Shown here: piece by piece, positions 1 through 64,000 of the stretch | How the letters are laid out: each line of letters opens with the position of its first letter | How positions within the stretch are numbered: the stretch's first letter is position 1 | DNA from: a bacterium | Lineage (GTDB): Bacteria > JAJVIF01 | Reading direction: 5' to 3' | DNA length: 64,000 nucleotides | Assembly (NCBI GenBank): GCA_022072165.1 | Contig: JAJVIF010000001.1 | Location: 1,302,001 to 1,366,000, forward strand | Notes under the pieces: generated by a model | Database searches by the model: none | Seen by the model: only the letters and a program-made list of their open reading frames with translations | What the model was told of the DNA's origin: nothing | Translations under genes and position numbers: made by a program

Positions 1-6
1 CCCGGA

Positions 7-372
7 ATGCCCATCCAGGTGGTCGGCGACAGGCTGCCACGATGGTGGAGTCCGGGATTCGTGTTGTGCATAGGGCTGATGATCGCCCTGGGCGGGGGGT
101 GGCTGCTGACCGCGCAGTCTGCGACGGTATCCACTGGCACACGATGGCTGAAGCTGGCCTTGGGCTGGCTGGCAGGCTGGGGTGTCGCGGTGCTGGGGTT
201 CCCCCTCTTCGGACTCGGTTTCCTGGCGGGGGCTGCAGTGACCGACCAGTACTGGGCACGTCAGGGACTGGGAGGAGCCTCCTGGGGACGGTGGCTCGGG
301 CTGGTGGGTCTCTGGCTCCTGCTCAGCGCATTGGCGTTGCCGCTTTTACTGACCCAAAGCCTGCTTTCTTAA
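7..372 (+). CDS. small multi-pass membrane protein
   Basis: The product is a 121-residue hydrophobic protein with about three membrane segments, at roughly residues 17-36, 46-75 and 95-116. I recognise no family. The reading frame is open up to the window edge, so the ATG at position 7 may be internal and the gene may be 5'-truncated. No Shine-Dalgarno sequence can be judged because only six bases precede the ATG. The gene lies 131 bases upstream of the DAHP synthase gene on the same strand. A role cannot be inferred from the sequence. Confidence 0.5.
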   Translation: MPIQVVGDRLPRWWSPGFVLCIGLMIALGGGWLLTAQSATVSTGTRWLKLALGWLAGWGVAVLGFPLFGLGFLAGAAVTDQYWARQGLGGASWGRWLGLVGLWLLLSALALPLLLTQSLLS

Positions 373-503
373 AGGGAACCGAACGGTTATGGCGGTTGCG
401 GGAAGGCCCTGAAACGCGCACACTACGGGGGTTACTGCCAGATGTCAGTGCTGAGACGCTGACGCTGTTGTCAGGATCACAGGAAAGGCCGGGCAAACAG
501 GTC

Positions 504-1553
504 GTGCTGGTACTGCTGGCGGCTCACGCCACAGAAGCCGACATCGCGCAGGCCATCGCGACCCTGGAGGGTCGGGGTGCCAGTGTGCAGCCCCTCCAGC
601 ATGGAGGGCAGACCTGCCTGCTGGTGACCGGCCTGCCGCCGGGGACCTCCCAGTCGGGGCTGGGTGCCCTGGCGGGAGTCGAGCAGGTCCTCCCAGTCAC
701 CCGACCGTATGTCCTCGCCAGCCGGACCTTTACCACGGAAAACTCGATAGTCCCGGTTGGTGGACTCCCGGTCGGTGGCCCGGGCTTGCTGGTGGTGGCG
801 GGTCCCTGCGCGGTGGAAAGCCGGGCGCAGACACTCACCGTTGCTGATGGTGTTTCGCGCGATGGAGCACAAGCGCTCCGGGGGGGGGCGTACAAGCCAC
901 GGACATCCCCCTACTCCTTCCAGGGACTTGGCCCCGAGGGGCTGGAGATTCTCGCTGAAGCCCGGGCCCGTACGGGGCTGCGGATCATCACGGAAGCGAT
1001 GGATCAGGAGCAGCTCGATCTGGTCGCGCCGGTGGCGGATGCGGTCCAGATCGGGGCGCGCAATATGCAGAACTTTCCGCTGCTCAAGGCGTGCGGGGAG
1101 ATCGGGAAGCCGGTCGTGCTGAAGCGTGGGATGTCGGCGACTCTCACCGACTGGCTTTTGGCGGCGGAGTACATCCTCGACGCGGGGAATCCGCATGTGA
1201 TTTTGTGTGAGCGGGGCATCCGGACCTTTACGGATCACAGTCGCAACACCCTCGACCTGTCGATCATCCCGGCGGCGAAGGCGGAGACGCACCTCCCGGT
1301 GATCGTGGACCCCTCCCATGCCACCGGGCGACGCCTGCTCGTGCCGGCCATGGCCCGGGCGGCGATCGCCGCGGGGGCTGATGGCCTGCTGATTGAAGTG
1401 CATGGGAATCCGTCAGAAGCGCAGTCCGATGGCGAGCAGGCGATTCTGCCAGCAGAGTTTCGGGCTTTAATGCGCGATCTGGAGTCCCTGGCTCCGTTGC
1501 TGGGACGGCATCTGCTGCCAGCCCCAGTAGCCCTCCCCGCTCCGGCGGAGTAG
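504..1553 (+). CDS. aroF: 3-deoxy-7-phosphoheptulonate synthase (DAHP synthase, type I beta)
   Basis: This enzyme condenses phosphoenolpyruvate and erythrose 4-phosphate in the first step of the shikimate pathway. The catalytic barrel shows the metal-binding Cys in AGPCAVES (about residue 102), KPRTSPYSFQG, QIGARNMQN, KRGMSAT and the late PSHATGRR motif. A short ACT/ferredoxin-like N-terminal domain precedes the barrel, which is typical of the type I beta class and is usually a regulatory domain. The frame is open much further upstream, but the GTG at 504 aligns exactly with the usual first residue of the family (hydrophobic strand, then ATEADI at residues 9-14), giving 349 residues. An AGGAAAGG at 481-488 is rather far for a Shine-Dalgarno site, so the start is likely but not certain. 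Confidence 0.9.
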   Translation: MLVLLAAHATEADIAQAIATLEGRGASVQPLQHGGQTCLLVTGLPPGTSQSGLGALAGVEQVLPVTRPYVLASRTFTTENSIVPVGGLPVGGPGLLVVAGPCAVESRAQTLTVADGVSRDGAQALRGGAYKPRTSPYSFQGLGPEGLEILAEARARTGLRIITEAMDQEQLDLVAPVADAVQIGARNMQNFPLLKACGEIGKPVVLKRGMSATLTDWLLAAEYILDAGNPHVILCERGIRTFTDHSRNTLDLSIIPAAKAETHLPVIVDPSHATGRRLLVPAMARAAIAAGADGLLIEVHGNPSEAQSDGEQAILPAEFRALMRDLESLAPLLGRHLLPAPVALPAPAE

Positions 1554-1568
1554 CATCTTCCGCTGTTC

Positions 1569-2750
1569 ATGGACTGCTCCATCATCATCCCCAACTTCAA
1601 CGGTCGGCATGTGCTCGGCACCTGCCTGGCTGCGCTGTATGAACAGACCAGCACCCGGCTGATCGAACGGGAAATCATTGTGGTGGACAACGGGTCCACC
1701 GATGATTCACGTCAGTTCGTGACGGCGGAGTACCCGGAAGTCTCGGTCATCAGCCTGCCGCGAAACACCGGCTTCACCGGGGGCATCGCCGCCGGCGTGG
1801 AGGCGGCTCGGGGCGACACGCTGGTCTTCCTCAACAACGACACGCGTCCGGACTTTGTCTGGCTGGAATCGCTCCTGCAGCCGCTGCGGGATCCGGCAGT
1901 GGCAGCAGTCGGGAGCCTGATGCTGAATGCGTCGGAGGAAGCGATTGATTTCGCAGGCGGGACCGCCAATCTCTTTGGGTGGGGCTTTCAGCAGGGACAT
2001 GGCACTCCCGCGCCGGTGGCAGAGCCAGAGGCAGCACCGGTCCCGATGCTCTTTGTCTGCGGCGGAGCGATGGCGGTACGCCGCCCCGTGTACCAGCAGG
2101 TGGGGGGCTTTGATGGGGAGTACTTCGCCTTTTTCGAGGATGTCGACCTGGGGTGGCGACTGAATCTCGCCGGACACCGGGTGGTGTTGGCCCCGGCATC
2201 CCGGGTAGCGCATCAGCAGTCGCATACGGCGAAGCAGATGCCGAAATCGCTCCGGACCTTCCTCATCGAGCGCAATGCCTTCACGACAATGGTGAAGAAT
2301 CTCTCCGAGGCCAATCTGCACCGGCTCCTTCCCTGGGCGACCGCGCTGCTACTGGAGCGGAGCCTGCTGGATCTGGGGATCGAGCGGGATCGGCTCTTTG
2401 CTGGTCGCTGGGGAGATGAGATTTTCAGCCGGGGGAGTCGCAGCGCTGCGGAATCGCTCGCGGAAGGAATGTCCCGCATCGAGGAAAGCAGCAAACGGCT
2501 CGTGAAGGAGTCGCTCCTGGGCGAAGGGAATCAGACGGAGCGGGGACAGGGACGACTCCTGGCGCTGCAGGCGGTCTTCCGACGCTGGCCGTATTGGTTG
2601 TCGCGACGGGCCGAGATCCAGGGATTGCGGCAGGTGGGGGATCGTCAGCTTTTTCCGTTGATGAAGGACCTCCTGCGTCCCCCCCTGGGACATCCGCGTG
2701 AGCAGGAACTACTGGATCAGCTTGCAGCTCTCCTCCGGAGCGGGGAATGA
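1569..2750 (+). CDS. glycosyltransferase family 2
   Basis: This 393-residue protein is predicted to transfer a sugar from a nucleotide-sugar donor, probably to a cell-surface polysaccharide. The GT-A fold signatures are clear: a VVDNGSTDD loop at about residues 38-46, the NNDTRPD metal-binding motif at 89-95 and the acidic pair in FFEDVDLGW at 190-191, which supplies the likely catalytic base. The N-terminal 250 residues resemble rhamnosyltransferase-like GT2 enzymes. The C-terminal 140 residues are not recognised and contain no obvious membrane segments. The gene starts 15 bases after aroF, and its stop overlaps the next start (ATGA), so the downstream membrane protein is probably translationally coupled. 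The acceptor cannot be told. Confidence 0.88.
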   Translation: MDCSIIIPNFNGRHVLGTCLAALYEQTSTRLIEREIIVVDNGSTDDSRQFVTAEYPEVSVISLPRNTGFTGGIAAGVEAARGDTLVFLNNDTRPDFVWLESLLQPLRDPAVAAVGSLMLNASEEAIDFAGGTANLFGWGFQQGHGTPAPVAEPEAAPVPMLFVCGGAMAVRRPVYQQVGGFDGEYFAFFEDVDLGWRLNLAGHRVVLAPASRVAHQQSHTAKQMPKSLRTFLIERNAFTTMVKNLSEANLHRLLPWATALLLERSLLDLGIERDRLFAGRWGDEIFSRGSRSAAESLAEGMSRIEESSKRLVKESLLGEGNQTERGQGRLLALQAVFRRWPYWLSRRAEIQGLRQVGDRQLFPLMKDLLRPPLGHPREQELLDQLAALLRSGE

Positions 2751-3430
2751 CGCAGGCACCGCCGCCGGACCCGATGGACTATGCGGCGGCAGCCGAAGAA
2801 ATTACGCCCCGCGCGTTGCCGCCGGGCGACCCGGTCGCGACCACCGAGGATGCCGAGCCGGAGATTCCGCTGGAGCTGGTGTTGCGTCCCGCGCCGCGCA
2901 TCGCGCCATCGATGCTCTGGGGCGGATTGCTGACACTGAGCGTGCTCATAGCGTTGCCCTTGCTGATGCGGCTACCGGTCTGGCAAACACGTCGGGTCTC
3001 CTCAGCCGAACAACAGGCGCTGGCCGGACTCCGCTCGCTGGGTGCCGCGCAGGAGGCGTATGCGTCACGGCGCGCGGAACAGAGCTACGCCTCGCGGGAA
3101 GGCTTGCGGATCGCCGGGCTGTTTCCGGAGCCAGCGATTCGGGACTTACGGAGCGGCGGATACAGTCTGGCCTACTGGAACGCGTGGCCTGCGCTCTGGG
3201 TCGACAGTGGGATGAGTCCGGCGTCGGTGGCTCCGGGGACGCCCTGGCGCTCCCGGACGAGGGTGCGTCCTGCGACCTACACGATTGTCGCGCTCCCGCC
3301 ACCGCGCAACCGCACCGGACTGCGGACTTTCGCCCTCTGTTCGGATGGGGTCCTGCGGGTGGCGGACCGGTCACTCCCCCACTTCGAGAATGCCTGTGAC
3401 TGGCCAGTGCTCCCCCCGGCTTCCCGGTAG
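2747..3430 (+). CDS. pilin-like membrane protein of unknown function
   Basis: This 227-residue protein has a cytoplasmic Pro/Glu-rich N-terminus, one membrane segment at about residues 58-75 and an extracytoplasmic domain. The segment after the membrane helix reads like a type IV pilin or pseudopilin: an amphipathic stretch with AEQQALAGLRSLGAAQEAY, then a glycine-containing core. However, no prepilin peptidase site (G followed by FT or similar) precedes the hydrophobic segment, so processing as a true pilin is doubtful. The ATG overlaps the stop of the glycosyltransferase by four bases, which points to coupled translation and perhaps a shared surface function. Two Cys near the C-terminus could form a disulfide. 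Confidence 0.75.
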   Translation: MTQAPPPDPMDYAAAAEEITPRALPPGDPVATTEDAEPEIPLELVLRPAPRIAPSMLWGGLLTLSVLIALPLLMRLPVWQTRRVSSAEQQALAGLRSLGAAQEAYASRRAEQSYASREGLRIAGLFPEPAIRDLRSGGYSLAYWNAWPALWVDSGMSPASVAPGTPWRSRTRVRPATYTIVALPPPRNRTGLRTFALCSDGVLRVADRSLPHFENACDWPVLPPASR

Positions 3431-3433
3431 AAT
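3428..3433 (+). promoter_or_regulatory. -10 box (TAGAAT) of a probable leaderless gene
   Basis: TAGAAT lies exactly six bases before the ATG at 3440. There is no Shine-Dalgarno sequence, so transcription probably begins at or next to the start codon. It overlaps the stop codon of the preceding gene. Confidence 0.5.
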
Positions 3434-3439
3434 CGGGTG

Positions 3440-3673
3440 ATGGGCGATCCGCGCTGGGCCTGGTTGCATGGGGTGGGCTGGACGCTGCTGGCGATGGGGG
3501 GCACCCTCTGGCTGCTGCTGGAGATTGCGGGAGTTCCGGGGCAGCAGGGACGGGTCCTGCGGGTGATTTTTGCCGGTCTGACGTTGCTGGGGCTGGTGAT
3601 GCTGGGGGTTTACTTCGGCGTCAATCCGGGCCACACCCCGCTGGATCAGGTCGCGATGCTCATGGTGCGCTGA
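3440..3673 (+). CDS. small two-helix membrane protein
   Basis: A 77-residue protein with two membrane segments (about residues 8-27 and 40-60) joined by a short basic loop. The GTG at 3437 is an alternative start, but the ATG at 3440 sits six bases from a TAGAAT -10 box, matching the leaderless pattern of other genes here. It lies only nine bases after the pilin-like gene. I do not recognise the family, and nothing in the sequence indicates a function. Confidence 0.6.
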   Translation: MGDPRWAWLHGVGWTLLAMGGTLWLLLEIAGVPGQQGRVLRVIFAGLTLLGLVMLGVYFGVNPGHTPLDQVAMLMVR

Positions 3674-3707
3674 CTCTGGGAGTTGGGGAGCCTGGGAGCG
3701 GCTCTGC

Positions 3708-3713
3708 TAGGCT
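3708..3713 (+). promoter_or_regulatory. candidate -10 box (TAGGCT)
   Basis: TAGGCT is eight bases upstream of the ATG at 3722 with no Shine-Dalgarno sequence between. It is a weaker member of the set of start-proximal -10 boxes in this window. Confidence 0.35.
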
Positions 3714-3721
3714 AGGGCGTT

Positions 3722-5836
3722 ATGAGTGAACGCCCTGCCCCGACCGGTCTCGATGCCCTCTTTGCCCCCCGGGGAGTCGCCATCATCGGCGCTTCCCGCG
3801 AAGAACACACCATCGGTCGGGAGATTCTGGAGAATCTGATTGGCGCGGGATTCCAGGGACCGATTTTCCCGGTGAATCCCAAGGCTCCCTGGGTCAACAG
3901 CCTCAAGTGCTACCCCTCCGTGACCACCATTCCCGACCCGGTGGATCTCGCCATCATCGTGGTGCCATGCGTCCATGTCCCGGGCGTATTGCGCGAATGC
4001 GGGCAGCAGGGGATCCGGGGGGCAGTGATTATCTCCAACGGCTTCAAAGAGGTGGGAGGCGAGGGCATCGCCCGGGAAGAGGAACTGCTGGCGATCGCGG
4101 CGGAATATGGCATCCGGCTGATTGGTCCGAACTGCATGGGGATTCTGAACATGGACCCCGCCATCGGGCTGAATGCATCGTTTGCCAAAGCCGTCCCGAC
4201 CCCGGGTGCGGTGGGCTTTATGTCGCAGTCCGGAGCGCTCGGCGAAACGATTCTGAATGTCGCGGAAGATCTGGGCCTGGGACTGGCCCAGTTTGTCAGT
4301 CTCGGCAACATGGCCGATGTCGATGGGCTGGAGCTGCTGGAGTACTGGGGCAAAAATCCCGACATCCGGCTCGTGATGATGTATCTCGAGCAGCTGAGTG
4401 AGCCGCATCGCTTCATCGACATCGCGAGTCAGGTGACACGCCACAAGCCGGTGGTGGTGGTGAAGGCCGGACGCTCCCCCCAGGGGGCCCGGGCGGTAGC
4501 CTCGCATACCGGGAGTCTGGCGGGCAGTGACGTCGGACGAGTCCATCTGTTCGAGCAGTGCGGCGTACTACGGGCAGAGCGGATGGAGGAACTCTTCGAC
4601 ATCGGGATGCTGCTGGTGAGTCAGCCCCTCCCCCGGGGGAATCGGGTCGGGATCGTGACAAACAGTGGTGGTCCCGGGATTCTGGCTACCGACGCCCTCA
4701 TCGCAAACGGCCTCCAGGTCTCGCCGCTGAGTCCCCGGACCCGGGACAATCTGCGTCTGCGGGTCCCGACAGGGGCCTCGCTGAATAATCCCGTCGACCT
4801 CACCGCTGGCGCGACTTCGCAGCATTTCCGCCTCGCCATCGAAGCGCTGCTGCAGGACCCGCTTATCGACATCCTCATGGTTGTCTTCATCAGTCCGGTG
4901 ATGCTAAATGCGGCCGAAGTGGCGGACTATATCGTGCAGGGCGCGGGAGTCACCGACAAGCCCGTGGTGACTGTCTTTATGAACGAACGGCAGGGCGAAG
5001 ACGCGGTGCGTCGGCTGCAACAGGCCGGGATCCCCAACTATCGCTTCCCGGAGTCGGCAGCCCGGGCGCTGGCAAGTCTGACCTGGTACGCCGACTATCT
5101 GTCCCAGCCTGCAGGAGAGCGTCGGGCTTTCGACTTTGATGTCCCGGCGCTCAAAGCCCTGCTGGCGCAGGCGGCACCCGATGGCTGGCTGCCGTTTGAT
5201 CTCGCCATGGAGTTACTGGGCCTTATCGGTATTCCGACGGTTCGGTCCCGGTTCGTGGACCGGGAGGCTGCGCCACCGCCCGAGGGAGCGTATACCGTGG
5301 TGCTGAAAACCATCAGCCCCAAGTTACAGCACAAGTCCGACGCGGGGGGAGTCGTAGTGGGAATTGCCGATGCCGCGCACTGGACCACCGCATTAGCGGC
5401 CATGCACGAACGCTTGCGGCAGGCGGGCCTCCAGCCGGCGGACTACCGGATTCTGGAACAGGAGCAGGTACCCGGCGGCGAAGAGATCATCATCGGTGTC
5501 AGTCGGGAAGACTCGCTGGGGCATCTGATCATGTTTGGGCTGGGGGGGACTACGGTCGAAGTCCTGAAGGATGTCGTCTTCCGGCTGCATCCCCTCACGA
5601 CCCTGCAGGCAGCCAAGATGGTCCGGGAGATTCAGGGACTTCCTCTGCTCACCGGGTTCCGGGGCCGGACTCCGACGGACCTGGACTTTGCCGAGGAACT
5701 CCTGTTACGGGTCAGCGCCCTGCTGGAAGTCTGCCCGGAGATTGTGGAACTGGACCTGAATCCGTTCATGCTGACCGACCAGGCGGCAAGCAGCCGGGCG
5801 GTGGATGTCCGTCTCCGGGTGGCGACGAGCGAGTAA
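3722..5836 (+). CDS. ADP-forming acyl-CoA synthetase (fused alpha-beta acetate-CoA ligase)
   Basis: The protein interconverts acyl-CoA plus ADP and phosphate with the free acid, CoA and ATP, through phosphohistidine intermediates. Residues 12-105 form the CoA-binding Rossmann domain, about 150-460 the succinyl-CoA-ligase-like domains, and about 480-700 the ATP-grasp beta part. The two expected histidines are present: His262 in SHTGSLAGS and His537 in LQHKSDAGG. At 704 residues it is the plain alpha-beta fusion; the GNAT acetyltransferase domain found in Pat/YfiQ-type proteins is absent, which favours an energy-conserving metabolic role over protein acetylation. The substrate (acetate or another acid) cannot be decided. 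The gene ends three bases from the convergent M48 peptidase gene. Confidence 0.88.
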   Translation: MSERPAPTGLDALFAPRGVAIIGASREEHTIGREILENLIGAGFQGPIFPVNPKAPWVNSLKCYPSVTTIPDPVDLAIIVVPCVHVPGVLRECGQQGIRGAVIISNGFKEVGGEGIAREEELLAIAAEYGIRLIGPNCMGILNMDPAIGLNASFAKAVPTPGAVGFMSQSGALGETILNVAEDLGLGLAQFVSLGNMADVDGLELLEYWGKNPDIRLVMMYLEQLSEPHRFIDIASQVTRHKPVVVVKAGRSPQGARAVASHTGSLAGSDVGRVHLFEQCGVLRAERMEELFDIGMLLVSQPLPRGNRVGIVTNSGGPGILATDALIANGLQVSPLSPRTRDNLRLRVPTGASLNNPVDLTAGATSQHFRLAIEALLQDPLIDILMVVFISPVMLNAAEVADYIVQGAGVTDKPVVTVFMNERQGEDAVRRLQQAGIPNYRFPESAARALASLTWYADYLSQPAGERRAFDFDVPALKALLAQAAPDGWLPFDLAMELLGLIGIPTVRSRFVDREAAPPPEGAYTVVLKTISPKLQHKSDAGGVVVGIADAAHWTTALAAMHERLRQAGLQPADYRILEQEQVPGGEEIIIGVSREDSLGHLIMFGLGGTTVEVLKDVVFRLHPLTTLQAAKMVREIQGLPLLTGFRGRTPTDLDFAEELLLRVSALLEVCPEIVELDLNPFMLTDQAASSRAVDVRLRVATSE

Positions 5837-5839
5837 CGA

Positions 5840-6778
5840 TCAGACTCCGGCTTTGCGGGTCGGTTCCTTGTCACTGGCTTTGTCTTTCTTCTTCTTCGCG
5901 GCGGAGTCCTTCTTCGACTGTTCAGCCGACTTGCGGGCCTGACGCTCGAGTTCCATGAAATCCGGGTACTGGTAAGTGAAGGCGGACTCAGGCGGAGTCG
6001 GATTGAGGAAGCGGACCAGCGACTCCTGGTCATAGTTCGCCACGAAGGCATCGACACGTTTCGCCCGGTCTTTCGATGGCGGGTGCGAGTGCAGGTACTT
6101 CAGGATTCCGAGACTCTTTTCCTTTTCGGCTAGGAGGCGCAGGAAGTCAGCCATGGCGTCGGGGTCATAGCCAGCTTCCGTGGCGAGAATCACGCCATAG
6201 CGATCGGCCTCGGTTTCCTGATCCTGCGAGTAGTCTGCGGTGAGGTAACTCTCCGTGAGGGCCGCGACATACTGCGCATCCTTCCCAAGCCGCTTGCCGA
6301 ACAGCAGGTCGAGGGCTGTGAATGCAAGAGCCTGTCGCAGCACCTTTTCGACACGCCGGAAGGCGTGAAGCTCTGACAGGTGGCCGAGCTCGTGGCCAAT
6401 CACCGCCGCCAGCAAATCATCGTTTTTCCCCACGGCATCCAGCAGCCCCCGGGTGACGTAGATGTGGCCGCTGGGGAGTGCAAAAGCGTTGATTTCCTCC
6501 ATGTCCAGGACCTGAAAGGCGAAGACGGTCCCTTCCTGGTACTTCGCGAGCTTTGCCAGCCTGTCGCCGATGCGACGCACCCGGGCCTGCGCCTGGGCGT
6601 TGGGGTAAAGACCCTCTTTTTTCTCGATTTCCTTCGCCGCATCGCGACCGGCGGCACGAACCTCGCCTTTCCCGACCAGGCTTTTCGCTTCGGCAGATGG
6701 CACCAGCACCAGCAGGCTGCAGAGCAGCAAGAGGGTCAGTCGACCTGTCCTGCCCAAGGCTGTTGCGATCCGGATCAT
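5840..6778 (-). CDS. M48-family zinc metallopeptidase, exported
   Basis: A 312-residue secreted peptidase, probably acting in periplasmic protein quality control like BepA/LoiP-type enzymes. A signal peptide spans residues 1-31 (hydrophobic core LTLLLLCSLLVLV, cleavage after AEA). The zinc motif HELGH is at 129-133, and the third ligand is expected in the ETEADRYG segment. The C-terminus ends in a Lys/Ala/Asp-rich tail of about 30 residues. A frame-open ATG seven codons upstream exists, but the ATG at 6778 has a strong AGGAGGT six bases before it and starts the signal peptide correctly. No TPR domain is visible, unlike BepA. It is convergent with the acyl-CoA synthetase gene. Confidence 0.88.
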   Translation of the reverse strand: MIRIATALGRTGRLTLLLLCSLLVLVPSAEAKSLVGKGEVRAAGRDAAKEIEKKEGLYPNAQAQARVRRIGDRLAKLAKYQEGTVFAFQVLDMEEINAFALPSGHIYVTRGLLDAVGKNDDLLAAVIGHELGHLSELHAFRRVEKVLRQALAFTALDLLFGKRLGKDAQYVAALTESYLTADYSQDQETEADRYGVILATEAGYDPDAMADFLRLLAEKEKSLGILKYLHSHPPSKDRAKRVDAFVANYDQESLVRFLNPTPPESAFTYQYPDFMELERQARKSAEQSKKDSAAKKKKDKASDKEPTRKAGV

Positions 6779-6825
6779 GGGGCACCTCCTGTCAGGCACT
6801 CAGACACTGTGTAGCGCGTTCCGGC

Positions 6826-7416
6826 TCATTCCTGCGGCGGGACATCCCGCCAGCGTCGGCCGATCTGATGCGGCAGCCTCAGGAGGTCGAGCACCCGGGC
6901 CACGATGGTGTCCGCGAGGTCATCGATGGACTCCGGATGGTGATAGAACCCCGGGGCGGCCGGGACAATGGTGGCACCGGCCTCCGCCAGGGTCAGCAGA
7001 TTGCGCAGATGGATTTTGTTGAAGGGCGTTTCCCGGGGGACCAGAATCAGGGGGCGCTGCTCTTTGAGCATGACATCCGCAGCGCGTCCGATGAGATCCG
7101 CGCTGATGCCGGCCGCGATCTGCCCCACATGTCCCATGCTGCAGGGAATCACCACCATGCCTTCGGCTTCAAAGGACCCTGATGACGGACCGGCCCACAT
7201 GTTGCCTGGTTTGTGAGTCAGCAGACGGGGATAGTCGTAAATCCAGCGCTGGTGTTCCGGCGAACACTCGTAGGCGAGGACCTGCTCGCCGACCGTGCTC
7301 AGGATCAGATGAATTTCACCGTCGTAGCAATCTGCGAGGGCACGCATGAAGCGGGCGGCATAGATACTGCCGGACGCGCCAGTGATCCCCACCACGAGCC
7401 GTCGGGCCTGGCTCAT
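6826..7416 (-). CDS. ubiX: UbiX-family flavin prenyltransferase
   Basis: This enzyme prenylates reduced FMN with dimethylallyl monophosphate to make the prenyl-FMN cofactor that UbiD decarboxylases need. The 196-residue protein carries the N-terminal flavin-binding GITGASGSIYA motif (residues 10-20), the conserved SxG segment and the VPRETP motif near residue 128. It overlaps the upstream ubiE by four bases (ATGA), so the two are coupled. A ubiD gene lies about 1.9 kb further along the same strand, separated by an oppositely oriented HDOD gene. The set fits late menaquinone synthesis, in which UbiX, UbiD and UbiE homologues act together. Confidence 0.93.
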   Translation of the reverse strand: MSQARRLVVGITGASGSIYAARFMRALADCYDGEIHLILSTVGEQVLAYECSPEHQRWIYDYPRLLTHKPGNMWAGPSSGSFEAEGMVVIPCSMGHVGQIAAGISADLIGRAADVMLKEQRPLILVPRETPFNKIHLRNLLTLAEAGATIVPAAPGFYHHPESIDDLADTIVARVLDLLRLPHQIGRRWRDVPPQE

Positions 7417-8210
7417 GACAACATCGCCTCGCTGACGGCGGGCGGCACATAGTGCGCGTCGGGTTTGCGCCCGACATGGAGCGTGGCGACTCCGAGGAAC
7501 TGGTCTTCGATCTGAAGCTCCACAAGGCCGGCCTGCTCCATCAGCTGCCCCAGCTCCTGGGGGCTGAGGAACGACTCCACCGAGGCGGAGAGGTAGCGAT
7601 AGGCTCCGGCATCAGGCGCGACCAGTCGGGCGATGACCGGCAGGATGTGGTGGGTATAGAGGTCGGTGCAACGACGGCGGAAGGTGCGGGGCTGGCGCAT
7701 GAATTCGAGGATGCAGACATGTCCGCCAGGCCGACAGACCCGGGCCATTTCCGCGACTCCCCGGGCGGTGTCTGAGACGTTCCGGATCCCAAACGCGACA
7801 GACACGGCTTCGAATGTGTTGTCGGCGAAGGGAAGTTCCAGCAGATTTGCCTTTACGAACTCTGTCCGGTCGGTGTAGCCGAGTTGTCCGGCTTTCTGAG
7901 TCGCCCGATCCAGCATGGCCGCTGAGAAGTCAATGCCGACTCCCCGGAGGGTGTAGGCGGTCTGGCGCATGAACTCGAACAGGACATCCCCGGTGCCGGT
8001 AGCGCAGTCCAGGACCTGCCCCGTTTCGCCGACTGCCGCAAGTTCCACGAGGCGACGTCGCCAGGCGACATCCAGCGAACCGGAGAGGACCCGGTTGAGG
8101 AAGTCGTACCGGGGGGCAACCCGGTCGAACATCGCCTCAATGTCGCTGTCGGCCTTCTGGAGGTTCCGCGCAACATCGGTGGGGGCCTGGTTGGTCGACG
8201 TGAGAGCCAT
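7413..8210 (-). CDS. ubiE: UbiE/MenG demethylmenaquinone methyltransferase
   Basis: A SAM-dependent methyltransferase predicted to methylate demethylmenaquinone in the last step of menaquinone synthesis. The 265-residue protein has the family's FDRVAPRYDFLNRVLS region (residues 28-43), the SAM-binding DCATGTGDV motif at 68-76 and the later AFGIRNVSD motif. The ATG at 8210 is preferred to one 15 codons upstream because the family starts just before the FDR motif. A TACACT -10 box lies 11 bases upstream and there is no Shine-Dalgarno sequence. The stop overlaps the ubiX start. Ubiquinone methylation is the alternative, but no other ubiquinone gene is nearby. Confidence 0.92.
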   Translation of the reverse strand: MALTSTNQAPTDVARNLQKADSDIEAMFDRVAPRYDFLNRVLSGSLDVAWRRRLVELAAVGETGQVLDCATGTGDVLFEFMRQTAYTLRGVGIDFSAAMLDRATQKAGQLGYTDRTEFVKANLLELPFADNTFEAVSVAFGIRNVSDTARGVAEMARVCRPGGHVCILEFMRQPRTFRRRCTDLYTHHILPVIARLVAPDAGAYRYLSASVESFLSPQELGQLMEQAGLVELQIEDQFLGVATLHVGRKPDAHYVPPAVSEAMLS

Positions 8211-8221
8211 GTGCAGAAATG

Positions 8222-8227
8222 AGTGTA
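8222..8227 (-). promoter_or_regulatory. -10 box (TACACT) of ubiE-ubiX
   Basis: TACACT on the minus strand is 11 bases before the ubiE start codon. Only a very short leader without a ribosome-binding site would fit between them. Confidence 0.45.
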
Positions 8228-8323
8228 GCAGGGTGCGCGAAAGGCTAGGGTGCATTAAGGGTGCTTAAGCGAGGAGCCCACTGGGAGTCGATGTTGTAGT
8301 GATACGCGACAGCGGAGGCGGGC

Positions 8324-9289
8324 ATGAGTCGGCGGGCAGACATCCTGAAAAAAATCACGCAGGTGCCACGCCTGCCGGTGGCCGCCATCGAAGCACTGAA
8401 AGCGCTGCAGGACCCCGACAACTCCGTGGATGCCGTGGTCCCGACGCTGGCTCATGATCCTGGACTGACCGCCGCGATTCTGCGAGTCGCGAACTCCGCG
8501 GCTTTTGCCGGGCAGCGGGAATGTACGGTCCTGCGGGATGGGTTGCTCCGCTTAGGGAATGAGCGGGTCCGTCAGGTGCTCGTCCGGGCGGGCCTCGGAC
8601 CGGGAGCGCAAAAACCACTTGTCGGCTATGGCCTCGCCCCAGGCGAACTCCTGGAGCATTCGATGCTGGTGGCACGGGGCGCGGTCGCGCTGGGGAAGCT
8701 CCTGGGGACCCCGGTTGCGCCGGCGGTCTTCACCGCCGGCCTCCTGCACAACATCGGCAAGATGGTGTTGGGGACCTGGATGGACGTGGATGGAGTGGCG
8801 ATTCGTCACCTGGCAGAAGCGGAGCGTCTGACGTTTGATGAAGCTGAGCGGATGGTGCTGGGGATCGATCACGCGGAGGTTGGGGCGGTGCTGCTGGAGT
8901 CCTGGGGGATCCCGGATGAGATCGTGACTGCCGTCCGGTGGCATCACCTGCCGGAGCGGGGTCCGGAGCCTCGACTGGCGGCCCGTCTGATCCATCTGGC
9001 GGACAGCGTCGTGATCCACGAGGGGGTCGGTGCAGGGGTCGACGGGGAGTTTTATCCCCCCTGCTCGGAGACCGTGGAAGCACTGCGATTTACGCCATCC
9101 GTGGCGCAGGAACTCGCACGGGATTTACGGGCGGATCGAAAGCGTCTTGGACGGATGTTCGGCTTTGCGACCCCGACTCAGACACAGGTCGAGGTCGTTG
9201 ATCCGGAAGAGGATGACAATGTGGCGACTGCCGAACGGGGTCCGGTCATGATGCAGCGACTGCTGGGCTTCATGTTCGCCCGGAAGTAG
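8324..9289 (+). CDS. HDOD-domain signalling protein
   Basis: HDOD domains are HD-superfamily output or regulatory modules in bacterial signalling, often without proven catalytic activity. The domain covers about residues 10-215, starting with the LPRLPVAAIEAL-like opening and including VANSAAF, the degenerate metal motif LLHNIGK (Asn where HD enzymes have Asp) and the later RWHHLPE. The Asn makes phosphodiesterase activity unlikely. The 321-residue protein has an acidic linker near residue 285 and a short basic C-terminus. The start has GGAGG seven bases upstream. It is convergent with ubiD, with five bases between the stop codons, so its position between ubiE/X and ubiD may be fortuitous. 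Confidence 0.85.
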   Translation: MSRRADILKKITQVPRLPVAAIEALKALQDPDNSVDAVVPTLAHDPGLTAAILRVANSAAFAGQRECTVLRDGLLRLGNERVRQVLVRAGLGPGAQKPLVGYGLAPGELLEHSMLVARGAVALGKLLGTPVAPAVFTAGLLHNIGKMVLGTWMDVDGVAIRHLAEAERLTFDEAERMVLGIDHAEVGAVLLESWGIPDEIVTAVRWHHLPERGPEPRLAARLIHLADSVVIHEGVGAGVDGEFYPPCSETVEALRFTPSVAQELARDLRADRKRLGRMFGFATPTQTQVEVVDPEEDDNVATAERGPVMMQRLLGFMFARK

Positions 9290-9294
9290 CGACT

Positions 9295-10875
9295 CTAGAG
9301 CCCCAGGTCCCGCAGCAACGCTTCCGCTTTGGCGCGGGCGGCGGGTGGCAGGGTCATTGGCGCGGGCCAGTCACGGACCACTCCCTCCCCTGGCCATTTG
9401 TTGGTGGCATCGATGCCCATTTTGGTCCCGAGGCCAAAGTACGGCGCGGCATGGTCGAGGACATCGAGGGGTCCCTCGATGATCATGGCGTCACGACCGG
9501 GAGAGGTATGTGCCCCAATGCGAAAGAGGACCTCGCTGATGTCCTGGACATCGCAGTCAGCGTCCACCACGACGATGTACTTCGAGAACATCATCTGCCC
9601 AAGTCCCCAGAGGCAGCTCATGACCTTTTTGGCGTGCCCGGGGTAGGCCTTCTTAATGCTGACGAAGACGAAGTTGTGGAACACCCCTTCCCAGGGGAGG
9701 TGCATATCGACGACTTCAGGCAACTGGACCCGCAGGAGCGGCAGGAAAATCCGCTCGGTGGCTTTGCCCAGCCAGCAGTCCTCCATGGGGGGCTTGCCCA
9801 CGACTGTACTGAGGTAGATGGGGTCTTTGCGCCGCATGATGCCAGTGACATGAAAGACCGGATAGGGCTCCGGCAGGGTGTAGTAGCCGGTGTGGTCGCC
9901 GAAGGGCCCTTCGATACGCTCTTCATCGAGACTTACATAGCCTTCCAGCACCATTTCGGCATGGGCTGGGACCTCGACATCGATCGTCGCGCACTTCACG
10001 AGCTCCACCGGCGACTTGCGAATGAAACCCGCCAGCAGGAGTTCATCGATGCCATTGGGGAGGGGCGCTGAGGCGGAGTAAATGGTGGCGGGGTCGCCGC
10101 CGATGACACAGGCGACCTCCATGCGATCTTTGCCCAGCTCGCGCAGGGAGCGGTATTGCTCCGCGCCTCCCTTGTGCCGATGCCAGTGCATCCCCGTCGT
10201 CTGACCATCGTAGACCTGCATCCGGTAGAGCCCGACATTGCGATGGCCGCTGGCCGGGTCGTGACTGTAGATGCCGCCGAACGTGATAAAGCGTCCGCCA
10301 TCTTCGGGCCAGCATTTCAGCACCGGCAGCCGCAGGAGGTCGGGCTTGGAGTCGATGACTTCTTTCACCGGCCCATCTTTGACAAGCTTGGGCGGGAACT
10401 GCGCCATCTGCGCCAGCTTCGGAAGCATCTTGAGCTTTTCGAGGAAACCTTTGGGCAGGTCGGGGACCAGCATTCCCTGGATCTCGGCAGCGATCTCGTT
10501 CATGTCGGTGGTGCCGAGCGCCCAGTTCATCCGGCGGGAGTTTCCAAAGGTGTTCATCAGCACCGGCATGTCGTAGCCCGGGACATTCTCAAAAAGGAGG
10601 GCTTTGCTCGCCTCCCCGCGCTTGTTCATCAGGTCGGTGATTGCCGTGATTTCCAGGTCGTTGGAAACTGGTGCTGTGATGCGGACCAGTTCTCCCTCGG
10701 CTTCCAGCAGCTTCAGGAAGTCCCGCAGATCTTTGTAGCGCAGATCGGTTTTGGTGGAGGGGGGAGTCGCGCCTCGCAGGGGCCGGAGGAGCCGGCCATC
10801 GACCTGTTCGGGAGCGGTCCCCTGGCCGGGAGTGAAGCGGTAGTCGGGCAGCGCTGGAGCAGTTGGAGCAGTCAT
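9295..10875 (-). CDS. ubiD: UbiD-family decarboxylase
   Basis: A prenyl-FMN-dependent decarboxylase predicted to act in menaquinone synthesis alongside UbiX and UbiE in this window. The 526-residue protein shows the family core: YKDLRDFLKLLE start of the domain, MQVYDGQTTGMHWHRHKG, the EGPFGDHTGYY active-site region with the conserved Glu and Asp, and the WLGKATERIF segment. A 45-residue N-terminal extension precedes the domain. TATACT lies six bases before the ATG and there is no Shine-Dalgarno site, so the mRNA is probably leaderless, which also supports this start. Other UbiD members act on different aromatic or unsaturated acids, so the substrate is inferred from context. Confidence 0.93.
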   Translation of the reverse strand: MTAPTAPALPDYRFTPGQGTAPEQVDGRLLRPLRGATPPSTKTDLRYKDLRDFLKLLEAEGELVRITAPVSNDLEITAITDLMNKRGEASKALLFENVPGYDMPVLMNTFGNSRRMNWALGTTDMNEIAAEIQGMLVPDLPKGFLEKLKMLPKLAQMAQFPPKLVKDGPVKEVIDSKPDLLRLPVLKCWPEDGGRFITFGGIYSHDPASGHRNVGLYRMQVYDGQTTGMHWHRHKGGAEQYRSLRELGKDRMEVACVIGGDPATIYSASAPLPNGIDELLLAGFIRKSPVELVKCATIDVEVPAHAEMVLEGYVSLDEERIEGPFGDHTGYYTLPEPYPVFHVTGIMRRKDPIYLSTVVGKPPMEDCWLGKATERIFLPLLRVQLPEVVDMHLPWEGVFHNFVFVSIKKAYPGHAKKVMSCLWGLGQMMFSKYIVVVDADCDVQDISEVLFRIGAHTSPGRDAMIIEGPLDVLDHAAPYFGLGTKMGIDATNKWPGEGVVRDWPAPMTLPPAARAKAEALLRDLGL

Positions 10876-10881
10876 GCCCCG

Positions 10882-10887
10882 AGTATA
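10882..10887 (-). promoter_or_regulatory. -10 box (TATACT) of leaderless ubiD
   Basis: TATACT on the minus strand ends six bases before the ubiD ATG at 10875. A transcript beginning at the usual distance from this box would start at the initiation codon. Confidence 0.6.
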
Positions 10888-10914
10888 TGGGCAGAGTCGC
10901 GCGGGGGTGACTGG

Positions 10915-12090
10915 CTAGCCGCCAGCTTTGAGCGCTGCGATGCCGGGAAGCTCGAGTCCGGCGAGGAGTTCGAGCGACGCGCCGCCGCCGGTCGAAAGAT
11001 GGGTGAAGCCATCGGCGACCCCCGCCTGATGGATCGCCGCAAGGCTGTCCCCGCCGCCTGCAACAGCGGTCGCATCACCATCAGCGATACGTCGCGCCAG
11101 TTCCAGGGTCCCTTCCGCGTACTGGGGATTCTCAAAGACACCCACTGGGCCGTTCCAGAAAATCGTCGTGGCTTCCGAGAGGATGTCGGAAAACTTTTCG
11201 ATCGTCTCAGGCCCGATGTCGAAGCCGGCGAGGGAATCCGGGATCTGGTCCGCCGGGTGGACGCCGACGGCGGGTTCTTTGAGGGAGGTCCCGCAGACTG
11301 CGTCATCTGGCAGGAAGATCAGCTTGCCCCGCATCTCACTCTCGTTCAGAAACGCCATGGCATCCTCGAGGGCATCGGCTTCGACCAGGCTCTTGCCGAC
11401 CGCCCCCCCCTCGGCCTTTATGAAAGTGAAAGCCATCGCTCCCCCGATGAGAAGCTGGTCTGCACGGATCAACAGATTGCGGAGAATCGGGAGCTTGTCT
11501 GAAACTTTGGATCCACCGACCAGCGCCACAAACGGGCGATCTTCCACGCCGAGGTTCAGCAGGCGCGAGAGCTGCTCAACTTCGTCGAAGAGCAGAAAGC
11601 CGGGGTATGAGGGCAGCAGATGGGCGATGCCGACAATCGACGCGGCGGGTCGATGGGCGGTGCCGAACGCATCATTGACATAGGCAGTGGCGAGTCGCGC
11701 CAGGAGCGCGGCGAAGGCGGGATCGTTCTTCTCTTCACCCGGATGAAAGCGGAGATTTTCGAGCAGGACGATCCCGCTCGCGGGAAAACCCTCGGCGAAC
11801 GGATCAGCATCCACATAATCGGTGATGAGGGGGACCTCACATCCCAGGAGAGTCGCGAGATGGGCGGCGACCGGGGCGAGGGATAGGGTCGGGTCCACCC
11901 CCTTGGGGCGTCCGAGATGACTGGCGAGGACGACCTGGCAGCCCTGGTCACGGAGGGCCCGGAGGGTCCGGAGCGAGGAGGTAATACGGGTGTCATCGGT
12001 GATGACCCCATCGCTGAGCGGGACGTTGAGGTCGGCGCGGAGGAAGACGCGCTGTCCGTGAAGGGCAAGGGTTGCAGGGTCGGTCCACAT
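10915..12090 (-). CDS. pgk: phosphoglycerate kinase
   Basis: The glycolytic enzyme that makes ATP from 1,3-bisphosphoglycerate. All signatures are present in 391 residues: RADLNVPL near the N-terminus, SHLGRPKG, the ENLRFHPGEEKND segment, VGGSKVSDK, the nucleotide-binding WNGPVGVFE and the final GGGDSLAA and STGGGASLE motifs. It is the last gene of a minus-strand run gap, a small unknown gene and pgk, giving the two consecutive glycolytic steps together. A TACGCT lies ten bases before the ATG, so an internal promoter is possible. Length and motifs indicate a functional enzyme. Confidence 0.96.
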   Translation of the reverse strand: MWTDPATLALHGQRVFLRADLNVPLSDGVITDDTRITSSLRTLRALRDQGCQVVLASHLGRPKGVDPTLSLAPVAAHLATLLGCEVPLITDYVDADPFAEGFPASGIVLLENLRFHPGEEKNDPAFAALLARLATAYVNDAFGTAHRPAASIVGIAHLLPSYPGFLLFDEVEQLSRLLNLGVEDRPFVALVGGSKVSDKLPILRNLLIRADQLLIGGAMAFTFIKAEGGAVGKSLVEADALEDAMAFLNESEMRGKLIFLPDDAVCGTSLKEPAVGVHPADQIPDSLAGFDIGPETIEKFSDILSEATTIFWNGPVGVFENPQYAEGTLELARRIADGDATAVAGGGDSLAAIHQAGVADGFTHLSTGGGASLELLAGLELPGIAALKAGG

Positions 12091-12195
12091 GGCGTGGGGG
12101 AGCGTAGCAGATTGCAGTCAGGACCGGGTCAAGAGATTAGAGATTCATGTCGTAATGGACGACGGTGCTGGCGTGGCAGTCCAGCGGAGGGAGCG

Positions 12196-12576
12196 CTATT
12201 CCGGCATCAGGGGGATGGCGGCCGCCTGCGTAAGCGCCACCACATGCTCCAGCACCGCAATCAACGGCGACCGATCCTGCCCTTTCCATTGCCGCGTGCA
12301 ATACCCCGCGATTTCTGGACCCGGCAGGAAGCCTCGCTCGGCATCATCCACCAGCAGCATCACAGGCTCCATGGCGCTGTCGAGCGACTTCATCCAGGTC
12401 AGGAGCGCCGGGGGCCGACCCTCCGGGTCATACCGAAACACCATCCCCTGCTCCAGCCCACGGACATGCAGGCTGAAGCCCCGGGAAGGGCCGACTTCCC
12501 CTTCGTTGCCGGGTCGGACTTCCAGGTCGTGCGCGACCGCGAACGCCAGACCCCATTCGGTGAGTGTCAGGGTCAT
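12196..12576 (-). CDS. small unknown protein between gap and pgk
   Basis: A predicted 126-residue soluble protein with no signal peptide, membrane segment or motif I recognise. It starts five bases after the gap stop codon and ends 105 bases before pgk, so it is probably co-transcribed with these glycolytic genes. The ATG at 12576 is the first in frame outside the gap gene and has no convincing Shine-Dalgarno sequence, so it may depend on coupling to gap translation. The order gap, unknown, pgk is not a standard arrangement. A possible link to glycolysis is suggested by position only. Confidence 0.6.
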   Translation of the reverse strand: MTLTLTEWGLAFAVAHDLEVRPGNEGEVGPSRGFSLHVRGLEQGMVFRYDPEGRPPALLTWMKSLDSAMEPVMLLVDDAERGFLPGPEIAGYCTRQWKGQDRSPLIAVLEHVVALTQAAAIPLMPE

Positions 12577-12581
12577 GGTGC

Positions 12582-13622
12582 TCAGGAGGCCGCCGCAGGA
12601 GCACTGGAAGAGAGTGCCTGCTCCACACGTTGGATGTGTTCCAGTGCCCGGATTAGCTGCGCCGTGTAGCCCCACTCGTTGTCGTACCAGGCGAGGCAGT
12701 AGACGAGATGCGGATCGATGATGCTGGTCGACAGGGCATCCACCACCGCCGCCTTGTCGCTCCCCCGGACATCGCTGGAGACAATCGGATCTTCGTTGAG
12801 TTCGAAGAATGATTGCCAGGTTCCATGCGCCTTATCCCGGAACGCATCGTTGATCTGCGACGGCGACTCCACGGGTTCCCGTAACCGGATGGTGCAGTCA
12901 AGGGCCGAGCAGGTCTGGACCGGCACCCGCAACGCAGTCGCATGGAGCTTGCCCGCGAGGTGCGGCAGGATTTCCGCTACCGCTTTGCCGGCCCCGGACG
13001 AGGTCGGGATGATGTTCGTGGCGGCATTGCGGGCGCGACGCCAGTCTTTGCTGTGGCGGCGATCCAGGATCATCTGGTCGTTGGTGTAGGCATGGACAGT
13101 CGTGAGGTTGCCGGCTTCGACTCCAAACGCGCTGTCGAGTGCTGCCATCACCGGCACGGCACAGTTGGTGGTGCAACTGGCAGCGCTCACCAGGAAGTGC
13201 TGATCCGGCCGGAAACCTTCGTGATTGATGCCTGGAACCATTGAAAAGTCGACACCCTTCGCAGGCGCGCTGATGAGAACCCGCCGGGCACCCGCCTGGA
13301 GGTACGGCTCCACTTTGTCGCGGCTGTTGAACGCACCGGTGCATTCCAGCACGAGGTCGATGCCCAGCTCGCCCAGGGGGAGGTCGAGGATGTTGCGGGC
13401 TACAAAATGCCGGACCTGATGTCGCCCGATTTGCGTATGACTGTCGCGTGTTCCGCTGATATCGGGGAACGTGCCGTAGTTGGAGTCGTAGCGGATGAGA
13501 TGCAGGATCTGCTCGTAGTCGGAGAGATCGTTGACGCCCACGATGTCGACCCCGGGATGGAACGCCAACTGCCGCAGGGCCAGCCGCCCGATCCGCCCCA
13601 TACCGTTGACGAAGACACGCAC
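12582..13622 (-). CDS. gap: glyceraldehyde-3-phosphate dehydrogenase
   Basis: The enzyme oxidises glyceraldehyde 3-phosphate to 1,3-bisphosphoglycerate with NAD. The 346-residue protein has the Rossmann GRIGR (residues 9-13), an Asn-Asp pair at 31-32 typical of NAD preference, the catalytic Cys150 in SAASCTTNC and His177 in TVHAYT. The final WYDNEWGY motif is intact. The start is a GTG with an AGGGGGT eight bases upstream. The C-terminal 15 residues are a Ser/Ala-rich extension beyond the usual end. It lies 59 bases after rapZ on the same strand, and a TAAGAT box at 13668-13673 could give gap its own promoter. Confidence 0.96.
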   Translation of the reverse strand: MRVFVNGMGRIGRLALRQLAFHPGVDIVGVNDLSDYEQILHLIRYDSNYGTFPDISGTRDSHTQIGRHQVRHFVARNILDLPLGELGIDLVLECTGAFNSRDKVEPYLQAGARRVLISAPAKGVDFSMVPGINHEGFRPDQHFLVSAASCTTNCAVPVMAALDSAFGVEAGNLTTVHAYTNDQMILDRRHSKDWRRARNAATNIIPTSSGAGKAVAEILPHLAGKLHATALRVPVQTCSALDCTIRLREPVESPSQINDAFRDKAHGTWQSFFELNEDPIVSSDVRGSDKAAVVDALSTSIIDPHLVYCLAWYDNEWGYTAQLIRALEHIQRVEQALSSSAPAAAS

Positions 13623-13667
13623 TGTCGTTACCCCCTGTAGCGGGCCGTCTGAATCGACCGCATTTTC

Positions 13668-13673
13668 ATCTTA
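13668..13673 (-). promoter_or_regulatory. candidate -10 box (TAAGAT) of gap
   Basis: TAAGAT on the minus strand lies about 45 bases upstream of the gap GTG, leaving a leader that contains an AGGGGGT Shine-Dalgarno site. No clear -35 element is seen. Confidence 0.35.
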
Positions 13674-13681
13674 GCAAAGGC

Positions 13682-14638
13682 CTATTGCCGGTACCGCTCA
13701 TCCTCTTTGGTGAGGTCGCGATCCATCAGGACCGTCTGTGCACCGATTCTGGTGAGGGCCTGCTGCAGCATCCGGGTCATGGTGGGAGCCCGGTGTCTCC
13801 CTCCCGTACAGCCGATGGCAACGGTCAGGCTGAAGCGCCCTTCGGCGATGAACTGGGGCATCAGGAAAGTGATGAACTCGGAGAGATGACGGAGGTACTC
13901 CTGCGCCACCGGGTCCCGCATGACGTAGTCCTGGACAGCGTCATCGGCCCCTGTAAAGGGCCGCAGTTCTTCGTTGTAGTGGGGATTGGGGAGGGTCCGG
14001 ACATCGAATACCAGGTCGGCATCCCGGGGAATGCCTGCTTTGAAGCCGAAGGAGACCAGCCGGACCACCAGCGGGATCGTCGGCTGGTCGGGTCGGAGGA
14101 GCGGGAGGATTTCACCCCGCAGACCGGCCAGCGTTTTGTCGGTGGTGTCGATGGTGAGGGCGGCTTCGGCGCGCAGCTCCTGCAGCAGCTCGCGTTCCAT
14201 CTGGATCGCTTCCGGGAGGCTCCGGTCTGGTGCCAGGGGATGGGGACGCCGCGCTTCCTTAAAGCGCCGGACCAGGACATCTTCCTGGGCATCGAGGAAC
14301 AGGACCCGGACGTCGTATCCCGCCTCCCTCAGTTCGCGGATTACCCGCATGGCATCCTGGAAAAATTCCCGGCCACGGATGTCGATGCCCAGGGCGACAC
14401 CCTGAATGGCGGAGCCTGCCTGGAACGCGAGTTCGAGAAATTTGTCGATGAGCGGGAGCGGGAGATTGTCGACACAGAAGTAGCCGAGGTCCTCGAAAAT
14501 GCGCAGGGCACTCGATTTCCCTGCCCCGGACATCCCCGTGAGCACGAAGATCTGCCGGGGGGCCGCCGCGCCTGCTGCGGGATCTTCGGCGACGGACTCC
14601 GGAGTCCAGATGGTGGTGCCTGATAACTCCTCGACCAT
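13682..14638 (-). CDS. rapZ: RapZ-family RNase adapter / nucleotide-binding protein
   Basis: RapZ (YvcJ in Gram-positives) is a P-loop protein that in E. coli delivers the GlmZ/GlmY small RNAs to RNase E to control glucosamine-6-phosphate synthesis. The 318-residue protein has a Walker A GMSGAGKS at 35-42, a Walker B-like segment and the conserved C-terminal GCTGGRHRAP motif that binds sugar or RNA in characterised members. An extra N-terminal 28 residues rich in Ala/Glu precede the P-loop. TACACT sits six bases before the ATG and there is no Shine-Dalgarno sequence. RNA targets in this organism are unknown. Confidence 0.93.
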   Translation of the reverse strand: MVEELSGTTIWTPESVAEDPAAGAAAPRQIFVLTGMSGAGKSSALRIFEDLGYFCVDNLPLPLIDKFLELAFQAGSAIQGVALGIDIRGREFFQDAMRVIRELREAGYDVRVLFLDAQEDVLVRRFKEARRPHPLAPDRSLPEAIQMERELLQELRAEAALTIDTTDKTLAGLRGEILPLLRPDQPTIPLVVRLVSFGFKAGIPRDADLVFDVRTLPNPHYNEELRPFTGADDAVQDYVMRDPVAQEYLRHLSEFITFLMPQFIAEGRFSLTVAIGCTGGRHRAPTMTRMLQQALTRIGAQTVLMDRDLTKEDERYRQ

Positions 14639-14644
14639 AGAAGT

Positions 14645-14650
14645 AGTGTA
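14645..14650 (-). promoter_or_regulatory. -10 box (TACACT) of leaderless rapZ
   Basis: TACACT on the minus strand is six bases upstream of the rapZ ATG. There is no ribosome-binding site, so a leaderless transcript is likely. Confidence 0.55.
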
Positions 14651-14771
14651 CCGAGAAACCGCCTGAGGTCTCGGGACGGGTGAACCCTCCCTGTAAAGAG
14701 TGGGTCATATATTGCAATTCTGGGTATCCACCGCTGGATGTCCCATCACCCGGTCACTCAGGAGGGTATTG

Positions 14772-14948
14772 ATGCTCCGCTACGCGCTGATCTTTTTCAT
14801 CCTCGCCATCGTCGCCGCCATCTTCGGCTTCGCCGGAATCGCAGGGGCGGCAGCCAACATCGCGCAACTGCTCTTCTACATCTTCCTGGTCCTGCTGCTG
14901 ATCTCGGTCCTCATGAATCTGGCGGGAGGACGCGCACCAGCCCCCTAG
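14772..14948 (+). CDS. DUF1328 small membrane protein
   Basis: A 58-residue protein with two membrane helices, matching the DUF1328/UPF0391 family (YtjA-like): a short MLRYA start, helix one [18 protein letters not shown], an AAN loop, helix two, and a small polar tail. Members are widespread and stress-associated in some bacteria, but their role is unknown. The ATG at 14772 is chosen over longer upstream starts because AGGAGG lies six bases before it and the family starts here. It is convergent with ogt, with eight bases between them. Confidence 0.85.
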
Positions 14949-14956
14949 TGCGCGCC

Positions 14957-15571
14957 TCACTCCTGCCAGCGGACACCTTCTGCGCGGAGCAGACGCTGTT
15001 TCAGCGGCAGCCCCCCCCCATAGCCTCCCAGCGTGCCATCGGCCTGAATGACGCGATGGCAGGGAACCACCGGCGCGAGCACGTTCGCGCCGTTTGCGTT
15101 GCCCACCGCCCGGGCCGCCTGGGGGCGCCCGATGCGGGAAGCGAGTTCGCCATAGCTGACGGTCGTTCCCCAGGGGATCTGCTTCAGGGTCTGCCAGACC
15201 TGCTGCTGGAACGGTGTCCCCAGCTGGTAATCGAGCGGCAAGTGAAACGGCTCAGGTACGCCAGTTCCGAAGCGGGCAAATGCCGCCTGGGCCTGCGCGA
15301 ACGATGCTGAAACGTGAGCCTCGGGTGCTGCCAGTGGGCCGACGGTCCAGCCAGGAAGTCGTCGGTTGAGCTGCTCCAGCAGGTGGGCCTCGGCCTGGGA
15401 CTGCGACTGATCAGCAAAGGCGAAGACCAGGAAGCCTGCAGGCCCCAGGATGGCTCCGCACCACTCCAGAGGCCCGTGCCAGCTGCCCATGATGAGCAAC
15501 TGCGACGCGAGCGGATGGCGCGCTCCAGGCGGGGGTGTCAGGGTCCGGCAGGTGAGCGTGGTCGGCGTCAT
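14957..15571 (-). CDS. ogt: methylated-DNA-protein cysteine methyltransferase
   Basis: A suicide DNA-repair protein that transfers the alkyl group from O6-alkylguanine to its own cysteine. The acceptor Cys171 is in the PCHR motif, preceded by the helix-turn-helix region FQQQVWQTLKQIPWG and the RAVGNANG asparagine hinge. The N-terminal domain is of the short Ogt type without the Ada zinc site. Of two adjacent ATGs, the one at 15571 is chosen because GGAGG is six bases upstream; the one at 15577 would have no spacing. The gene follows uvrA by 37 bases on the same strand, a likely DNA-repair operon. Confidence 0.93.
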   Translation of the reverse strand: MTPTTLTCRTLTPPPGARHPLASQLLIMGSWHGPLEWCGAILGPAGFLVFAFADQSQSQAEAHLLEQLNRRLPGWTVGPLAAPEAHVSASFAQAQAAFARFGTGVPEPFHLPLDYQLGTPFQQQVWQTLKQIPWGTTVSYGELASRIGRPQAARAVGNANGANVLAPVVPCHRVIQADGTLGGYGGGLPLKQRLLRAEGVRWQE

Positions 15572-15608
15572 GGTCATCCTCCAGTGGAAGTGTGCTGCGC
15601 TGTGGGAA

Positions 15609-18600
15609 TCAGGACTTCCTTGGCGCGGCCTTCCCGGCTGGTTTCCTCCTGGCTGTGGCAGTCGCTTTGGTTGCAGGCGCTTTCGCCTTCGCGACAGGTT
15701 GTTTCGCAGTTCCTGATTTCGCTGCGGCTTTCTTCAGCGCGGCTTTTTCCAGTGCGGCTTTTTTGGCGACTTTCGCGACCCCGTTCGTCGCTGGTGCCAC
15801 CTCGCCAGGTTCCGGGACCAGGTCGCCAGTAAAGAGCGCCTCGTTGTTGAAAATGAGCTTCAGGTAGTGGCCGGTGTAGCTGCCATCGACTTCGGCCACC
15901 TGACGTGGCGTGCCGGTGGCGATGATCTGTCCGCCGCCGGCCCCACCTTCTGGCCCAAGATCAATGACATGGTCGGCATTGGCGATGACATCGAGGTTGT
16001 GCTCGATGACCACAACACTGTTGCCGCGATCCACCAGACGATCCATCACGCCCAGGAGCTTCTGGACATCGAAGTAGTGGAGTCCGGTGGTGGGCTCATC
16101 GAGGACGTAGAGGATGTCGCCGGTCTTGACCTTGCTTAGCTCGAAAGCAAGCTTCACCCGCTGGGCTTCGCCACCGGAGAGGGTCGTGGCGGGTTGTCCC
16201 AGACGGATATAGCCGAGCCCCACATCGCTGATGACCTGGAACTTCTTGGCAATCGCCGGGATCGTGCTGAAGAACTCCACTGCTTCATCCACGGTCAGCG
16301 CCAGGACCTCGGCAATGCTCTTGCCCCGGTACTTCACTTCCAGGGTTTCCCGGTTGTAGCGCTTCCCCTGGCAGGATTCGCAGACGACATAGACATCGGG
16401 GAGGAAGTGCATCTCGATGCGGAGCACCCCATCGCCTTCGCAGGTCTCGCAACGACCGCCCTTGACGTTGAAGCTGAACCGCCCGGGGGCATAGCCCCGG
16501 ACCTTGGCCTCCCGGGTGTTGGTGAAGAGGTCGCGGATTTTGTCGAAGACTTTGGTGTAGGTCGCCGGATTTGACCGGGGGGTACGGCCGATGGGCGATT
16601 GGTCCACGACAATCACGCCATCCAGCTGCTCCAGTCCTTCGAGCTTTTTGTGCGCCCCCGGACGATCGGTCCGGAGTCCGAAGTGGTGCGCCACGGAGCG
16701 GTAGAGGGTTTCGTTGACCAGGGAGGATTTGCCGGACCCGGACACCCCAGTGACCGCACACAACACTTTGAGGGGAAACTTCGCCGTGACCTGTGCGAGG
16801 TTGTTGTGCGACGCCCCTTTGATGGTGATCCAGCCCTGGGGTTTGCGGTAGGTCTGCCGGTAGAGGTCGCGAATCCCCTTGCCGTACTTGAGATTGAGGA
16901 ACCGTCCGGTGGGCGACTCCGGGATCCCCATCAGTTCCGTGGGCGTCCCCGCGCCGACAATCCGACCGCCATGCTCACCCGCCGCCGGTCCCAGGTCGAT
17001 GAGATGGTCGGCAGCGAGGATCGTGTCCTCATCGTGCTCCACGACAATGACCGTGTTTCCCAGGTCGCGGAGATTCTTCAGGGTCCGGATGAGCCGGTCG
17101 TTATCCCGTTGATGGAGCCCGATTGTCGGTTCATCCAGGATGTAGAGCACGCCGGTGAGGTTGGACCCAATTTGGGTCGCGAGGCGGATCCGCTGCGCTT
17201 CCCCGCCGGAGAGTGTGGTGGCGTTGCGATGGAGGGTGATGTAGTCGAGGCCGACATCATTGAGGAAAGCAATGCGGTCGCGGATTTCCTTCATCACCTG
17301 CGACGCGATCTGCATCTTCATCGAGGGGAGCTGGAGGGTATTCACGAACGCCAGGAGCTCCCCAATGGTGCTGCGGGTCATTTCATCGATGTTGAGGCCT
17401 CCCACACGCACCGCGAGGGGGAGGGGCTTCAGGCGGGTTCCCAGACAGGCAGGGCATGGCTTGTCTGCCATGTACTGCTCCAGCACTCCCCGAATGTAGT
17501 CACTGGAGGTTTCCAGAAAACGCTGATTCAGATAAGCGATGACCCCCTCGAACAGGTGGAGCCCCCGACGCCGTTGCCCTGCGGCATTCAGGTAGGTGAA
17601 CTTCACCCGGACCGGTTCATCGAGGCCGTAGCAGAGTCGCTGGAAGGACTCCTCCGGCACGTTGTCGAGGGGGGTCTGGGGATCGATGCCGATGACTTCA
17701 CCCGCCGCTTCGATCAGCGACTGCAGGTAGCTCCCAGCGCTCCCTTTCCAGGGGAGGAAGCCCCCCTGACTGAGGGAGCGACTCCGGTCGAACACCAGTT
17801 CGGGGTCGATTTCCTGCAGGCTCCCGAGGCCTTTACAGGTCTCGCAGGCACCGTAGGGAGAGTTGAACGAAAAGAGCTTCGGCGTGATTTCCCCGAAGCT
17901 CAGATTGCAGGAGGGGCAGGCGAACTGCTCGGAATAGACCACATCCCGTCCCTCATCGACGAGATGGACATAGAGCAGTCCCTCACCGTACTTCAGGGCG
18001 GTCTCGACCGACTCGGTGAGTCGCTGTTGCTGCTCGGCGTTCAGCGAGAGACGATCCACCACGATTTCGATGTCATGGATGGCATAACGGTCGATCTTGA
18101 TGTCATCGGACAGATGATGGATTTTACCGTCGACCCGGACCCGGGAGAAGCCCTCTTTGGTGAGGTCCTGCAGGAGCTGTGTGTAGTTTCCCTTACGAGC
18201 ACGGACCACCGGGGCCAGAATCAGCACCTTCGTATCGAGGGGCATCGTGAGAATGTGGTCCACGATTTCCTGCGGACTCTGGGGCGTGATCGGTCGCTGA
18301 CAGGCCGGGCAGTGTGGGTCCCCTACTCTGGCGAACAACAGGCGGAGATAGTCGTAGATCTCGGTGACGGTCCCGACTGTCGAGCGGGGGTTCCGGCTGG
18401 AGGCTTTTTGGTCAATGGAAATCGCCGGTGAGAGCCCATCGATGAAATCGACATCCGGCTTGTCCATCTGCCCCAAAAACTGCCGGGCGTAGGAAGAGAG
18501 GGACTCGACATAGCGCCGCTGGCCCTCCGCATAGATGGTGTCGAACGCCAGGGAGGACTTGCCGGACCCCGAAAGTCCGGTGATGACGACCAGCTGGTCG

Positions 18601-18680
18601 CGGGGGATATCGACATCGACGTTTTTGAGGTTGTGCTGCCGCGCCCCCCGTACCGAAATGACCTGCTTACCCGGTGTCAT
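15609..18680 (-). CDS. uvrA: UvrA excinuclease subunit A with a basic C-terminal tail
   Basis: UvrA is the damage-recognition ATPase of nucleotide excision repair. Both ABC modules are complete: Walker A GLSGSGKS and GVSGSGKS, two signature motifs (LSGGEAQR twice) and zinc-finger cysteines in [24 protein letters not shown] and CESCQGKR. At 1023 residues it is about 70-80 longer than usual. The excess lies after the normal GSYTGHYLK end and is a Lys/Ala/Thr/Pro-rich tail with H1-like AAKSG and KKAA repeats, which could add nonspecific DNA binding. AAGGGGA precedes the ATG. It is followed closely by ogt and is divergent from the solute-binding fusion gene. Confidence 0.96.
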
Positions 18681-18830
18681 GTCTGCGGTCCCCTTTTGGC
18701 AGCCTGTTGGCCAATCTGCGAGTCTACCAGTCAGGCTTCCCTGCAGTGACGCGGTGAGGAGGTCGCGTGTTACGCTACCTTCTGCCGGTGGACTCGGGGA
18801 CGCATCATACTAAACATCTGTAACCCTGGC

Positions 18831-21800
18831 ATGACCCTCCTTCGGGGCTCCGCTTGCGGGGCCTGCATCCTACTGTTCGCTCTGTTGCTGCTGGCCCCGG
18901 CCAAGGGAGCGAGTGCGCCATTGCCTGCGCCTCCCGCCGACCTCGCCGCCCGATTTGCGCCGGTCGTGCCGTATCTCGCGCCGCTGTATGGCCCCTGCGC
19001 GACCAGGGTCCTGCAGGTCCGTGAGGACCGCCTCTATCTGGAAGAAGTGCCGGGAGTTCAGCCAGGGGATCTCTTCGCGATTTATCCGCCGGGGACCATT
19101 CTGCTGGGACCGCAAGCCACGCAGCCCCGACCCGACGCTCTCACAACAATCCGGGTGATGAGAACTACTGAAGGTGTCGTGGAGGCCCTTTTTGATGGGG
19201 ATCCGACAGCAGTGCCGACCTTCGCGCCCGCGCTGCGGGTACTGACAGGTCGTGCTCTGGCGGTGGTCTGGACACCCCCGCCCGCCGAACTCGCGCCGCT
19301 GGTCGAACACTGGCGACTCACACATCATCTCTATGACCAGTTACTGGCGACTGTCCCGATTCCCCTCACTTCGCAGTCGCCGCCGGATGCTCTGCCAGAT
19401 CAGGTGCCATCGCACCCTGCGCTGGTGCAACTCCCTGCCACCGAACAACTCCTGGTGACTCCGGAGGCTGGCGGATTGCTGCTGCGCTGGTCATCGGCCT
19501 ATGTCGACTCGCAGCCGCCGCTGCGACTCGCTCTGCCCCTGCGCGATGTCCGCCTGACACCCCTCTACGATGCGTTGCCCGGCTCCTCCTGGGCCGGGGA
19601 GTCCCTGCAAGGGGCGGTTTCCTATCGGCTTCCGACACCGATCTGCGACTGCACCGACTCCGCGCCTTCAGCTCCAGATGACAGCTTCTGGTGTCTGACC
19701 CCGGTGAGCCTGATCCGGCTCCGCCTGGAACATGCGCGGCTGTCGGTGACCGGGCACTGGCCGCTCGACCTGCCCCAGGAACCACCGTATGGAAGGCAAG
19801 GAGCGGGTCTGCTTCGCTGGGTGCCTTCCAGAGAGGGCGACCTCCTCCTGGTGCATCGTGGCCAGGGCGGTGCCGGGCAACTCTGGCGCTGGACCGGTTC
19901 GACTGTGCGGTGGGAACGGGAATTCGAAGGGATTCCGCTCCCGGCGCCTCACGGCATGGATACAGTCAGCACAGCGCAGGATGGAAGCGGTGCTGGTCGC
20001 TTTCATCGGCCTGCCGCGTATGCGACAGCCCTCCTGTCGCCGTTGCGGGGAGTGGTAGCGGATGCGTCGGTGCAGGTTGGGGTTGATGGCACCGGCACGT
20101 TGCGACTGACCCAACCTGATGGCACGCGCGCTGAAACCAGAGCGGGGGGCTTTAGCGGTCCCGTGCTGCTGACTTCCACGATGCTGTATGCCGCGACCGG
20201 TCAGGCCGTGATGCGATATCCCCGGAATGCCGAGGGACGTCCACAGGATGCAGGACAACGGTCGGTGCAGCTGCCAGGCTGGCCAGTGGCCCTCTGGCAG
20301 GCGAACGACATGCTTTGGGCGCTGGTGACACGACCTGGCGGAGATCAGCTCCTCGTGCAGGTGCCACAGGAGGGATGGTCGGCTCCCGGCAGGTCCTCCC
20401 AGGCATCGGGGTGGCCGACTCCTGGAGGGGTCGGGCGGCTGGGACTCGCGACTGATCGACTTGATCTGACACCCGAAGGAGCGCTGACCCCGGATGAGCG
20501 CCGTCTGACAAGCGCGCTCTACGACACTCCGGCGCAGTTGTTGCCGGATGGCAAGACCTGGCCCCTCGCAGCCGTACAGATCAGTCGCAATTCAGCAGGA
20601 GATGTGTGGGAACTCGAGTTGCAGAAGGGACTCCGCTGGCCCGATGGCAGCGCTGTCACTGCAGAGGCGCTCCGGGCAGGCTGGGAACGGACAGCTCGCG
20701 CCCATCCGCTGGGAGCGCCGGCGATGAGCCTGCTGGTGGGGTACCGGGAGTTTCGTCAGGGACCTGCCACCGGCATTTCGGGTATCGATGTCATCGACAG
20801 TTCCCGTCTTCGTTTGCGTCTTACTCAACCGGAGCTGCGATTCGACAGCTATCTGGCGGACCCGGTCTTCGCGCTGGTGCGGGGCGACCGGAAGGTCCTG
20901 CAGGGTGGGGGCGTCTCGGTGTCGTATCGCCAGGGAACCGGCCCATTCCAGCCCGTCCGACTCCAGGAGCAGACCCTGGAACTGGCCCGCCAGCCAGGAC
21001 ACAGTGCGGGGCTCCCGCCACTCACACAATGGCGCATCGATTTACTCAGTCGCCAGGAGGCGGTCCATCGCACCTATCTGGCGGGTCGTCTGGATGTCGC
21101 CAGTGTCCCCGCTGGCGAGTGGTCCACTTTTGCAGTCCGCCAGGACATGGCGCGGCAACAGTTGAGCTTCGTCAGTTCGGCGACCCTGGGGCTGCTGGTG
21201 AATCCTGCCAGTCCCCGGTGGAGTCGTGACCTGCCAACACGTCAGGGCTTGCTGGCTTCTCCGAATCTGGAAGCCTTGCGTGAAGTGACCCTGGGTGGCC
21301 TGGTCGCACCGGCGCGGGGGCACTTTGCCGATCGCCTGGGGCTCCCTGCGGCTCAGGCTGCCCGGGCAGCGGCGGTGACTCCCGGCCCCCTGCGAGTATT
21401 GGTCCCGTCTCATCATCCTGATCTCTACGCGGCGGGAGTACGTATCCGAACCGAACTGGAAAGCAAGGATTCCCGGTGGCAGGTGCATCTGGTGCAACTG
21501 CCAGTGCGCGACCTGCTGACTCGTCGGCCAGACTGGGACCTGGCGCTTTGGGAATTCGGCGGACTGCCACAGCCCGTGCTGACAGAAGCGCTGGAGTTCA
21601 GAGCGCTCTGGACTCAGTGGGGGGGAGCGGTGAGTCCGGGGACCCCCGCGTATGGGCTGGAAGCCGAGCTGCTGCGTCAGGGCTGGTGGCGTCCGTTGGG
21701 GCACCCGCGGCAGTTATGGCTCAGAGATCCGGCGCTGCGGGGCTGGCTCGGACCGCAGCAGGCGCAGCCTGGCTGGGCTGCCGCCTGGTGGGAGCGCTAA
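18831..21800 (+). CDS. secreted propeller-like protein fused to a peptide-type solute-binding domain
   Basis: A 989-residue exported protein. A signal peptide covers about residues 1-28 (ACILLFALLLLAP core, cleavage near KGASA). Residues 30-180 form an unassigned domain resembling the FlgT C-terminal type. About 200-540 contain repeated Trp/Gly-rich blades that look like a beta-propeller. About 545-980 match family 5 solute-binding proteins of peptide transporters, with the KGLRWPDGSAVTAEALRAGW and GTGPFQP hallmarks. No ABC permease or ATPase is nearby. The histidine kinase gene begins five bases after its stop, so I infer that it senses a ligand or envelope state for the kinase. The domain boundaries are estimates from reading the translation. 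Confidence 0.72.
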   Translation: MTLLRGSACGACILLFALLLLAPAKGASAPLPAPPADLAARFAPVVPYLAPLYGPCATRVLQVREDRLYLEEVPGVQPGDLFAIYPPGTILLGPQATQPRPDALTTIRVMRTTEGVVEALFDGDPTAVPTFAPALRVLTGRALAVVWTPPPAELAPLVEHWRLTHHLYDQLLATVPIPLTSQSPPDALPDQVPSHPALVQLPATEQLLVTPEAGGLLLRWSSAYVDSQPPLRLALPLRDVRLTPLYDALPGSSWAGESLQGAVSYRLPTPICDCTDSAPSAPDDSFWCLTPVSLIRLRLEHARLSVTGHWPLDLPQEPPYGRQGAGLLRWVPSREGDLLLVHRGQGGAGQLWRWTGSTVRWEREFEGIPLPAPHGMDTVSTAQDGSGAGRFHRPAAYATALLSPLRGVVADASVQVGVDGTGTLRLTQPDGTRAETRAGGFSGPVLLTSTMLYAATGQAVMRYPRNAEGRPQDAGQRSVQLPGWPVALWQANDMLWALVTRPGGDQLLVQVPQEGWSAPGRSSQASGWPTPGGVGRLGLATDRLDLTPEGALTPDERRLTSALYDTPAQLLPDGKTWPLAAVQISRNSAGDVWELELQKGLRWPDGSAVTAEALRAGWERTARAHPLGAPAMSLLVGYREFRQGPATGISGIDVIDSSRLRLRLTQPELRFDSYLADPVFALVRGDRKVLQGGGVSVSYRQGTGPFQPVRLQEQTLELARQPGHSAGLPPLTQWRIDLLSRQEAVHRTYLAGRLDVASVPAGEWSTFAVRQDMARQQLSFVSSATLGLLVNPASPRWSRDLPTRQGLLASPNLEALREVTLGGLVAPARGHFADRLGLPAAQAARAAAVTPGPLRVLVPSHHPDLYAAGVRIRTELESKDSRWQVHLVQLPVRDLLTRRPDWDLALWEFGGLPQPVLTEALEFRALWTQWGGAVSPGTPAYGLEAELLRQGWWRPLGHPRQLWLRDPALRGWLGPQQAQPGWAAAWWER

Positions 21801-21805
21801 ACACC

Positions 21806-23827
21806 ATGTGGTCCTGGTTGCCCCCGACATGGAGGATCCCGATCTGGGTGAAGTTCACCGGCGCGTTCGGCGTGCTGGTGATGCTGTTTCTCTACATCCC
21901 ACTGGAAAGTCTGAATCGGATCAACCGACTCATTGGTGAGCAACAGGAACTGCAGTTGCAGGAGAGTGCAGGCGCGTTTGCCCGGCTCCTGGGGGAGCAG
22001 GCCCGGGGCATCGAAGCGAGCGTCCAGGGTGTCACGATGACGCGCTCTGTAGAACGGAACTGGAGTGCCTGGCGAGAAGCGATTGATGAGAGTTTCGCGG
22101 GGAGCAATCAGCTGGAACTTCAGAAGGCCATAGTCGAAAGCCAGATTGTGTCGGTCCTGGATTACCTGGCGCTGGTGGGGCCGCAGGGAGATCTGTACCT
22201 CGCCCATGGGGGTGCGGAAACGTACAACACACCGATCCCGTCCGGGTCCCTCCTGCGACAACTCTCCTTGTCGACCTACGCCCCAGAACAGGCGCAACGC
22301 CCGCGTCCCTCCTGGACCTGGGGGCTGGAGCACCATCCCCCATCGTCACCAGAAGGAAGCGGCCCTTTTCTCATGGTGGGGGGCCCGGTCTATCTGCCGG
22401 ATCTGACAGGACAGCGCTGGCGCTACGCCGGCTGCATTGTTGGTGGGCGTCGGCTGGTTGCGACTTCGTTGGGAAGCATGGTAGCGAGTTCCGAAGGGGA
22501 GCCCATGCAAGTGCTGCTGGGGCATCAGGATGGGAGTCTGATCTGGAGCACGCTGTCGCCGACTGCCGATCCGGACCGCCTCCTTGCTGATTTTCGCGCC
22601 CAGGACATGCTCCAGCCGACGATCAGACCGTATTGGTCGTCCGTGGGTGGCACGACCCATCTCGTGAGCGTCGTGGACCTGGGGGGAATTCCGGAGCAGG
22701 CACCGCAGTGGAAGGCTGGGGCACCGCTCCTCATTGCGATGCAGCCGGAAAATCGGTCTTCGATGCTGCTGAGCGACTTTCGGGAAGGGGTCACCTCACT
22801 CGCCATCGGGATCATTCTGTCGTCCTTTCTTCTCTCACCACTGTTGGCACTGCAGTTGTCGCGGCCAATGACCACGTTGACAGCGGCTGTGGAGCGCTAC
22901 GCCCGGGGCGAACAGGAGATCCCGCAAATCCCGGTGCCGCCAACCCGGGATGAGCTGGAGTCGCTGGGGCAGGCATTCAATGCCATGGTGGTGCAGCGCC
23001 AGGAAGCGGATGCCCGTCGTATCCGGGCGGAGAAGCTGGCGGTCTGGCGTGACATCGCGCAAAAGCTCGCCCACGAGATCAAGAATCCGCTGCAGCCGAT
23101 CCGGCTGCACATTGAATTGCTGGCGCGCATCGCGAAGCGAAATCCGGATGCGGTCGCCGCTCAGGTCCCAGAGGCCGCCGAACTCATCCTGATTGAAGTT
23201 GAGCGGCTCAAGCATCTGGCCGATGATTTCAGCAACTTCGCCCGGATGCCGCTGCCAATGCTCGCCCCCTGCCCGGTCGAACCGCTCCTGTGCCATGCCA
23301 TAGAACTGATGCAGCCCCAGTGGCCAGGCATTCCCATGACACTTGAGCCGGTCCCCAACCTGCCCCCCTATGCCCTGGATGCCGAAAAGCTGTCGCAGGT
23401 CCTGGTTAATCTGCTGAAAAATGCCGCAGAGGCCCTGCAGGACGGTGCAAGTGGAGAGCCGGGCATCGTGCTGCGGGTGGAGGAGCAACCGGACGGCGGG
23501 CTGGTGCTGTCGGTGACGGACACTGGTCCGGGGATTTCCGAAGAGGCACAGCCGCGACTCTTCACCATGTACTACACGACCAAGGAAGAGGGCTCGGGTC
23601 TGGGGCTCGCGATGGTGCAGCAAATCATGCTGGAGCATGGCGGCCAGGCAACCGTGGAGTCGGCCGTGGGGGTCGGCACCACCTTCCGGCTCTATTTTCC
23701 AGCATCGCTTCGCTTGACCCCCCAGGCATTGGGACCCGAAAATGCACCGCCCCCGGACGAGCCGGGGGCGGATGAGAGTGCAGTGCCGAACAAAGCGGCT
23801 AGCGGCTCGGATATCCCGGGAATGTGA
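21806..23827 (+). CDS. NtrY-like sensor histidine kinase
   Basis: A 673-residue membrane kinase. It has a first membrane helix at about residues 14-33, an extracytoplasmic sensor region of about 300 residues, a second helix near 333-355, a HAMP linker, the phospho-acceptor HisKA motif LAHEIKNPLQPIRLH, and an ATPase with N box NLLKNAAEAL, DTGPGIS and GSGLGLA. The kinase core resembles NtrY/AtoS-type enzymes. The reading frame is open upstream inside the previous gene, but the ATG at 21806 directly precedes the first helix. No response regulator lies next to it. The final 28 bases overlap the end of the convergent lipoprotein gene, whose hairpin terminator is inside this coding sequence. Confidence 0.92.
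   Translation: MWSWLPPTWRIPIWVKFTGAFGVLVMLFLYIPLESLNRINRLIGEQQELQLQESAGAFARLLGEQARGIEASVQGVTMTRSVERNWSAWREAIDESFAGSNQLELQKAIVESQIVSVLDYLALVGPQGDLYLAHGGAETYNTPIPSGSLLRQLSLSTYAPEQAQRPRPSWTWGLEHHPPSSPEGSGPFLMVGGPVYLPDLTGQRWRYAGCIVGGRRLVATSLGSMVASSEGEPMQVLLGHQDGSLIWSTLSPTADPDRLLADFRAQDMLQPTIRPYWSSVGGTTHLVSVVDLGGIPEQAPQWKAGAPLLIAMQPENRSSMLLSDFREGVTSLAIGIILSSFLLSPLLALQLSRPMTTLTAAVERYARGEQEIPQIPVPPTRDELESLGQAFNAMVVQRQEADARRIRAEKLAVWRDIAQKLAHEIKNPLQPIRLHIELLARIAKRNPDAVAAQVPEAAELILIEVERLKHLADDFSNFARMPLPMLAPCPVEPLLCHAIELMQPQWPGIPMTLEPVPNLPPYALDAEKLSQVLVNLLKNAAEALQDGASGEPGIVLRVEEQPDGGLVLSVTDTGPGISEEAQPRLFTMYYTTKEEGSGLGLAMVQQIMLEHGGQATVESAVGVGTTFRLYFPASLRLTPQALGPENAPPPDEPGADESAVPNKAASGSDIPGM
23747..23771 (-). 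terminator. hairpin terminator of the lipoprotein gene, inside the kinase coding region
   Basis: A perfect 10-base inverted repeat of CCGCCCCCGG with a 5-base loop. Read on the minus strand it is 28 bases past the lipoprotein stop and is followed by GCATTTTC, as in an intrinsic terminator. It encodes part of the Pro-rich C-terminal tail of the kinase on the plus strand. Confidence 0.55.
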
Positions 23828-24758
23828 AGCGATTCTCGCCGTCCCGCCCGATGATGTACGGATCTTCCACCGCCACGACACCGTAGGTGTTGTTCCAGAC
23901 AAGGCGGAGCGTAAAGCCACTTTCCGGATCGGTGATGGCGAAGGTGGTGTAGTCCTTGCCAAAGATGGTTTCAACAGATTCCGTCTGGACCACCCAGTAA
24001 GCCGACATCCCACCGAAGCTGTCGGTCCCCTGCGTCCCACTCCGCTCACCCTCGATGGGGGCGTAGCTGTTCGTGGTGAGGCGGAGGCCATCGTGGAACA
24101 CCAGCACCCGATTGATGTTGCCAGCCGGGCCCTTGTGCTGCATCACGATCATGTTGATCAGGGCGCATGTGGACTTGCTGTAGTTCCAGTTGAGGGTGAT
24201 CTCGGTGCTGTACGGGATCTGTTTTTCGTTGTACTCCCAGGTTCCCTCTGCGGAGAAGGTGAACTGACCGCCATTGGGGAGAACTGCGGTCTTGCCGAGC
24301 CAGGAGCCTGCCTCGATGGTGAGAGGCACCGCGCCGTAGGTCGGGTGCTCGATGTCAAACGTCCGATTCACGTTGTTGGCGTTGGCGTTGGTCTTGTTGA
24401 ACTTCAGGACATAGTCCGTCGCGTTCTTCGGGACGAACACCACACGACCATCGCAGTTCCGCTTGACACCAGAGATTTCCTTGTCACCGGTGCCAGAAAC
24501 ATCGGGATCGCCGGTCAGGCCGGAGTCGGGGGTGGGGGTCGGCGGGGTGCCGCCACCCAGCTGCAGGGTGTTGTCGGAGTCGTCTGAAGCTCCGGGGGGC
24601 ACGGCATCAGGAGTCTGATAACCGGGGTTAAAGACATCATCGGCGGGAGCCAGTTCAGGGGTGACATGGCCGACGGGACCGTTATGCCCCGAGTTACAAC
24701 CCCAGGCAATCAGGGCAGTCAGACTCAGGGTCAGGGCGATAAGCGACATGCGCTTCAT
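23799..24758 (-). CDS. lipoprotein of unknown function
   Basis: A 319-residue lipoprotein with a lipobox ending LIAWGC (Cys at about 21). A Pro/Thr/Asp-rich linker (about 30-95) follows and then a beta-rich domain with many aromatic and Asn residues. No enzymatic motif is recognised. The ATG at 24758 has GGAGG eight bases upstream and starts the signal peptide; a frame-open upstream start would add 16 residues without improving it. The domain may be an envelope adhesion or stabilising module, but that is only a guess. The 3' end overlaps the kinase gene by 29 bases, and the transcript ends in a hairpin within that gene. Confidence 0.8.
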   Translation of the reverse strand: MKRMSLIALTLSLTALIAWGCNSGHNGPVGHVTPELAPADDVFNPGYQTPDAVPPGASDDSDNTLQLGGGTPPTPTPDSGLTGDPDVSGTGDKEISGVKRNCDGRVVFVPKNATDYVLKFNKTNANANNVNRTFDIEHPTYGAVPLTIEAGSWLGKTAVLPNGGQFTFSAEGTWEYNEKQIPYSTEITLNWNYSKSTCALINMIVMQHKGPAGNINRVLVFHDGLRLTTNSYAPIEGERSGTQGTDSFGGMSAYWVVQTESVETIFGKDYTTFAITDPESGFTLRLVWNNTYGVVAVEDPYIIGRDGENRFTFPGYPSR

Positions 24759-24918
24759 GTAAGGGCCTCCAGGAACGGGTACAGGTGCTGTGCAGTCCGT
24801 CAACAATGTCCGGCGGGGGTGAACATTGGGCTTAGCCTCTTTATGGCCGATTTGGGGTGACTTAATCAGGCCGGGGATGCCGCGCCGCTGACGTCCCTCC
24901 GCGCAGCAGGCTGACGGG

Positions 24919-24924
24919 TATACT
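24919..24924 (+). promoter_or_regulatory. -10 box (TATACT) of ribBA
   Basis: TATACTCGCTT ends shortly before the ribBA ATG, with ten bases between the box and the start. The same TATACTCGCTT string precedes ribH. No FMN riboswitch-like sequence is seen upstream. Confidence 0.55.
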
Positions 24925-24934
24925 CGCTTCGCCT

Positions 24935-26203
24935 ATGTCCACCGCCAACGACACCACTGCTGCTCCTGCTTCGACTCCTCAATTCGCCTCATTGGACGAA
25001 GTCCTGCAGGATTTACGGGCGGGCAAATTCATTGTTTTGACTGATGACGAGCACCGGGAAAATGAAGGCGATCTGGTGATGGCAGCCGAGCTCATCACGC
25101 CGGAAGCCGTGAACTTCATGGAAACCCACGCCCGGGGCTGGATTGTCGTGCCACTGGAGCCCGCCCGCTGCCAGACGCTTCGCCTGTCGCTGATGGTGGA
25201 AAACTCCACGGAACGTCATGGGACCGCATTTACGCAAACGGTGGACTTTGCCCAGGGCACGACCACCGGCATCTCAGCGGCGGATCAGGCGCTGACCATC
25301 CGTCAGCTGGTCCATCCGGATGCGCGTCCGGAGGACTTTCTGCGTCCCGGACATGTGCATCCGCTGATTTACCGGGAGGGTGGGGTCCTGGTACGGGCGG
25401 GACATACCGAGGCGGGGATCGATCTGATGCGACTCGCGGGATTGCAGCCGGGGGCGGTCCTGTGTGAAATCAAGCGGGCCGATGGCAGCATGGCTCGATT
25501 GCCCGATCTGGAAGAGTTTTCACAGCGGCATCAGCTGCGTCTCTTCTCCATTCAGCAGCTGATCCGGGCGCGGATGGAGCAGGAATCCCTGGTGGAACGC
25601 ATCGCCGGTCCCCTGCTACCCACGGAATTCGGCGAGTTCCGGATCGTGGCGTATCGAAACCGGCTTCAGCCCTCGGAAGAGCATGTCGCGCTGGTGATGG
25701 GCGATCCGTTTGATCCCGAAGAGCCGGTACTGGTGCGGGTCCACTCCGAGTGTCTGACTGGCGAGGTCTTTCACAGCCTCCGCTGCGACTGCCGGGAGCA
25801 ACTCGAACGGGCGATGCGACAGGTGGCAGCGGAGGGGCGCGGTGTCATCCTGTATTTGCGGCAGGAGGGTCGTGGCATCGGGCTGGGGAACAAGCTCCGG
25901 GCGTATGAGCTCCAGGATGCCGGCCTCGACACCGTAGAGGCCAATGTGCATCTTGGCTTTTCAGCAGACAAGCGGGATTACGGCATCGGTGCTCAGATTC
26001 TGAAGGATCTGGGACTGCGCAAGATTCGGATTCTCACGAACAACCCGCACAAACTGAGTCGGCTGAAAGGCTACGGGCTGGAGGCGGTCGAACGGGTGCC
26101 CCTCATCATCGAGTCGAATCCGAGCAATGCGCGGTATCTCTCGACCAAGCAGTCGAAGATGGGGCATCTGATGACCACTGAGAGCGAAATGCAGGCCGGC
26201 TAG
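24935..26203 (+). CDS. ribBA: bifunctional RibBA (dihydroxybutanone-phosphate synthase / GTP cyclohydrolase II)
   Basis: This enzyme supplies both precursors of riboflavin: dihydroxybutanone 4-phosphate from ribulose 5-phosphate, and the pyrimidine from GTP. The N-terminal synthase domain (about residues 20-215) has the acidic DDEHRENEGD motif and RAGHTEAG. The C-terminal cyclohydrolase (about 220-410) has the zinc cysteines in CLTGEVFHSLRCDC and the LRQEGRGIGL motif. At 422 residues it is full length. The TATACT -10 box is ten bases from the ATG. ribH is 660 bases downstream on the same strand, with its own promoter and an antisense lipoprotein gene between them. ribD and ribE are not in the window. 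Confidence 0.96.
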   Translation: MSTANDTTAAPASTPQFASLDEVLQDLRAGKFIVLTDDEHRENEGDLVMAAELITPEAVNFMETHARGWIVVPLEPARCQTLRLSLMVENSTERHGTAFTQTVDFAQGTTTGISAADQALTIRQLVHPDARPEDFLRPGHVHPLIYREGGVLVRAGHTEAGIDLMRLAGLQPGAVLCEIKRADGSMARLPDLEEFSQRHQLRLFSIQQLIRARMEQESLVERIAGPLLPTEFGEFRIVAYRNRLQPSEEHVALVMGDPFDPEEPVLVRVHSECLTGEVFHSLRCDCREQLERAMRQVAAEGRGVILYLRQEGRGIGLGNKLRAYELQDAGLDTVEANVHLGFSADKRDYGIGAQILKDLGLRKIRILTNNPHKLSRLKGYGLEAVERVPLIIESNPSNARYLSTKQSKMGHLMTTESEMQAG

Positions 26204-26745
26204 TCGGGGCAATCGGCAGCGGTCAGATTCACGGCCGTACGGCCCCCTGTCAGAAACACCCGCGACTCGTTGCGTCGGAGCACTCCGGCGCAGGAGAGCA
26301 CATCCACGCTCCGGGTGCCGGCGGGAACCAGCACTTCCCTGGTAGAGACGCCGCCGACTTCCGCGACCTGACGCCCATCCACCCGAATGCGGAGACAGCA
26401 GTCGGCGGTCTGGGTCAGTTCCAGGACCGCCCGGGCATCGGACAGATCAATGCGGTTAGTGACGTCATCACGGAAGCGGTACTGCTCTTCGATGATGGTG
26501 AGACCCGATCCCAGATCCCGGACCAGGAGCGGACGATGTCCGCTGGTCGTCTCGAACTCCGCCGTTCCCCCATTGGGAAGTCGGGAGACCTTGAGCGTAT
26601 CGTTAATGAGCACCTCGACGGTGAAACCGGTTCGGTTGACCAGTTGGACTGTAGCCAGCAAGCGGAAGGTGTCGCCATCACAACCGGTCAGGAGCAACAG
26701 GAGGGCAAGGGGAAGCCCGCCCAGGAGTCGGAGCATCTGGTTCAT
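26200..26745 (-). CDS. lipoprotein of unknown function
   Basis: A 181-residue lipoprotein with a signal peptide ending LLLLTGC (Cys at about 22). The mature part looks like a single beta-rich domain and has a Cys-Cys pair in TADCCLRIRV, two further cysteines near the C-terminus, and an AVLELTQ segment. No family is recognised. The gene is convergent with ribBA with a four-base overlap of the stop codons. The start near 26745 is the only ATG giving the signal peptide. It is transcribed away from ribH, so it is probably unrelated to riboflavin synthesis. Confidence 0.72.
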   Translation of the reverse strand: MNQMLRLLGGLPLALLLLLTGCDGDTFRLLATVQLVNRTGFTVEVLINDTLKVSRLPNGGTAEFETTSGHRPLLVRDLGSGLTIIEEQYRFRDDVTNRIDLSDARAVLELTQTADCCLRIRVDGRQVAEVGGVSTREVLVPAGTRSVDVLSCAGVLRRNESRVFLTGGRTAVNLTAADCPD

Positions 26746-26797
26746 GGCGCATAGTCTACCCCGTGCAACATAGCCCTGAACCGAACCGGGGCGTTGC

Positions 26798-26803
26798 TAT
26801 ACT
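26798..26803 (+). promoter_or_regulatory. -10 box (TATACT) of ribH
   Basis: TATACTCGCTT here repeats the ribBA promoter string, and the sequence after it gives a leader of about 50 bases before the ribH ATG. No good -35 element is visible. Confidence 0.45.
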
Positions 26804-26861
26804 CGCTTAACGGCTTCACTACAGCCGCTGTTGCACTCTCCCCGCGAAGGGTACACATGCC

Positions 26862-27326
26862 ATGACAAGCACCATTTCCGGGATGCTGGACGGGACCGGG
26901 AAGTCCATCGCCATCGTGGCGAGCCGGTTCAACAGCATCATCGTCGACCGCCTGATCTCCGGCGCACAGGACACGCTGGTGCGTCATGGGGTCGATGCCG
27001 ATGCCATCTCTCTCTTCCGGGTGCCGGGAGCCTGGGAATTGCCGATGGTCTGCCGCCGGGTAGTGAACAAAGGGAGCTTCGATGCCGTTCTCGCCCTGGG
27101 ATGTGTCATTCGCGGAGGGACCGACCATTACGACCATGTCGCCCGGGAAGCGGCTACCGGTCTGGCGCAGGTCGCGCTCGAATCGGAGATTCCGGTGGTG
27201 TTTGGAGTCCTGACCTGTCACACGCTGGAGCAGGCCATCGAGCGGGCCGGGGGCAAGGCGGGGAATCAGGGAAGCAGTGCGGCACTCACCGCCCTGGAGC
27301 TGATCTCGTTGCTGGAGCAAATCTAG
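26862..27326 (+). CDS. ribH: 6,7-dimethyl-8-ribityllumazine synthase
   Basis: Lumazine synthase condenses dihydroxybutanone phosphate with the ribityl pyrimidine in the penultimate step of riboflavin synthesis. The 154-residue protein carries the family elements ASRFNSIIVDRLISGA, FRVPGAWELP, the GCVIRGGTDHYDHV active-site segment with its catalytic His, and PVVFGVLTC followed by the RAGGKAGNQG phosphate-binding loop. Its length and motifs are standard for an icosahedral lumazine synthase. It follows ribBA, which supplies both substrates, but with its own TATACT promoter. Confidence 0.95.
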   Translation: MTSTISGMLDGTGKSIAIVASRFNSIIVDRLISGAQDTLVRHGVDADAISLFRVPGAWELPMVCRRVVNKGSFDAVLALGCVIRGGTDHYDHVAREAATGLAQVALESEIPVVFGVLTCHTLEQAIERAGGKAGNQGSSAALTALELISLLEQI

Positions 27327-27416
27327 GCTCCTTCAGTTACAGACCTACACCCAATCCTGACTCGTGATGCAGACTAAACAGCACGGGCACCGGACAATCA
27401 ACAGGGAGGCAGACGC

Positions 27417-27857
27417 ATGGCGGTGATGGAGCTGGTGCTGGTCCGGGGAGATCGGGTGGATACCCCGGACCCCTATCCCATGCAGGGGATCGAACTGGAA
27501 GCCAGCGCGGGCTCAGTGGGGCTGGTCCGTTCTCCCAGACTCGAAATGCATCCTGAGGACTATGCCTGGGAAATCATGGGGGGGGAAGGCATCATCTTTA
27601 CTGAAGTGGTCTATCACCCCCGGCTGCTGCCAGAGCGACTGGTGGTCCGCGCACCTGAGGGGGGCGAACTGAAAACGACCTTCGAACTCGCCCGGGAACT
27701 GGGTGCCCTCCTCGGCGCGAATGTGTTCAATCTGACGACCGGTGAAGAAATCGCGCATCATTTTCCGGGCGAGACAGCTGCTGAGAAGCAGAAAGCGAAG
27801 GAACAGGAAGCCCTGGAGGCCCGTAAAGGCTGCCTCGGAGGACTCTTCTCCCGATAG
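27417..27857 (+). CDS. unknown soluble protein
   Basis: A 146-residue protein with no signal peptide or membrane helix. The N-terminus has alternating beta-type residues, and a segment with EIMGGEGIIFTEVVYHP is well structured. The last 30 residues are a charged AEKQKAKEQEALEARKG helix followed by a short GCLGGLFSR tail. I recognise no family. The ATG has AGGGAGG nine bases upstream. It sits between ribH (about 90 bases upstream) and the hybrid kinase (about 65 bases downstream) on the same strand, which is compatible with a shared transcript but gives no functional hint. Confidence 0.65.
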   Translation: MAVMELVLVRGDRVDTPDPYPMQGIELEASAGSVGLVRSPRLEMHPEDYAWEIMGGEGIIFTEVVYHPRLLPERLVVRAPEGGELKTTFELARELGALLGANVFNLTTGEEIAHHFPGETAAEKQKAKEQEALEARKGCLGGLFSR

Positions 27858-27923
27858 CTGACTTATGCCAGGGCCGCCAAAGGCCGGGGTGCTGAACGCT
27901 CGTCGGATTGGAGGGGCAACGTG

Positions 27924-30900
27924 ATGGACCGGACAGCACCGGAGGATGCCGGACAAAGCGGTTGGGTGGCCGTGTCACGACTGGACACGTCGGTGCAGCA
28001 TCAGTTGTTACTCGCCCTGGTGGAGCAATCTTTCGACGCCTGCTTTGTCCTCGATGGCGCCGGAGAGATTTTGGCGGTGAATCAGGCGGGTGGGTTGCTT
28101 TGCGGAATTGAACCTGCATCGATGCTGGGAAAGCCCCTCACTCAATTCCTGAGTCTGGCTGATGCTGTAGCCGCCCGGACACTGAATGACCTGTTGCAGG
28201 GAACTGGCGTCCTCACACTCTCCCGACGAGTCACACTCCGTTCAGGCCTGGATCGCGCCCTGGATCTCCAGGTGCAGCGAGTCCTCCCCGACTTCACGCT
28301 CCTGACCGTGCGTGACAAGTCCATGATCCGGGCGCTGACCGCGACGCAACTTGCCGAGGAGACGAGATTCCGGCTCCTGATCGATGGACTCCCGGAGATG
28401 GTCTGTCGCTTTTTGCCGGACCACACAGTGGTGTATGTCAATCCGGCGTTCTGCAGCTTCTTCAATAAGTCTGCCGCCGAGCTGGAAGGCCAGATCTATA
28501 ACCCCCTGGTAATGCCTGAAGACCTGCCGGAAGTCGAGGCACGATTGAGCCGGATCTCTGCCGAGCATCCGCAGGCGACTACGGTCAGCCGTGTGGTGCG
28601 CCGGGATGGGAGCTGGCGCTGGACCGAGTGGACTACCCATGGACTGTTTAATGCCCAGGGCGAACTGACAGAACTGATCTCGCTGGGACGGGACATCCAT
28701 GAACGTCGGCTGCAGGAAGAGTCCCTTCGCGAGAACGAAGAGCGGCTGCGACTGGCCGCACAGGCGACCCGGGACTACATCTGGGACTGGAATCTGCTGA
28801 CCAATGAGCTCACCTTTGGCGAATCCATGCGGCTCGTGGCACCCGGCGGCTGGCCTCCTCCGGCGGAAGCGTTCGCCTGGTGGAGTGAACGGATCCACCC
28901 TGAGGATCGGGACCGGGTCACCCACAGCCTGGAAGCTGCCATCCGGGCAGACGAGAACTGGACGGATTCTTATCGCTTCATGCGTGATGACGGCTCCTGG
29001 GTGGAAGTGGTGGATCGCGGGCATCTGGTGCGGAATGAGCGGGGCGAAGTGATCCGGATGGTGGGATCCATGCTCGACCTCTCCGAGCATCGGAAGATCG
29101 AAGAACAACTCGAACGGACCACGGAAAAGCTGCAATTCATGCTGAAGAGTTCCCAGGAAGGACTCTGGGAATACGACTTTCGAACGGGCGAAGTCTTCCG
29201 CAATCGCGCGGTCTGGGAAATGTTGGGGATGTCCCCCCAGGAAGAATCGACCTCCGGCGACTACTGGATTGAACGGACCCATCCGCAGGATGTCGCGCTC
29301 CTCTATGAGTCCTGGGAAACAACCCTCAAAGCGGGACGTCCTACCTGGTCCTGCAACTACCGCCTGCGCCACAGCGATGGACACTATCTGCACATCGCTG
29401 ACCAGGGTTTCTTCATCTATGGCGCTGATGGATCTCCCCTGCGTGCCTTCGGCTCCATGACCGACCGGACCGAGCAGCATCGGGCCGAAGAGGAGCTCCG
29501 TAAACGCGAAGCGACCCTGGCGCTGGCTCAGACCATCGCACACCTGGGGAGCTGGGAGTGGGACCTGATCACCGGGACGCAGGTCTGGTCGGAGGAGACC
29601 TTTCACATCTTTGGTTACGATCCCGAAACCACCACTCCTTCCCGGGCAACCTTCTTTGCTGCAGTTCATCCTGAAGATGCCGAGATGGTCCGCGTTGCGT
29701 TTGCCCAGGCCCTGGAGGGCGGCAAGCCATTCGATGTCGTGCATCGTGTGGTCCACTCCAACGGAGCCATTCGCTGGGCCAACGAGCAGTGCGAGATCAT
29801 TCGTGACCCCGGAGGCGCGCCGATCATGATTCAGGGCACGACTCTGGATGTCACAGAACGGGTCCGGGCCAGCGAAGAAATCCGGGAGCGGGAAGAACGC
29901 TTCCGGCTCCTGGCGGACAGTTCCCCGGCACTGATTTATCTCGATGATGCCGAGGGAAAGCGGGAGTATGTGAATGTCCGCTGGCTGGAAGCCACCGGCA
30001 GCAGCCAGACTGCATTACTGGGGCTTGGCTGGCTCGACCGGGTCCACCAGGATGACATCGGCAACGTCATGGAGCGCTACCAGCAGTCGTTGCGGCAGCC
30101 TGAGCAGTACCAGATGGACTATCGACTGCGGTTTGCGGATGGGTCATGGCACTGGCTGCTGGACAGCGGCGCTCCCCGGTACGGCGGTGATGGCCGCTTC
30201 CTTGGGTTCATCGGCTCCTGCCTGGACATCACCGGCCGCAAAGTGACCGAGGACATGCAGCGACTTCTCTCACGACTGGGGGGTGTACTCACCGGGAGTC
30301 CGGATGTCGAGTCATCGCTGATACGCCTGGTTCAGCAGTGTGTCCCGGAATTGTGCGATCTCTGTCTGCTCGATTACCAGACCGATGACCCCGCTGTTGA
30401 AGCGAAGGAACTGCGACGTCTCGCGCTGGCACATCAGGACTTTAGTCTGCGTCAGCAGCTCATGGATCTGCTCCCAGCGACTGCGGCTGACTATCTGGTG
30501 TCCGGAGGCCTGGCGTGGGTATCTGCAACAAAGCAGACCCTGATGATTGAAAACAGTCTGACACCGGACAGTGCACTGAACCTCGCGCCCCTGGAACCAC
30601 GACTACAGGAACTTACGGATGGTCACTCCGGGCTCCTGGTCCCCCTGATCCTGCGGGGGGAGGTCCGTGGCGTGCTGACACTCATTAACACGTCGGAGCG
30701 GGGTACGTTGCATCCCACGATTCGCGACACCGCAGAAGAGATTGCACGTCGGACCGCGTTGGCGGTGGACAATGCGCGGCTGTATCACGCCCTGCAGCTG
30801 GCAGATCAGCGCAAGGAGGCGTTCCTCGCGACCCTGGCGCATGAGCTAAGGAATCCGTCAGCAGCGATCCTGAGTGCCGCACAGTTGCTGAGGATTCCCG

Positions 30901-31928
30901 AATCCGACGACGCAATGCGGGAGTATGCGGTTGAGCTGATAGAGCGTCAGGGCGAGCATATCGGGCGACTACTGGAAGACCTGATGGATGTTTCGCGTAT
31001 CAATGAGGGAAAGGTGAAGCTTCGACTGGAGGTGCTCGATCTGCGGACCGTGGTAACCCATGCCGAAAAAGCGCACCGACTGGCGATCGAAGATCGTGGT
31101 CACGAGTTGCAGGTGTTGCTGCCTGCAGATCCTGTCTGGATTCAGGGGGATGCGACACGCCTGGAGCAGATCGTCAGTAACCTGCTCAACAATGCCGCCA
31201 AATACACACCGGGACATGGGCACATCACGCTCGAACTGACCATCGAGTTGCAATCTGCCGAAGCGCTTTTCAGCGTGACCGATGACGGCATGGGCCTGGA
31301 ACCGCATCTGGTGCCGCATCTGTTTGAAATGTTCTTTCAGGCTGAACGCGGGCTGGCCCGCAGCAAGGGTGGCTTGGGCATTGGTCTGACACTGGTGCGG
31401 ATGCTGGTCGAGCTACACGGCGGAGCGGTGACTGCCGCGAGCCCTGGGCCGGGACTGGGCAGCACTTTTACGATTCGTCTTCCCCTCTCCGGAGCTCCCA
31501 CGGAGACTGCGACACCACCTGATTCCGACAGAGTCACAGACCTGCCGATGGAGGTGGTGGTCGTTGATGACAACGTGGATGTCGGCCAGACCATGTCACG
31601 GCTGATCGCGTTCCAGGGACACCGCGTCACGACACTGAGCGACAGCACCCTGGCCGAAGCCGCCATTGCTGAAGTCTCGCCGGACCTGGTGCTGCTGGAC
31701 ATCGGGATGCCGGGGCTCGATGGCTACACGCTGGCTCGTCGGTTGCAATCACTTTCCTGCCGTCGGGGAATGCTGCTGGTGGCACTGACTGGTTATGGTC
31801 AGGAAGAAGATGAGCGACTGGCCCAGGAAGCAGGCTTTGACCTGCACCGGACCAAGCCCCTGGATCGCCGGGAGCTCGGGCTCCTGCTGGCGACGGCACA
31901 GGCGCGTCGCGCACAACGGGAAGCCTGA
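27924..31928 (+). CDS. six-PAS hybrid sensor histidine kinase with receiver domain
   Basis: A large soluble-looking kinase of 1334 residues. Six PAS domains in series (about residues 30-130, 150-270, 280-400, 400-525, 530-650, 655-775) precede a GAF-like domain (about 780-945). Then come HisKA with LAHELRNPSAAIL, an ATPase with NLLNNAAKYT, DDGMGLE and GLGIGLT, and a C-terminal receiver with the VVVVDDNVD opening and phospho-acceptor Asp in LVLLDIGMPG. Neither signal peptide nor membrane helix is seen, so it should read cytoplasmic signals. The ATG at 27924 is seven bases from GGAGGGG; a GTG three bases upstream is the alternative. No output regulator is next to it. Domain limits were read by eye from PAC-like repeats. 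Confidence 0.92.
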   Translation: MDRTAPEDAGQSGWVAVSRLDTSVQHQLLLALVEQSFDACFVLDGAGEILAVNQAGGLLCGIEPASMLGKPLTQFLSLADAVAARTLNDLLQGTGVLTLSRRVTLRSGLDRALDLQVQRVLPDFTLLTVRDKSMIRALTATQLAEETRFRLLIDGLPEMVCRFLPDHTVVYVNPAFCSFFNKSAAELEGQIYNPLVMPEDLPEVEARLSRISAEHPQATTVSRVVRRDGSWRWTEWTTHGLFNAQGELTELISLGRDIHERRLQEESLRENEERLRLAAQATRDYIWDWNLLTNELTFGESMRLVAPGGWPPPAEAFAWWSERIHPEDRDRVTHSLEAAIRADENWTDSYRFMRDDGSWVEVVDRGHLVRNERGEVIRMVGSMLDLSEHRKIEEQLERTTEKLQFMLKSSQEGLWEYDFRTGEVFRNRAVWEMLGMSPQEESTSGDYWIERTHPQDVALLYESWETTLKAGRPTWSCNYRLRHSDGHYLHIADQGFFIYGADGSPLRAFGSMTDRTEQHRAEEELRKREATLALAQTIAHLGSWEWDLITGTQVWSEETFHIFGYDPETTTPSRATFFAAVHPEDAEMVRVAFAQALEGGKPFDVVHRVVHSNGAIRWANEQCEIIRDPGGAPIMIQGTTLDVTERVRASEEIREREERFRLLADSSPALIYLDDAEGKREYVNVRWLEATGSSQTALLGLGWLDRVHQDDIGNVMERYQQSLRQPEQYQMDYRLRFADGSWHWLLDSGAPRYGGDGRFLGFIGSCLDITGRKVTEDMQRLLSRLGGVLTGSPDVESSLIRLVQQCVPELCDLCLLDYQTDDPAVEAKELRRLALAHQDFSLRQQLMDLLPATAADYLVSGGLAWVSATKQTLMIENSLTPDSALNLAPLEPRLQELTDGHSGLLVPLILRGEVRGVLTLINTSERGTLHPTIRDTAEEIARRTALAVDNARLYHALQLADQRKEAFLATLAHELRNPSAAILSAAQLLRIPESDDAMREYAVELIERQGEHIGRLLEDLMDVSRINEGKVKLRLEVLDLRTVVTHAEKAHRLAIEDRGHELQVLLPADPVWIQGDATRLEQIVSNLLNNAAKYTPGHGHITLELTIELQSAEALFSVTDDGMGLEPHLVPHLFEMFFQAERGLARSKGGLGIGLTLVRMLVELHGGAVTAASPGPGLGSTFTIRLPLSGAPTETATPPDSDRVTDLPMEVVVVDDNVDVGQTMSRLIAFQGHRVTTLSDSTLAEAAIAEVSPDLVLLDIGMPGLDGYTLARRLQSLSCRRGMLLVALTGYGQEEDERLAQEAGFDLHRTKPLDRRELGLLLATAQARRAQREA

Positions 31929-31992
31929 CGCTTAAGTCCAGTAGCAGCAAAGTACAATCGCGACAGTTCAGCGCTCCGGAGGCCTGTCGGCT

Positions 31993-33090
31993 ATGCCCAA
32001 ACTCAGCCAGCTGCTCGTCATGCTCCTGATGGTCCTGCCAACAGGATGCGGCGGAGGCGGAGGCGGCACCACTCCTGATCCTAAGCCGGTTCCCAAAGAC
32101 GAACTCCCGGTGCTCTATGTGGCATCACTGAGCAGCAGCACGACCACCCTGCGGGATCGGGCAATTCTCCTGAACATCGAAGTCCGTCCGGAAGCTGTCG
32201 GGGCTGCACCCGGCCCGGCGGTCGATACGATTCTGACGGTGGAGTATTCGCTCAACGCGGGCGGAGTCTGGAACAACGTCACTGAGTTGCGCGCTACTGG
32301 CACAGGAAAGCAACGGGGGATTCCGCAGTCGACACCACTGGATCTCACGACCCGCCTGAGCTTCTTCTGGGATGCCGAGAGCGATTTGCGACTGGCGGGA
32401 GCCGAGTCCCGGGAAATCGATGTGGTGCTCCGGGTCCGGGCGGAACAGGCCCGGGGTCCCGGCCTCAATTTCTCGAATCAGATCACCTTCCAGGTAAATT
32501 GGTCTCCCACTGGCGGCTGCGTGGTCAACGCTCCCAGCTATCAGTCGGGGAAGGAACTGACACTGGAAGCCGGGAAGCCGGTCAACGCACAGATGCTGTC
32601 GGCTGGTGGCGACCTGCCGCTGGTCTGGAGTGTCAATGGCGCATTACCTGGGTCACTGACGCTTGATCCTTCTGGAGCGCTCACCGGGACCCCAACCGTG
32701 TTCGATGGAGTGCTGCTTTTCACAGTTCGCGATACCTGTTCAACCGGGCCGCGACGTGACTTCGCGCTGGTCCGGCTCCGCGTCATCCCGCCGGAGTGCG
32801 AGAGCCTTTCTTTTGGGACTGAGCTGACGATTCCTCCGGGGACAGTAGGACGGGAGTACAACCAGAATCTCCGTCCGTTGTTGCTGTCGGATGGCAAGGG
32901 GGTGCTGACCTGGACGCTGGAAAGCGGTTCCCGCCTCCCCACCGGCGTCAGCCTGACACCGACCGGGTTCCTGCAGGGAACGCCGGTGGATGGGTCCGCC
33001 GGGTTCTATCCGTTCAGGGTCAGGGTGGAAGATCAGTGCAGCACCAAACAGAAGGAAACGGAACAGTTGTTGCTGGTCGTGGGCAATTAG
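31993..33090 (+). CDS. lipoprotein with two putative Ig-like domains (tandem paralogue 1)
   Basis: A 365-residue lipoprotein with lipobox VLPTGC near residue 19 and a glycine-rich linker. The N-terminal half carries a beta-domain with VEYSLNAGG and a WDAESDL motif. The C-terminal half has two putative Ig-like repeats with the He_PIG signature: PLVWSVNGALPGSLTLDPSGALTGTP and TWTLESGSRLPTGVSL. The next gene encodes a shorter paralogue. A GGAGG lies ten bases before the ATG. It is probably a surface lipoprotein; no ligand is known. The internal cysteines are arranged as in the paralogue. Confidence 0.78.
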   Translation: MPKLSQLLVMLLMVLPTGCGGGGGGTTPDPKPVPKDELPVLYVASLSSSTTTLRDRAILLNIEVRPEAVGAAPGPAVDTILTVEYSLNAGGVWNNVTELRATGTGKQRGIPQSTPLDLTTRLSFFWDAESDLRLAGAESREIDVVLRVRAEQARGPGLNFSNQITFQVNWSPTGGCVVNAPSYQSGKELTLEAGKPVNAQMLSAGGDLPLVWSVNGALPGSLTLDPSGALTGTPTVFDGVLLFTVRDTCSTGPRRDFALVRLRVIPPECESLSFGTELTIPPGTVGREYNQNLRPLLLSDGKGVLTWTLESGSRLPTGVSLTPTGFLQGTPVDGSAGFYPFRVRVEDQCSTKQKETEQLLLVVGN

Positions 33091-33169
33091 TCTGGCGGTT
33101 CAACCAGACTGTGGCCTGAAGGGTCATCTATCAGGAAGAACTGTCCCCAACATCCGTCCCAGGGAGGGA

Positions 33170-33967
33170 ATGCCGGTGCCCCACTCGCACGCATTAGCCG
33201 GTCGCTACTTCACCGCACTCGCCAGCCTGCTGTTGCTGCTACTCAGCGGCTGCAGTTCGGTGGCTATCGACCCCTTCGGCAGCAGTTCCAACCGGAATCG
33301 CAATGCGGATGTCACGCTGGACCTCGGGACGGCGGCGAAGCTCCGCGACCGGGTTGTGGTGATGTCCGGCACGATTCGTCCGGATGTCTTTAACGGGGAT
33401 GCCATCGGGACAGTGGAGCGCTACCGGGTCTCGCTGGAGTACGCCGTGGGGACTGAAACGACGTTTAAGCCTGCGACCCTTCTACTGGCACCTGGCATTT
33501 CGCTCTCAGACCCCATTGCCTTCCCGGTGGGGGTCACGTCGCCGTTCACCATTAAGTGGGATCGCGACGCTGACCTGAAGCAGGATGTCGAAGCCCGGGT
33601 CTGGCTCCGGCTGACTCTGACCCAGGCAGAGAAGGGTCAGGGAGTCGGGTCGGTGACCCGTGGCCCGAAGGAAGTCGATGTTCGTCCGGGGGATGGCTGC
33701 GCTGACAAAACACCCCGCATCACGAACACCAGTGTGCTGATTCCCCGGAATGTCCCCTCGACCGCTGTGATTCAGACGGAATTCGGGACCCGTCCGCTGA
33801 CCTTCACGATCAATGAACCTCTGCCGTCGGGGCTGACCTTTGAATCAGACGGACGAATCACGGGCACTCCGAGTGGTCCGATTGGACCCATTCTCCGGCT
33901 GGTGACGGTCACCGACAATTGTCAGTCGCGATCGGACCAGGCCTGGATCACCCTCGCGGTGCCGTAG
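33170..33967 (+). CDS. lipoprotein with one putative Ig-like domain (tandem paralogue 2)
   Basis: A 265-residue lipoprotein (lipobox LLLSGC) that parallels the preceding gene: the same order of a beta-domain with a WDRDADL motif and an Ig-like repeat (PLTFTINEPLPSGLTF, then a GTPSG turn), but only one such repeat. It therefore looks like a tandem duplication that has since diverged. An AGGGAGG lies three bases before the ATG at 33170, and the in-frame GTG at 33176 has the better spacing. The frame is open further upstream inside the preceding gene, but no signal sequence would result. The function is unknown. Confidence 0.76.
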   Translation: MPVPHSHALAGRYFTALASLLLLLLSGCSSVAIDPFGSSSNRNRNADVTLDLGTAAKLRDRVVVMSGTIRPDVFNGDAIGTVERYRVSLEYAVGTETTFKPATLLLAPGISLSDPIAFPVGVTSPFTIKWDRDADLKQDVEARVWLRLTLTQAEKGQGVGSVTRGPKEVDVRPGDGCADKTPRITNTSVLIPRNVPSTAVIQTEFGTRPLTFTINEPLPSGLTFESDGRITGTPSGPIGPILRLVTVTDNCQSRSDQAWITLAVP

Positions 33968-33976
33968 GTCGCGACG

Positions 33977-33982
33977 TATAGT
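33977..33982 (+). promoter_or_regulatory. -10 box (TATAGT) of the NifU-domain gene
   Basis: TATAGT is nine bases before the ATG at 33992 and no Shine-Dalgarno sequence intervenes. The promoter lies ten bases past the stop of the preceding lipoprotein gene. Confidence 0.45.
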
Positions 33983-33991
33983 GGCAGGGCT

Positions 33992-34408
33992 ATGTCCGCC
34001 GATGCCACTCCCCCACTCGAAGAAGCTGCGCGCTCCGTACTCCGGGAGGCTGCAGAGGCCGCCCTGCAGCCGCTGCGTCCGGTGTTGCAGGGCGATGGCG
34101 GCGATGCCACGGTTGTGGAAGTGACACCTGAGGGGATAGCGCTCATTGGCTTCAGCGGACACTGTGTCGGGTGTCCTGCCTCAGCGGTCACGATGCGACT
34201 GGGGATCGAGCGGGCATTGCTGGCAGCGGTACCGGCGTTGCGTGGTGTGGCAGAAGCACCGCGATCGCGTCCACCAGAAACCAGGGGAACGTATTCGTCC
34301 GCTCACTCTTCGCCCCCGGATTCCACAATCGGCTCTTCAGTCGAGGGAGTCGGTGCGACCGATATCAGTCGTCGTAGTGGGGCTGTGAAGAGTCCGTTTG
34401 CGATCTGA
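33992..34408 (+). CDS. NifU-like C-terminal domain protein
   Basis: NifU C-terminal domains hold a transient 4Fe-4S cluster and deliver it to target proteins. The domain covers residues 15-85, with LRPVLQGDGGDATVVE and the cluster ligands in CVGCPASA. The last 50 residues, after AEAPRSRPP, are Ser/Arg-rich, low in structure and antisense to the end of the lipoprotein gene on the other strand, so this tail is probably unconstrained sequence. The 138-residue length exceeds the usual ~75-90 because of it. The start is preceded by a TATAGT box nine bases away. No nif or isc neighbours are seen. Confidence 0.82.
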   Translation: MSADATPPLEEAARSVLREAAEAALQPLRPVLQGDGGDATVVEVTPEGIALIGFSGHCVGCPASAVTMRLGIERALLAAVPALRGVAEAPRSRPPETRGTYSSAHSSPPDSTIGSSVEGVGATDISRRSGAVKSPFAI

Positions 34409-34977
34409 ATGGCTGCACCTGTCGCGGCGTTGGTCAGACTGCCGGAAAACTCCCCCTTCACCTCGTCTTCACTAAGAGTGATGTCCACGGCCAGTGAATC
34501 AGCAACCCAGCGTTCCGAGTCTGACTCTACGATGAAAAAGGCCTTTGCTTCAGGAGCCCCCTCCAGCAGTTCGATTGGGGTAAAGGCCTCGATGAAGCGC
34601 CCCATCTCCGGCACGCCGCTGTAGTGCGTGATGACGAGGGAGCAGCGCCAGAGTCCGGAGGTGGCAGAGTCGAGGCTAAAGCGAACAAAGTCGCTGTTGG
34701 GATCAAAGGTCGCTTTCACTGGAACCCGGATGTCTTCCTGGAATGCCCCATCCGTGGTGCAGGAGAGGGAACCGGGAGGCCGATTGTCTGGCGCTGCCAG
34801 GGGCGCATCACTGACAGGCAGGTCAGCCCCCTCGTCAATCGGTGGCGCGACATCCTCGGCTGGAGCTGGTGCCTGCGCTCCGGGGGCTGGTGGGGGTGGC
34901 GGCGGAGCCGGTCGCTGACAGCCAACGACTGGGAGGCAGAACAGCATGACAACTACCAGCAGTCGGTGATCAAACAC
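34303..34977 (-). CDS. lipoprotein with one copy of a repeated secreted module
   Basis: A 224-residue lipoprotein with lipobox CLPVVGC, a run of prolines after the Cys, and a beta-rich domain that opens with PVKATFDPNSD and ends with a GEFSGSL motif. The preceding gene (36214 to 34970) contains two copies of the same kind of module. The start is taken as the GTG at 34977, with GGAG seven bases upstream and an eight-base overlap with the preceding gene; an ATG at 34998 would add only a polar stretch before the signal peptide. The 3' end overlaps the NifU-domain gene by 106 bases in convergent orientation. Confidence 0.68.
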   Translation of the reverse strand: MFDHRLLVVVMLFCLPVVGCQRPAPPPPPPAPGAQAPAPAEDVAPPIDEGADLPVSDAPLAAPDNRPPGSLSCTTDGAFQEDIRVPVKATFDPNSDFVRFSLDSATSGLWRCSLVITHYSGVPEMGRFIEAFTPIELLEGAPEAKAFFIVESDSERWVADSLAVDITLSEDEVKGEFSGSLTNAATGAAIQIANGLFTAPLRRLISVAPTPSTEEPIVESGGEE

Positions 34978-36214
34978 GGGGGAGCTCCAGTCCGGCATTG
35001 GGGTCGATGCCGGGGAATCGCTGTTGCCAGGCGGGTCGGGGGACCGCAGGACGTCGCACCCGGATGTCGAAAGTTGCCTGCGTGACTTTGACGACTTCCA
35101 GATCGATAGCCGGGTGGATCGCGAGATTGGTCCAGCCAGCGCTGCCAATGCCAATCTTCCGGTCATCCAGCTTGAACGTGCCACTGAACGAGCCCGTTAC
35201 CCGCCAGACCTCCTGGGTGTCGTTGGCTGCCAGCAACTGAGCACTACTGAAAATCAGCTTGCCACTCGTTGGGAGATAGTGAAGTTCGACATCCAGCTGC
35301 GGGCGAAAGATGAGGCTCATGACCAGCGGCTTCGTGCCGGGAGCCTGCGGAAAAAAGATGTCCGGGGGATCGACAGTCGAGGAATTCAGCAGGTATTCCC
35401 CGGCTGGTGGCCAGCTCACGTTCGCGCCATGTCGGACCTGAAACAGGAACTGATGCGTGATGTAGCGCCCCTGCTCCGGCGTACGAAAGGCATGGAGCTG
35501 AAACGCCTGGACTGTGTCCGCCGGATCAAACTCCGCGCGGACAGGCAGTGAAAGGGTCGGTATATAGTAGGAGTCGAACGCCAGTTCCAGTCGGTTCGGG
35601 ACCGGGTTGCGGTCCTCGATGAGGCTGCAGGCGAAGTTTGCTTTGTTCACCCGCAGAAAGGGAGGAGCGTTGCTCTCGGCCTTTCCCATCCGTTCAAAGC
35701 GCCCAGTAAATGACCCCTCCACCCACCAGATGCGGAAGTCGCCCTGCCGCCCCTGGTCCCGGAATTTGCGGATTTGGATTTCCCCAGTCTCGATCTCGTA
35801 GCGCTGCTTGCCTGACCAAAGCACCACCCGGATAGAGCCGTAGGCATCGACCTCCGAGCGGAACCGATTGCTGGCGGAGATGGCGTAACGGCGCGGCATC
35901 CCAAGACTGAAACTCGTCCCCTGATAAAAGGCCAATCCGCAGTTCCACTTCTCTCCGGGGGTTGAGATAAAGAGTGCCTGACGCGGTGTCGCAGGTGGCG
36001 TCACGCGGGAAAGCTGGGCGGTCCCCATAAAGCCGAGTGTGTGCTTCGCGCCAGTCGCCAGTTCGATCTCAATGGAGCCTGGATCGTCGGGTATCGCGCT
36101 CTGTATATAGAACGGGCTCGCCTGGCGATACCGCTCCGCCACCGATGGCCCATCGGTCCATCCCGGGGATGGGAAGAGGAACAGCATCAGGACCAGGAGG
36201 AGTCGTGACATCAC
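34970..36214 (-). CDS. secreted protein with two copies of a repeated beta-module
   Basis: A secreted protein of 414 residues with a signal peptide (LLLVLMLFLFPSPGWT core). Two similar modules of about 165-185 residues can be traced: one near residues 45-195 ending GSFTGRFERM, the other near 210-390 with PVRAEFDPAD and GSFSGTFKLD. The next gene carries one more copy. A TACAAT box lies seven bases before the in-frame GTG at 36214, so a leaderless start there is plausible; the ATGs at 36211 and 36223 are alternatives. No enzyme motif is seen. The gene's 3' end overlaps the following lipoprotein gene by eight bases, indicating coupled expression. Confidence 0.72.
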   Translation of the reverse strand: MMSRLLLVLMLFLFPSPGWTDGPSVAERYRQASPFYIQSAIPDDPGSIEIELATGAKHTLGFMGTAQLSRVTPPATPRQALFISTPGEKWNCGLAFYQGTSFSLGMPRRYAISASNRFRSEVDAYGSIRVVLWSGKQRYEIETGEIQIRKFRDQGRQGDFRIWWVEGSFTGRFERMGKAESNAPPFLRVNKANFACSLIEDRNPVPNRLELAFDSYYIPTLSLPVRAEFDPADTVQAFQLHAFRTPEQGRYITHQFLFQVRHGANVSWPPAGEYLLNSSTVDPPDIFFPQAPGTKPLVMSLIFRPQLDVELHYLPTSGKLIFSSAQLLAANDTQEVWRVTGSFSGTFKLDDRKIGIGSAGWTNLAIHPAIDLEVVKVTQATFDIRVRRPAVPRPAWQQRFPGIDPNAGLELPRV

Positions 36215-36221
36215 CAGCGTC

Positions 36222-36227
36222 ATTGTA
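36222..36227 (-). promoter_or_regulatory. -10 box (TACAAT) of the repeated-module gene
   Basis: TACAAT on the minus strand precedes the in-frame GTG at 36214 by seven bases and the ATG at 36211 by ten. It overlaps the ATG at 36223, which would be lost from the transcript. Confidence 0.4.
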
Positions 36228-36261
36228 CGAGGGCAGCACGAACGTGGAGGATGCTAATGAC

Positions 36262-36714
36262 TCAGGAGCTGGCGCTGCCGCTGGGGCTGCCAGGATTGAG
36301 AAAGACACCCTCCACTGGACGCCGTCCCCGAAAGCCCCCCTCCAGCGAATGCCAGTACCGGATGTCGTCCTCGCCCTCGAGGTAGCAGAGGAGCACTTCC
36401 TCGCCCCAGGGGGCGATCGCGGGAAAATCGATCAGCCCCTCGGCAGCATTCTTGATCTGGACCCCGGCATCATCGATTTCTTCAAGCAGCGTCAGGATAT
36501 CCAGGTACTCCCTGGGAAAGAGATGGCTGCCATCGCCGTTCTTTGTGAAGTAGAGGTGGTCCTGACTGATTTGAATCGGACCGCTACCGAACACCTGAAA
36601 GCCCCGTTCTTCCAGGGCCCGCAGGCAGGCCATGAGTCGGCGCATACGTTCCCGGACCCAGGGGAGCATCTCCCGGGCTTCCTCCAGCGTGAAATGGCGG
36701 GGGAAGTGGAACAT
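36262..36714 (-). CDS. DUF2203 family protein
   Basis: A 150-residue soluble protein that matches DUF2203: it opens with FTLEEAREMLPWVRERMRRL, has a helical hairpin, the GVQIKN and GLIDFPA segments, and the WGEEVLLCYLEGEDDIRYWH motif near the C-terminus that typifies the family. The function is unknown. The ATG at 36714 is taken as the start because the family opens immediately after it; the frame is open upstream but codes for unrelated residues. Gene order does not suggest a pathway. Confidence 0.85.
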   Translation of the reverse strand: MFHFPRHFTLEEAREMLPWVRERMRRLMACLRALEERGFQVFGSGPIQISQDHLYFTKNGDGSHLFPREYLDILTLLEEIDDAGVQIKNAAEGLIDFPAIAPWGEEVLLCYLEGEDDIRYWHSLEGGFRGRRPVEGVFLNPGSPSGSASS

Positions 36715-36786
36715 TGGCAGCAATGGTATCACCCGGACCACCGGAGGAAGGCTGGTCTGCTCGGTGATGCTTTCCCCAAAAGAAGA

Positions 36787-36813
36787 CCGCACGGGCAAAC
36801 TGCCCCCGTGCGG
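36787..36813. other. perfect inverted repeat upstream of DUF2203 and mutY
   Basis: CCGCACGGG and its complement are separated by nine bases, with no T-run on either side. The position in the divergent DUF2203-mutY intergenic region would suit an operator or an attenuator-like hairpin. It is not an obvious terminator. Confidence 0.35.
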
Positions 36814-36923
36814 ATAACCCTCAGTACGCGTGTCTGTTTGTCGCTCGTGCGACCTGTAACGGAAGCTATCCGTTCTACAACAGGTTGAACAAGGGGGATT
36901 GGGAAAAAAGTGTCCAGCCTCGC

Positions 36924-36929
36924 TACACT
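36924..36929 (+). promoter_or_regulatory. -10 box (TACACT) of leaderless mutY
   Basis: TACACT ends six bases before the GTG at 36936. MutY residue numbering supports this start, so the transcript is likely leaderless. Confidence 0.6.
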
Positions 36930-36935
36930 CCTGCT

Positions 36936-37643
36936 GTGAGCCGGTTGCCAACCATCGCCGGGCGACTCATCCGCTGGTACCAGGTCCACGGGCGGGACCT
37001 CCCCTGGCGTCGCACCACCGACCCCTACCGCATCCTGATCAGCGAAATCATGCTCCAGCAGACCCAGGTCGAGCGGGTGCTCAGTTTCTATTTCGCTTTC
37101 CTGGAGCGGTTTCCCACAGTTAGATCGCTGGCGGAAGCGCCAGAGAGCGAAGTACTGGCGGTCTGGCGAGGTCTGGGGTACTACAACCGGGCCCGTAATC
37201 TTCACCGTACCGCGCAGGCCATCCTCTACCAGCATGATGGCGAGTTCCCCCGCTCGCTGGAGGCTTTACAGGCGCTGCCGGGCGTCGGACGTTACACCGC
37301 CGGCGCGATCATGAGCTTCGCGTTTTGCGAGGATGCTCCGATTGTCGATACCAACGTGGTGCGGGTTCTGACCCGGTCGCTGGGAGCACCGGAGGGTGTT
37401 TCTCCTGCCGGACGGGAGCGGTGGCTCTGGGAGCAGGCGACAGCCATCATTCCCGAGGGGCAGGGTTTTGTACTGAACCAGGCGCTGATGGACTTCGGGG
37501 CGACTTTCTGTACGCATCATCATCCCGCCTGCGATGCCTGTCCGCTGGCTGACATCTGTGTCACCAGGGGCCGGGAACTGGAGCTTCAGCCCTCGCTCTT
37601 CGGGCTGACTGGCGATACCTCATTCGTTCCCAGGACTTCCTGA
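36936..37643 (+). CDS. mutY: adenine DNA glycosylase MutY, lacking the C-terminal NUDIX-like domain
   Basis: MutY removes adenine mispaired with 8-oxoguanine. The protein has the catalytic Glu37 in SEIMLQQTQV, the helix-hairpin-helix LPGVGRYTAGAI, Asp138 in IVDTN, and iron-sulfur cysteines 192, 199, 202 and 208. These positions coincide with the known E. coli MutY numbering, so the GTG at 36936 is almost certainly the real start; an in-frame TTG at 36885 is rejected. At 235 residues it lacks the ~120-residue NUDIX-like domain that recognises 8-oxoguanine in typical MutY proteins, so specificity may be altered. A TACACT box six bases upstream indicates a leaderless mRNA. The AsmA-like gene overlaps its 3' end in convergent orientation. 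Confidence 0.93.
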   Translation: MSRLPTIAGRLIRWYQVHGRDLPWRRTTDPYRILISEIMLQQTQVERVLSFYFAFLERFPTVRSLAEAPESEVLAVWRGLGYYNRARNLHRTAQAILYQHDGEFPRSLEALQALPGVGRYTAGAIMSFAFCEDAPIVDTNVVRVLTRSLGAPEGVSPAGRERWLWEQATAIIPEGQGFVLNQALMDFGATFCTHHHPACDACPLADICVTRGRELELQPSLFGLTGDTSFVPRTS

Positions 37644-39185
37644 ACTGTTCCCCCTGAGCAAATCGCGCAGCTTTCCAAAGAGTCCTTGCTTCGCTGCCTG
37701 CTGGATGGTCGCTGGATCAACGGTCGCTGCAACTTCGGGTCGCTCCAGGGTCCCCAGGACGGTGAGACGCAGGCCGATGGGCTCATCGTGCAGATCGAGG
37801 AAATCGACCGCTGGGCCAAACTGCGGATGTGAAGCGAACTGACGTCCGGGTGCGACCAGCGTTCCTGCCAGATTTAGCGCACCATCAAAGGCGACCTGTC
37901 CGGTACCAGCCATTTTGAGGTCGGTGGCGGACAATTCAGCTTCCGAGAGCAGCAGCCGACTGCGCCGAATGCTGAACGCTGTCGCGAGCGTGGTGTATTT
38001 GATGAGTTGCTTGCTTCCGCTGACCTGGGGGTCATAGAGGGGATTCAGGGTTTCTCCATCCTTGGCGGTCACCTGCCCCGACGCGGTGAGGCTGTCGACC
38101 GCATCCAGACTTCCATCACCAGTGATTGAACCAGCGAAGTTTCCGGATAGCCGGATTTTGCCGAAGCCGGCATCATCGAGATACTGGCCCAGCTGCATCT
38201 GCTCGGTGCTCGCCTCGAAGTGATAGCGCGGCGGGGCTGTCCGGAAGTCGATCTTCCCGGTGGCGGCGAGACGTCCGTTGTAGGCCTTCGCGACCCCTTC
38301 TTCCAATTCCAGCAATCCCGGTCTCCACTTCAGGCGGAGGTCCCCCTGCTCAACCCTGAAGTGACGCAGGCTCCCATCACGCCAGTCGACACGCCCGCTC
38401 AATACCGGATCGGTCAGCGTGCCACCGATGTTCAGCGTTCCGGAGAGGAGGCCCGTAGGGAGTGCCGCGGCATCGAGGGACTGGGACCGGTGACTGGTGA
38501 AAGCCTGAGTGAGTGTCCAGATGCCGGCTTCTTTGAGCCGGAGGAGACCATTGAGCGACTTCGACTGCTGATTCAGGGTGATGGCCAGTTCCCAACTGGC
38601 ATCTCCCAGAGTCCCCCGGCACTGCTCGATGCGGAAGTCCTCGTTTGGCGAGAACGATCCACGGGCCAGCGGGATCTGTGTCCTGACTGCTTTGCTGCCA
38701 GCGAGGGGGTGATAGTCCACCTGCGCCCGGTGCAGGACCCAGCGAAAGGCTGACAGATTCCAGCTTGCCCCCTGGGCGGTCGCGGCCCTGGCAATGAATG
38801 GCGGCCAGAGCATCGCCCCATCTGAAGAGCGGCGCAGGGTCAGATTGACATCGTGGAACTGGATCTCCCGGATCGCGCCGGTCCCCTGAAGCATCGCGAT
38901 GTAGTCTGGCAGCAAGAGGCATGTGGCGGCCTGTAGTATCGGAGCGCCATCGGGATCCTGTGCTGGGTCCGGTCCCGCAGCGACGCCCTTGAGTTCGAGT
39001 CCCCGGAAGAGGTCGCCGCTCACTTCACCAACTTCGAATCCCGGTCCCAGCTGCATTTCGATGGCGGTCGCGATTCCGGCAGCGTTCAGCGACACAGCGA
39101 GCCAGGAGCCCCACCAGAGCGCTAGCACCAGCACCAGGATGAACAGGACGAACCCCACCAGGACTCGTCGCAGCCGAAGCGCCAT
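37620..39185 (-). CDS. AsmA/TamB-like envelope protein
   Basis: A 521-residue protein with an N-terminal membrane anchor (about residues 7-30) and a long beta-rich body. The LSGTLNIGGTLTDPVLSGRV segment and repeated GT/GS blade motifs are typical of AsmA and TamB relatives, which help build or transport outer-membrane components. It is shorter than TamB. TATACT lies seven bases before the ATG with no Shine-Dalgarno site. It is transcribed in the same direction as holA upstream, from its own promoter. Its last 24 bases overlap mutY. The family match rests on architecture more than on exact motifs. Confidence 0.78.
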   Translation of the reverse strand: MALRLRRVLVGFVLFILVLVLALWWGSWLAVSLNAAGIATAIEMQLGPGFEVGEVSGDLFRGLELKGVAAGPDPAQDPDGAPILQAATCLLLPDYIAMLQGTGAIREIQFHDVNLTLRRSSDGAMLWPPFIARAATAQGASWNLSAFRWVLHRAQVDYHPLAGSKAVRTQIPLARGSFSPNEDFRIEQCRGTLGDASWELAITLNQQSKSLNGLLRLKEAGIWTLTQAFTSHRSQSLDAAALPTGLLSGTLNIGGTLTDPVLSGRVDWRDGSLRHFRVEQGDLRLKWRPGLLELEEGVAKAYNGRLAATGKIDFRTAPPRYHFEASTEQMQLGQYLDDAGFGKIRLSGNFAGSITGDGSLDAVDSLTASGQVTAKDGETLNPLYDPQVSGSKQLIKYTTLATAFSIRRSRLLLSEAELSATDLKMAGTGQVAFDGALNLAGTLVAPGRQFASHPQFGPAVDFLDLHDEPIGLRLTVLGTLERPEVAATVDPATIQQAAKQGLFGKLRDLLRGNSSGSPGNE

Positions 39186-39192
39186 ACAGATC

Positions 39193-39198
39193 AGTATA
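39193..39198 (-). promoter_or_regulatory. -10 box (TATACT) of the AsmA-like gene
   Basis: TATACT on the minus strand is seven bases before the ATG at 39185, with no ribosome-binding site in between. Confidence 0.55.
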
Positions 39199-39237
39199 AG
39201 AGCGGGCGGCCAGCCACCACGATGCTGAGGTCGGGAC

Positions 39238-40233
39238 TTAGAGCGTACAGAGACGCATGACCAGCATTTCCATGGCGAGGTCGGGGGGGAGTTGCGAGGT
39301 CTTGAGCGCCCGATCGGTCTCGATCAGATAGCGCAGCACCTGCGGCAATTGCGCGGGTCGATACCCCCTCGCGGTGTCGCGGAGCTTCCGGGCCATCCAG
39401 GGGGCCATCCCGGGGACGTCGCCGCCCTCGGCGAGCATGACGCTGAAGAGCTGACGGTACTGTCGGTGCACGAGGGTCAGTACCTTCACCGCCGGCTCGC
39501 CCCCCTGGAGGACCAGGTGCATGAGTCGCAGGGCCTGGGGCAGTTTCCGGGCAGCGATGGCATCGATGAGGTCGAAGATATAAATCTCAGCAGCGGGGAT
39601 CGTTTCCCGCTCGATAAGCTCCGGTGTCAGTCGCTCAATCGGATGGGCGGCGACCCAGTCGGCGTACTTGCCAAGCTCCGCCCAGAGGAGCCCCAGGTCA
39701 CTGCCGCAGCGCCAGGCAAGCGTGCTGATGGCCTTGGCATCGGGGGCAATCCCCCGCTCCTTCGCCATCTCTTTGATGATGCGCTCCAGTTCCGGATTTG
39801 CCCCGAAGGGGATGAACTTCAGCTGATCGATCTGCACCAGTCGCTGTCCTGCCCCACCCTGAATCTCCTTCCAGACTGTCGGCGGAGTCTTGGGGAGCAG
39901 GCCATTCATCTCGACCAGGATGACGAGGATGTCCTCTGGGGCATGTGTGATGTCGCGGAGGGTGCTGATTTCCGCGGGGTCGATTTTCCCTTTGTCACCG
40001 GCCCGAAAGGCGCTTTTGATCCATGTCGCCGCGTGCTGAATCACTACTCCCGGAGCGGGTCCGAAGAGCGAGCCTGAAAAGGCAGCGTGATAGACCTCCG
40101 TGACTTTCGGTGCCTGCGATGAACCATCGAAAACTGTCAGTTCATCCCGGGAGACTCCCAGCTCCTGGAGGAGTGACCGGTACGCCCGGTCGAGGCGAAA
40201 GTAGTCGGTTCCGTGAAAGACATGGAAGGACAC
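39238..40233 (-). CDS. holA: DNA polymerase III delta subunit
   Basis: The delta subunit opens the sliding clamp within the clamp-loader complex. The 331-residue protein has the HolA fold order: N-terminal FHGTDYFRLDRAYRSL, a middle LVILVEMNGLLPK strand, a RCGSDLGLLWAELGKYADW helix and the C-terminal helical collar with LIETDRALKTSQLPP. The start is a GTG, with a TACAAT box exactly six bases upstream and no Shine-Dalgarno sequence, so the mRNA is probably leaderless. The ATG-less N-terminus matches the usual family start, supporting this choice. Confidence 0.92.
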   Translation of the reverse strand: MSFHVFHGTDYFRLDRAYRSLLQELGVSRDELTVFDGSSQAPKVTEVYHAAFSGSLFGPAPGVVIQHAATWIKSAFRAGDKGKIDPAEISTLRDITHAPEDILVILVEMNGLLPKTPPTVWKEIQGGAGQRLVQIDQLKFIPFGANPELERIIKEMAKERGIAPDAKAISTLAWRCGSDLGLLWAELGKYADWVAAHPIERLTPELIERETIPAAEIYIFDLIDAIAARKLPQALRLMHLVLQGGEPAVKVLTLVHRQYRQLFSVMLAEGGDVPGMAPWMARKLRDTARGYRPAQLPQVLRYLIETDRALKTSQLPPDLAMEMLVMRLCTL

Positions 40234-40239
40234 GGGGGG

Positions 40240-40245
40240 ATTGTA
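40240..40245 (-). promoter_or_regulatory. -10 box (TACAAT) of leaderless holA
   Basis: TACAAT on the minus strand precedes the holA GTG by six bases of a run of C residues. The transcript would start at the codon itself. Confidence 0.6.
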
Positions 40246-40287
40246 GACGGCCCCGCTTCTCTCACTGGACTCATGGGGGATGGCAGA

Positions 40288-41373
40288 TCAGGAGGCCTGC
40301 TGCCTGGCGGGAGAACCAGTGAGGTGGCCGCCGGCAGTCGCCCGGCTTCGCCCCCGGACCCAATCGAATCCCAGGGGACTGACACGATAGAGTTCCACCA
40401 GGAAGTCGATCCAGAGGAGGAGTGCAGCAGCCGCGAGGAACCAGGGACCGAGCTCGGCCTTTACGCTCCTGGCGCCCATCGAAAAGGCCTGCTTCGCGCT
40501 CTTGTCGAGTTGCAGGAACGCGGCGGTGACTTCCGACGGGTCCTTGATGCTGATGTAGCTGCCGCCGGTAATCTTTGCCACTTCCCGCAGGGTCGTCTCA
40601 TCGATACCAACGATCACTGGCGATCCCTGATGAACCTGGGGGCGCGGGATGTTGTGAAAGCCCATTCCCTCTTCGTAAAGTTGCGCGCCTTGCTCGCTGC
40701 CGATGCCGACGGTGTAGATCCGAATCCCCCGTTCTGCGGCTGCCCGGGCGGCCTGGATGGGGTCAACACCCTTATTGCTCTCGCCATCGGTGAAGAGAAT
40801 CAGTACCCGGGCGTTTGTGCTGTCGAAGCGGTCGAGAGAAGTGGTGATGGCATCACCGATGGCGGTCCCCTGCCGGATATCCGGCTCGAAGCCCTGGGCA
40901 TCGATGAAGGTCTTGACGGTAGAGTGATCCAGCGTCAGGGGGCACAGGACGAAGGCTTCACCCGCGAAGGCCACGACCCCGATGCGGTCGGTGGGGTTTT
41001 TGTCGGTGATGGCTTTGGCCACCGCCTTCATGACTTCCAGTCGCGATGGCGGGAGGTCATCAACACCCATGGAGCGGCTGATGTCCATGGCAAAGACGAT
41101 GTCGATCCCCTCGCCTGTCAGCTCTTCCTCGACACTGCCGCCGCGGGGTCGCGCCAGCCCGATGACCAGCAGCGCTGCCGCCAGGCAGACCAGCACGATG
41201 TGCGCGATGGCGTAGCCCGGACGCTCGGTGCTCGCTACCGCTTTGAGCAGCGAGGGATCGGCGAAGCGTACCTGCGCGATGCGTCGTTGCTCGCGCATCC
41301 AGACCATCAGCCACCCCAGGAAGGCGACTGCCGGCAGCAGCAGCAGGAACCAGGGCGCGCCGAAGTCCATCAC
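40288..41373 (-). CDS. von Willebrand factor A domain membrane protein, Bat type (second of a pair)
   Basis: A 361-residue membrane protein with N-terminal helices (about residues 8-25 and 58-75), a large von Willebrand A domain and a C-terminal helix near 315. The metal site is intact: AMDISRSMG (DxSxS), the Thr in GTAIGDAI and FTDGESN. BatA and BatB proteins with this layout support aerotolerance or envelope integrity in several bacteria. The start overlaps the stop of the paralogue upstream by four bases (ATGA). No MoxR ATPase or DUF58 gene accompanies the pair here, unlike most bat operons. Confidence 0.87.
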   Translation of the reverse strand: MMDFGAPWFLLLLPAVAFLGWLMVWMREQRRIAQVRFADPSLLKAVASTERPGYAIAHIVLVCLAAALLVIGLARPRGGSVEEELTGEGIDIVFAMDISRSMGVDDLPPSRLEVMKAVAKAITDKNPTDRIGVVAFAGEAFVLCPLTLDHSTVKTFIDAQGFEPDIRQGTAIGDAITTSLDRFDSTNARVLILFTDGESNKGVDPIQAARAAAERGIRIYTVGIGSEQGAQLYEEGMGFHNIPRPQVHQGSPVIVGIDETTLREVAKITGGSYISIKDPSEVTAAFLQLDKSAKQAFSMGARSVKAELGPWFLAAAALLLWIDFLVELYRVSPLGFDWVRGRSRATAGGHLTGSPARQQAS

Positions 41374-42464
41374 ACGAAGCTCCTGTAGCGGGTCGCGCCC
41401 AGTCCGACTTCCAGCAGGAGCAGGAGGAAGGCTGGCAGGGCGACCCAGGGGAAGAGTTCGGTGTACCGCTTGCTGGTGTGGACCTCCACCTCGTGCTTTT
41501 CGAGGCGGGCGATCTCGGCATAGGCTGCCCGCAGGGCTCGTTCATCGGTGGCGAGGAAAAAGCGCCCCATCGTACGGGCGGCGATTTCCTCCATGAGGGG
41601 GATGTCGAGGCGGGTGATGTAGGTCCGGCCCAAGGGGTCCTGCAGCACGACCCCTTCAGGGGTCCCGACTCCAATGCAGTAGATGCGAATGCCCCGTTCC
41701 TGAGCGAATTTTGCGGCGTCACGGGGGTCCAGACTCCCCTCGTTGTTTTCGCCATCAGTGAGCAGAATGATGACTTTGCTTTTGGCTTTGGGGTCTTTGA
41801 ACTTGTTGATCGAGCTGCCGATGGCATCACCGATGGCCGTACCGTTAAACCAGACTGTCCGGATGCTCAGATTGTCTACAGCCGCCTTCACAACAGCGTA
41901 GTCGGTGGTGATGGGAGTCTGGGTGAGAGAGCGACCGGCGAAGGCGACAAGCCCCAGGCGATTACTGGTTTGCTGGGCGACGAAATCCCCCACCACCCGT
42001 TTCGCGACCGTCAGTCGGTCGGGGAGCATGTCGTTCGCAAGCATCGATCCCGAGACATCCAGAGTCAGGACAATGTCGATACCTTCGGAGACGCTTTTCT
42101 CCTCGCCGGCGGCCTGTTGCGGACGTGCCGCGCCGAGGATCAGCAGCGCGATCACTGACATCCGCAGCAGGACGGTCCAGACCGGATTCCCCAGTTTCAG
42201 CTGGCGCATCGCGGGCCGCAGACGGGCCGCCCCAGGGAGCAATACCACCCGGTTGTTGGCCCGACGCTCAAAGTCGTAGAACATCATCAGCGGCAGCAAG
42301 AGGAATCCGGCAAGGACCGCCCAGCCTGCCCCAAGCCGATAGGGCTGAGGGGTGAACTGCGCGAGAAACACCAGCCCCAGGACCAGAAAGGCCACCCAGG
42401 TCCAGGCCCAGGTCAGGCCTGTGGGACGAGGGGATCGGGCTGGCGGTGGTGTGGCAGTCGACAT
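41370..42464 (-). CDS. von Willebrand factor A domain membrane protein, Bat type (first of a pair)
   Basis: A 364-residue paralogue of the downstream gene with a Pro/Thr-rich cytoplasmic start, two N-terminal helices (about residues 20-60), a von Willebrand A domain and a C-terminal helix. The metal motif reads TLDVSGSML, with GTAIGDAI and LTDGENNEG. The ATG at 42464 is used because an in-frame start 26 codons upstream adds only unstructured sequence. Its stop codon overlaps the next start by four bases, so the pair is co-translated and probably works as a complex. Confidence 0.87.
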   Translation of the reverse strand: MSTATPPPARSPRPTGLTWAWTWVAFLVLGLVFLAQFTPQPYRLGAGWAVLAGFLLLPLMMFYDFERRANNRVVLLPGAARLRPAMRQLKLGNPVWTVLLRMSVIALLILGAARPQQAAGEEKSVSEGIDIVLTLDVSGSMLANDMLPDRLTVAKRVVGDFVAQQTSNRLGLVAFAGRSLTQTPITTDYAVVKAAVDNLSIRTVWFNGTAIGDAIGSSINKFKDPKAKSKVIILLTDGENNEGSLDPRDAAKFAQERGIRIYCIGVGTPEGVVLQDPLGRTYITRLDIPLMEEIAARTMGRFFLATDERALRAAYAEIARLEKHEVEVHTSKRYTELFPWVALPAFLLLLLEVGLGATRYRSFV

Positions 42465-42582
42465 GTGGCTGGTCCGATTAGGATGCCCCCGATCGGCGGA
42501 AGGATCATACCCGGTCAGGGTAGTGGGGATCATGCCCAACACGATCTTGCTGTTCTGGGAAGGTGCAGATTTCTCAAAGTCA

Positions 42583-42610
42583 GACGGACGGGTGTTGCCA
42601 CCCGTCCGTC
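42583..42610 (-). terminator. hairpin terminator of the polytopic membrane gene
   Basis: A perfect 12-base stem (GACGGACGGGTG) with a TTGC loop lies 28 bases past the stop codon at 42639 on the minus strand. The following TGACTTTGAG has a weak T-stretch. It separates the gene from the Bat pair. Confidence 0.6.
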
Positions 42611-42638
42611 GTCCTTTAACCGCATCCGTTGAAGCGAC

Positions 42639-43391
42639 TTACCACCCGGAGTAGCGCAGCACTGCACCGCCGACACCGCAGAACGCACAAACCACGGCCA
42701 GGAGACTCACCCATTGCAGTCCCAACAGACGGCGACTGGTTGCGAGTTCACCATCGCGAGCCAGCGAGACCGTGAAGTGGCTGACGGTGGCGCAGGACAG
42801 GGCCCCGAAGCTGACCGGGACGAGGTAGTAGTAGTAGAGCGTTTCGATCTGGGGCTTCTGCAGCTCTGCCAGCATTTCCGGCCGAACAAACGCTGCACCT
42901 AACGCGAAACAGGCCAGTCCCAGAGCTACCCAGGGAAGTGTCAGGGCTCGTTGAGGTCGGGACCACCCGGCCAGATAAAGGAGAAAAAGGAGGACCGGGG
43001 TCAACAGATTTGAGGCGACCCCCAGGACCAGCCCGAAGGCGAGCATGGCATCACGCCACGCCAGGTGCCAGGCGCTCCAGGCAGCCCAGAGGGCTCCGGC
43101 CACCATCAGCGCCATCATCGGCGGGGGCGCAGTGGCGTGGAGAATGCCCAGAACCAGCAGGTAGCCGACACCACCCGCAGTGACTCCCTGTGCCAGATCG
43201 ATGAGGAACAGGTCCGCGGCATCGACTCCTTTGGCGGAGGCACTGCGTGCGAGGGGTCTAGATTGTTCAGCCGGTGGTACAGGGCCAGGCAGGCCCATAG
43301 GGCGATCCTCTGCAACGTGGATGCGGTCTGTGCTGAAACGTTGGATACTTCCCGGTCGCTGATTCGTAGGGTCCTGCGTCAGACTTGTCAT
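42639..43391 (-). CDS. polytopic membrane protein of unknown function
   Basis: A 250-residue protein with six or seven membrane helices after a ~50-residue Pro/Ser-rich start. Helices fall near residues 65-83, 88-105, 112-140, 155-175, 190-208 and 225-245. It has no transporter or enzyme motif that I recognise; a YYYYLVPVSFG stretch is unusual. The ATG at 43391 is one of several possible starts (the next is at 43298), and there is no strong ribosome-binding site. It is divergent from the peroxiredoxin gene, and its transcript ends at a 12-base hairpin. Confidence 0.62.
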   Translation of the reverse strand: MTSLTQDPTNQRPGSIQRFSTDRIHVAEDRPMGLPGPVPPAEQSRPLARSASAKGVDAADLFLIDLAQGVTAGGVGYLLVLGILHATAPPPMMALMVAGALWAAWSAWHLAWRDAMLAFGLVLGVASNLLTPVLLFLLYLAGWSRPQRALTLPWVALGLACFALGAAFVRPEMLAELQKPQIETLYYYYLVPVSFGALSCATVSHFTVSLARDGELATSRRLLGLQWVSLLAVVCAFCGVGGAVLRYSGW

Positions 43392-43426
43392 TTGCTGGCG
43401 GGGTGTGATACGGTTTCCCAGTAAAC

Positions 43427-43441
43427 TAGGAACTGTTCCTA
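43427..43441. promoter_or_regulatory. perfect palindrome before the peroxiredoxin gene
   Basis: TAGGAAC and its complement flank a single T, giving a 15-base perfect palindrome that starts within the last base of a TAAACT -10-like box (43422-43427). The position would suit an operator for a redox regulator. It is also able to form a hairpin ahead of the AGGAGGT ribosome-binding site. The regulator is unknown; the sequence does not match the known PerR box. Confidence 0.55.
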
Positions 43442-43462
43442 ACTTCAGGAGGTCGCACGCAC

Positions 43463-43990
43463 ATGGCTGTCCTCGTGGGCAAGCAAGCACCCGATTTCAC
43501 CGCCAAGGCTACTGATGGCGGGGAGATCCGGGAAGTCTCTCTCAGCGATTACAAGGGGAAGTGGCTCGTCCTCTTCTTCTACCCCCTCGACTTCACCTTC
43601 GTCTGCCCGACGGAGATCAAGGCGTACAACGAAATGAACGACGCCTTTGAAGCGGCGGGTGCCAAGGTTCTCGGCGCGAGCATCGACTCGGCCTACAGCC
43701 ACAGCGCCTGGATTCAGCGCGACTTCGGCGGCAAGCTGAAGTTCCCGCTCCTGGCCGATGTCACCAAGGAAGTCTGCCGCAAGTTTGGCGTGCTGCTGGA
43801 AGAAGCCGGCATTTCCCTGCGCGGCACCTTCATCATCGACCCCGAGGGCAAGGTGCAGTCCTGCCAGATCAACAACCTGACTGTTGGTCGCAACACCGAT
43901 GAGACCCTGCGCCTCCTCAAGGCGTTCCAGTCCGGCGAACTGTGCCCGGTCAACTGGAACGAAGGTGCGGAGACCCTCGGCAAGGCGTAA
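43463..43990 (+). CDS. 2-Cys peroxiredoxin (AhpC/Prx1 type)
   Basis: A thiol peroxidase that reduces hydrogen peroxide and organic hydroperoxides. The 175-residue protein has the peroxidatic Cys48 in FTFVCPTE and the resolving Cys161 in GELCPVNW near the C-terminus, so it is a typical 2-Cys enzyme. An AGGAGGT precedes the ATG by about ten bases, and a palindrome lies just upstream of it. No AhpF-like reductase gene is adjacent. The gene ends in a strong intrinsic terminator. Codon usage looks more biased than in most neighbours, consistent with high expression, but I have not computed it. Confidence 0.95.
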   Translation: MAVLVGKQAPDFTAKATDGGEIREVSLSDYKGKWLVLFFYPLDFTFVCPTEIKAYNEMNDAFEAAGAKVLGASIDSAYSHSAWIQRDFGGKLKFPLLADVTKEVCRKFGVLLEEAGISLRGTFIIDPEGKVQSCQINNLTVGRNTDETLRLLKAFQSGELCPVNWNEGAETLGKA

Positions 43991-44020
43991 TTGCCGCTGT
44001 CGAGTCTGTCCAAAGTTCCT

Positions 44021-44053
44021 CGCCTCCCGGGAAACCGGGAGGCGTTCTTTTTA
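44021..44053 (+). terminator. intrinsic terminator of the peroxiredoxin gene
   Basis: A 10-base perfect stem CGCCTCCCGG with a GAAA loop, followed by TTCTTTTTAT. It lies 30 bases after the stop codon. Confidence 0.85.
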
Positions 44054-44118
44054 TCGATGTGGCTCTGCGTCGCTGCTACCATCCCCGCTAACCTCACGTC
44101 TGACGGAGCCGCTGTCCC

Positions 44119-45876
44119 ATGAGCCTCACGCCCCTGGCCCTCGCCTTTCTGATTCTGCTGGCGGTGGCCTACCGCTGGTACGGTCGCTGGGTTGCCCGGC
44201 AGTTCGAGCTGAACGACAACACGACCACGCCCGCCCATCGACTTAACGATGGCGTGGACTTTGTCCCCACCAATCCGTTCTATCTCTTCGGACAGCACTT
44301 CTCCGCCATTGCAGCGGCGGGTCCCATTGCCGGGCCGATCCTGGCAGCGCAACAGTTCGGGTGGCTCCCCTGCCTCCTCTGGATCGCCCTGGGAGTGGTG
44401 CTGATCGGGGCGGTCCACGATTTCTCGAGCCTGGTGGCATCGGTACGCCGCCAGGGGACCTCGATCGCCGAGGTCGCGGGGGACCTGCTGGGGCACAACG
44501 CTGGTCGGGCCATGATGGCGTTCATCTGGCTGGCGCTGATCTATGTGATTGTCGCGTTCGCTGACATCACGGCCGGGACGTTCGTGGGCAAGACCGAAGA
44601 ACTGGAAGGACTGAATGTCAGCTTCAACCGGGGGGGCGCGGTGGCGGCGGCCGCGATCATGTATCTCGCGCTGTCGTTGCTGCTGGGCGTGGTGGAGCGT
44701 TTTTTGAAGCCGCCTCTCTGGCTCAGCACGGTGATCTTTGTCCCGGCCACCCTGGGGGTGGTCTGGCTGGGGACGCAGATTTCGACGCTCCCCCTCTTCC
44801 TGCATCCGCATAAGGCGTGGGCGGTGGTCATCATGGTCTACTGCCTGGCGGCCAGCCTGACTCCGGTCTGGTTGCTGTTGCAGCCCCGGGGGTATCTGGG
44901 GGGCTTTGTGCTCTATCTGGCGCTGGCCCTGGGAGTCATTGGGATTTTCTCCGGCCAGTTCACCATCCAGCAGGCCCCGTTCAAGACCTGGACCGCCGGT
45001 ACGATCGCCGGGACCTCGGCGACCGCCACCCTCTTCCCCATGCTCTTTGTCACCATCGCCTGCGGCGCCTGCTCAGGCTTCCACGGACTGGTCTGCTCCG
45101 GCACGACTTCGAAGCAGATCGACCGGGAGGGGCATTGTCATTCAGTCGGCTATGGGGCCATGCTGGCTGAAGGGTTCGTGGCGTTCATGGCCCTCGTGAC
45201 GGTGATGATGCTGTCCGATGACAGGATCGCGGAACTGGCGAAGCCGGGGGCGATCTACGGCAACGGGATCGGGGAGTTCATGGCCCTGATCATCGGGAAG
45301 GAAAATCTGATCTTCGCCATCACCTTCGGTGCGATGGCCTTCTCGACCTTCATCTTCGACACACTGGATGTCTGTACCCGCCTGGGGCGCTATCTGATTC
45401 AGGAACTGACTGGCTGGAAGGGCACAACCGGGGCCTTCATAGCGACCCTGGCGACAGTCCTCCCAGCGACTGTTTTTCTGCTGACCTCGCCTGAAGGGGG
45501 CTATCTGAAGTTCTGGACCCTCTTTGGAGCCTCCAATCAGCTGCTGGCCGCTCTGACACTGCTGTCGATTTCAGTCTGGCTCCACCGCGCGCGGAAGCGG
45601 ATCGCCTTCACCTTGCTCCCGATGTGCTTCGTGCTAACTATTACGCTCTGGGCGCTCACCAAGCTGACCCTGGGTTCGCTCATCCCAACGCCGGGGGCCG
45701 GGCTGGATCCTATCGGGATTGCCAACGGCACGGTGTCGCTGGTCCTGATCTGCCTCGCGCTCTATCTGGTGGTGACCGCCCTGATGCGCCTGCGGGAACC
45801 CGTTACCGAAGCGCAGCCGCTCACCTTTGATCTTCCCGAGGGGGGAGCCGCTCCGGAGATCGCGCCGGCTGGTTAA
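44119..45876 (+). CDS. cstA: CstA-family carbon starvation protein
   Basis: CstA proteins are membrane transporters for peptides or pyruvate induced when carbon runs low. The 585-residue protein has about 16 membrane helices and the family motifs FGQHFSAIAAAGPIAGP and GAVHDFSSL near the N-terminus, and a SGFHGLVCSGTTSKQI segment in the middle. It is shorter than the ~700-residue E. coli protein but matches the compact members of the family. The leader (44083-44118) has a GGAG about ten bases before the ATG; a TACCAT box is at 44077-44082. The 97-residue gene downstream starts 30 bases later. Confidence 0.93.
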   Translation: MSLTPLALAFLILLAVAYRWYGRWVARQFELNDNTTTPAHRLNDGVDFVPTNPFYLFGQHFSAIAAAGPIAGPILAAQQFGWLPCLLWIALGVVLIGAVHDFSSLVASVRRQGTSIAEVAGDLLGHNAGRAMMAFIWLALIYVIVAFADITAGTFVGKTEELEGLNVSFNRGGAVAAAAIMYLALSLLLGVVERFLKPPLWLSTVIFVPATLGVVWLGTQISTLPLFLHPHKAWAVVIMVYCLAASLTPVWLLLQPRGYLGGFVLYLALALGVIGIFSGQFTIQQAPFKTWTAGTIAGTSATATLFPMLFVTIACGACSGFHGLVCSGTTSKQIDREGHCHSVGYGAMLAEGFVAFMALVTVMMLSDDRIAELAKPGAIYGNGIGEFMALIIGKENLIFAITFGAMAFSTFIFDTLDVCTRLGRYLIQELTGWKGTTGAFIATLATVLPATVFLLTSPEGGYLKFWTLFGASNQLLAALTLLSISVWLHRARKRIAFTLLPMCFVLTITLWALTKLTLGSLIPTPGAGLDPIGIANGTVSLVLICLALYLVVTALMRLREPVTEAQPLTFDLPEGGAAPEIAPAG

Positions 45877-45906
45877 TCAGATCGCATCTGGCGTGGACAT
45901 TAAGTC

Positions 45907-46200
45907 ATGTTCATGCCACAGACCCTGCCGGTGGGCCATACCGCCGGACAGACCCACCTCACTGCGGATGCCATTCGGGGGGCCATCAGGGTGGCCTTCG
46001 GAAATGTCGGTGCCCCCCCGGTTGTCCGGCTGGTGCTGCATCGTCAGGGAGCCAGCTGGCGGGCCGAGGTGACCTTTGATCAGGGCGACTGGTCGCCGGA
46101 GCATCGGCGGACCTGGGTGATCAACGAGTACTTTGCGCGCTGGAACGAGCTGGAGCATCAGTTGGCGATTCGCCTGCACCTGCGACGTCGCTGGTCCTGA
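45907..46200 (+). CDS. small unknown protein downstream of cstA
   Basis: A 97-residue soluble protein with a well-formed central segment (PPVVRLVLHRQGASWRAEV) and an Arg-rich C-terminal helix. I recognise no family. It starts 30 bases after cstA and may be co-transcribed with it. ATGs at 45907 and 45913 are both possible starts; neither has a Shine-Dalgarno sequence. Confidence 0.5.
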   Translation: MFMPQTLPVGHTAGQTHLTADAIRGAIRVAFGNVGAPPVVRLVLHRQGASWRAEVTFDQGDWSPEHRRTWVINEYFARWNELEHQLAIRLHLRRRWS

Positions 46201-46224
46201 TCATCTGAAGGGACAAACAAACGT

Positions 46225-46242
46225 GCACGCCATGCGGCGTGC
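46225..46242. terminator. possible weak hairpin between convergent genes
   Basis: GCACGCC and its complement with a four-base loop lie between the small gene at 45907 and the membrane gene ending at 46276. There is no clear T-run, so termination is uncertain. Confidence 0.3.
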
Positions 46243-46275
46243 CCGGGAGAGTTGCTTTCCGAATGAGAGATGGCA

Positions 46276-46572
46276 TCAGGAGAGGCGGATGAGTCGCCAG
46301 AACTTGTTGGTGAGGGTCGCCATCTCGACCCAGCCTCTGACCACGCGGTCCAGAGTCGCGGTCTGACCGAACGAGAACTCCCAGAGGCCGTTCACGGAGA
46401 AAAAGAGGAGTGTCAGGCCGGCGATGCCGAAGAAGGCCCCCATGACAATGCTGGGGGGGTCCCCCTTCCCCCTCACCAGCCCATCCATAGCCGTAAAGAT
46501 GAAGAGCAGGCCCAGGGTCCCCAACGAGAGGGCGAGAACCCAGTAAGACGCGGCGATGCCATAGGGACTCAT
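46276..46572 (-). CDS. small membrane protein, two to three helices
   Basis: A 98-residue protein with helices near residues 10-28 and 42-62, joined by a short basic loop (VRGKGDPPS), and a polar C-terminal helix with RVVRGWVEMATLT. I do not recognise the family. It is followed 57 bases upstream on the same strand by the zinc-ribbon protein, so the two may share a transcript. Confidence 0.6.
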   Translation of the reverse strand: MSPYGIAASYWVLALSLGTLGLLFIFTAMDGLVRGKGDPPSIVMGAFFGIAGLTLLFFSVNGLWEFSFGQTATLDRVVRGWVEMATLTNKFWRLIRLS

Positions 46573-46629
46573 GGGACGCGGTGCCCTGCCTTCTCCCCCG
46601 GTGGTCCAGACCGGGCTCAGGAAGCCGGC

Positions 46630-47247
46630 CTAGCGCAGCGGGAAATGGAAGAGATCCTCTTCCCGATCCTGGGGCTGGCAGCTGATGTACATCTGCTGCA
46701 GCGGCACGCCTGGGTCGGGAAAGACCAGGGTGCCCTCCACCCAGGTACCGGGATAGAGGTAGAACCAGCCGTCAAACATGCTGTCCGGGTCGCCTTCTTC
46801 CCTGAGGACCGGCAGGTGCTGCTGGCCGGTCAGGTCGATGAGGACCGATGGTGCAAAAGTGAGGCTGAGGCAGAGTCGTTCAGAGGTGCGATTGCGAACC
46901 CGGAGGTGGACTACAGTGAGCCGGGTCTCCGTGTCGCCTTCGTCGTCCTCTTCGTCGCGACTCTCACCATTGGAAATAACATCCTGACTGATGCCGACAA
47001 GTGTGACCTCGAACAGGCGCCCACGCTCACGACGTGGCAGGTCGTAGGGATTCCCCTCGCCATCGGGTTGCGTTACAGAAGCACCGCAGTTCGAGCAAAA
47101 GCGGAAGTGCGCTTTGATCTCTTCCTGGCAGTCAGGGCAGATCGTTGGTTGCCAAGCTTCCGGAGTCCGGGGCAGACGCCCGGCCTCTTCCTGCTCGCTT
47201 GAGCAGTGGAGCAAGAATTCGTCGAAGGGATCGTAGTCGTGACGCAT
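46630..47247 (-). CDS. zinc-ribbon protein with a beta-domain
   Basis: A 205-residue protein in which residues about 36-56 form a zinc ribbon (CPDCQEEIKAHFRFCSNCG), followed by an acidic linker (EEDDEGD) and a beta-domain of about 110 residues that has the general look of DUF4352-like or Telluride-resistance domains. GGGGAGG lies seven bases before the ATG. No membrane helix is seen. It is upstream of the small membrane gene on the same strand, and faces the 430-base non-coding region. Confidence 0.68.
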   Translation of the reverse strand: MRHDYDPFDEFLLHCSSEQEEAGRLPRTPEAWQPTICPDCQEEIKAHFRFCSNCGASVTQPDGEGNPYDLPRRERGRLFEVTLVGISQDVISNGESRDEEDDEGDTETRLTVVHLRVRNRTSERLCLSLTFAPSVLIDLTGQQHLPVLREEGDPDSMFDGWFYLYPGTWVEGTLVFPDPGVPLQQMYISCQPQDREEDLFHFPLR

Positions 47248-47678
47248 GATGGTCCTCCCCTTGGCAAGCCGCGTGGCAACTCCCCGAGACTGGGGCTGTC
47301 CGCTGGAATAACTTTACCTGATTCCGGCCCGGCTGCTGGCCCTCACCTGTTGCTGAATCCCGCATAACAAGCGGGATACGTGACATACGGCGGTGTGTCC
47401 AAGAGGCGACACCCGCCAGATACGGTATACTGTATTACGCTATAGTGCGAACCTGCGGAGGGGGAGGAAACTCCGTGCTCTAATGATAGAGTCGTGCCCA
47501 GATGCCCCCAGGGGTTGATGGGACTTGAGGCATCGACCGGAAGGGACCCGATCGATGACCTGCTGTAAACAAATGTACACATACAGCGAGGCTGGTCGTG
47601 CTGGCACCATCCACAGCGAAAGCTAGTATCTTTGAGAAACTACTGTGCAGCCAAGTCTCGCATGCCAACTGGAGGCTC
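47248..47678. other. 430-base non-coding region with several potential RNA hairpins
   Basis: No convincing coding sequence lies here. It contains a 7-base inverted repeat at 47357-47377 (ATCCCGC with a 7-base loop), a TATACT box at 47426-47431, a TATAGT at 47441-47446, and then GC-rich potential hairpins between about 47455 and 47560, including GATGCC pairing with GGCATC and CATCGA with TCGATG. It could be a promoter region with a structured leader or a small RNA. It matches no riboswitch class that I recognise. The downstream gene start is uncertain (GTG at 47598 or ATG at 47679). Confidence 0.5.
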
Positions 47679-48401
47679 ATGACCACCCTCCGACTCCTCG
47701 GACCTGAAGCAGTCCTCCTCGCCCTGGCCCTGATGGGGCTGCTGTCCGGGGCGCTGATGCCGGTGCGTCTGTCGACTCTTCCTGTCAGGATCCACTCCAT
47801 GGCCGCAGCAGAGAATCTCCCGCACGAAGCACTCTTTCATCTGGTAGATCATGGGATGTACTTTGGACGCGGCATGGGGGGCTACCAGCAATCGTTGCAG
47901 CCGATTCTGAAGCAGCTCCGGTCGCAGGGGCTGACGTTTGTGGAGCAGTACTGGCGTTGGGTCGGGGATGTGCCGCAAGAGGTCGTCGCGCAGCAGGTCG
48001 AGTTGCCGCTGGTGTCGCTCAACGGCAACAAGGTCGACCTGGAGCTCCTGGCGCGGTACATCGGTCCCCGGTACCTGCGGGAGCCAGGGGAACTGATCTA
48101 CATCCCGCTGGGAAGAGGCGTCATGAGTGCCGTGACTGGGGAGATGGCGTATCGCAACTACGCGGTCGTGGTCTTTGATTACTCCCCGGCCTCGAAGTCA
48201 CGACCACGTCGAGCACAGGATTTCGGTTTCGGCCCCCGCGAAAACGTGCAGCAGGTCCAGGTGGGACCGTATCTGGCGATGTCGCCGCGGTACCCCATCC
48301 CCCAGGAAGAGGTCACCCGCTATCAGCTCGACTCTGGGGAAACCGCAGAGGTACGGCAGCAGGGGACCCACTTTCGGATCCAGCTCTATCCGGGCGAGTA
48401 A
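47679..48401 (+). CDS. membrane-anchored protein of unknown function
   Basis: A 240-residue protein with one membrane segment near residues 10-30 and a soluble domain. It includes the segments RYLREPGELIYIPLGRG and YAVVVFDYSP, and a Pro/Arg-rich loop at KSRPRRAQ. No family is recognised. The ATG at 47679 has TGGAGG three bases upstream (short spacing) and begins the signal-anchor; the frame is open to a GTG at 47598. The transcript probably starts in the structured region upstream. Confidence 0.58.
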   Translation: MTTLRLLGPEAVLLALALMGLLSGALMPVRLSTLPVRIHSMAAAENLPHEALFHLVDHGMYFGRGMGGYQQSLQPILKQLRSQGLTFVEQYWRWVGDVPQEVVAQQVELPLVSLNGNKVDLELLARYIGPRYLREPGELIYIPLGRGVMSAVTGEMAYRNYAVVVFDYSPASKSRPRRAQDFGFGPRENVQQVQVGPYLAMSPRYPIPQEEVTRYQLDSGETAEVRQQGTHFRIQLYPGE

Positions 48402-48431
48402 CCCGCCAGAGCCAGGTGCAGCCAGCGAAGT

Positions 48432-48983
48432 TTAGGCTTCCGGAACGGCAATGCGAAAGATGATGGGTCCAGTTTGCTGACGCTTGCGGAGGGCGAAGAC
48501 CCTGACCTCATAGGTGCCCGCAATGGTGGGTTCCCAGAGGAAAGTCCCGCCGCTCATGCCTCCGCTGTAGCTGCTGTTGATGGACGGCGGATTCTCCCCT
48601 GCATTAACCCGGGAGATTTCGAGCCCCAGGTGATCCCCGATCTCCATCGGTGCGTTCGCAGCTGCCTTGAAGCTGATTTCCCAGGAGTTTGGCCCCAGGA
48701 TAGGGGGCCAGGTGATTTTTTCGAGATTGATCCGGTCGCCCATGCTGTTGTGGACGGAGAGGACGTCCCCCGAAGTCACATCGAAGGTTTTGACTTCATC
48801 CGGATCGGCCGCTGCCGGGGGAGTCGCTGGGGCGTCCGCCTGCGGCGCTCCCGCTGCCTGCACTCCCTGAGCCGGCGGCGGGTCACCTGCGGCCTGCGGT
48901 GACTTGCCCTGCTCTGCCGGGGGGGTGCCGCAGCCAGCGAGGAGGAGGAAGAAGAGAGCAGCGGGAAGGATGCGGGAGGTCAT
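48432..48983 (-). CDS. lipoprotein with a small beta-domain
   Basis: A 183-residue lipoprotein with lipobox LLLAGC (Cys near 19), a long Ala/Pro/Gln-rich linker (about residues 22-62) and a beta-domain with INLEKITWPPILGPNSWEI and VRVFALRKRQQT. The linker length suggests that it reaches away from its membrane. GGAG lies 11 bases before the ATG at 48983. An in-frame start 31 codons upstream is rejected because it precedes the signal peptide with polar sequence. Confidence 0.7.
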   Translation of the reverse strand: MTSRILPAALFFLLLAGCGTPPAEQGKSPQAAGDPPPAQGVQAAGAPQADAPATPPAAADPDEVKTFDVTSGDVLSVHNSMGDRINLEKITWPPILGPNSWEISFKAAANAPMEIGDHLGLEISRVNAGENPPSINSSYSGGMSGGTFLWEPTIAGTYEVRVFALRKRQQTGPIIFRIAVPEA

Positions 48984-49078
48984 GGACGGCGTAGCTCCTG
49001 GGGACCGAAGAGTGACGAGATGGTACCGCGTCAACTTCTTAGCAGTCGCCGGGCCATCCTGACAGCCGTCCAGCAAAA

Positions 49079-49104
49079 GCCCCCCAAAGCAGACTTTGGG
49101 GGGC
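49079..49104 (-). terminator. intrinsic terminator of the PrcB-repeat lipoprotein gene
   Basis: A perfect 11-base stem GCCCCCCAAAG with a four-base loop; on the minus strand it is followed by TTTTGC and lies about 35 bases past the stop codon. Confidence 0.75.
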
Positions 49105-49138
49105 CAACGCTGTTCAGGGCAAGTGGCAGTAGCCCGGC

Positions 49139-52003
49139 TTAAGGGCAGTGGTACTCCTGGTCATCGGCCTGGATGAACTCGACATCTGCCGCGACTCGGG
49201 GGATCGCGACCACGATGCTCCAGTTGCCGTCATCAAAGGGGCACTCTGCGTTGTAGAAGTCCCGGTGCCAGTCGACCCGGACCGGCTTTTCAGTGCCAGG
49301 TTCCGGCAGTTTGACACAGTCGATTACCGGCTGGCGCGTGATAGCCAGAACTCCCACGTTAATGGCCAGGACCATCTCCTGCTCGAAGTTCACCGGGGGC
49401 GGGGCGGAGCCGGGGTACCGGGAAGTCCAGTACTGCTGCCAGTGGCTGCCATCGCGGATGACCACCTCAGCGGGCCCGAACTGCTCGGACTGGCGGCCAT
49501 CAGAGAGGAGGCGGAAATCCGTGCAGAGGGGGGGACAGGGCGGCGCGGTGGTCATCGACTCCCGCCACTCGACCTCCCCGGCAAACTTGTTGATCGACAC
49601 CACTTTGAGGGGTCGCCAGAAGCCCGGCGTCCCGCAGTTCGCCCCCGGGAAGATCTGGGTGTACTCCACGATGAGCTGGGGTGTGGCAGGTCGTTGGATG
49701 CAGTCAATCCGGATCTGATGCGGGTTGAGGCTCACGGCACCAGGAGAAATCGCCAGCAACGAGCGGGTCTGGAAATTGATCTCCGGCGCTGGCGGCTCGT
49801 TGGGATACGCCTCCTGCCAGAAGAGGTTCCACTGCTCCTGATTCGTAATCAGCAGGCGGTACGGCCCATCCTTGTAGGAGACTTGCCGGTCGACGACGAC
49901 CTCGAAGGGCTCACAGGCGGGAGGCGGACAGGGCGCGCCCTGCTCCTCCCGGACTGTCCAGCGGACATTGCCGTTGAAGCGATTGAAGGCTGCGACGGCA
50001 TACTGCTGATTCACGAAGGGCGGGCAGTTCTCGCCAGCGGAGATGATGGTGTAAACCACTTCGAGGTCCACGCCACCTACGCCGTTGGGGGTCCGCCGGA
50101 TGCAGTCGATCACTACGCGGCGTCCGGGACTCGCGACTCCCATGGCGACCACACTCTGCTGCTCGAAATTCACCGGCGGTCGCGGGACATTGGGGAACGC
50201 CTGAAGCCAGTACTGCTCCCACTGCACAATGTTGGTGATGAGCTGCTGATACGCCCCTTCTTTGAAATGGGGTTGATTCTGGATCAGCAACTGGAACGGT
50301 TCACACGCCTGGGGCTCGCAGGGCGGAGCCTGGCGATCCCGTCGATCGAAAGTCGCGGCGGGCGTGAAGGGGATCACTCCGATATGTACCGGCGTGTTGA
50401 TGATCTGCGGGGTCTCGCAGTTGGCACCCGGCGCTACGCCCTCCCAGCCGACATCAACCCGCTCCAGTGGAATCCCAGGACCCGGCGTGGGATTCGCCTT
50501 GAGCTCGATGATGTTGGCGTTATAGCCCTGACGTGAGGCGGACCCGACGGAGACCACCAGCACCCTTTCGGTGGCGAAGTCGACGCAGGGGACCGGTCCG
50601 GGGACCTGCAGCACCTGCCAGAGTTCCTGCAACTGTCCTGGCTGCTGGAGCATCAATTCCCGCGGGGGCTGACCGGCAGCCGGCGTGGTGCCATGGAAGA
50701 GCGTCTGGAACGGAACGTTGCCCAGCCCGCACTCAGTGATCCGCTGGGACTGCCGCCAGGCGACGGCGTTCCACTTCGGTCCCAGCCACATCCGGAACGG
50801 GGAGGTCATGACGGTCTGTACACCGCATCCAGCGCCTGGACTCACAGTCGAGTAGCAAAGTTCCGGCAGGAGGCTGGAATGGGGCATGAGCGACGGCAGC
50901 ACGGCATAGCCGCTTGTGGGCCGACTCCCCATGAAGGCAGCGTAGACGTTGAAGCACTGGAAGTTCACCGGCGGCGGGGCAGAGCCCGGCTGATGTTCCG
51001 CCCAGAGCTGCTGCCATTCGGCGGGGTTCGTGATCAGCTGTTCCCGGCCCTGCTGAATCGCGGAGTGCTGCCCATCGACCAGCGGTCGGAAAGGAGCACC
51101 ACCGGCACCATCGGAACAGGGTTCGGGGGTCGAGTTAAAGCCGATTTCATTCTCGAAGTGGAAGCCCGCCGAGTCATCAGCGCGGACCACCAGCCGGTCC
51201 TGCGGGCCGCTGCCAGGGATGGTGCCGCTCCAGATGTTGTCGCCAGCGATGGCATCCGGCGCTTCCCCGATGTCGTTCATTGAGTAGAGCACCGGCAGTG
51301 GGGACCCAGGGAAAAAGGCATTCACCTGCAGCGGGACATTGTTGGCCTGCCAGTCGATGACCAGTGCGGAAATGGTGGTGCCTTCGAGGGTCAGATTTTC
51401 AACAATCGGTTCCTGTCGGGCGGTCGGGAACGACGCATCGAGGTAGAACCGGAGTCCACCAAAGTTCGTAGCTCCCTGGGGCCACTGGATCCGAATCTGC
51501 CCTTCCAGCGATGACCCACCAAGGAAGCGACGTCGTTCCTGATCCTTACCGATGGCCACGACCGGCTTGCGCTGCCCGAAGCCAGGAGCCGCCGGATAAT
51601 CGCCCCCCCGCTCGGGGGTCGCGAAGCCATCGGGACCCAGAATCCGGTTGCCGTTCAGGTTGTAAAACGCTACCCAGAGTCCAAAGGCGGTGTACCGGGT
51701 TTTGTTGGTGAAACGCGCATGGATGTCCCAGATGCGGGTCACCGGATCGTAGTTCGTCTCCAGCAGGTCGACCTGGACGTAGGGGTCGACTACCAGCTGA
51801 CCGGTCCGTTCATCGATCGCCTGCAGCACCGGGCTGCCAGTGGCATCCAGGGCCAGCTCATAGGCTCCCCACATCGAGCTTTGAGGCGGATCGGCCTGCT
51901 GGGGTGTCGCCGGTACAGCAGGTGACTTCTGCCTGCTACAGGCACTGAGCATGAACGCCAGCAAACAGACGGCGAGCATGAGACGGGAGATGGCGGTCCA
52001 CAT
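49139..52003 (-). CDS. lipoprotein with five tandem PrcB-like domains
   Basis: A 954-residue lipoprotein (lipobox MLSAC, Cys near 22). Residues 45-200 contain a domain with RIWDIHARFTNKTRYTAF. Residues about 200-295 form a domain with DAIAGDNIWSGTIPG. Then come five repeats of ~120-130 residues, at about 303-427, 432-558, 567-690, 697-822 and 827-946. Each starts with a Gln/Glu-Trp segment (ITNPAEWQQLW, ITNQEQWNLFW) followed by PPVNFE or VDF and a Gly-rich strand. These features match the PrcB C-terminal domain (PF14343-like), which in Treponema partners a protease. Each repeat also has conserved cysteines. The ATG at 52003 starts the signal peptide; an in-frame start 38 codons upstream is rejected. 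Confidence 0.78.
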   Translation of the reverse strand: MWTAISRLMLAVCLLAFMLSACSRQKSPAVPATPQQADPPQSSMWGAYELALDATGSPVLQAIDERTGQLVVDPYVQVDLLETNYDPVTRIWDIHARFTNKTRYTAFGLWVAFYNLNGNRILGPDGFATPERGGDYPAAPGFGQRKPVVAIGKDQERRRFLGGSSLEGQIRIQWPQGATNFGGLRFYLDASFPTARQEPIVENLTLEGTTISALVIDWQANNVPLQVNAFFPGSPLPVLYSMNDIGEAPDAIAGDNIWSGTIPGSGPQDRLVVRADDSAGFHFENEIGFNSTPEPCSDGAGGAPFRPLVDGQHSAIQQGREQLITNPAEWQQLWAEHQPGSAPPPVNFQCFNVYAAFMGSRPTSGYAVLPSLMPHSSLLPELCYSTVSPGAGCGVQTVMTSPFRMWLGPKWNAVAWRQSQRITECGLGNVPFQTLFHGTTPAAGQPPRELMLQQPGQLQELWQVLQVPGPVPCVDFATERVLVVSVGSASRQGYNANIIELKANPTPGPGIPLERVDVGWEGVAPGANCETPQIINTPVHIGVIPFTPAATFDRRDRQAPPCEPQACEPFQLLIQNQPHFKEGAYQQLITNIVQWEQYWLQAFPNVPRPPVNFEQQSVVAMGVASPGRRVVIDCIRRTPNGVGGVDLEVVYTIISAGENCPPFVNQQYAVAAFNRFNGNVRWTVREEQGAPCPPPACEPFEVVVDRQVSYKDGPYRLLITNQEQWNLFWQEAYPNEPPAPEINFQTRSLLAISPGAVSLNPHQIRIDCIQRPATPQLIVEYTQIFPGANCGTPGFWRPLKVVSINKFAGEVEWRESMTTAPPCPPLCTDFRLLSDGRQSEQFGPAEVVIRDGSHWQQYWTSRYPGSAPPPVNFEQEMVLAINVGVLAITRQPVIDCVKLPEPGTEKPVRVDWHRDFYNAECPFDDGNWSIVVAIPRVAADVEFIQADDQEYHCP

Positions 52004-52256
52004 GTGAACGCTCCCAGATAGCGAATGGAGGTGGGAAAAGGCAGTTCTGCCAGGACGTGCAGCGTTATGGTCCCCTACGGTGCCGAAGGATGTCAAGGGC
52101 AAACGTGGTTCGCACAAGTCGGGAACTTTGGCCTGTGAGCGACGTCAAACCTGCCACTAACGGGATTACTGGCGCTCCCGCTGGCAGCTTCGACGCGTTC
52201 CCTGAGCGCGCTTCTTTCAAAACCCATCTCTTTTGGAGCACAAAGGAGTACTCCCC

Positions 52257-52904
52257 ATGCGCCGATTTCTCTGCGGCCTGCCGCTGCTGGTGCTGACAGT
52301 CGCGCTGGCTGGCTGTTCTGGGGGCTCGACCCCGGTCGCGACCGATCTGGACCGTAGCGCCACGGAAGCCGGTGGCGGCTCTCCGCCCCAGCCGCCCCGG
52401 GGCTGTCCCCGCTTCTTCGACATCATCCTGTCTCATCGGGGGCCGGGACCGGACCCCATCACCCACCCCGGGCATCTGATGGTGGATGCCTGTGTCAATC
52501 CGAACGAGCCGAATCACGCCGCCATCGCCTTCAAGCTTCGGGAGGGGGATCACATCCTCCGGATTCCGGGGATCAGCGTGGACTGCCCGGAGGGCGCGAA
52601 CGGCGAATGCTTCCGTGGGCATCGGCTCGAGGAGCGGGGGAACGACGAGCGGGGGGTCCGGATTGTCTGGAACACCGCCTTCAGCATTCGCGAAACGAAC
52701 CAGGGTCCCCGAGTGATGGGGGAACTGATCCGGAACCGCACCCGCTGGTTCACCCGGCCGAACGGCGAGAAGCATGAGGACTTCGATCGACTGGTGCTGC
52801 AGTTCCAGGGACGCCCTGGCGCGGCTCCGCCGCCTCCCCCACCCCCGCCGCCGCCGCCTCCGGGTGATGGTGGTGGTGACAGTGGTGGTCCCGGTAACGG
52901 CTAA
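52257..52904 (+). CDS. lipoprotein, RTRW family, member 1 (polyproline tail)
   Basis: A 215-residue lipoprotein with lipobox VALAGC (Cys at about 20). The mature domain (about residues 45-190) has conserved cysteines and ends with a block RNRTRWFTRPNGEKHEDFDR and LQFQG shared with the next two genes. The last 30 residues are GAAPPPPPPPPPPPP followed by Gly/Asp. AAGGAG is about nine bases before the ATG. It is the first of three tandem paralogues, each with its own terminator. No enzymatic motif is seen; cell-surface display or polymer binding is a guess. Confidence 0.78.
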   Translation: MRRFLCGLPLLVLTVALAGCSGGSTPVATDLDRSATEAGGGSPPQPPRGCPRFFDIILSHRGPGPDPITHPGHLMVDACVNPNEPNHAAIAFKLREGDHILRIPGISVDCPEGANGECFRGHRLEERGNDERGVRIVWNTAFSIRETNQGPRVMGELIRNRTRWFTRPNGEKHEDFDRLVLQFQGRPGAAPPPPPPPPPPPPGDGGGDSGGPGNG

Positions 52905-52954
52905 TCTCGCACGCGCAGACTCCTGACTGACGCCATCACCGATCGTCAGTCCCG

Positions 52955-52990
52955 GCATCCCCGACGCATCGTCGGGGATGCTCTGCTTTT
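52955..52990 (+). terminator. intrinsic terminator after RTRW lipoprotein 1
   Basis: A perfect 12-base stem GCATCCCCGACG with a CAT loop, followed by TCTGCTTTT. It lies about 50 bases after the stop codon. Confidence 0.8.
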
Positions 52991-53169
52991 GGGCTCTGGC
53001 ACTTGCAGCGCGCAGTACGCCAGAGATCTGCCAGATATGTGTCAAACATTTACACAGGACCTGTAAGCTACATTCAGGGCCGCTAAATAGCCCAGCAGTT
53101 CCATTGTGTCACCCGTCAGATATTAGCCATAGCACTGCATCCCGCGACTCGTGTCAGGAGCTCCAGCCT

Positions 53170-53850
53170 ATGTCAAGCGTCCGACCAGTCTGCTGCGCCC
53201 TCGCGACCGCGCTCCTGTTGAGCGCCTGCGCCGGCTCCTCTCAACCCCCGACCTCCAATGAAACCCCCGCGCTGCGTCCGACGCCCGCCGACGCTCCCAT
53301 TAGCGACAACCCCTTCCTTGATGACCTCCCTGCCGATTCTGACAGCGATCGCACCGGCGCTGGCGGAGATTTGGGAAGCGCTGACCCCGCCTGCGAGCAC
53401 AAGTTCAAGCTGGATCTCTTCGTCGCTGGCACCGGCGACCGTCCAGACTGGTACGGCCATGGCCGGCTCCGGGTCAATCCCTGTGTCTCGCCCTTTGCGG
53501 ACCACGATGGCGAGATGCGGGTCCGGCTCCCCGATGTGAACCGCGGGGTGAATGTCCGGATGCACAAGCAGGAGGACTCCACCGAGACCGAGCGCCACTA
53601 TGTCGGGCGCAAGCTCGCTGGCAAAGGGGGCGACTCCCAGGCCTCCCTGGTGATGTGGGAGATCGATGCCCGGGTCACCAATCACAGCGTGCATCCCTAC
53701 GTCCGAACGAACGGGTCGGTGACCAGGCTCCGGACCCGTTGGTTCCTGAATCGTGATGGCAGCCTGTCGCAGAGTAACGATGAGCTGGTCGCGACGTTCA
53801 CGGGCGTTCCGACTCCTGAGCAGGAACCCAAGAAGTGTAAGGACCTCTAG
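53170..53850 (+). CDS. lipoprotein, RTRW family, member 2
   Basis: A 226-residue lipoprotein with lipobox LLLSAC (Cys near 20). A Pro/Asp/Ser-rich linker (about 25-72) precedes the family domain. A CEHKFKLDLFVAG segment occupies the place of the CPRFF or CNSLF segments of the neighbours, and the RTRWFLNRDGSLSQSNDE block comes near the C-terminus, followed by ATFTGVP. AGGAG lies ten bases before the ATG at 53170. Its transcript ends in a strong hairpin, so it can be expressed independently of its paralogues. Confidence 0.78.
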   Translation: MSSVRPVCCALATALLLSACAGSSQPPTSNETPALRPTPADAPISDNPFLDDLPADSDSDRTGAGGDLGSADPACEHKFKLDLFVAGTGDRPDWYGHGRLRVNPCVSPFADHDGEMRVRLPDVNRGVNVRMHKQEDSTETERHYVGRKLAGKGGDSQASLVMWEIDARVTNHSVHPYVRTNGSVTRLRTRWFLNRDGSLSQSNDELVATFTGVPTPEQEPKKCKDL

Positions 53851-53880
53851 GGATCTTCCGTGCCCGGCTGTGTGACGTCT

Positions 53881-53915
53881 GCACCGCGCTGCTTGCCAGC
53901 GCGGTGCTTCTGTTT
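53881..53915 (+). terminator. intrinsic terminator after RTRW lipoprotein 2
   Basis: An 11-base perfect stem GCACCGCGCTG with a five-base loop, followed by TTCTGTTTG. Confidence 0.7.
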
Positions 53916-54087
53916 GTGGCCAGGACACGCAAGGGGGAGGGGACCAGCGCATCTGTCAATGCAGGGGACCAGTCTGGCTGGCACCCTGCGACTGGTCCCC
54001 TGCTGGGAGCCGACAGAAGCGCGTTGAGCCACGAAGCTATGGACATCAAGCAGCCCTGCTGCATCGACGACCCAAGGACACCTTCCC

Positions 54088-54867
54088 ATGACGCGCTTCC
54101 CCCTCCTGCTGACAGCCCTGGTGACCACCCTCGGCCTGGCGGCCTGCTCCGGTGCCACGACCAGCCCCCTCGCCCCGGCGAACAATCCTGTGCATTCGGC
54201 GCAGGTGCTGCCCGGTGATCCGTGCAACTCTCTCTTTGAAGTCAGCATCATCGTGCCTCCGGAGCACCGTGATGAAATCGGCGATCTGCCGGGGACGTTC
54301 CTCCTCAACACCTGCCCGCCATCCGGCACTGAGGGCGATGCCCTGATGACCCTGACTGCCTACGAGCGAAATGAGTCGATCACCATTCCTGGGTTTGAGG
54401 ATTTGTCGGCCGAAGTGCCGACCTGGAATGGCACCCGCGAAATTGTCCGCATCGAGCCTGACAAGGGCCGTGAAATTCGCTGGACCATGTCGGCCAGCAT
54501 CACCACCAACAGCGTGACGGCGAATCGAGTGGACGGCACCCTGAGCCGGGTACGGACTCGCTGGACCATCGATCGCAACGGCGAGCGCCGGGAGCGCCAT
54601 GACACCTTGTCGCTGAGTTTTTCCGGCTTCCAGATTTCGAGTGAAGCGCCCGGTGCTGGGCAGCCCGGCGGCGACGACAACGGCGGCGGACAGGGGGCTG
54701 ATGACGGCCCGGGCGACGACAACGGGGGCGACCAGGGGGCAGATGACGGCCCGGGCGACGACAACGGTGGCGATGAGGGGGCAGATGACGATGACCACGG
54801 TGGTCACGACGACGACGATGAGGATGACGACGACGACGACGATGAGGATGACGACGACGACGACTAG
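54088..54867 (+). CDS. lipoprotein, RTRW family, member 3 (Asp-rich repeat tail)
   Basis: A 259-residue lipoprotein with lipobox GLAAC (Cys near 20). The family domain (about residues 40-185) ends with RTRWTIDRNGERRERHDT and LSFSGF. Then come three 14-residue repeats of GDDNGGDQGADDGP and a run of more than 20 Asp/Glu residues. The tail would be strongly acidic and could bind calcium or act as a surface polyanion. It is the last of three tandem paralogues. A 25-base hairpin downstream probably ends the transcript. The start is the first ATG in a signal-peptide context; no clear Shine-Dalgarno site is seen. Confidence 0.78.
   Translation: MTRFPLLLTALVTTLGLAACSGATTSPLAPANNPVHSAQVLPGDPCNSLFEVSIIVPPEHRDEIGDLPGTFLLNTCPPSGTEGDALMTLTAYERNESITIPGFEDLSAEVPTWNGTREIVRIEPDKGREIRWTMSASITTNSVTANRVDGTLSRVRTRWTIDRNGERRERHDTLSLSFSGFQISSEAPGAGQPGGDDNGGGQGADDGPGDDNGGDQGADDGPGDDNGGDEGADDDDHGGHDDDDEDDDDDDDEDDDDDD
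54670..54795 (+). repeat. three tandem 42-base repeats encoding acidic 14-residue units
   Basis: Three 42-base units (54670-54711, 54712-54753, 54754-54795) encode GDDNGG[G/D]Q/EGADD units. A run of GAC/GAT codons follows them. Such repeats can change copy number by slippage or recombination. Confidence 0.85.
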
Positions 54868-54901
54868 TCGACTCCATCCTGCGCTGCCTGACTGCTGTGA
54901 G

Positions 54902-54926
54902 CAGGCCCCCGGATCCCGGGGGCCTG
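54902..54926. terminator. hairpin between RTRW lipoprotein 3 and the methyltransferase gene
   Basis: CAGGCCCCCGG pairs perfectly with its complement across a three-base loop between the convergent genes. The plus-strand side is followed by TACGTTTAC; it could serve both transcripts. Confidence 0.65.
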
Positions 54927-54931
54927 TACGT

Positions 54932-55954
54932 TTACTCGGAGGATGTGGCCTCAGCGGCTGCTTCGGGCTCTGCCCCAGGGGCATGGCTGGCGAGTTCGCT
55001 GAGGACCTCCTCTTCCCGGCGCGGGGGCTCGCCCCGTTCCAGTACCAACATGCCATAGACCTGCCGCACGCCTTCATCCCGGGCCACGACCGGCACGAAG
55101 GCCAGTTCTTTGAAGCCCGCGAGGGCCTGCAGGATCCGGAGGGCTTCGGCGTTGACCTGATCCGGAAGGCGCTCCATCAGGATCAGCGTCCCGCCGGGAC
55201 GAATCGACTGCATCAGGGTGTAGAGGACCGCGGCGTTGTAGCGCATCGCATGGCTACGCTGCAGGAAGCGGGCGCGGTCGACCTGCGCTTCCAGCGCGTT
55301 GTACTGCACCCGCATTTCATTGGTCATGGCGATGATGCGCCAGAACGCAGTGGTGCTGACAGCCCCGGCGGCGTTGCGGACGGGAATCAGCCGCAGTACA
55401 TCGGCGGTGTCGAAGCGGACATTTTTCAGTCCCAGGGCCTGGGCATCCCGACGGGCAGTCTTGAGGGTCGCGGGGACCCGGTCGAGGCCGAGAAACTGCA
55501 GGTCGGGTCGCTGCTGCGCGTAAAAGTTGGTCAGCATCCCGGTGCAGCAGCCGATGTCGACGATGGTCCCTTCGGGGGGGAGATGCTCTACGACCCGGGG
55601 ACCGGTCTGTCGCAGGTAGTCGTACCGGGTGCTCAGGAGCGCTCTGGCGGTGTTGGCATCGCTGAAGGTCTCGTAGAACGCCACATCATCGGTGTAGCGC
55701 GCCGCCCCCTCTCGTCCGCGACGTTGCCGGAGTTCTTCCACCTTTGCACAGCGTTCCGGTCCCAGGAGTTCCCGTACCCAGCCATAGAAGCGCTGGGGAC
55801 CCTCGGCGTCATCGAACGGGAGCACTCCATGGGCTGCCAGATGGGCGGTGATCGCAGCATCCTGCTCTGGAGTCAGGGGAGTGGGTACCAGTTCTGGCGG
55901 CAGCCCGTCGAAGGATTCTGGGGCGGGTGGGGGCATGGTCTCCGGCGCGGACAT
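54932..55954 (-). CDS. SAM-dependent methyltransferase, unknown substrate
   Basis: A 340-residue protein with a class I methyltransferase domain: SAM-binding motif I IVDIGCCTGM at about residue 132-141 (a Cys pair is unusual), an acidic residue after LGLDRVP, and a NVRFDTADVL motif. An N-terminal ~110-residue helical region precedes the domain, and the C-terminus is Glu/Ala-rich. It resembles methyltransferases of small molecules or glycans rather than DNA methylases. AAAGGA lies upstream of the ATG. No pathway neighbours are recognisable. Confidence 0.72.
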   Translation of the reverse strand: MSAPETMPPPAPESFDGLPPELVPTPLTPEQDAAITAHLAAHGVLPFDDAEGPQRFYGWVRELLGPERCAKVEELRQRRGREGAARYTDDVAFYETFSDANTARALLSTRYDYLRQTGPRVVEHLPPEGTIVDIGCCTGMLTNFYAQQRPDLQFLGLDRVPATLKTARRDAQALGLKNVRFDTADVLRLIPVRNAAGAVSTTAFWRIIAMTNEMRVQYNALEAQVDRARFLQRSHAMRYNAAVLYTLMQSIRPGGTLILMERLPDQVNAEALRILQALAGFKELAFVPVVARDEGVRQVYGMLVLERGEPPRREEEVLSELASHAPGAEPEAAAEATSSE

Positions 55955-56058
55955 CGGCAGGTCCTTTCGTGCAAGAGCGACAGGGGAACAGAGAGCGCCG
56001 GGTGGCGGATACGCCGGCCCCGGCGCGGTCGGAAAGTATCAGCGCGGCGAAGCGTGCG

Positions 56059-57330
56059 CTAGGTCCCGCGCATGATCTCGGCTTCCATGACGCGCTTGAG
56101 GCCGATCATGAAGGCGGCCATGCGGAACGGCACATTGCGTCCCTGCGCCAGGGCCACCATCTGCTCGTAGCCGGCGGTGATGAGCTTCTCGAGCTTCGCG
56201 TTGACATCCTGCTCATCCCAGCGGAACTGCTGGAGATTCTGGACCCACTCGAAGTAGGAGACGATGACACCGCCGGAGTTGGCCAGAATATCCGGCACCA
56301 CCGGGATGCCCTTATCGGCCAGGATGGCATCCGCCCCAAAGCTGACCGGCGCGTTGGCGGCTTCCACAATGACCCGGGCGCGGATGTTGCCGGCGTTGCG
56401 CTCGGTGATGACGTCCCCGAGCGCTGCGGGGATGAGGACATCGCACTCGAGCTCCAGCAAATCGTCGTTGGAAATCTTGTCGCCCCCGGTCCAGCCGGAG
56501 AGGTCACGGTTGTTTTTGCTGTACTCCAGCGCATCAGCGATGTTGAGGCCGCTGGCGTTGTAGTAGGCCCCCGAGATGTCGCTGATACCAATGACTTTGG
56601 AGCCGTGGGCAGTCAGGAGGCGGGCGGTGTTGGATCCGACATTGCCGAAGCCCTGAATGACCACCCGGGGATGCTCCCGGCTGATGCCGAGGCTTTCCAG
56701 GGTCTTGAAGGTGATGATCATCACGCCACGACCAGTGGCGGCTTCGCGTCCGAGGGACCCACCCATGCTGACCGGCTTGCCGGTCACGACCGCCGGGCTG
56801 TATCCATTGCGGCCAGAGTACTCATCCAGAACCCAGGCCATGATCTGCGGCGTGGTGTTCATATCCGGCGCCGGGATGTCGCGATAAGGGCCGAGGATGA
56901 GGCCAATCCGGCTCACGTACTTGCGGGTGAGGCGCTGGAGTTCCGACGGGCTCAGGGTGGAGGCATCACAGTTGACGCCCCCCTTGGCCCCGCCGAAGGG
57001 CAGGTCGACCAGAGCGGTTTTCCAGGCCATGAGGGCAGCCAGCGCCCGGACCTCGTTGAGGTCAACATGGGGGTGATAGCGGATGCCTCCCTTCATGGGA
57101 CCGCGGGAGCCGTTGTGCTGCACGCGGTAGCCGTGAAAGACCTCCAGCGTCCCGTCATCTTTGCGGAGGGGAATCTGGACGGACATTTCCCGGAACGGCG
57201 TTTTGAGGACCGTTCGCCAGTGCTCATCCATGCCCAGCGCATCGGCCGCCAGTTCGAACTGACGGAGTGTTGATTCGTAGATCCCATCGACCGGTGCAGC
57301 GGTCGGGGTGGTGGTCGCGGGCGTGGACAT
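56059..57330 (-). CDS. gdhA: glutamate dehydrogenase (Glu/Leu/Phe/Val dehydrogenase family)
   Basis: The enzyme interconverts glutamate and 2-oxoglutarate plus ammonium, linking carbon and nitrogen metabolism. The 423-residue protein has the substrate-site NGSRGPMKGGIRYHP, the catalytic Lys116 in PFGGAKGG, and a Rossmann dinucleotide motif QGFGNVGSN, with ANSGGVIVSYFEW at the end of the domain. Length and motifs match hexameric enzymes of the small-subunit class. AAGGAG is about 13 bases before the ATG, longer than normal. Leucine dehydrogenase is less likely because these sequence blocks are closer to glutamate dehydrogenase. A hairpin lies just upstream (57382-57404). Confidence 0.9.
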   Translation of the reverse strand: MSTPATTTPTAAPVDGIYESTLRQFELAADALGMDEHWRTVLKTPFREMSVQIPLRKDDGTLEVFHGYRVQHNGSRGPMKGGIRYHPHVDLNEVRALAALMAWKTALVDLPFGGAKGGVNCDASTLSPSELQRLTRKYVSRIGLILGPYRDIPAPDMNTTPQIMAWVLDEYSGRNGYSPAVVTGKPVSMGGSLGREAATGRGVMIITFKTLESLGISREHPRVVIQGFGNVGSNTARLLTAHGSKVIGISDISGAYYNASGLNIADALEYSKNNRDLSGWTGGDKISNDDLLELECDVLIPAALGDVITERNAGNIRARVIVEAANAPVSFGADAILADKGIPVVPDILANSGGVIVSYFEWVQNLQQFRWDEQDVNAKLEKLITAGYEQMVALAQGRNVPFRMAAFMIGLKRVMEAEIMRGT

Positions 57331-57381
57331 GCGGTGGACCGACTCCTTGAACAGGCTCGCTGGCCTGAGGTTACGTTGCAG

Positions 57382-57404
57382 GCCCCGGGTTAAAACCCCG
57401 GGGC
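57382..57404. terminator. hairpin between the secreted protein gene and gdhA
   Basis: GCCCCGGG pairs with CCCGGGGC over a seven-base loop. There is no T-run, so it is a possible but not strong terminator for the gene ending at 57454. Confidence 0.4.
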
Positions 57405-57453
57405 AAAGCCGGAGGGCATTGTAGAGCAGTCCTGCCGGCCGATTGCAGAGGAC

Positions 57454-58341
57454 TTAGCGAAAAGAGTAGTCCTCTGCCGTGTCCCGATACGCCACGAGCG
57501 GGGGCGCGTCGGGATCAGGGGCCAGTTCGGCCAGCGCTGCGGGATTCTCTTCCAGCCACTGCCAGACTTGTGCGGCGATAGCCAGGAGCTCATCGTGGGG
57601 CTCCGCATCGAAGGCGCGCATCCGGTACCGGCCATAGACCCAGGAGAACGCCGGCATCGGCCACGGGGACCGGCCGGGCTGCAGGGTCTCCCAGCCAAAG
57701 TTGCCATCTTCCGGCCAGGCCCGGGCCTGCGACAACAGACGTCGTACCTGGTCCGGGGAGGGGCGTGCGAAGGGATCGTTCAGCTTGCGCGACCAGACCA
57801 CGGTGGTATCGGCGGTGCGACGCAGCTGACGGGCGAGGAGGCCAATCAGGACGCCATCGTCGGTCATGAGGTCGCCGGCGGCTTCCAGACAGCTCTGGTA
57901 CCAGTGGTCGACGCCGGGCTGTGGGTTCAGCACATAGTTAATGTCGTTGCTCTTGCGGTCGAAGATGCGCCGGGCATCCGGGAGGACTAAGTCGCTGCGT
58001 AACAGCCCCTCTGAGAGGGCGCTGGCTGGGCTGATGTGGACCAGGGTCCCTTCAGAACGAACGCTGGGATTCGCGGCTGCCCATGCTTCCCAGTCTTTGT
58101 GGTGGGTCAGGACCTCGACCAGGAAGGCAGCGGCCAGGGAACTGGGGGGGACATTGAACTTTTCCCCCGCTGCCCGGATGTAGAGCAGGTTCGCCCCCTC
58201 AGGTCCCCGGGCCCGATGCCAGGCGCTTGCGATCCGCTCGGGCATCGTGCGGGGAGCATTCACCGCCTGGTCAGCGCGAGCGCTCGTGGGTATGATCAGG
58301 AGCAGGGAGCAGAGGCTCAGAGCCCGGAGCCAGTGACGCAT
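57454..58341 (-). CDS. secreted protein, possibly lysozyme-fold
   Basis: A 295-residue exported protein with a signal peptide cleaved near ARADQ (residue 24). A segment ANLLYIRAAGEKFNVPPSSLAAAFLVEV resembles the helix-Glu region of lytic transglycosylases (a Glu at the end of the helix), but the rest of the catalytic signature is not convincing, so I treat this as a hint only. The C-terminal region contains a Pro-rich WPMPAFSWVYGRYRM stretch. The gene is divergent from the DUF5693 gene. Confidence 0.6.
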   Translation of the reverse strand: MRHWLRALSLCSLLLIIPTSARADQAVNAPRTMPERIASAWHRARGPEGANLLYIRAAGEKFNVPPSSLAAAFLVEVLTHHKDWEAWAAANPSVRSEGTLVHISPASALSEGLLRSDLVLPDARRIFDRKSNDINYVLNPQPGVDHWYQSCLEAAGDLMTDDGVLIGLLARQLRRTADTTVVWSRKLNDPFARPSPDQVRRLLSQARAWPEDGNFGWETLQPGRSPWPMPAFSWVYGRYRMRAFDAEPHDELLAIAAQVWQWLEENPAALAELAPDPDAPPLVAYRDTAEDYSFR

Positions 58342-58457
58342 GCAGCAACCTCCGACCGTACCGGTCCGACTCTCAGGGTACCTGAGAGGAGTCGAATGTC
58401 GCTACTGGCCGTCTGTTTCCCACGGCCCGGCGGCGGGGGTGTGGCATCATCCCTTGC

Positions 58458-60488
58458 ATGTTCACCCGGTCCGCCTGGCTGCTCGCAGGAGTCCTGGGCT
58501 TTCTGACGCTGCTGGGGGTCCTGATCCGGCTGGTGCCCCGGTGGCAGGCGGAGCAGGCGCATCGGCAAGTCGCCATCATTCTCGATTTTCAACAGATGTT
58601 TACCCGCGCGCAGGATGAAGGCTTCCCCATTGAAGACTGGCTCGATGAGCTGAAACTGGCCGGATTCGACCATCTGGCGCTGAGCGAGGACAACCCACTG
58701 TGGCTGGAGCAGCGGGGGTACTGCACGGTGGTCGAGGGCTTCCTGGTTACGAAGTCAGTCCCCCAGAAAGATTTGCACAAAGAAGGCTTTCAGCCACTGC
58801 TGACGCCGGAACAGCAAAAGGCGCAGAAGGCGAAAGAGAAGCCGGAGTTTTCGTTCATCCCCGAGGACAAGCTGGCAGCCCAATTTTTGCAGTTGTCCCA
58901 TGGCGATCTGCATCTGCTGTTCCCGCAGGAACCCGGGGGGGGGAATCTCACGGCTGTACTTGTGGCCCGGGCCGCTGAAATGCGGCTCGGTGCGGCGCGG
59001 GTGACCATTGAGGATCGCCCCGCTGACGGTGTCGTGGTGGTGAGCCTCCGGGGAGATGTCGAAGACCTGGTGAAGCTCGGGCTGGGGTATGTCACGCCGA
59101 CGTATCGGGAGCTCAAGGGTCGGGGGTTCGCTCTCGTACCACGACTCCGCAATCAGCGCGGATTGCCGGTCACGACCCATGTCCAGGCGATCCTGCGGGA
59201 GGCCTGGAAGGTGCAGTCGCCCGGACCAGGACTGCTGATCTTCGAAGGGGATGAGGTGCTGGGCTTTCCGAAGGCGATGCCCGAAACGACAGAAGCGCTG
59301 CAAGCCCAGCCCTGGCTCTTCGGCTTCGTGGAGTTCGCCAAACAAACGGGGGACAAGTCGATAGCGGACCAGATGGTGCCGCACATCGTGCGGGTCCATT
59401 CCATCAGCGACGAGGAAATGGAGATTTACACGCCGGAGCGGGCGTTGCGACGCTATCTGCTGGCAGCGACTGAGCGGAATGTCCGGGCGATTTACCTCAA
59501 GCCCTTCCATATGGAGCTACAGGGAGTGAGCCTGCGTCAGTTCAACACGGAGTACTTCGGACGAGTCCGGACCGCTCTTGAAGGCGCAGGTTTTGCGGTT
59601 AGTTCCATCGACAACGGAACCATCCGCAATGGGTTGGGTCCGTGGCCGGTGCAGGACTTCGTACCGCCCCCCTCGCCACTGCAGAATCTGGCGGCGCTGC
59701 TGGTCGCGTTTTTCGCCCCACTGCTGGCCGTGTCGCTGCTGGCGACCCGCCTCCCCACATTTCTGGACCGCGCCGACCGGGGCGATGGCTTCGGGGCGGG
59801 TGCCATCGCGATCCTCTGGGTCTGGGGCTGGGGACTGGCGGCAGCGCTCCTGGTAGCGGCCCTGTTGTCGGAATCGCATTACATGCTGCAGACGCGGTCG
59901 TTCAGTGGCGTCACCCTGGCGCTCCTGGGACCGGTCGCCTTGTCAGCGGTGCTCTGGGTGCGGATTCTGGTGGCAAATCCCCCTGTCCGGATCTGGGAGC
60001 AGGCGGCCCTCCTGGGGGACTTCCCGGTCCATGTCAAGCATCTGGCAGCCGGAGGCATTGTCCTGCTCGCCGCCATGATCGTCGTGCTGCGGAGCGGCAA
60101 TGAGCCGGTTGGTGGGGTGTCGCCAATTGAGCTTGCCTTCCGCGCGTTTCTCGGGGACCTGCTGGATGTACGCCCCCGCACGAAGGAGTTCCTCATCGGA
60201 CACCCCGCACTGGTCCTGGGGTGTTACCTGCTGTTTCAGTCGCGACGCATCCTTCGTCCGTGGGCTTTCCCGCTCCTGGTGCTGGGACTCCTCGGCACTA
60301 CCAGCTTCATCAACACGTTCCAGCATCTCCACACGCCACTTTCAATCAGCCTCGCACGGACTTTCCTCGCGATGGGAATGGGCGTGGTGCTTGGCGGACT
60401 CGGGGCTATCGTGATTCATCTGGCAGCGCGCTGGTTCCTGCTTCCGGACGCGCCGGTGTCGGGTGACACGGCCATAGAGGCTTCATGA
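58458..60488 (+). CDS. DUF5693 polytopic membrane protein (partner of CsaB)
   Basis: A 676-residue protein with one N-terminal helix (about residues 5-22), a long extracytoplasmic region of about 380 residues and about seven helices from residue 405 on. The architecture and the coupling to csaB (ATGA overlap) match DUF5693 proteins, which lie with csaB in many S-layer and pyruvylated-polymer bacteria. Its role is unknown; transport or modification of a cell-wall polymer has been proposed. The ATG at 58458 has no strong ribosome-binding site. Confidence 0.83.
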   Translation: MFTRSAWLLAGVLGFLTLLGVLIRLVPRWQAEQAHRQVAIILDFQQMFTRAQDEGFPIEDWLDELKLAGFDHLALSEDNPLWLEQRGYCTVVEGFLVTKSVPQKDLHKEGFQPLLTPEQQKAQKAKEKPEFSFIPEDKLAAQFLQLSHGDLHLLFPQEPGGGNLTAVLVARAAEMRLGAARVTIEDRPADGVVVVSLRGDVEDLVKLGLGYVTPTYRELKGRGFALVPRLRNQRGLPVTTHVQAILREAWKVQSPGPGLLIFEGDEVLGFPKAMPETTEALQAQPWLFGFVEFAKQTGDKSIADQMVPHIVRVHSISDEEMEIYTPERALRRYLLAATERNVRAIYLKPFHMELQGVSLRQFNTEYFGRVRTALEGAGFAVSSIDNGTIRNGLGPWPVQDFVPPPSPLQNLAALLVAFFAPLLAVSLLATRLPTFLDRADRGDGFGAGAIAILWVWGWGLAAALLVAALLSESHYMLQTRSFSGVTLALLGPVALSAVLWVRILVANPPVRIWEQAALLGDFPVHVKHLAAGGIVLLAAMIVVLRSGNEPVGGVSPIELAFRAFLGDLLDVRPRTKEFLIGHPALVLGCYLLFQSRRILRPWAFPLLVLGLLGTTSFINTFQHLHTPLSISLARTFLAMGMGVVLGGLGAIVIHLAARWFLLPDAPVSGDTAIEAS

Positions 60489-61600
60489 AGCGACTGGTGC
60501 TGTCCGGGTATTACGGCTACGGCAACCTCGGGGATGAGGCGATTCTTGCCGCGATCCTAGATCAGCTGCGACTCCGTGAAGTGGAGACGGTGGTCCTCTC
60601 CAGCAATCCGGCCTGGACCAGCGAGGTCCATGGCTGTCGGGCGCTGAAGCGGACCGCCCTGGGTCCGGTGACCGGCGCACTGGCGCGGGCCGATCTCTTC
60701 GTGCAGGGCGGGGGGAGTCTCATTCAGGACGCCACGAGCTGGCGGAGTCCGCTGTTCTATCTGGCGCAGTTGCTTCATGCACGGATCGCCGGGACTCCCT
60801 GGATGTTGCTCAGCCAGGGCATCGGTCCCATTCAGCGGGGCTGGTTGCATTACCTGACCCGGGAGACGCTGGTCCATGGCGCGGCGTTGACGCTCCGGGA
60901 CACCGCATCGCTGGCGTGGGCGCTGGGGAATCTCCCCCACGACCTGCCGATCCGGCTGACAGCGGATCCGGTCTTCCTGCTGGAGCCCGCTGATCCCCAA
61001 AGAATCGAGTGGCTAACGGAAACCTCCGGACTGGCGGATGTGCCGCGTCCGTGGGTGTTTGTCTCGGCAAAAGGAAGCACGAAGCATCCGACAGAACGTC
61101 AGGCGTGGATCGAAGGGCTTAATGCGCTGGCGATGGAGATCGGGGGGTCGATCATCCTCGCGCCGTTTTTCCCCACGATGGACCGGGGCTTCACCACGAT
61201 GCTGCAGCGAGAGCTGCAGAGTCCGCAATTGCTGCTCCCCGACACGCTGACACCGCAGGAGATGCTCGGACTCTATGGCCAGGCAGCACTGGTGCTGGCG
61301 GGTCGGCTGCATCCGCTGATTTTCGCGGCGAATCGCCGGGTCCCCTTCGCGGCGATCAGCTACGACCCGAAGATGGACGCCGCCTGCGCGGAGTTCGATT
61401 TGCAGCCCGTGGCACGGCGTCCGCTGCTGGGGTGGAGGACGATGGTCGACGGGATGCTCGATGTCCTGGAAGACACGCGCTGGGAGGAGCGGTACGCGAC
61501 AGTCCTGCCGCTCCTGGAGCGTCGGGCGCTGGACGCTTTTGCGGTGCTGGATCAGGTGCTCGCCGGGGCCTTGCGGGGGAGCGCGGTCACGGTGGATTAG
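60485..61600 (+). CDS. csaB: polysaccharide pyruvyl transferase CsaB
   Basis: CsaB adds pyruvate ketals to a cell-wall polysaccharide, which then anchors SLH-domain surface proteins in Gram-positives and in Deinococcus-Thermus. The 371-residue protein has the family opening GYYGYGNLGDEAIL, QGGGSLIQDATSWRSPLFY and a later LAGRLHPLIFAANRRVPF motif with the catalytic-type histidine. It is translationally coupled to the DUF5693 gene by an ATGA overlap. No SLH protein gene is in the window. Its stop overlaps that of the convergent SpoIIE-type gene by four bases. Confidence 0.9.
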   Translation: MKRLVLSGYYGYGNLGDEAILAAILDQLRLREVETVVLSSNPAWTSEVHGCRALKRTALGPVTGALARADLFVQGGGSLIQDATSWRSPLFYLAQLLHARIAGTPWMLLSQGIGPIQRGWLHYLTRETLVHGAALTLRDTASLAWALGNLPHDLPIRLTADPVFLLEPADPQRIEWLTETSGLADVPRPWVFVSAKGSTKHPTERQAWIEGLNALAMEIGGSIILAPFFPTMDRGFTTMLQRELQSPQLLLPDTLTPQEMLGLYGQAALVLAGRLHPLIFAANRRVPFAAISYDPKMDAACAEFDLQPVARRPLLGWRTMVDGMLDVLEDTRWEERYATVLPLLERRALDAFAVLDQVLAGALRGSAVTVD

Positions 61601-63708
61601 CCGTGGCGCTGCCGCGGTTCGGTGTTGGCCCGTCGGATGAAATGCAGTTCGCTGGAATGTGGATTCACCCAGAGGAAGTCCATTGCCTGCGCGAAGGGGC
61701 GCCAGGGCTGCCCATCATCGAGGAGATACGCCATGCACCGGGACGGGGTGTCGCCCGCCGGAATGCGTGACGTAAGTCCGGGAAGGGCCAGCGCTCCGTG
61801 CCAGAGGAGGTCGTTGTGGCAAACCCGGAAGGTGTAGCCTCCGGTGGGCTGCTGTGATCCCAGCCACTCGGGGAGGATGAGCGGCAGCTGACCGAGAGCG
61901 GCCTCGACCTCCTGCCGGGCACCGAGGTCATGCGCCGCCCAGGTGGCAGCAGGCTGCAGGACGTCAGCGAGCTTCTCGAGGGGGACCTGCGCCCGCTGCT
62001 GCCAGACTCCGGCGTTTCGGGAAAGCACCACCAGGGTGGTGTCATCGCCGACCGGATGGCCCCGCAGATGGGCGTGGAGAGCTTCGAGGAGTTGTTCGCG
62101 GATGATCGGCGCCGGGAAGTCACCGAACGTCTGAAGGATCGCGGTCATCCGCTCCACTCCGAAATGCCCCAGGGACTCCCCGGCTTCGGAAAATCCATCG
62201 GTGTAGAGCACCAATGAGTCGCCGTGTAAGAGCACCTGGTCGGGCGTCTCAAACTCCTGTTCTTCGAAGAGTCCTGCCGGAAACCCCATGGCATCCCAGG
62301 TGGAGACCTCCCCCGTAGCCCCGTGATAGTGGAGGGGATACGGATGGCCTGCTTTGCCGAACTGCACCTGCCCCGTGTCGAGGTCGAGACGCACCAGCAA
62401 GAGGGTGGTGTAGCTGAGGTCGCCCCCGCGCTCCTGATTCCGCTCGGTGAGGCGATTCAGTTCAGCACTCCAGTCAGTGAGGACCTCCGCCAGTGAGGTG
62501 CTGCGTCCCAGTCGTGACAACAGCAGGCTGTACGCCGCCATCATCGTGAGACTGGCCGGCACGCCCCGTCCGGCGACATCCCCGACTGCCAGATGGAGCA
62601 GATCGGCGGAGCGCTCGGCGAGCACAAAGTCCCCGGCGAGTTCGCTGTCGGTGGTGTGGTAGACCGCCAGATTCCAGCCATCGATTTCGGCATCGGCGGG
62701 AAGCAGGCTCCGCTGGATCGTGGCAGCGAGCGAGAGTTCCTGCGCCCGTTGCGAGGCTTCCTGTCGCAGTTGTGTCAGTTGTCGATGCTGGGTAATCGCC
62801 CGGCGCACCAGAACGGACCAGTCCTGTAATGGCCCGGCAATCCCCAGCCAGGGATAGGGAGCGGCCTGACCGAGCAACAAGTAGAGCCGGGAGTCGCCCA
62901 GCCAGCCGCACGGCCAGAGGAAGACGTTGGGGTCGCGGGGGACCGGCCAGTGATGCGCTGCTTCAGCGAGCCATTGATCGCGGGCGGGCTGCAGATCGGT
63001 CAGGGGACGATCCAGCAGCAGGGCATCCAGCAGTCGCCCCGACACCGGCTGCCAGTCACCGGCACTGGTGGATTCGGCATGGCTATGCAGGCTCCCCAGG
63101 CTCCGAAGCCTTCGGTCTGAGTCATCGAGCTCCCAGAGCACGCAGGTCCCCCCGGGAAACAACTGAGCCAGCGCTTCCAGTGCGGACTGGAGCAGCTGCG
63201 GCTCGTCAGTGGCATGCAGGAGATGTGTCGCAAGATCGCCCCGCCAGTCGGCGAGACCACTCAGAGGGGTAGTAGAGCCGCCACTCGCACCGAGAAGTTC
63301 CAACAGGAGTCGCTCGGCCTGTGGGAGCCGATGTCCTGGGGTCCGTGCCCCGCGCAGCAGGAAGGTCTCGTGATTGAGCCGGACCGCCGCCAGTTCGATC
63401 ACCGGATCGCCCGGGAGGGAGAGGAGCGGGGCGGGCGTGGTGGCGAGGTCGAGGACCAGATGCCCACCATCGCGCCAGAGTGTCCGGAGGGGATGGTCCG
63501 GGGCCAGGGGGAGAATCGCCGGGAGCGGAGCAGCGCCCCAGCCAGCGAGGAGGGGGAGCGCCTGGGCTTCGGGTGGTCCTGCGACCAGGAGGAGGTCCGC
63601 CGTGGCGAACCAGGTCCGGGCGGCGAGCAGCAGGTCCGCGGGCAGGAGCGTCGGCCCTGCCGACGAGGGCAGTCCGGGGGGCTCCGGCACCGGGAGGGCA
63701 GCGGTCAC
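61597..63708 (-). CDS. SpoIIE-type PP2C serine phosphatase with unassigned flanking domains
   Basis: A 703-residue cytoplasmic protein. An N-terminal region of about 320 residues has no family I recognise and ends in a coiled coil (QLTQLRQEASQRAQEL). The phosphatase domain covers about residues 340-545, with the metal motifs SELAGDF, VGDVAGRGVPASL, YTDGFSEAG and VGDDTTLVVL; the first carries AGD where GGD is usual. The remaining 150 residues could be a degenerate anti-sigma kinase-like domain, which I cannot confirm. Such phosphatases dephosphorylate anti-sigma antagonists. A GTG start has GGAG six bases upstream. Confidence 0.88.
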   Translation of the reverse strand: MTAALPVPEPPGLPSSAGPTLLPADLLLAARTWFATADLLLVAGPPEAQALPLLAGWGAAPLPAILPLAPDHPLRTLWRDGGHLVLDLATTPAPLLSLPGDPVIELAAVRLNHETFLLRGARTPGHRLPQAERLLLELLGASGGSTTPLSGLADWRGDLATHLLHATDEPQLLQSALEALAQLFPGGTCVLWELDDSDRRLRSLGSLHSHAESTSAGDWQPVSGRLLDALLLDRPLTDLQPARDQWLAEAAHHWPVPRDPNVFLWPCGWLGDSRLYLLLGQAAPYPWLGIAGPLQDWSVLVRRAITQHRQLTQLRQEASQRAQELSLAATIQRSLLPADAEIDGWNLAVYHTTDSELAGDFVLAERSADLLHLAVGDVAGRGVPASLTMMAAYSLLLSRLGRSTSLAEVLTDWSAELNRLTERNQERGGDLSYTTLLLVRLDLDTGQVQFGKAGHPYPLHYHGATGEVSTWDAMGFPAGLFEEQEFETPDQVLLHGDSLVLYTDGFSEAGESLGHFGVERMTAILQTFGDFPAPIIREQLLEALHAHLRGHPVGDDTTLVVLSRNAGVWQQRAQVPLEKLADVLQPAATWAAHDLGARQEVEAALGQLPLILPEWLGSQQPTGGYTFRVCHNDLLWHGALALPGLTSRIPAGDTPSRCMAYLLDDGQPWRPFAQAMDFLWVNPHSSELHFIRRANTEPRQRHG

Positions 63709-63835
63709 GAGGTACTCCAGCAGGCAGGTCGAAGGGAGGCTGACCCGGCAACGGGAGCCCGTGCAACGACCGCACTCGGTTTAGATGCCGGATGGCCCCG
63801 GATTGCTATCGCCGCTTGCTGCCAGTAACCGGGAG

Positions 63836-64000
63836 CTAGTCCGCGATGCTGCGATTGGACTTGTACGCGGCGATCTCTTCCATGTACGGGGTAGCGTCGA
63901 AAATCTGGCAATCGATGACCTTCGCGCTGTTTTGATTGGCTTCGCTGGCCCCGATGTCGTTAATGACATCCTGTCCCCGGAACGCCTGGCCGTAGACGGT
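63836..64000 (-). CDS. unknown protein, 3' end of a gene running off the window
   Basis: The reading frame is open from the window edge to a TAG stop at 63836-63838, giving the last 54 residues: VYGQAFRGQDVINDIGASE, then SAKVIDCQIFDAT and an Arg/Lys-rich tail. I do not recognise the family. The 127 bases between it and the SpoIIE-type gene carry no gene. Confidence 0.55.
   Translation of the reverse strand, partial: TVYGQAFRGQDVINDIGASEANQNSAKVIDCQIFDATPYMEEIAAYKSNRSIAD

Follow-up and report, generated by a model that had tools for sequence, protein, structure and literature searches.

Several bacterial signalling proteins are activated by a separate solute-binding protein (SBP). In LuxP-LuxQ, TorT-TorS, ChvE-VirA and DppA-Tap, a periplasmic binding protein docks on the extracytoplasmic domain of the signalling protein, and one of these binding proteins, DppA, is a member of SBP family 5. 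We know of no SBP-activated receptor that joins a FlgT_C-like or propeller-like part to a family 5 domain, or that uses an NtrY-type kinase. SBP-activated receptors have been described as a general class; the genes are neighbours in 10 of 11 characterised SBP-kinase couples, and the kinases AgtS and AruS showed no binding with the SBPs encoded beside them (PMC11113362). A proven three-component SBP-kinase system is CuaD-CuaSR of Ruminiclostridium cellulolyticum, in which the SBP gene adjoins the kinase gene and CuaD binds the kinase and serves sensing (PMC10384115).

The gene pair described here lies in a 64,000-nucleotide stretch of bacterial DNA, termed the window, and shares with CuaD-CuaSR the adjacency of SBP and kinase genes. 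CuaD binds sugar, with a high affinity for cellobiose, and the gene for its regulator is adjacent, whereas the window set has a family 5 domain with a short C-lobe, an apparently fused N-terminal half, an NtrY-type kinase and, probably, an unlinked regulator. The window pair would dock in the manner known from LuxP-LuxQ and its counterparts. The closest kinase core and the closest regulator are those of NtrY-NtrX (e.g. PMC7240162; L097), but the window kinase has no PAS domain, two rather than several N-terminal helices, an SBP co-gene, and no adjacent regulator. The C-terminal half of the first protein belongs to the same family as OppA and DppA (SBP_bac_5) and differs from them in its shortened C-lobe and in the absence of both a DYPDP motif and a permease partner. 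No paper joining FG-GAP repeats with solute-binding proteins and sensor kinases was found. The preliminary description knew of no characterised system with this domain order; since couples of neighbouring SBP and kinase genes have been described before (PMC11113362, PMC10384115), only the domain combination is new.

The coordinates of the features are given in Table 1. Both open reading frames are intact, and exactly 5 bases separate them, which makes co-translation of the two proteins likely. The gene positions, the spacing, and the succession of a secreted protein and a two-helix kinase are all as originally described. Upstream of the pair lies a divergent uvrA gene, which the set does not adjoin in relatives. 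Downstream, the neighbour of the kinase gene is not ntrX but a convergent lipoprotein-like open reading frame (23799-24806, - strand) that overlaps the end of the kinase gene by 29 bases. Reading of the open reading frames from 12 to 32 kb of the window found no ABC permease-like frame and no stand-alone response regulator, which bears out the reported absence of both. A search of the window for sigma-54-type promoters yielded none above chance. Farther downstream (27921-31928, + strand) the window encodes a hybrid histidine kinase of 1335 aa, rich in PAS-like segments and with a receiver domain at its C-terminus.

Table 1. Features of the gene pair, in window coordinates
Feature	Position	Strand	Basis
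989-aa secreted protein: signal peptide, FlgT_C-like motif, beta-rich (possibly propeller-like) middle, SBP_5-like C-terminal half	18831..21800	+	ORF, Pfam, hydropathy
Sec-type signal peptide, about aa 1-28, without lipobox	18831..18914	+	Hydropathy and direct sequence reading
FlgT_C-like domain, about aa 51-143, motif RVLQVREDRLYLEEVPGVQPGDLFAIY	18981..19259	+	Alignment with gene A of G003/G001; marginal
Middle region, putative propeller, about aa 144-516	19260..20378	+	Beta-rich; FG-GAP repeats, below threshold, in gene A of the sister family
SBP family 5-like domain, about aa 525-989, C-lobe shortened, without DYPDP segment	20403..21797	+	Pfam, alignment, gene B profile
NtrY-like sensor histidine kinase, 673 aa from ATG 21806	21806..23827	+	HAMP, HisKA, HATPase_c; tree
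Kinase extracytoplasmic region, about 300 aa (aa 33-330), Cache-like at most	21902..22795	+	Between hydrophobic segments
Kinase core: HAMP, DHp with HEIKNP (His423), CA domain	22841..23704	+	Pfam, motif reading

The first protein is secreted or periplasmic, because its sole hydrophobic segment (aa 3-21 by hydropathy) is N-terminal and fits a Sec signal peptide. Its N-terminal half has no Pfam match, no PDB match, and no relative in 385 genomes by plain protein search. The motif near its start is one that we take, from general knowledge of the motif, to be FlgT_C-like; in a PDB profile search the best match of this domain was TsaP, at a non-significant E=0.23. AlphaFold runs without an alignment gave unusable models (pLDDT 35 and 43 in two runs), so that both the propeller and the Cache fold of the kinase stay putative. 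In the window protein itself the propeller-like blades of the preliminary description were not confirmed, although the corresponding sister gene has FG-GAP matches below threshold (see below); the family 5 domain placed beside them was confirmed.

This domain matches SBP_bac_5 (PF00496) at aa 586-833 with E=3.1e-16 and 59.9 bits against a cut-off of 32.4, a match that spans only profile positions 12-248 of 368. Checking the assignment with a profile therefore confirms the family. It does not favour the word "peptide-binding", which had been attached to it. In OppA, the aspartate of the ADYNEP segment anchors the amino group of the peptide. The corresponding C-lobe segment, DYPDP, is kept by most of 16 transporter-type relatives in the alignment, but the window protein lacks it together with the stretch around it, and it is likewise absent from the related B proteins of all three other genomes of the class (see below). 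Among the other SBP_5 proteins of the window genome, three in number, two clearly keep DYPDP; a strict text pattern missed it in the third. Because the segment is absent, ordinary peptide binding by this domain is doubtful, and a different ligand is possible. No permease-like gene was found near the SBP_5-type gene at the window locus (12-32 kb), L144, L145 or L148.

SBP_bac_5-like domains were also seen in two other fusions. One open reading frame (L051, about 8748-12389, + strand; G031:C68, also L008) encodes transmembrane segments, a HAMP/MCP-like region and then a full SBP_bac_5-like domain, apparently a chemoreceptor-SBP_5 fusion with the SBP domain on the cytoplasmic side, in a 9-Mb genome. 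In the other (L050, 7868-10573, - strand; G027), a 901-aa frame, an SBP_bac_5-like domain is apparently fused to an ABC permease.

Hydrophobic segments at aa 13-31 and 331-349 of the kinase, its only two, enclose roughly 300 residues that lie outside. C-terminal of the second helix are HAMP, HisKA and HATPase_c domains with the H, N, G1 and G2 motifs all intact, and Pfam found no PAS domain between HAMP and HisKA. The nearest named core is NtrY of L097 (Desulfuromonadales), at 38% identity, where ntrX directly follows ntrY. In a tree that took in the G002 and G003 orthologs and left out that of G001, the window kinase and these orthologs form a clade (support 92/81), which joins the NtrYs with weaker support (83/62). 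The description of an NtrY-like kinase with an extracytoplasmic region of about 300 residues is therefore sound. The region itself had no relatives at E<=0.001 in 385 genomes by protein search, and PDB profile searches with it and with gene A (below) were empty or gave chance matches. Its similarity to the ortholog ectodomains is weak (1-4 of 1000 shuffles as good), and dCache_1 was matched in the G002 ortholog only, at E=0.008 and 16 bits against a cut-off of 45.

The window genome was compared with three others of its class (G001, G002 and G003), of which G001 and G003 belong to one sister family. A plain search with the 989-aa protein gave, at E<=0.001, no relatives beyond general SBPs. Short peptide patterns, which detect close relatives only, found none among 84,980 species with one genome each. 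The idea that the pair is an orphan of one genome was rejected when a search with the kinase core found an ortholog, 40-44% identical in the core, in each of these three genomes. In G003 (L144) and G001 (L145) the gene order is A-B-kinase, with a one-base overlap of A and B (TGATG) in both and a gap of 2 to 16 bases between B and the kinase. Gene A (523 aa in G003, 496 aa in G001) has a FlgT_C-like start and FG-GAP-like repeats at its end, the latter as sub-threshold Pfam matches (E=1.5e-4 to 0.002). Gene B of G003 encodes 514 aa and is SBP_5-like: its Pfam match (E=3.9e-5) falls short of the curated cut-off, and hhalign gave E=3.8e-11 in a comparison with a set of SBPs to which the window protein belonged. 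When the B proteins of G003 and G002 were combined in a profile, the window SBP half scored 28.6 bits, and none of 1000 shuffles exceeded 0.2. Relative to G003, the B gene of G001 is divided between two frames (L145, 7400-7620), which may reflect a disrupted gene or an assembly error.

In G002 the kinase gene is solitary, beside a transposase-like open reading frame, and a B-type SBP gene without a nearby permease lies on a different contig. A kinase and a B homolog are thus present in each of the four genomes, and an SBP gene adjoins the kinase gene in the window, G003 and G001, but not in G002. Conservation of the pair, which the preliminary description had left to be checked, holds for the SBP_5-like gene and kinase in the sister family; in G002 both genes are present but lie apart. 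Judged by sequence, the homology of the window protein is solid in the B part and marginal in the A part, as it is in the kinase ectodomain. The window set looks like a three-module unit, encoded by three genes in relatives, the first two of which seem to be fused in the window. The link between SBP_5-like gene and kinase in the proposed two-protein device stands, but in relatives the set has three genes.

The window genome has several NtrC-type regulators. One of them, an NtrX-like protein at G000:C2:430 kb (L042), is encoded on another contig than the window and without an adjacent kinase, as are its orthologs in G002 and G003. Its best NCBIfam match is NF051870 (NtrX), at 392.7 bits and below the 600-bit cut-off, with only the part after an assembly gap scored; it is 48% identical to the L097 NtrX. 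The gap is a run of ten Ns within the receiver domain (L042, 6054-6063), where the frame is uncertain. This regulator is the best candidate partner of the window kinase. The earlier statement that no response regulator is nearby is correct, but a partner most likely exists elsewhere in the genome. Set against this output step are further orphan NtrC-type regulators (C1:1662 kb and C2:169 kb) and a second kinase that lacks a regulator nearby (C3:326 kb). The four best-matched sigma-54 activator domains of the window genome (L042, L043, L044 and L045) have GAFTDA rather than GAFTGA, and the NtrX-like orthologs in G002 and G003 have GAFTGA.

A two-protein sensing device is the best reading of the window pair, because the SBP_bac_5 match is significant and the SBP_5-like gene and the kinase are conserved in the sister family. 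Since that family has the set in the form of three adjoining genes, the pair is probably a dedicated sensing device rather than a stray transporter fragment. We put the probability at about 0.6 that the locus encodes a dedicated sensory complex of a non-transport SBP co-receptor, an NtrY-like kinase and an unlinked NtrX-like regulator. The secreted protein would act as a co-receptor in the periplasm and would no longer serve transport. Its SBP_5-like domain, aided by the FlgT_C-like and beta-rich half, would bind the extracytoplasmic domain of the kinase and set kinase activity by ligand or envelope state, and the kinase would then phosphorylate the sigma-54-type NtrX-like regulator. An envelope signal is at most a fair guess, made because NtrYX is described as regulating the cell envelope in one studied bacterium (PMC7240162). 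The passage of ligand state from binding protein to kinase that was first suggested remains the preferred course of events, with peptide a doubtful ligand. Points against the co-receptor reading are that the comparison covers four genomes of the class, with the unfused set in one family (G001 and G003), that the G002 kinase and B homolog lie on different contigs, that similarity is marginal in the N-terminal half and weak in the kinase ectodomain, and that some neighbouring SBP and kinase genes, such as those of AgtS and AruS, are not linked in function (PMC11113362).

The same observation also favours an arrangement in which a Cache-like ectodomain lets the kinase sense a ligand of its own. 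The SBP/propeller protein would then be no input but an envelope factor under common regulation, for example a structural or feedback component. NtrY relatives work without an SBP, as in L097-L099, where ntrX follows ntrY and no SBP gene stands beside them; the G002 kinase stands alone, and its ectodomain is the one with the weak dCache_1 match. The tight A-B-kinase order in G001 and G003, the SBP gene directly upstream of the window kinase, and the presence of kinase and B homolog in all four genomes make this arrangement unlikely. Still less probable is that the SBP_5 half binds solute on behalf of an Opp-type transporter encoded elsewhere, with its place beside the kinase incidental or regulatory only. 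SBP_bac_5 is a transport family, and at least two other SBP_5 genes of the window genome adjoin permease-like genes, as read from their translations. However, all B-type domains share the shortened C-lobe without DYPDP, a fused N-terminal half of 500 residues would be unusual for a transporter SBP, and no permease was seen near the window locus, L144, L145 or L148.

A separate matter, which concerns the fusion only and is compatible with the co-receptor explanation, is whether gene A is the counterpart of the window N-terminal half. The window protein is likely a fusion of A and B, because the order of the genes, their lengths and the place of a single small domain agree: the N-terminal half is similar in length (about 510 aa) to gene A, and the FlgT_C-like motif lies near the N-terminus in both. 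The FlgT_C-like stretch matched the gene A profile better than 998 of 1000 shuffles (2 were as good). Residues 150-540 show no similarity signal to the remainder of gene A (340 of 1000 shuffles score no lower, and the pairwise Z is about 0), as would be expected if an unrelated part had been gained and only the SBP_5-kinase pair were ancestral. Given the agreement in order, length and motif, we consider such a gain rather unlikely, and fusion of A and B remains the preferred account.

The occurrence of A and B as two genes in one family and as one apparently fused gene in another suggests that they work together. We suggest, tentatively, that the set may represent an undescribed class of co-receptor, in which a family 5 SBP without transport role or peptide anchor, together with a FlgT_C-like/propeller scaffold, feeds an NtrY-type kinase, the modules being inherited together and fused or split by lineage. 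To our knowledge, the signal sensed by NtrY-type kinases has not been established in general. In a lineage where a dedicated periplasmic binding protein accompanies an NtrY-like kinase, the input of such a kinase becomes directly testable, and the likely fused or split gene pair adds evidence for a physical complex. If the co-receptor reading is true, a family 5 binding protein would have been converted from transport to signalling.
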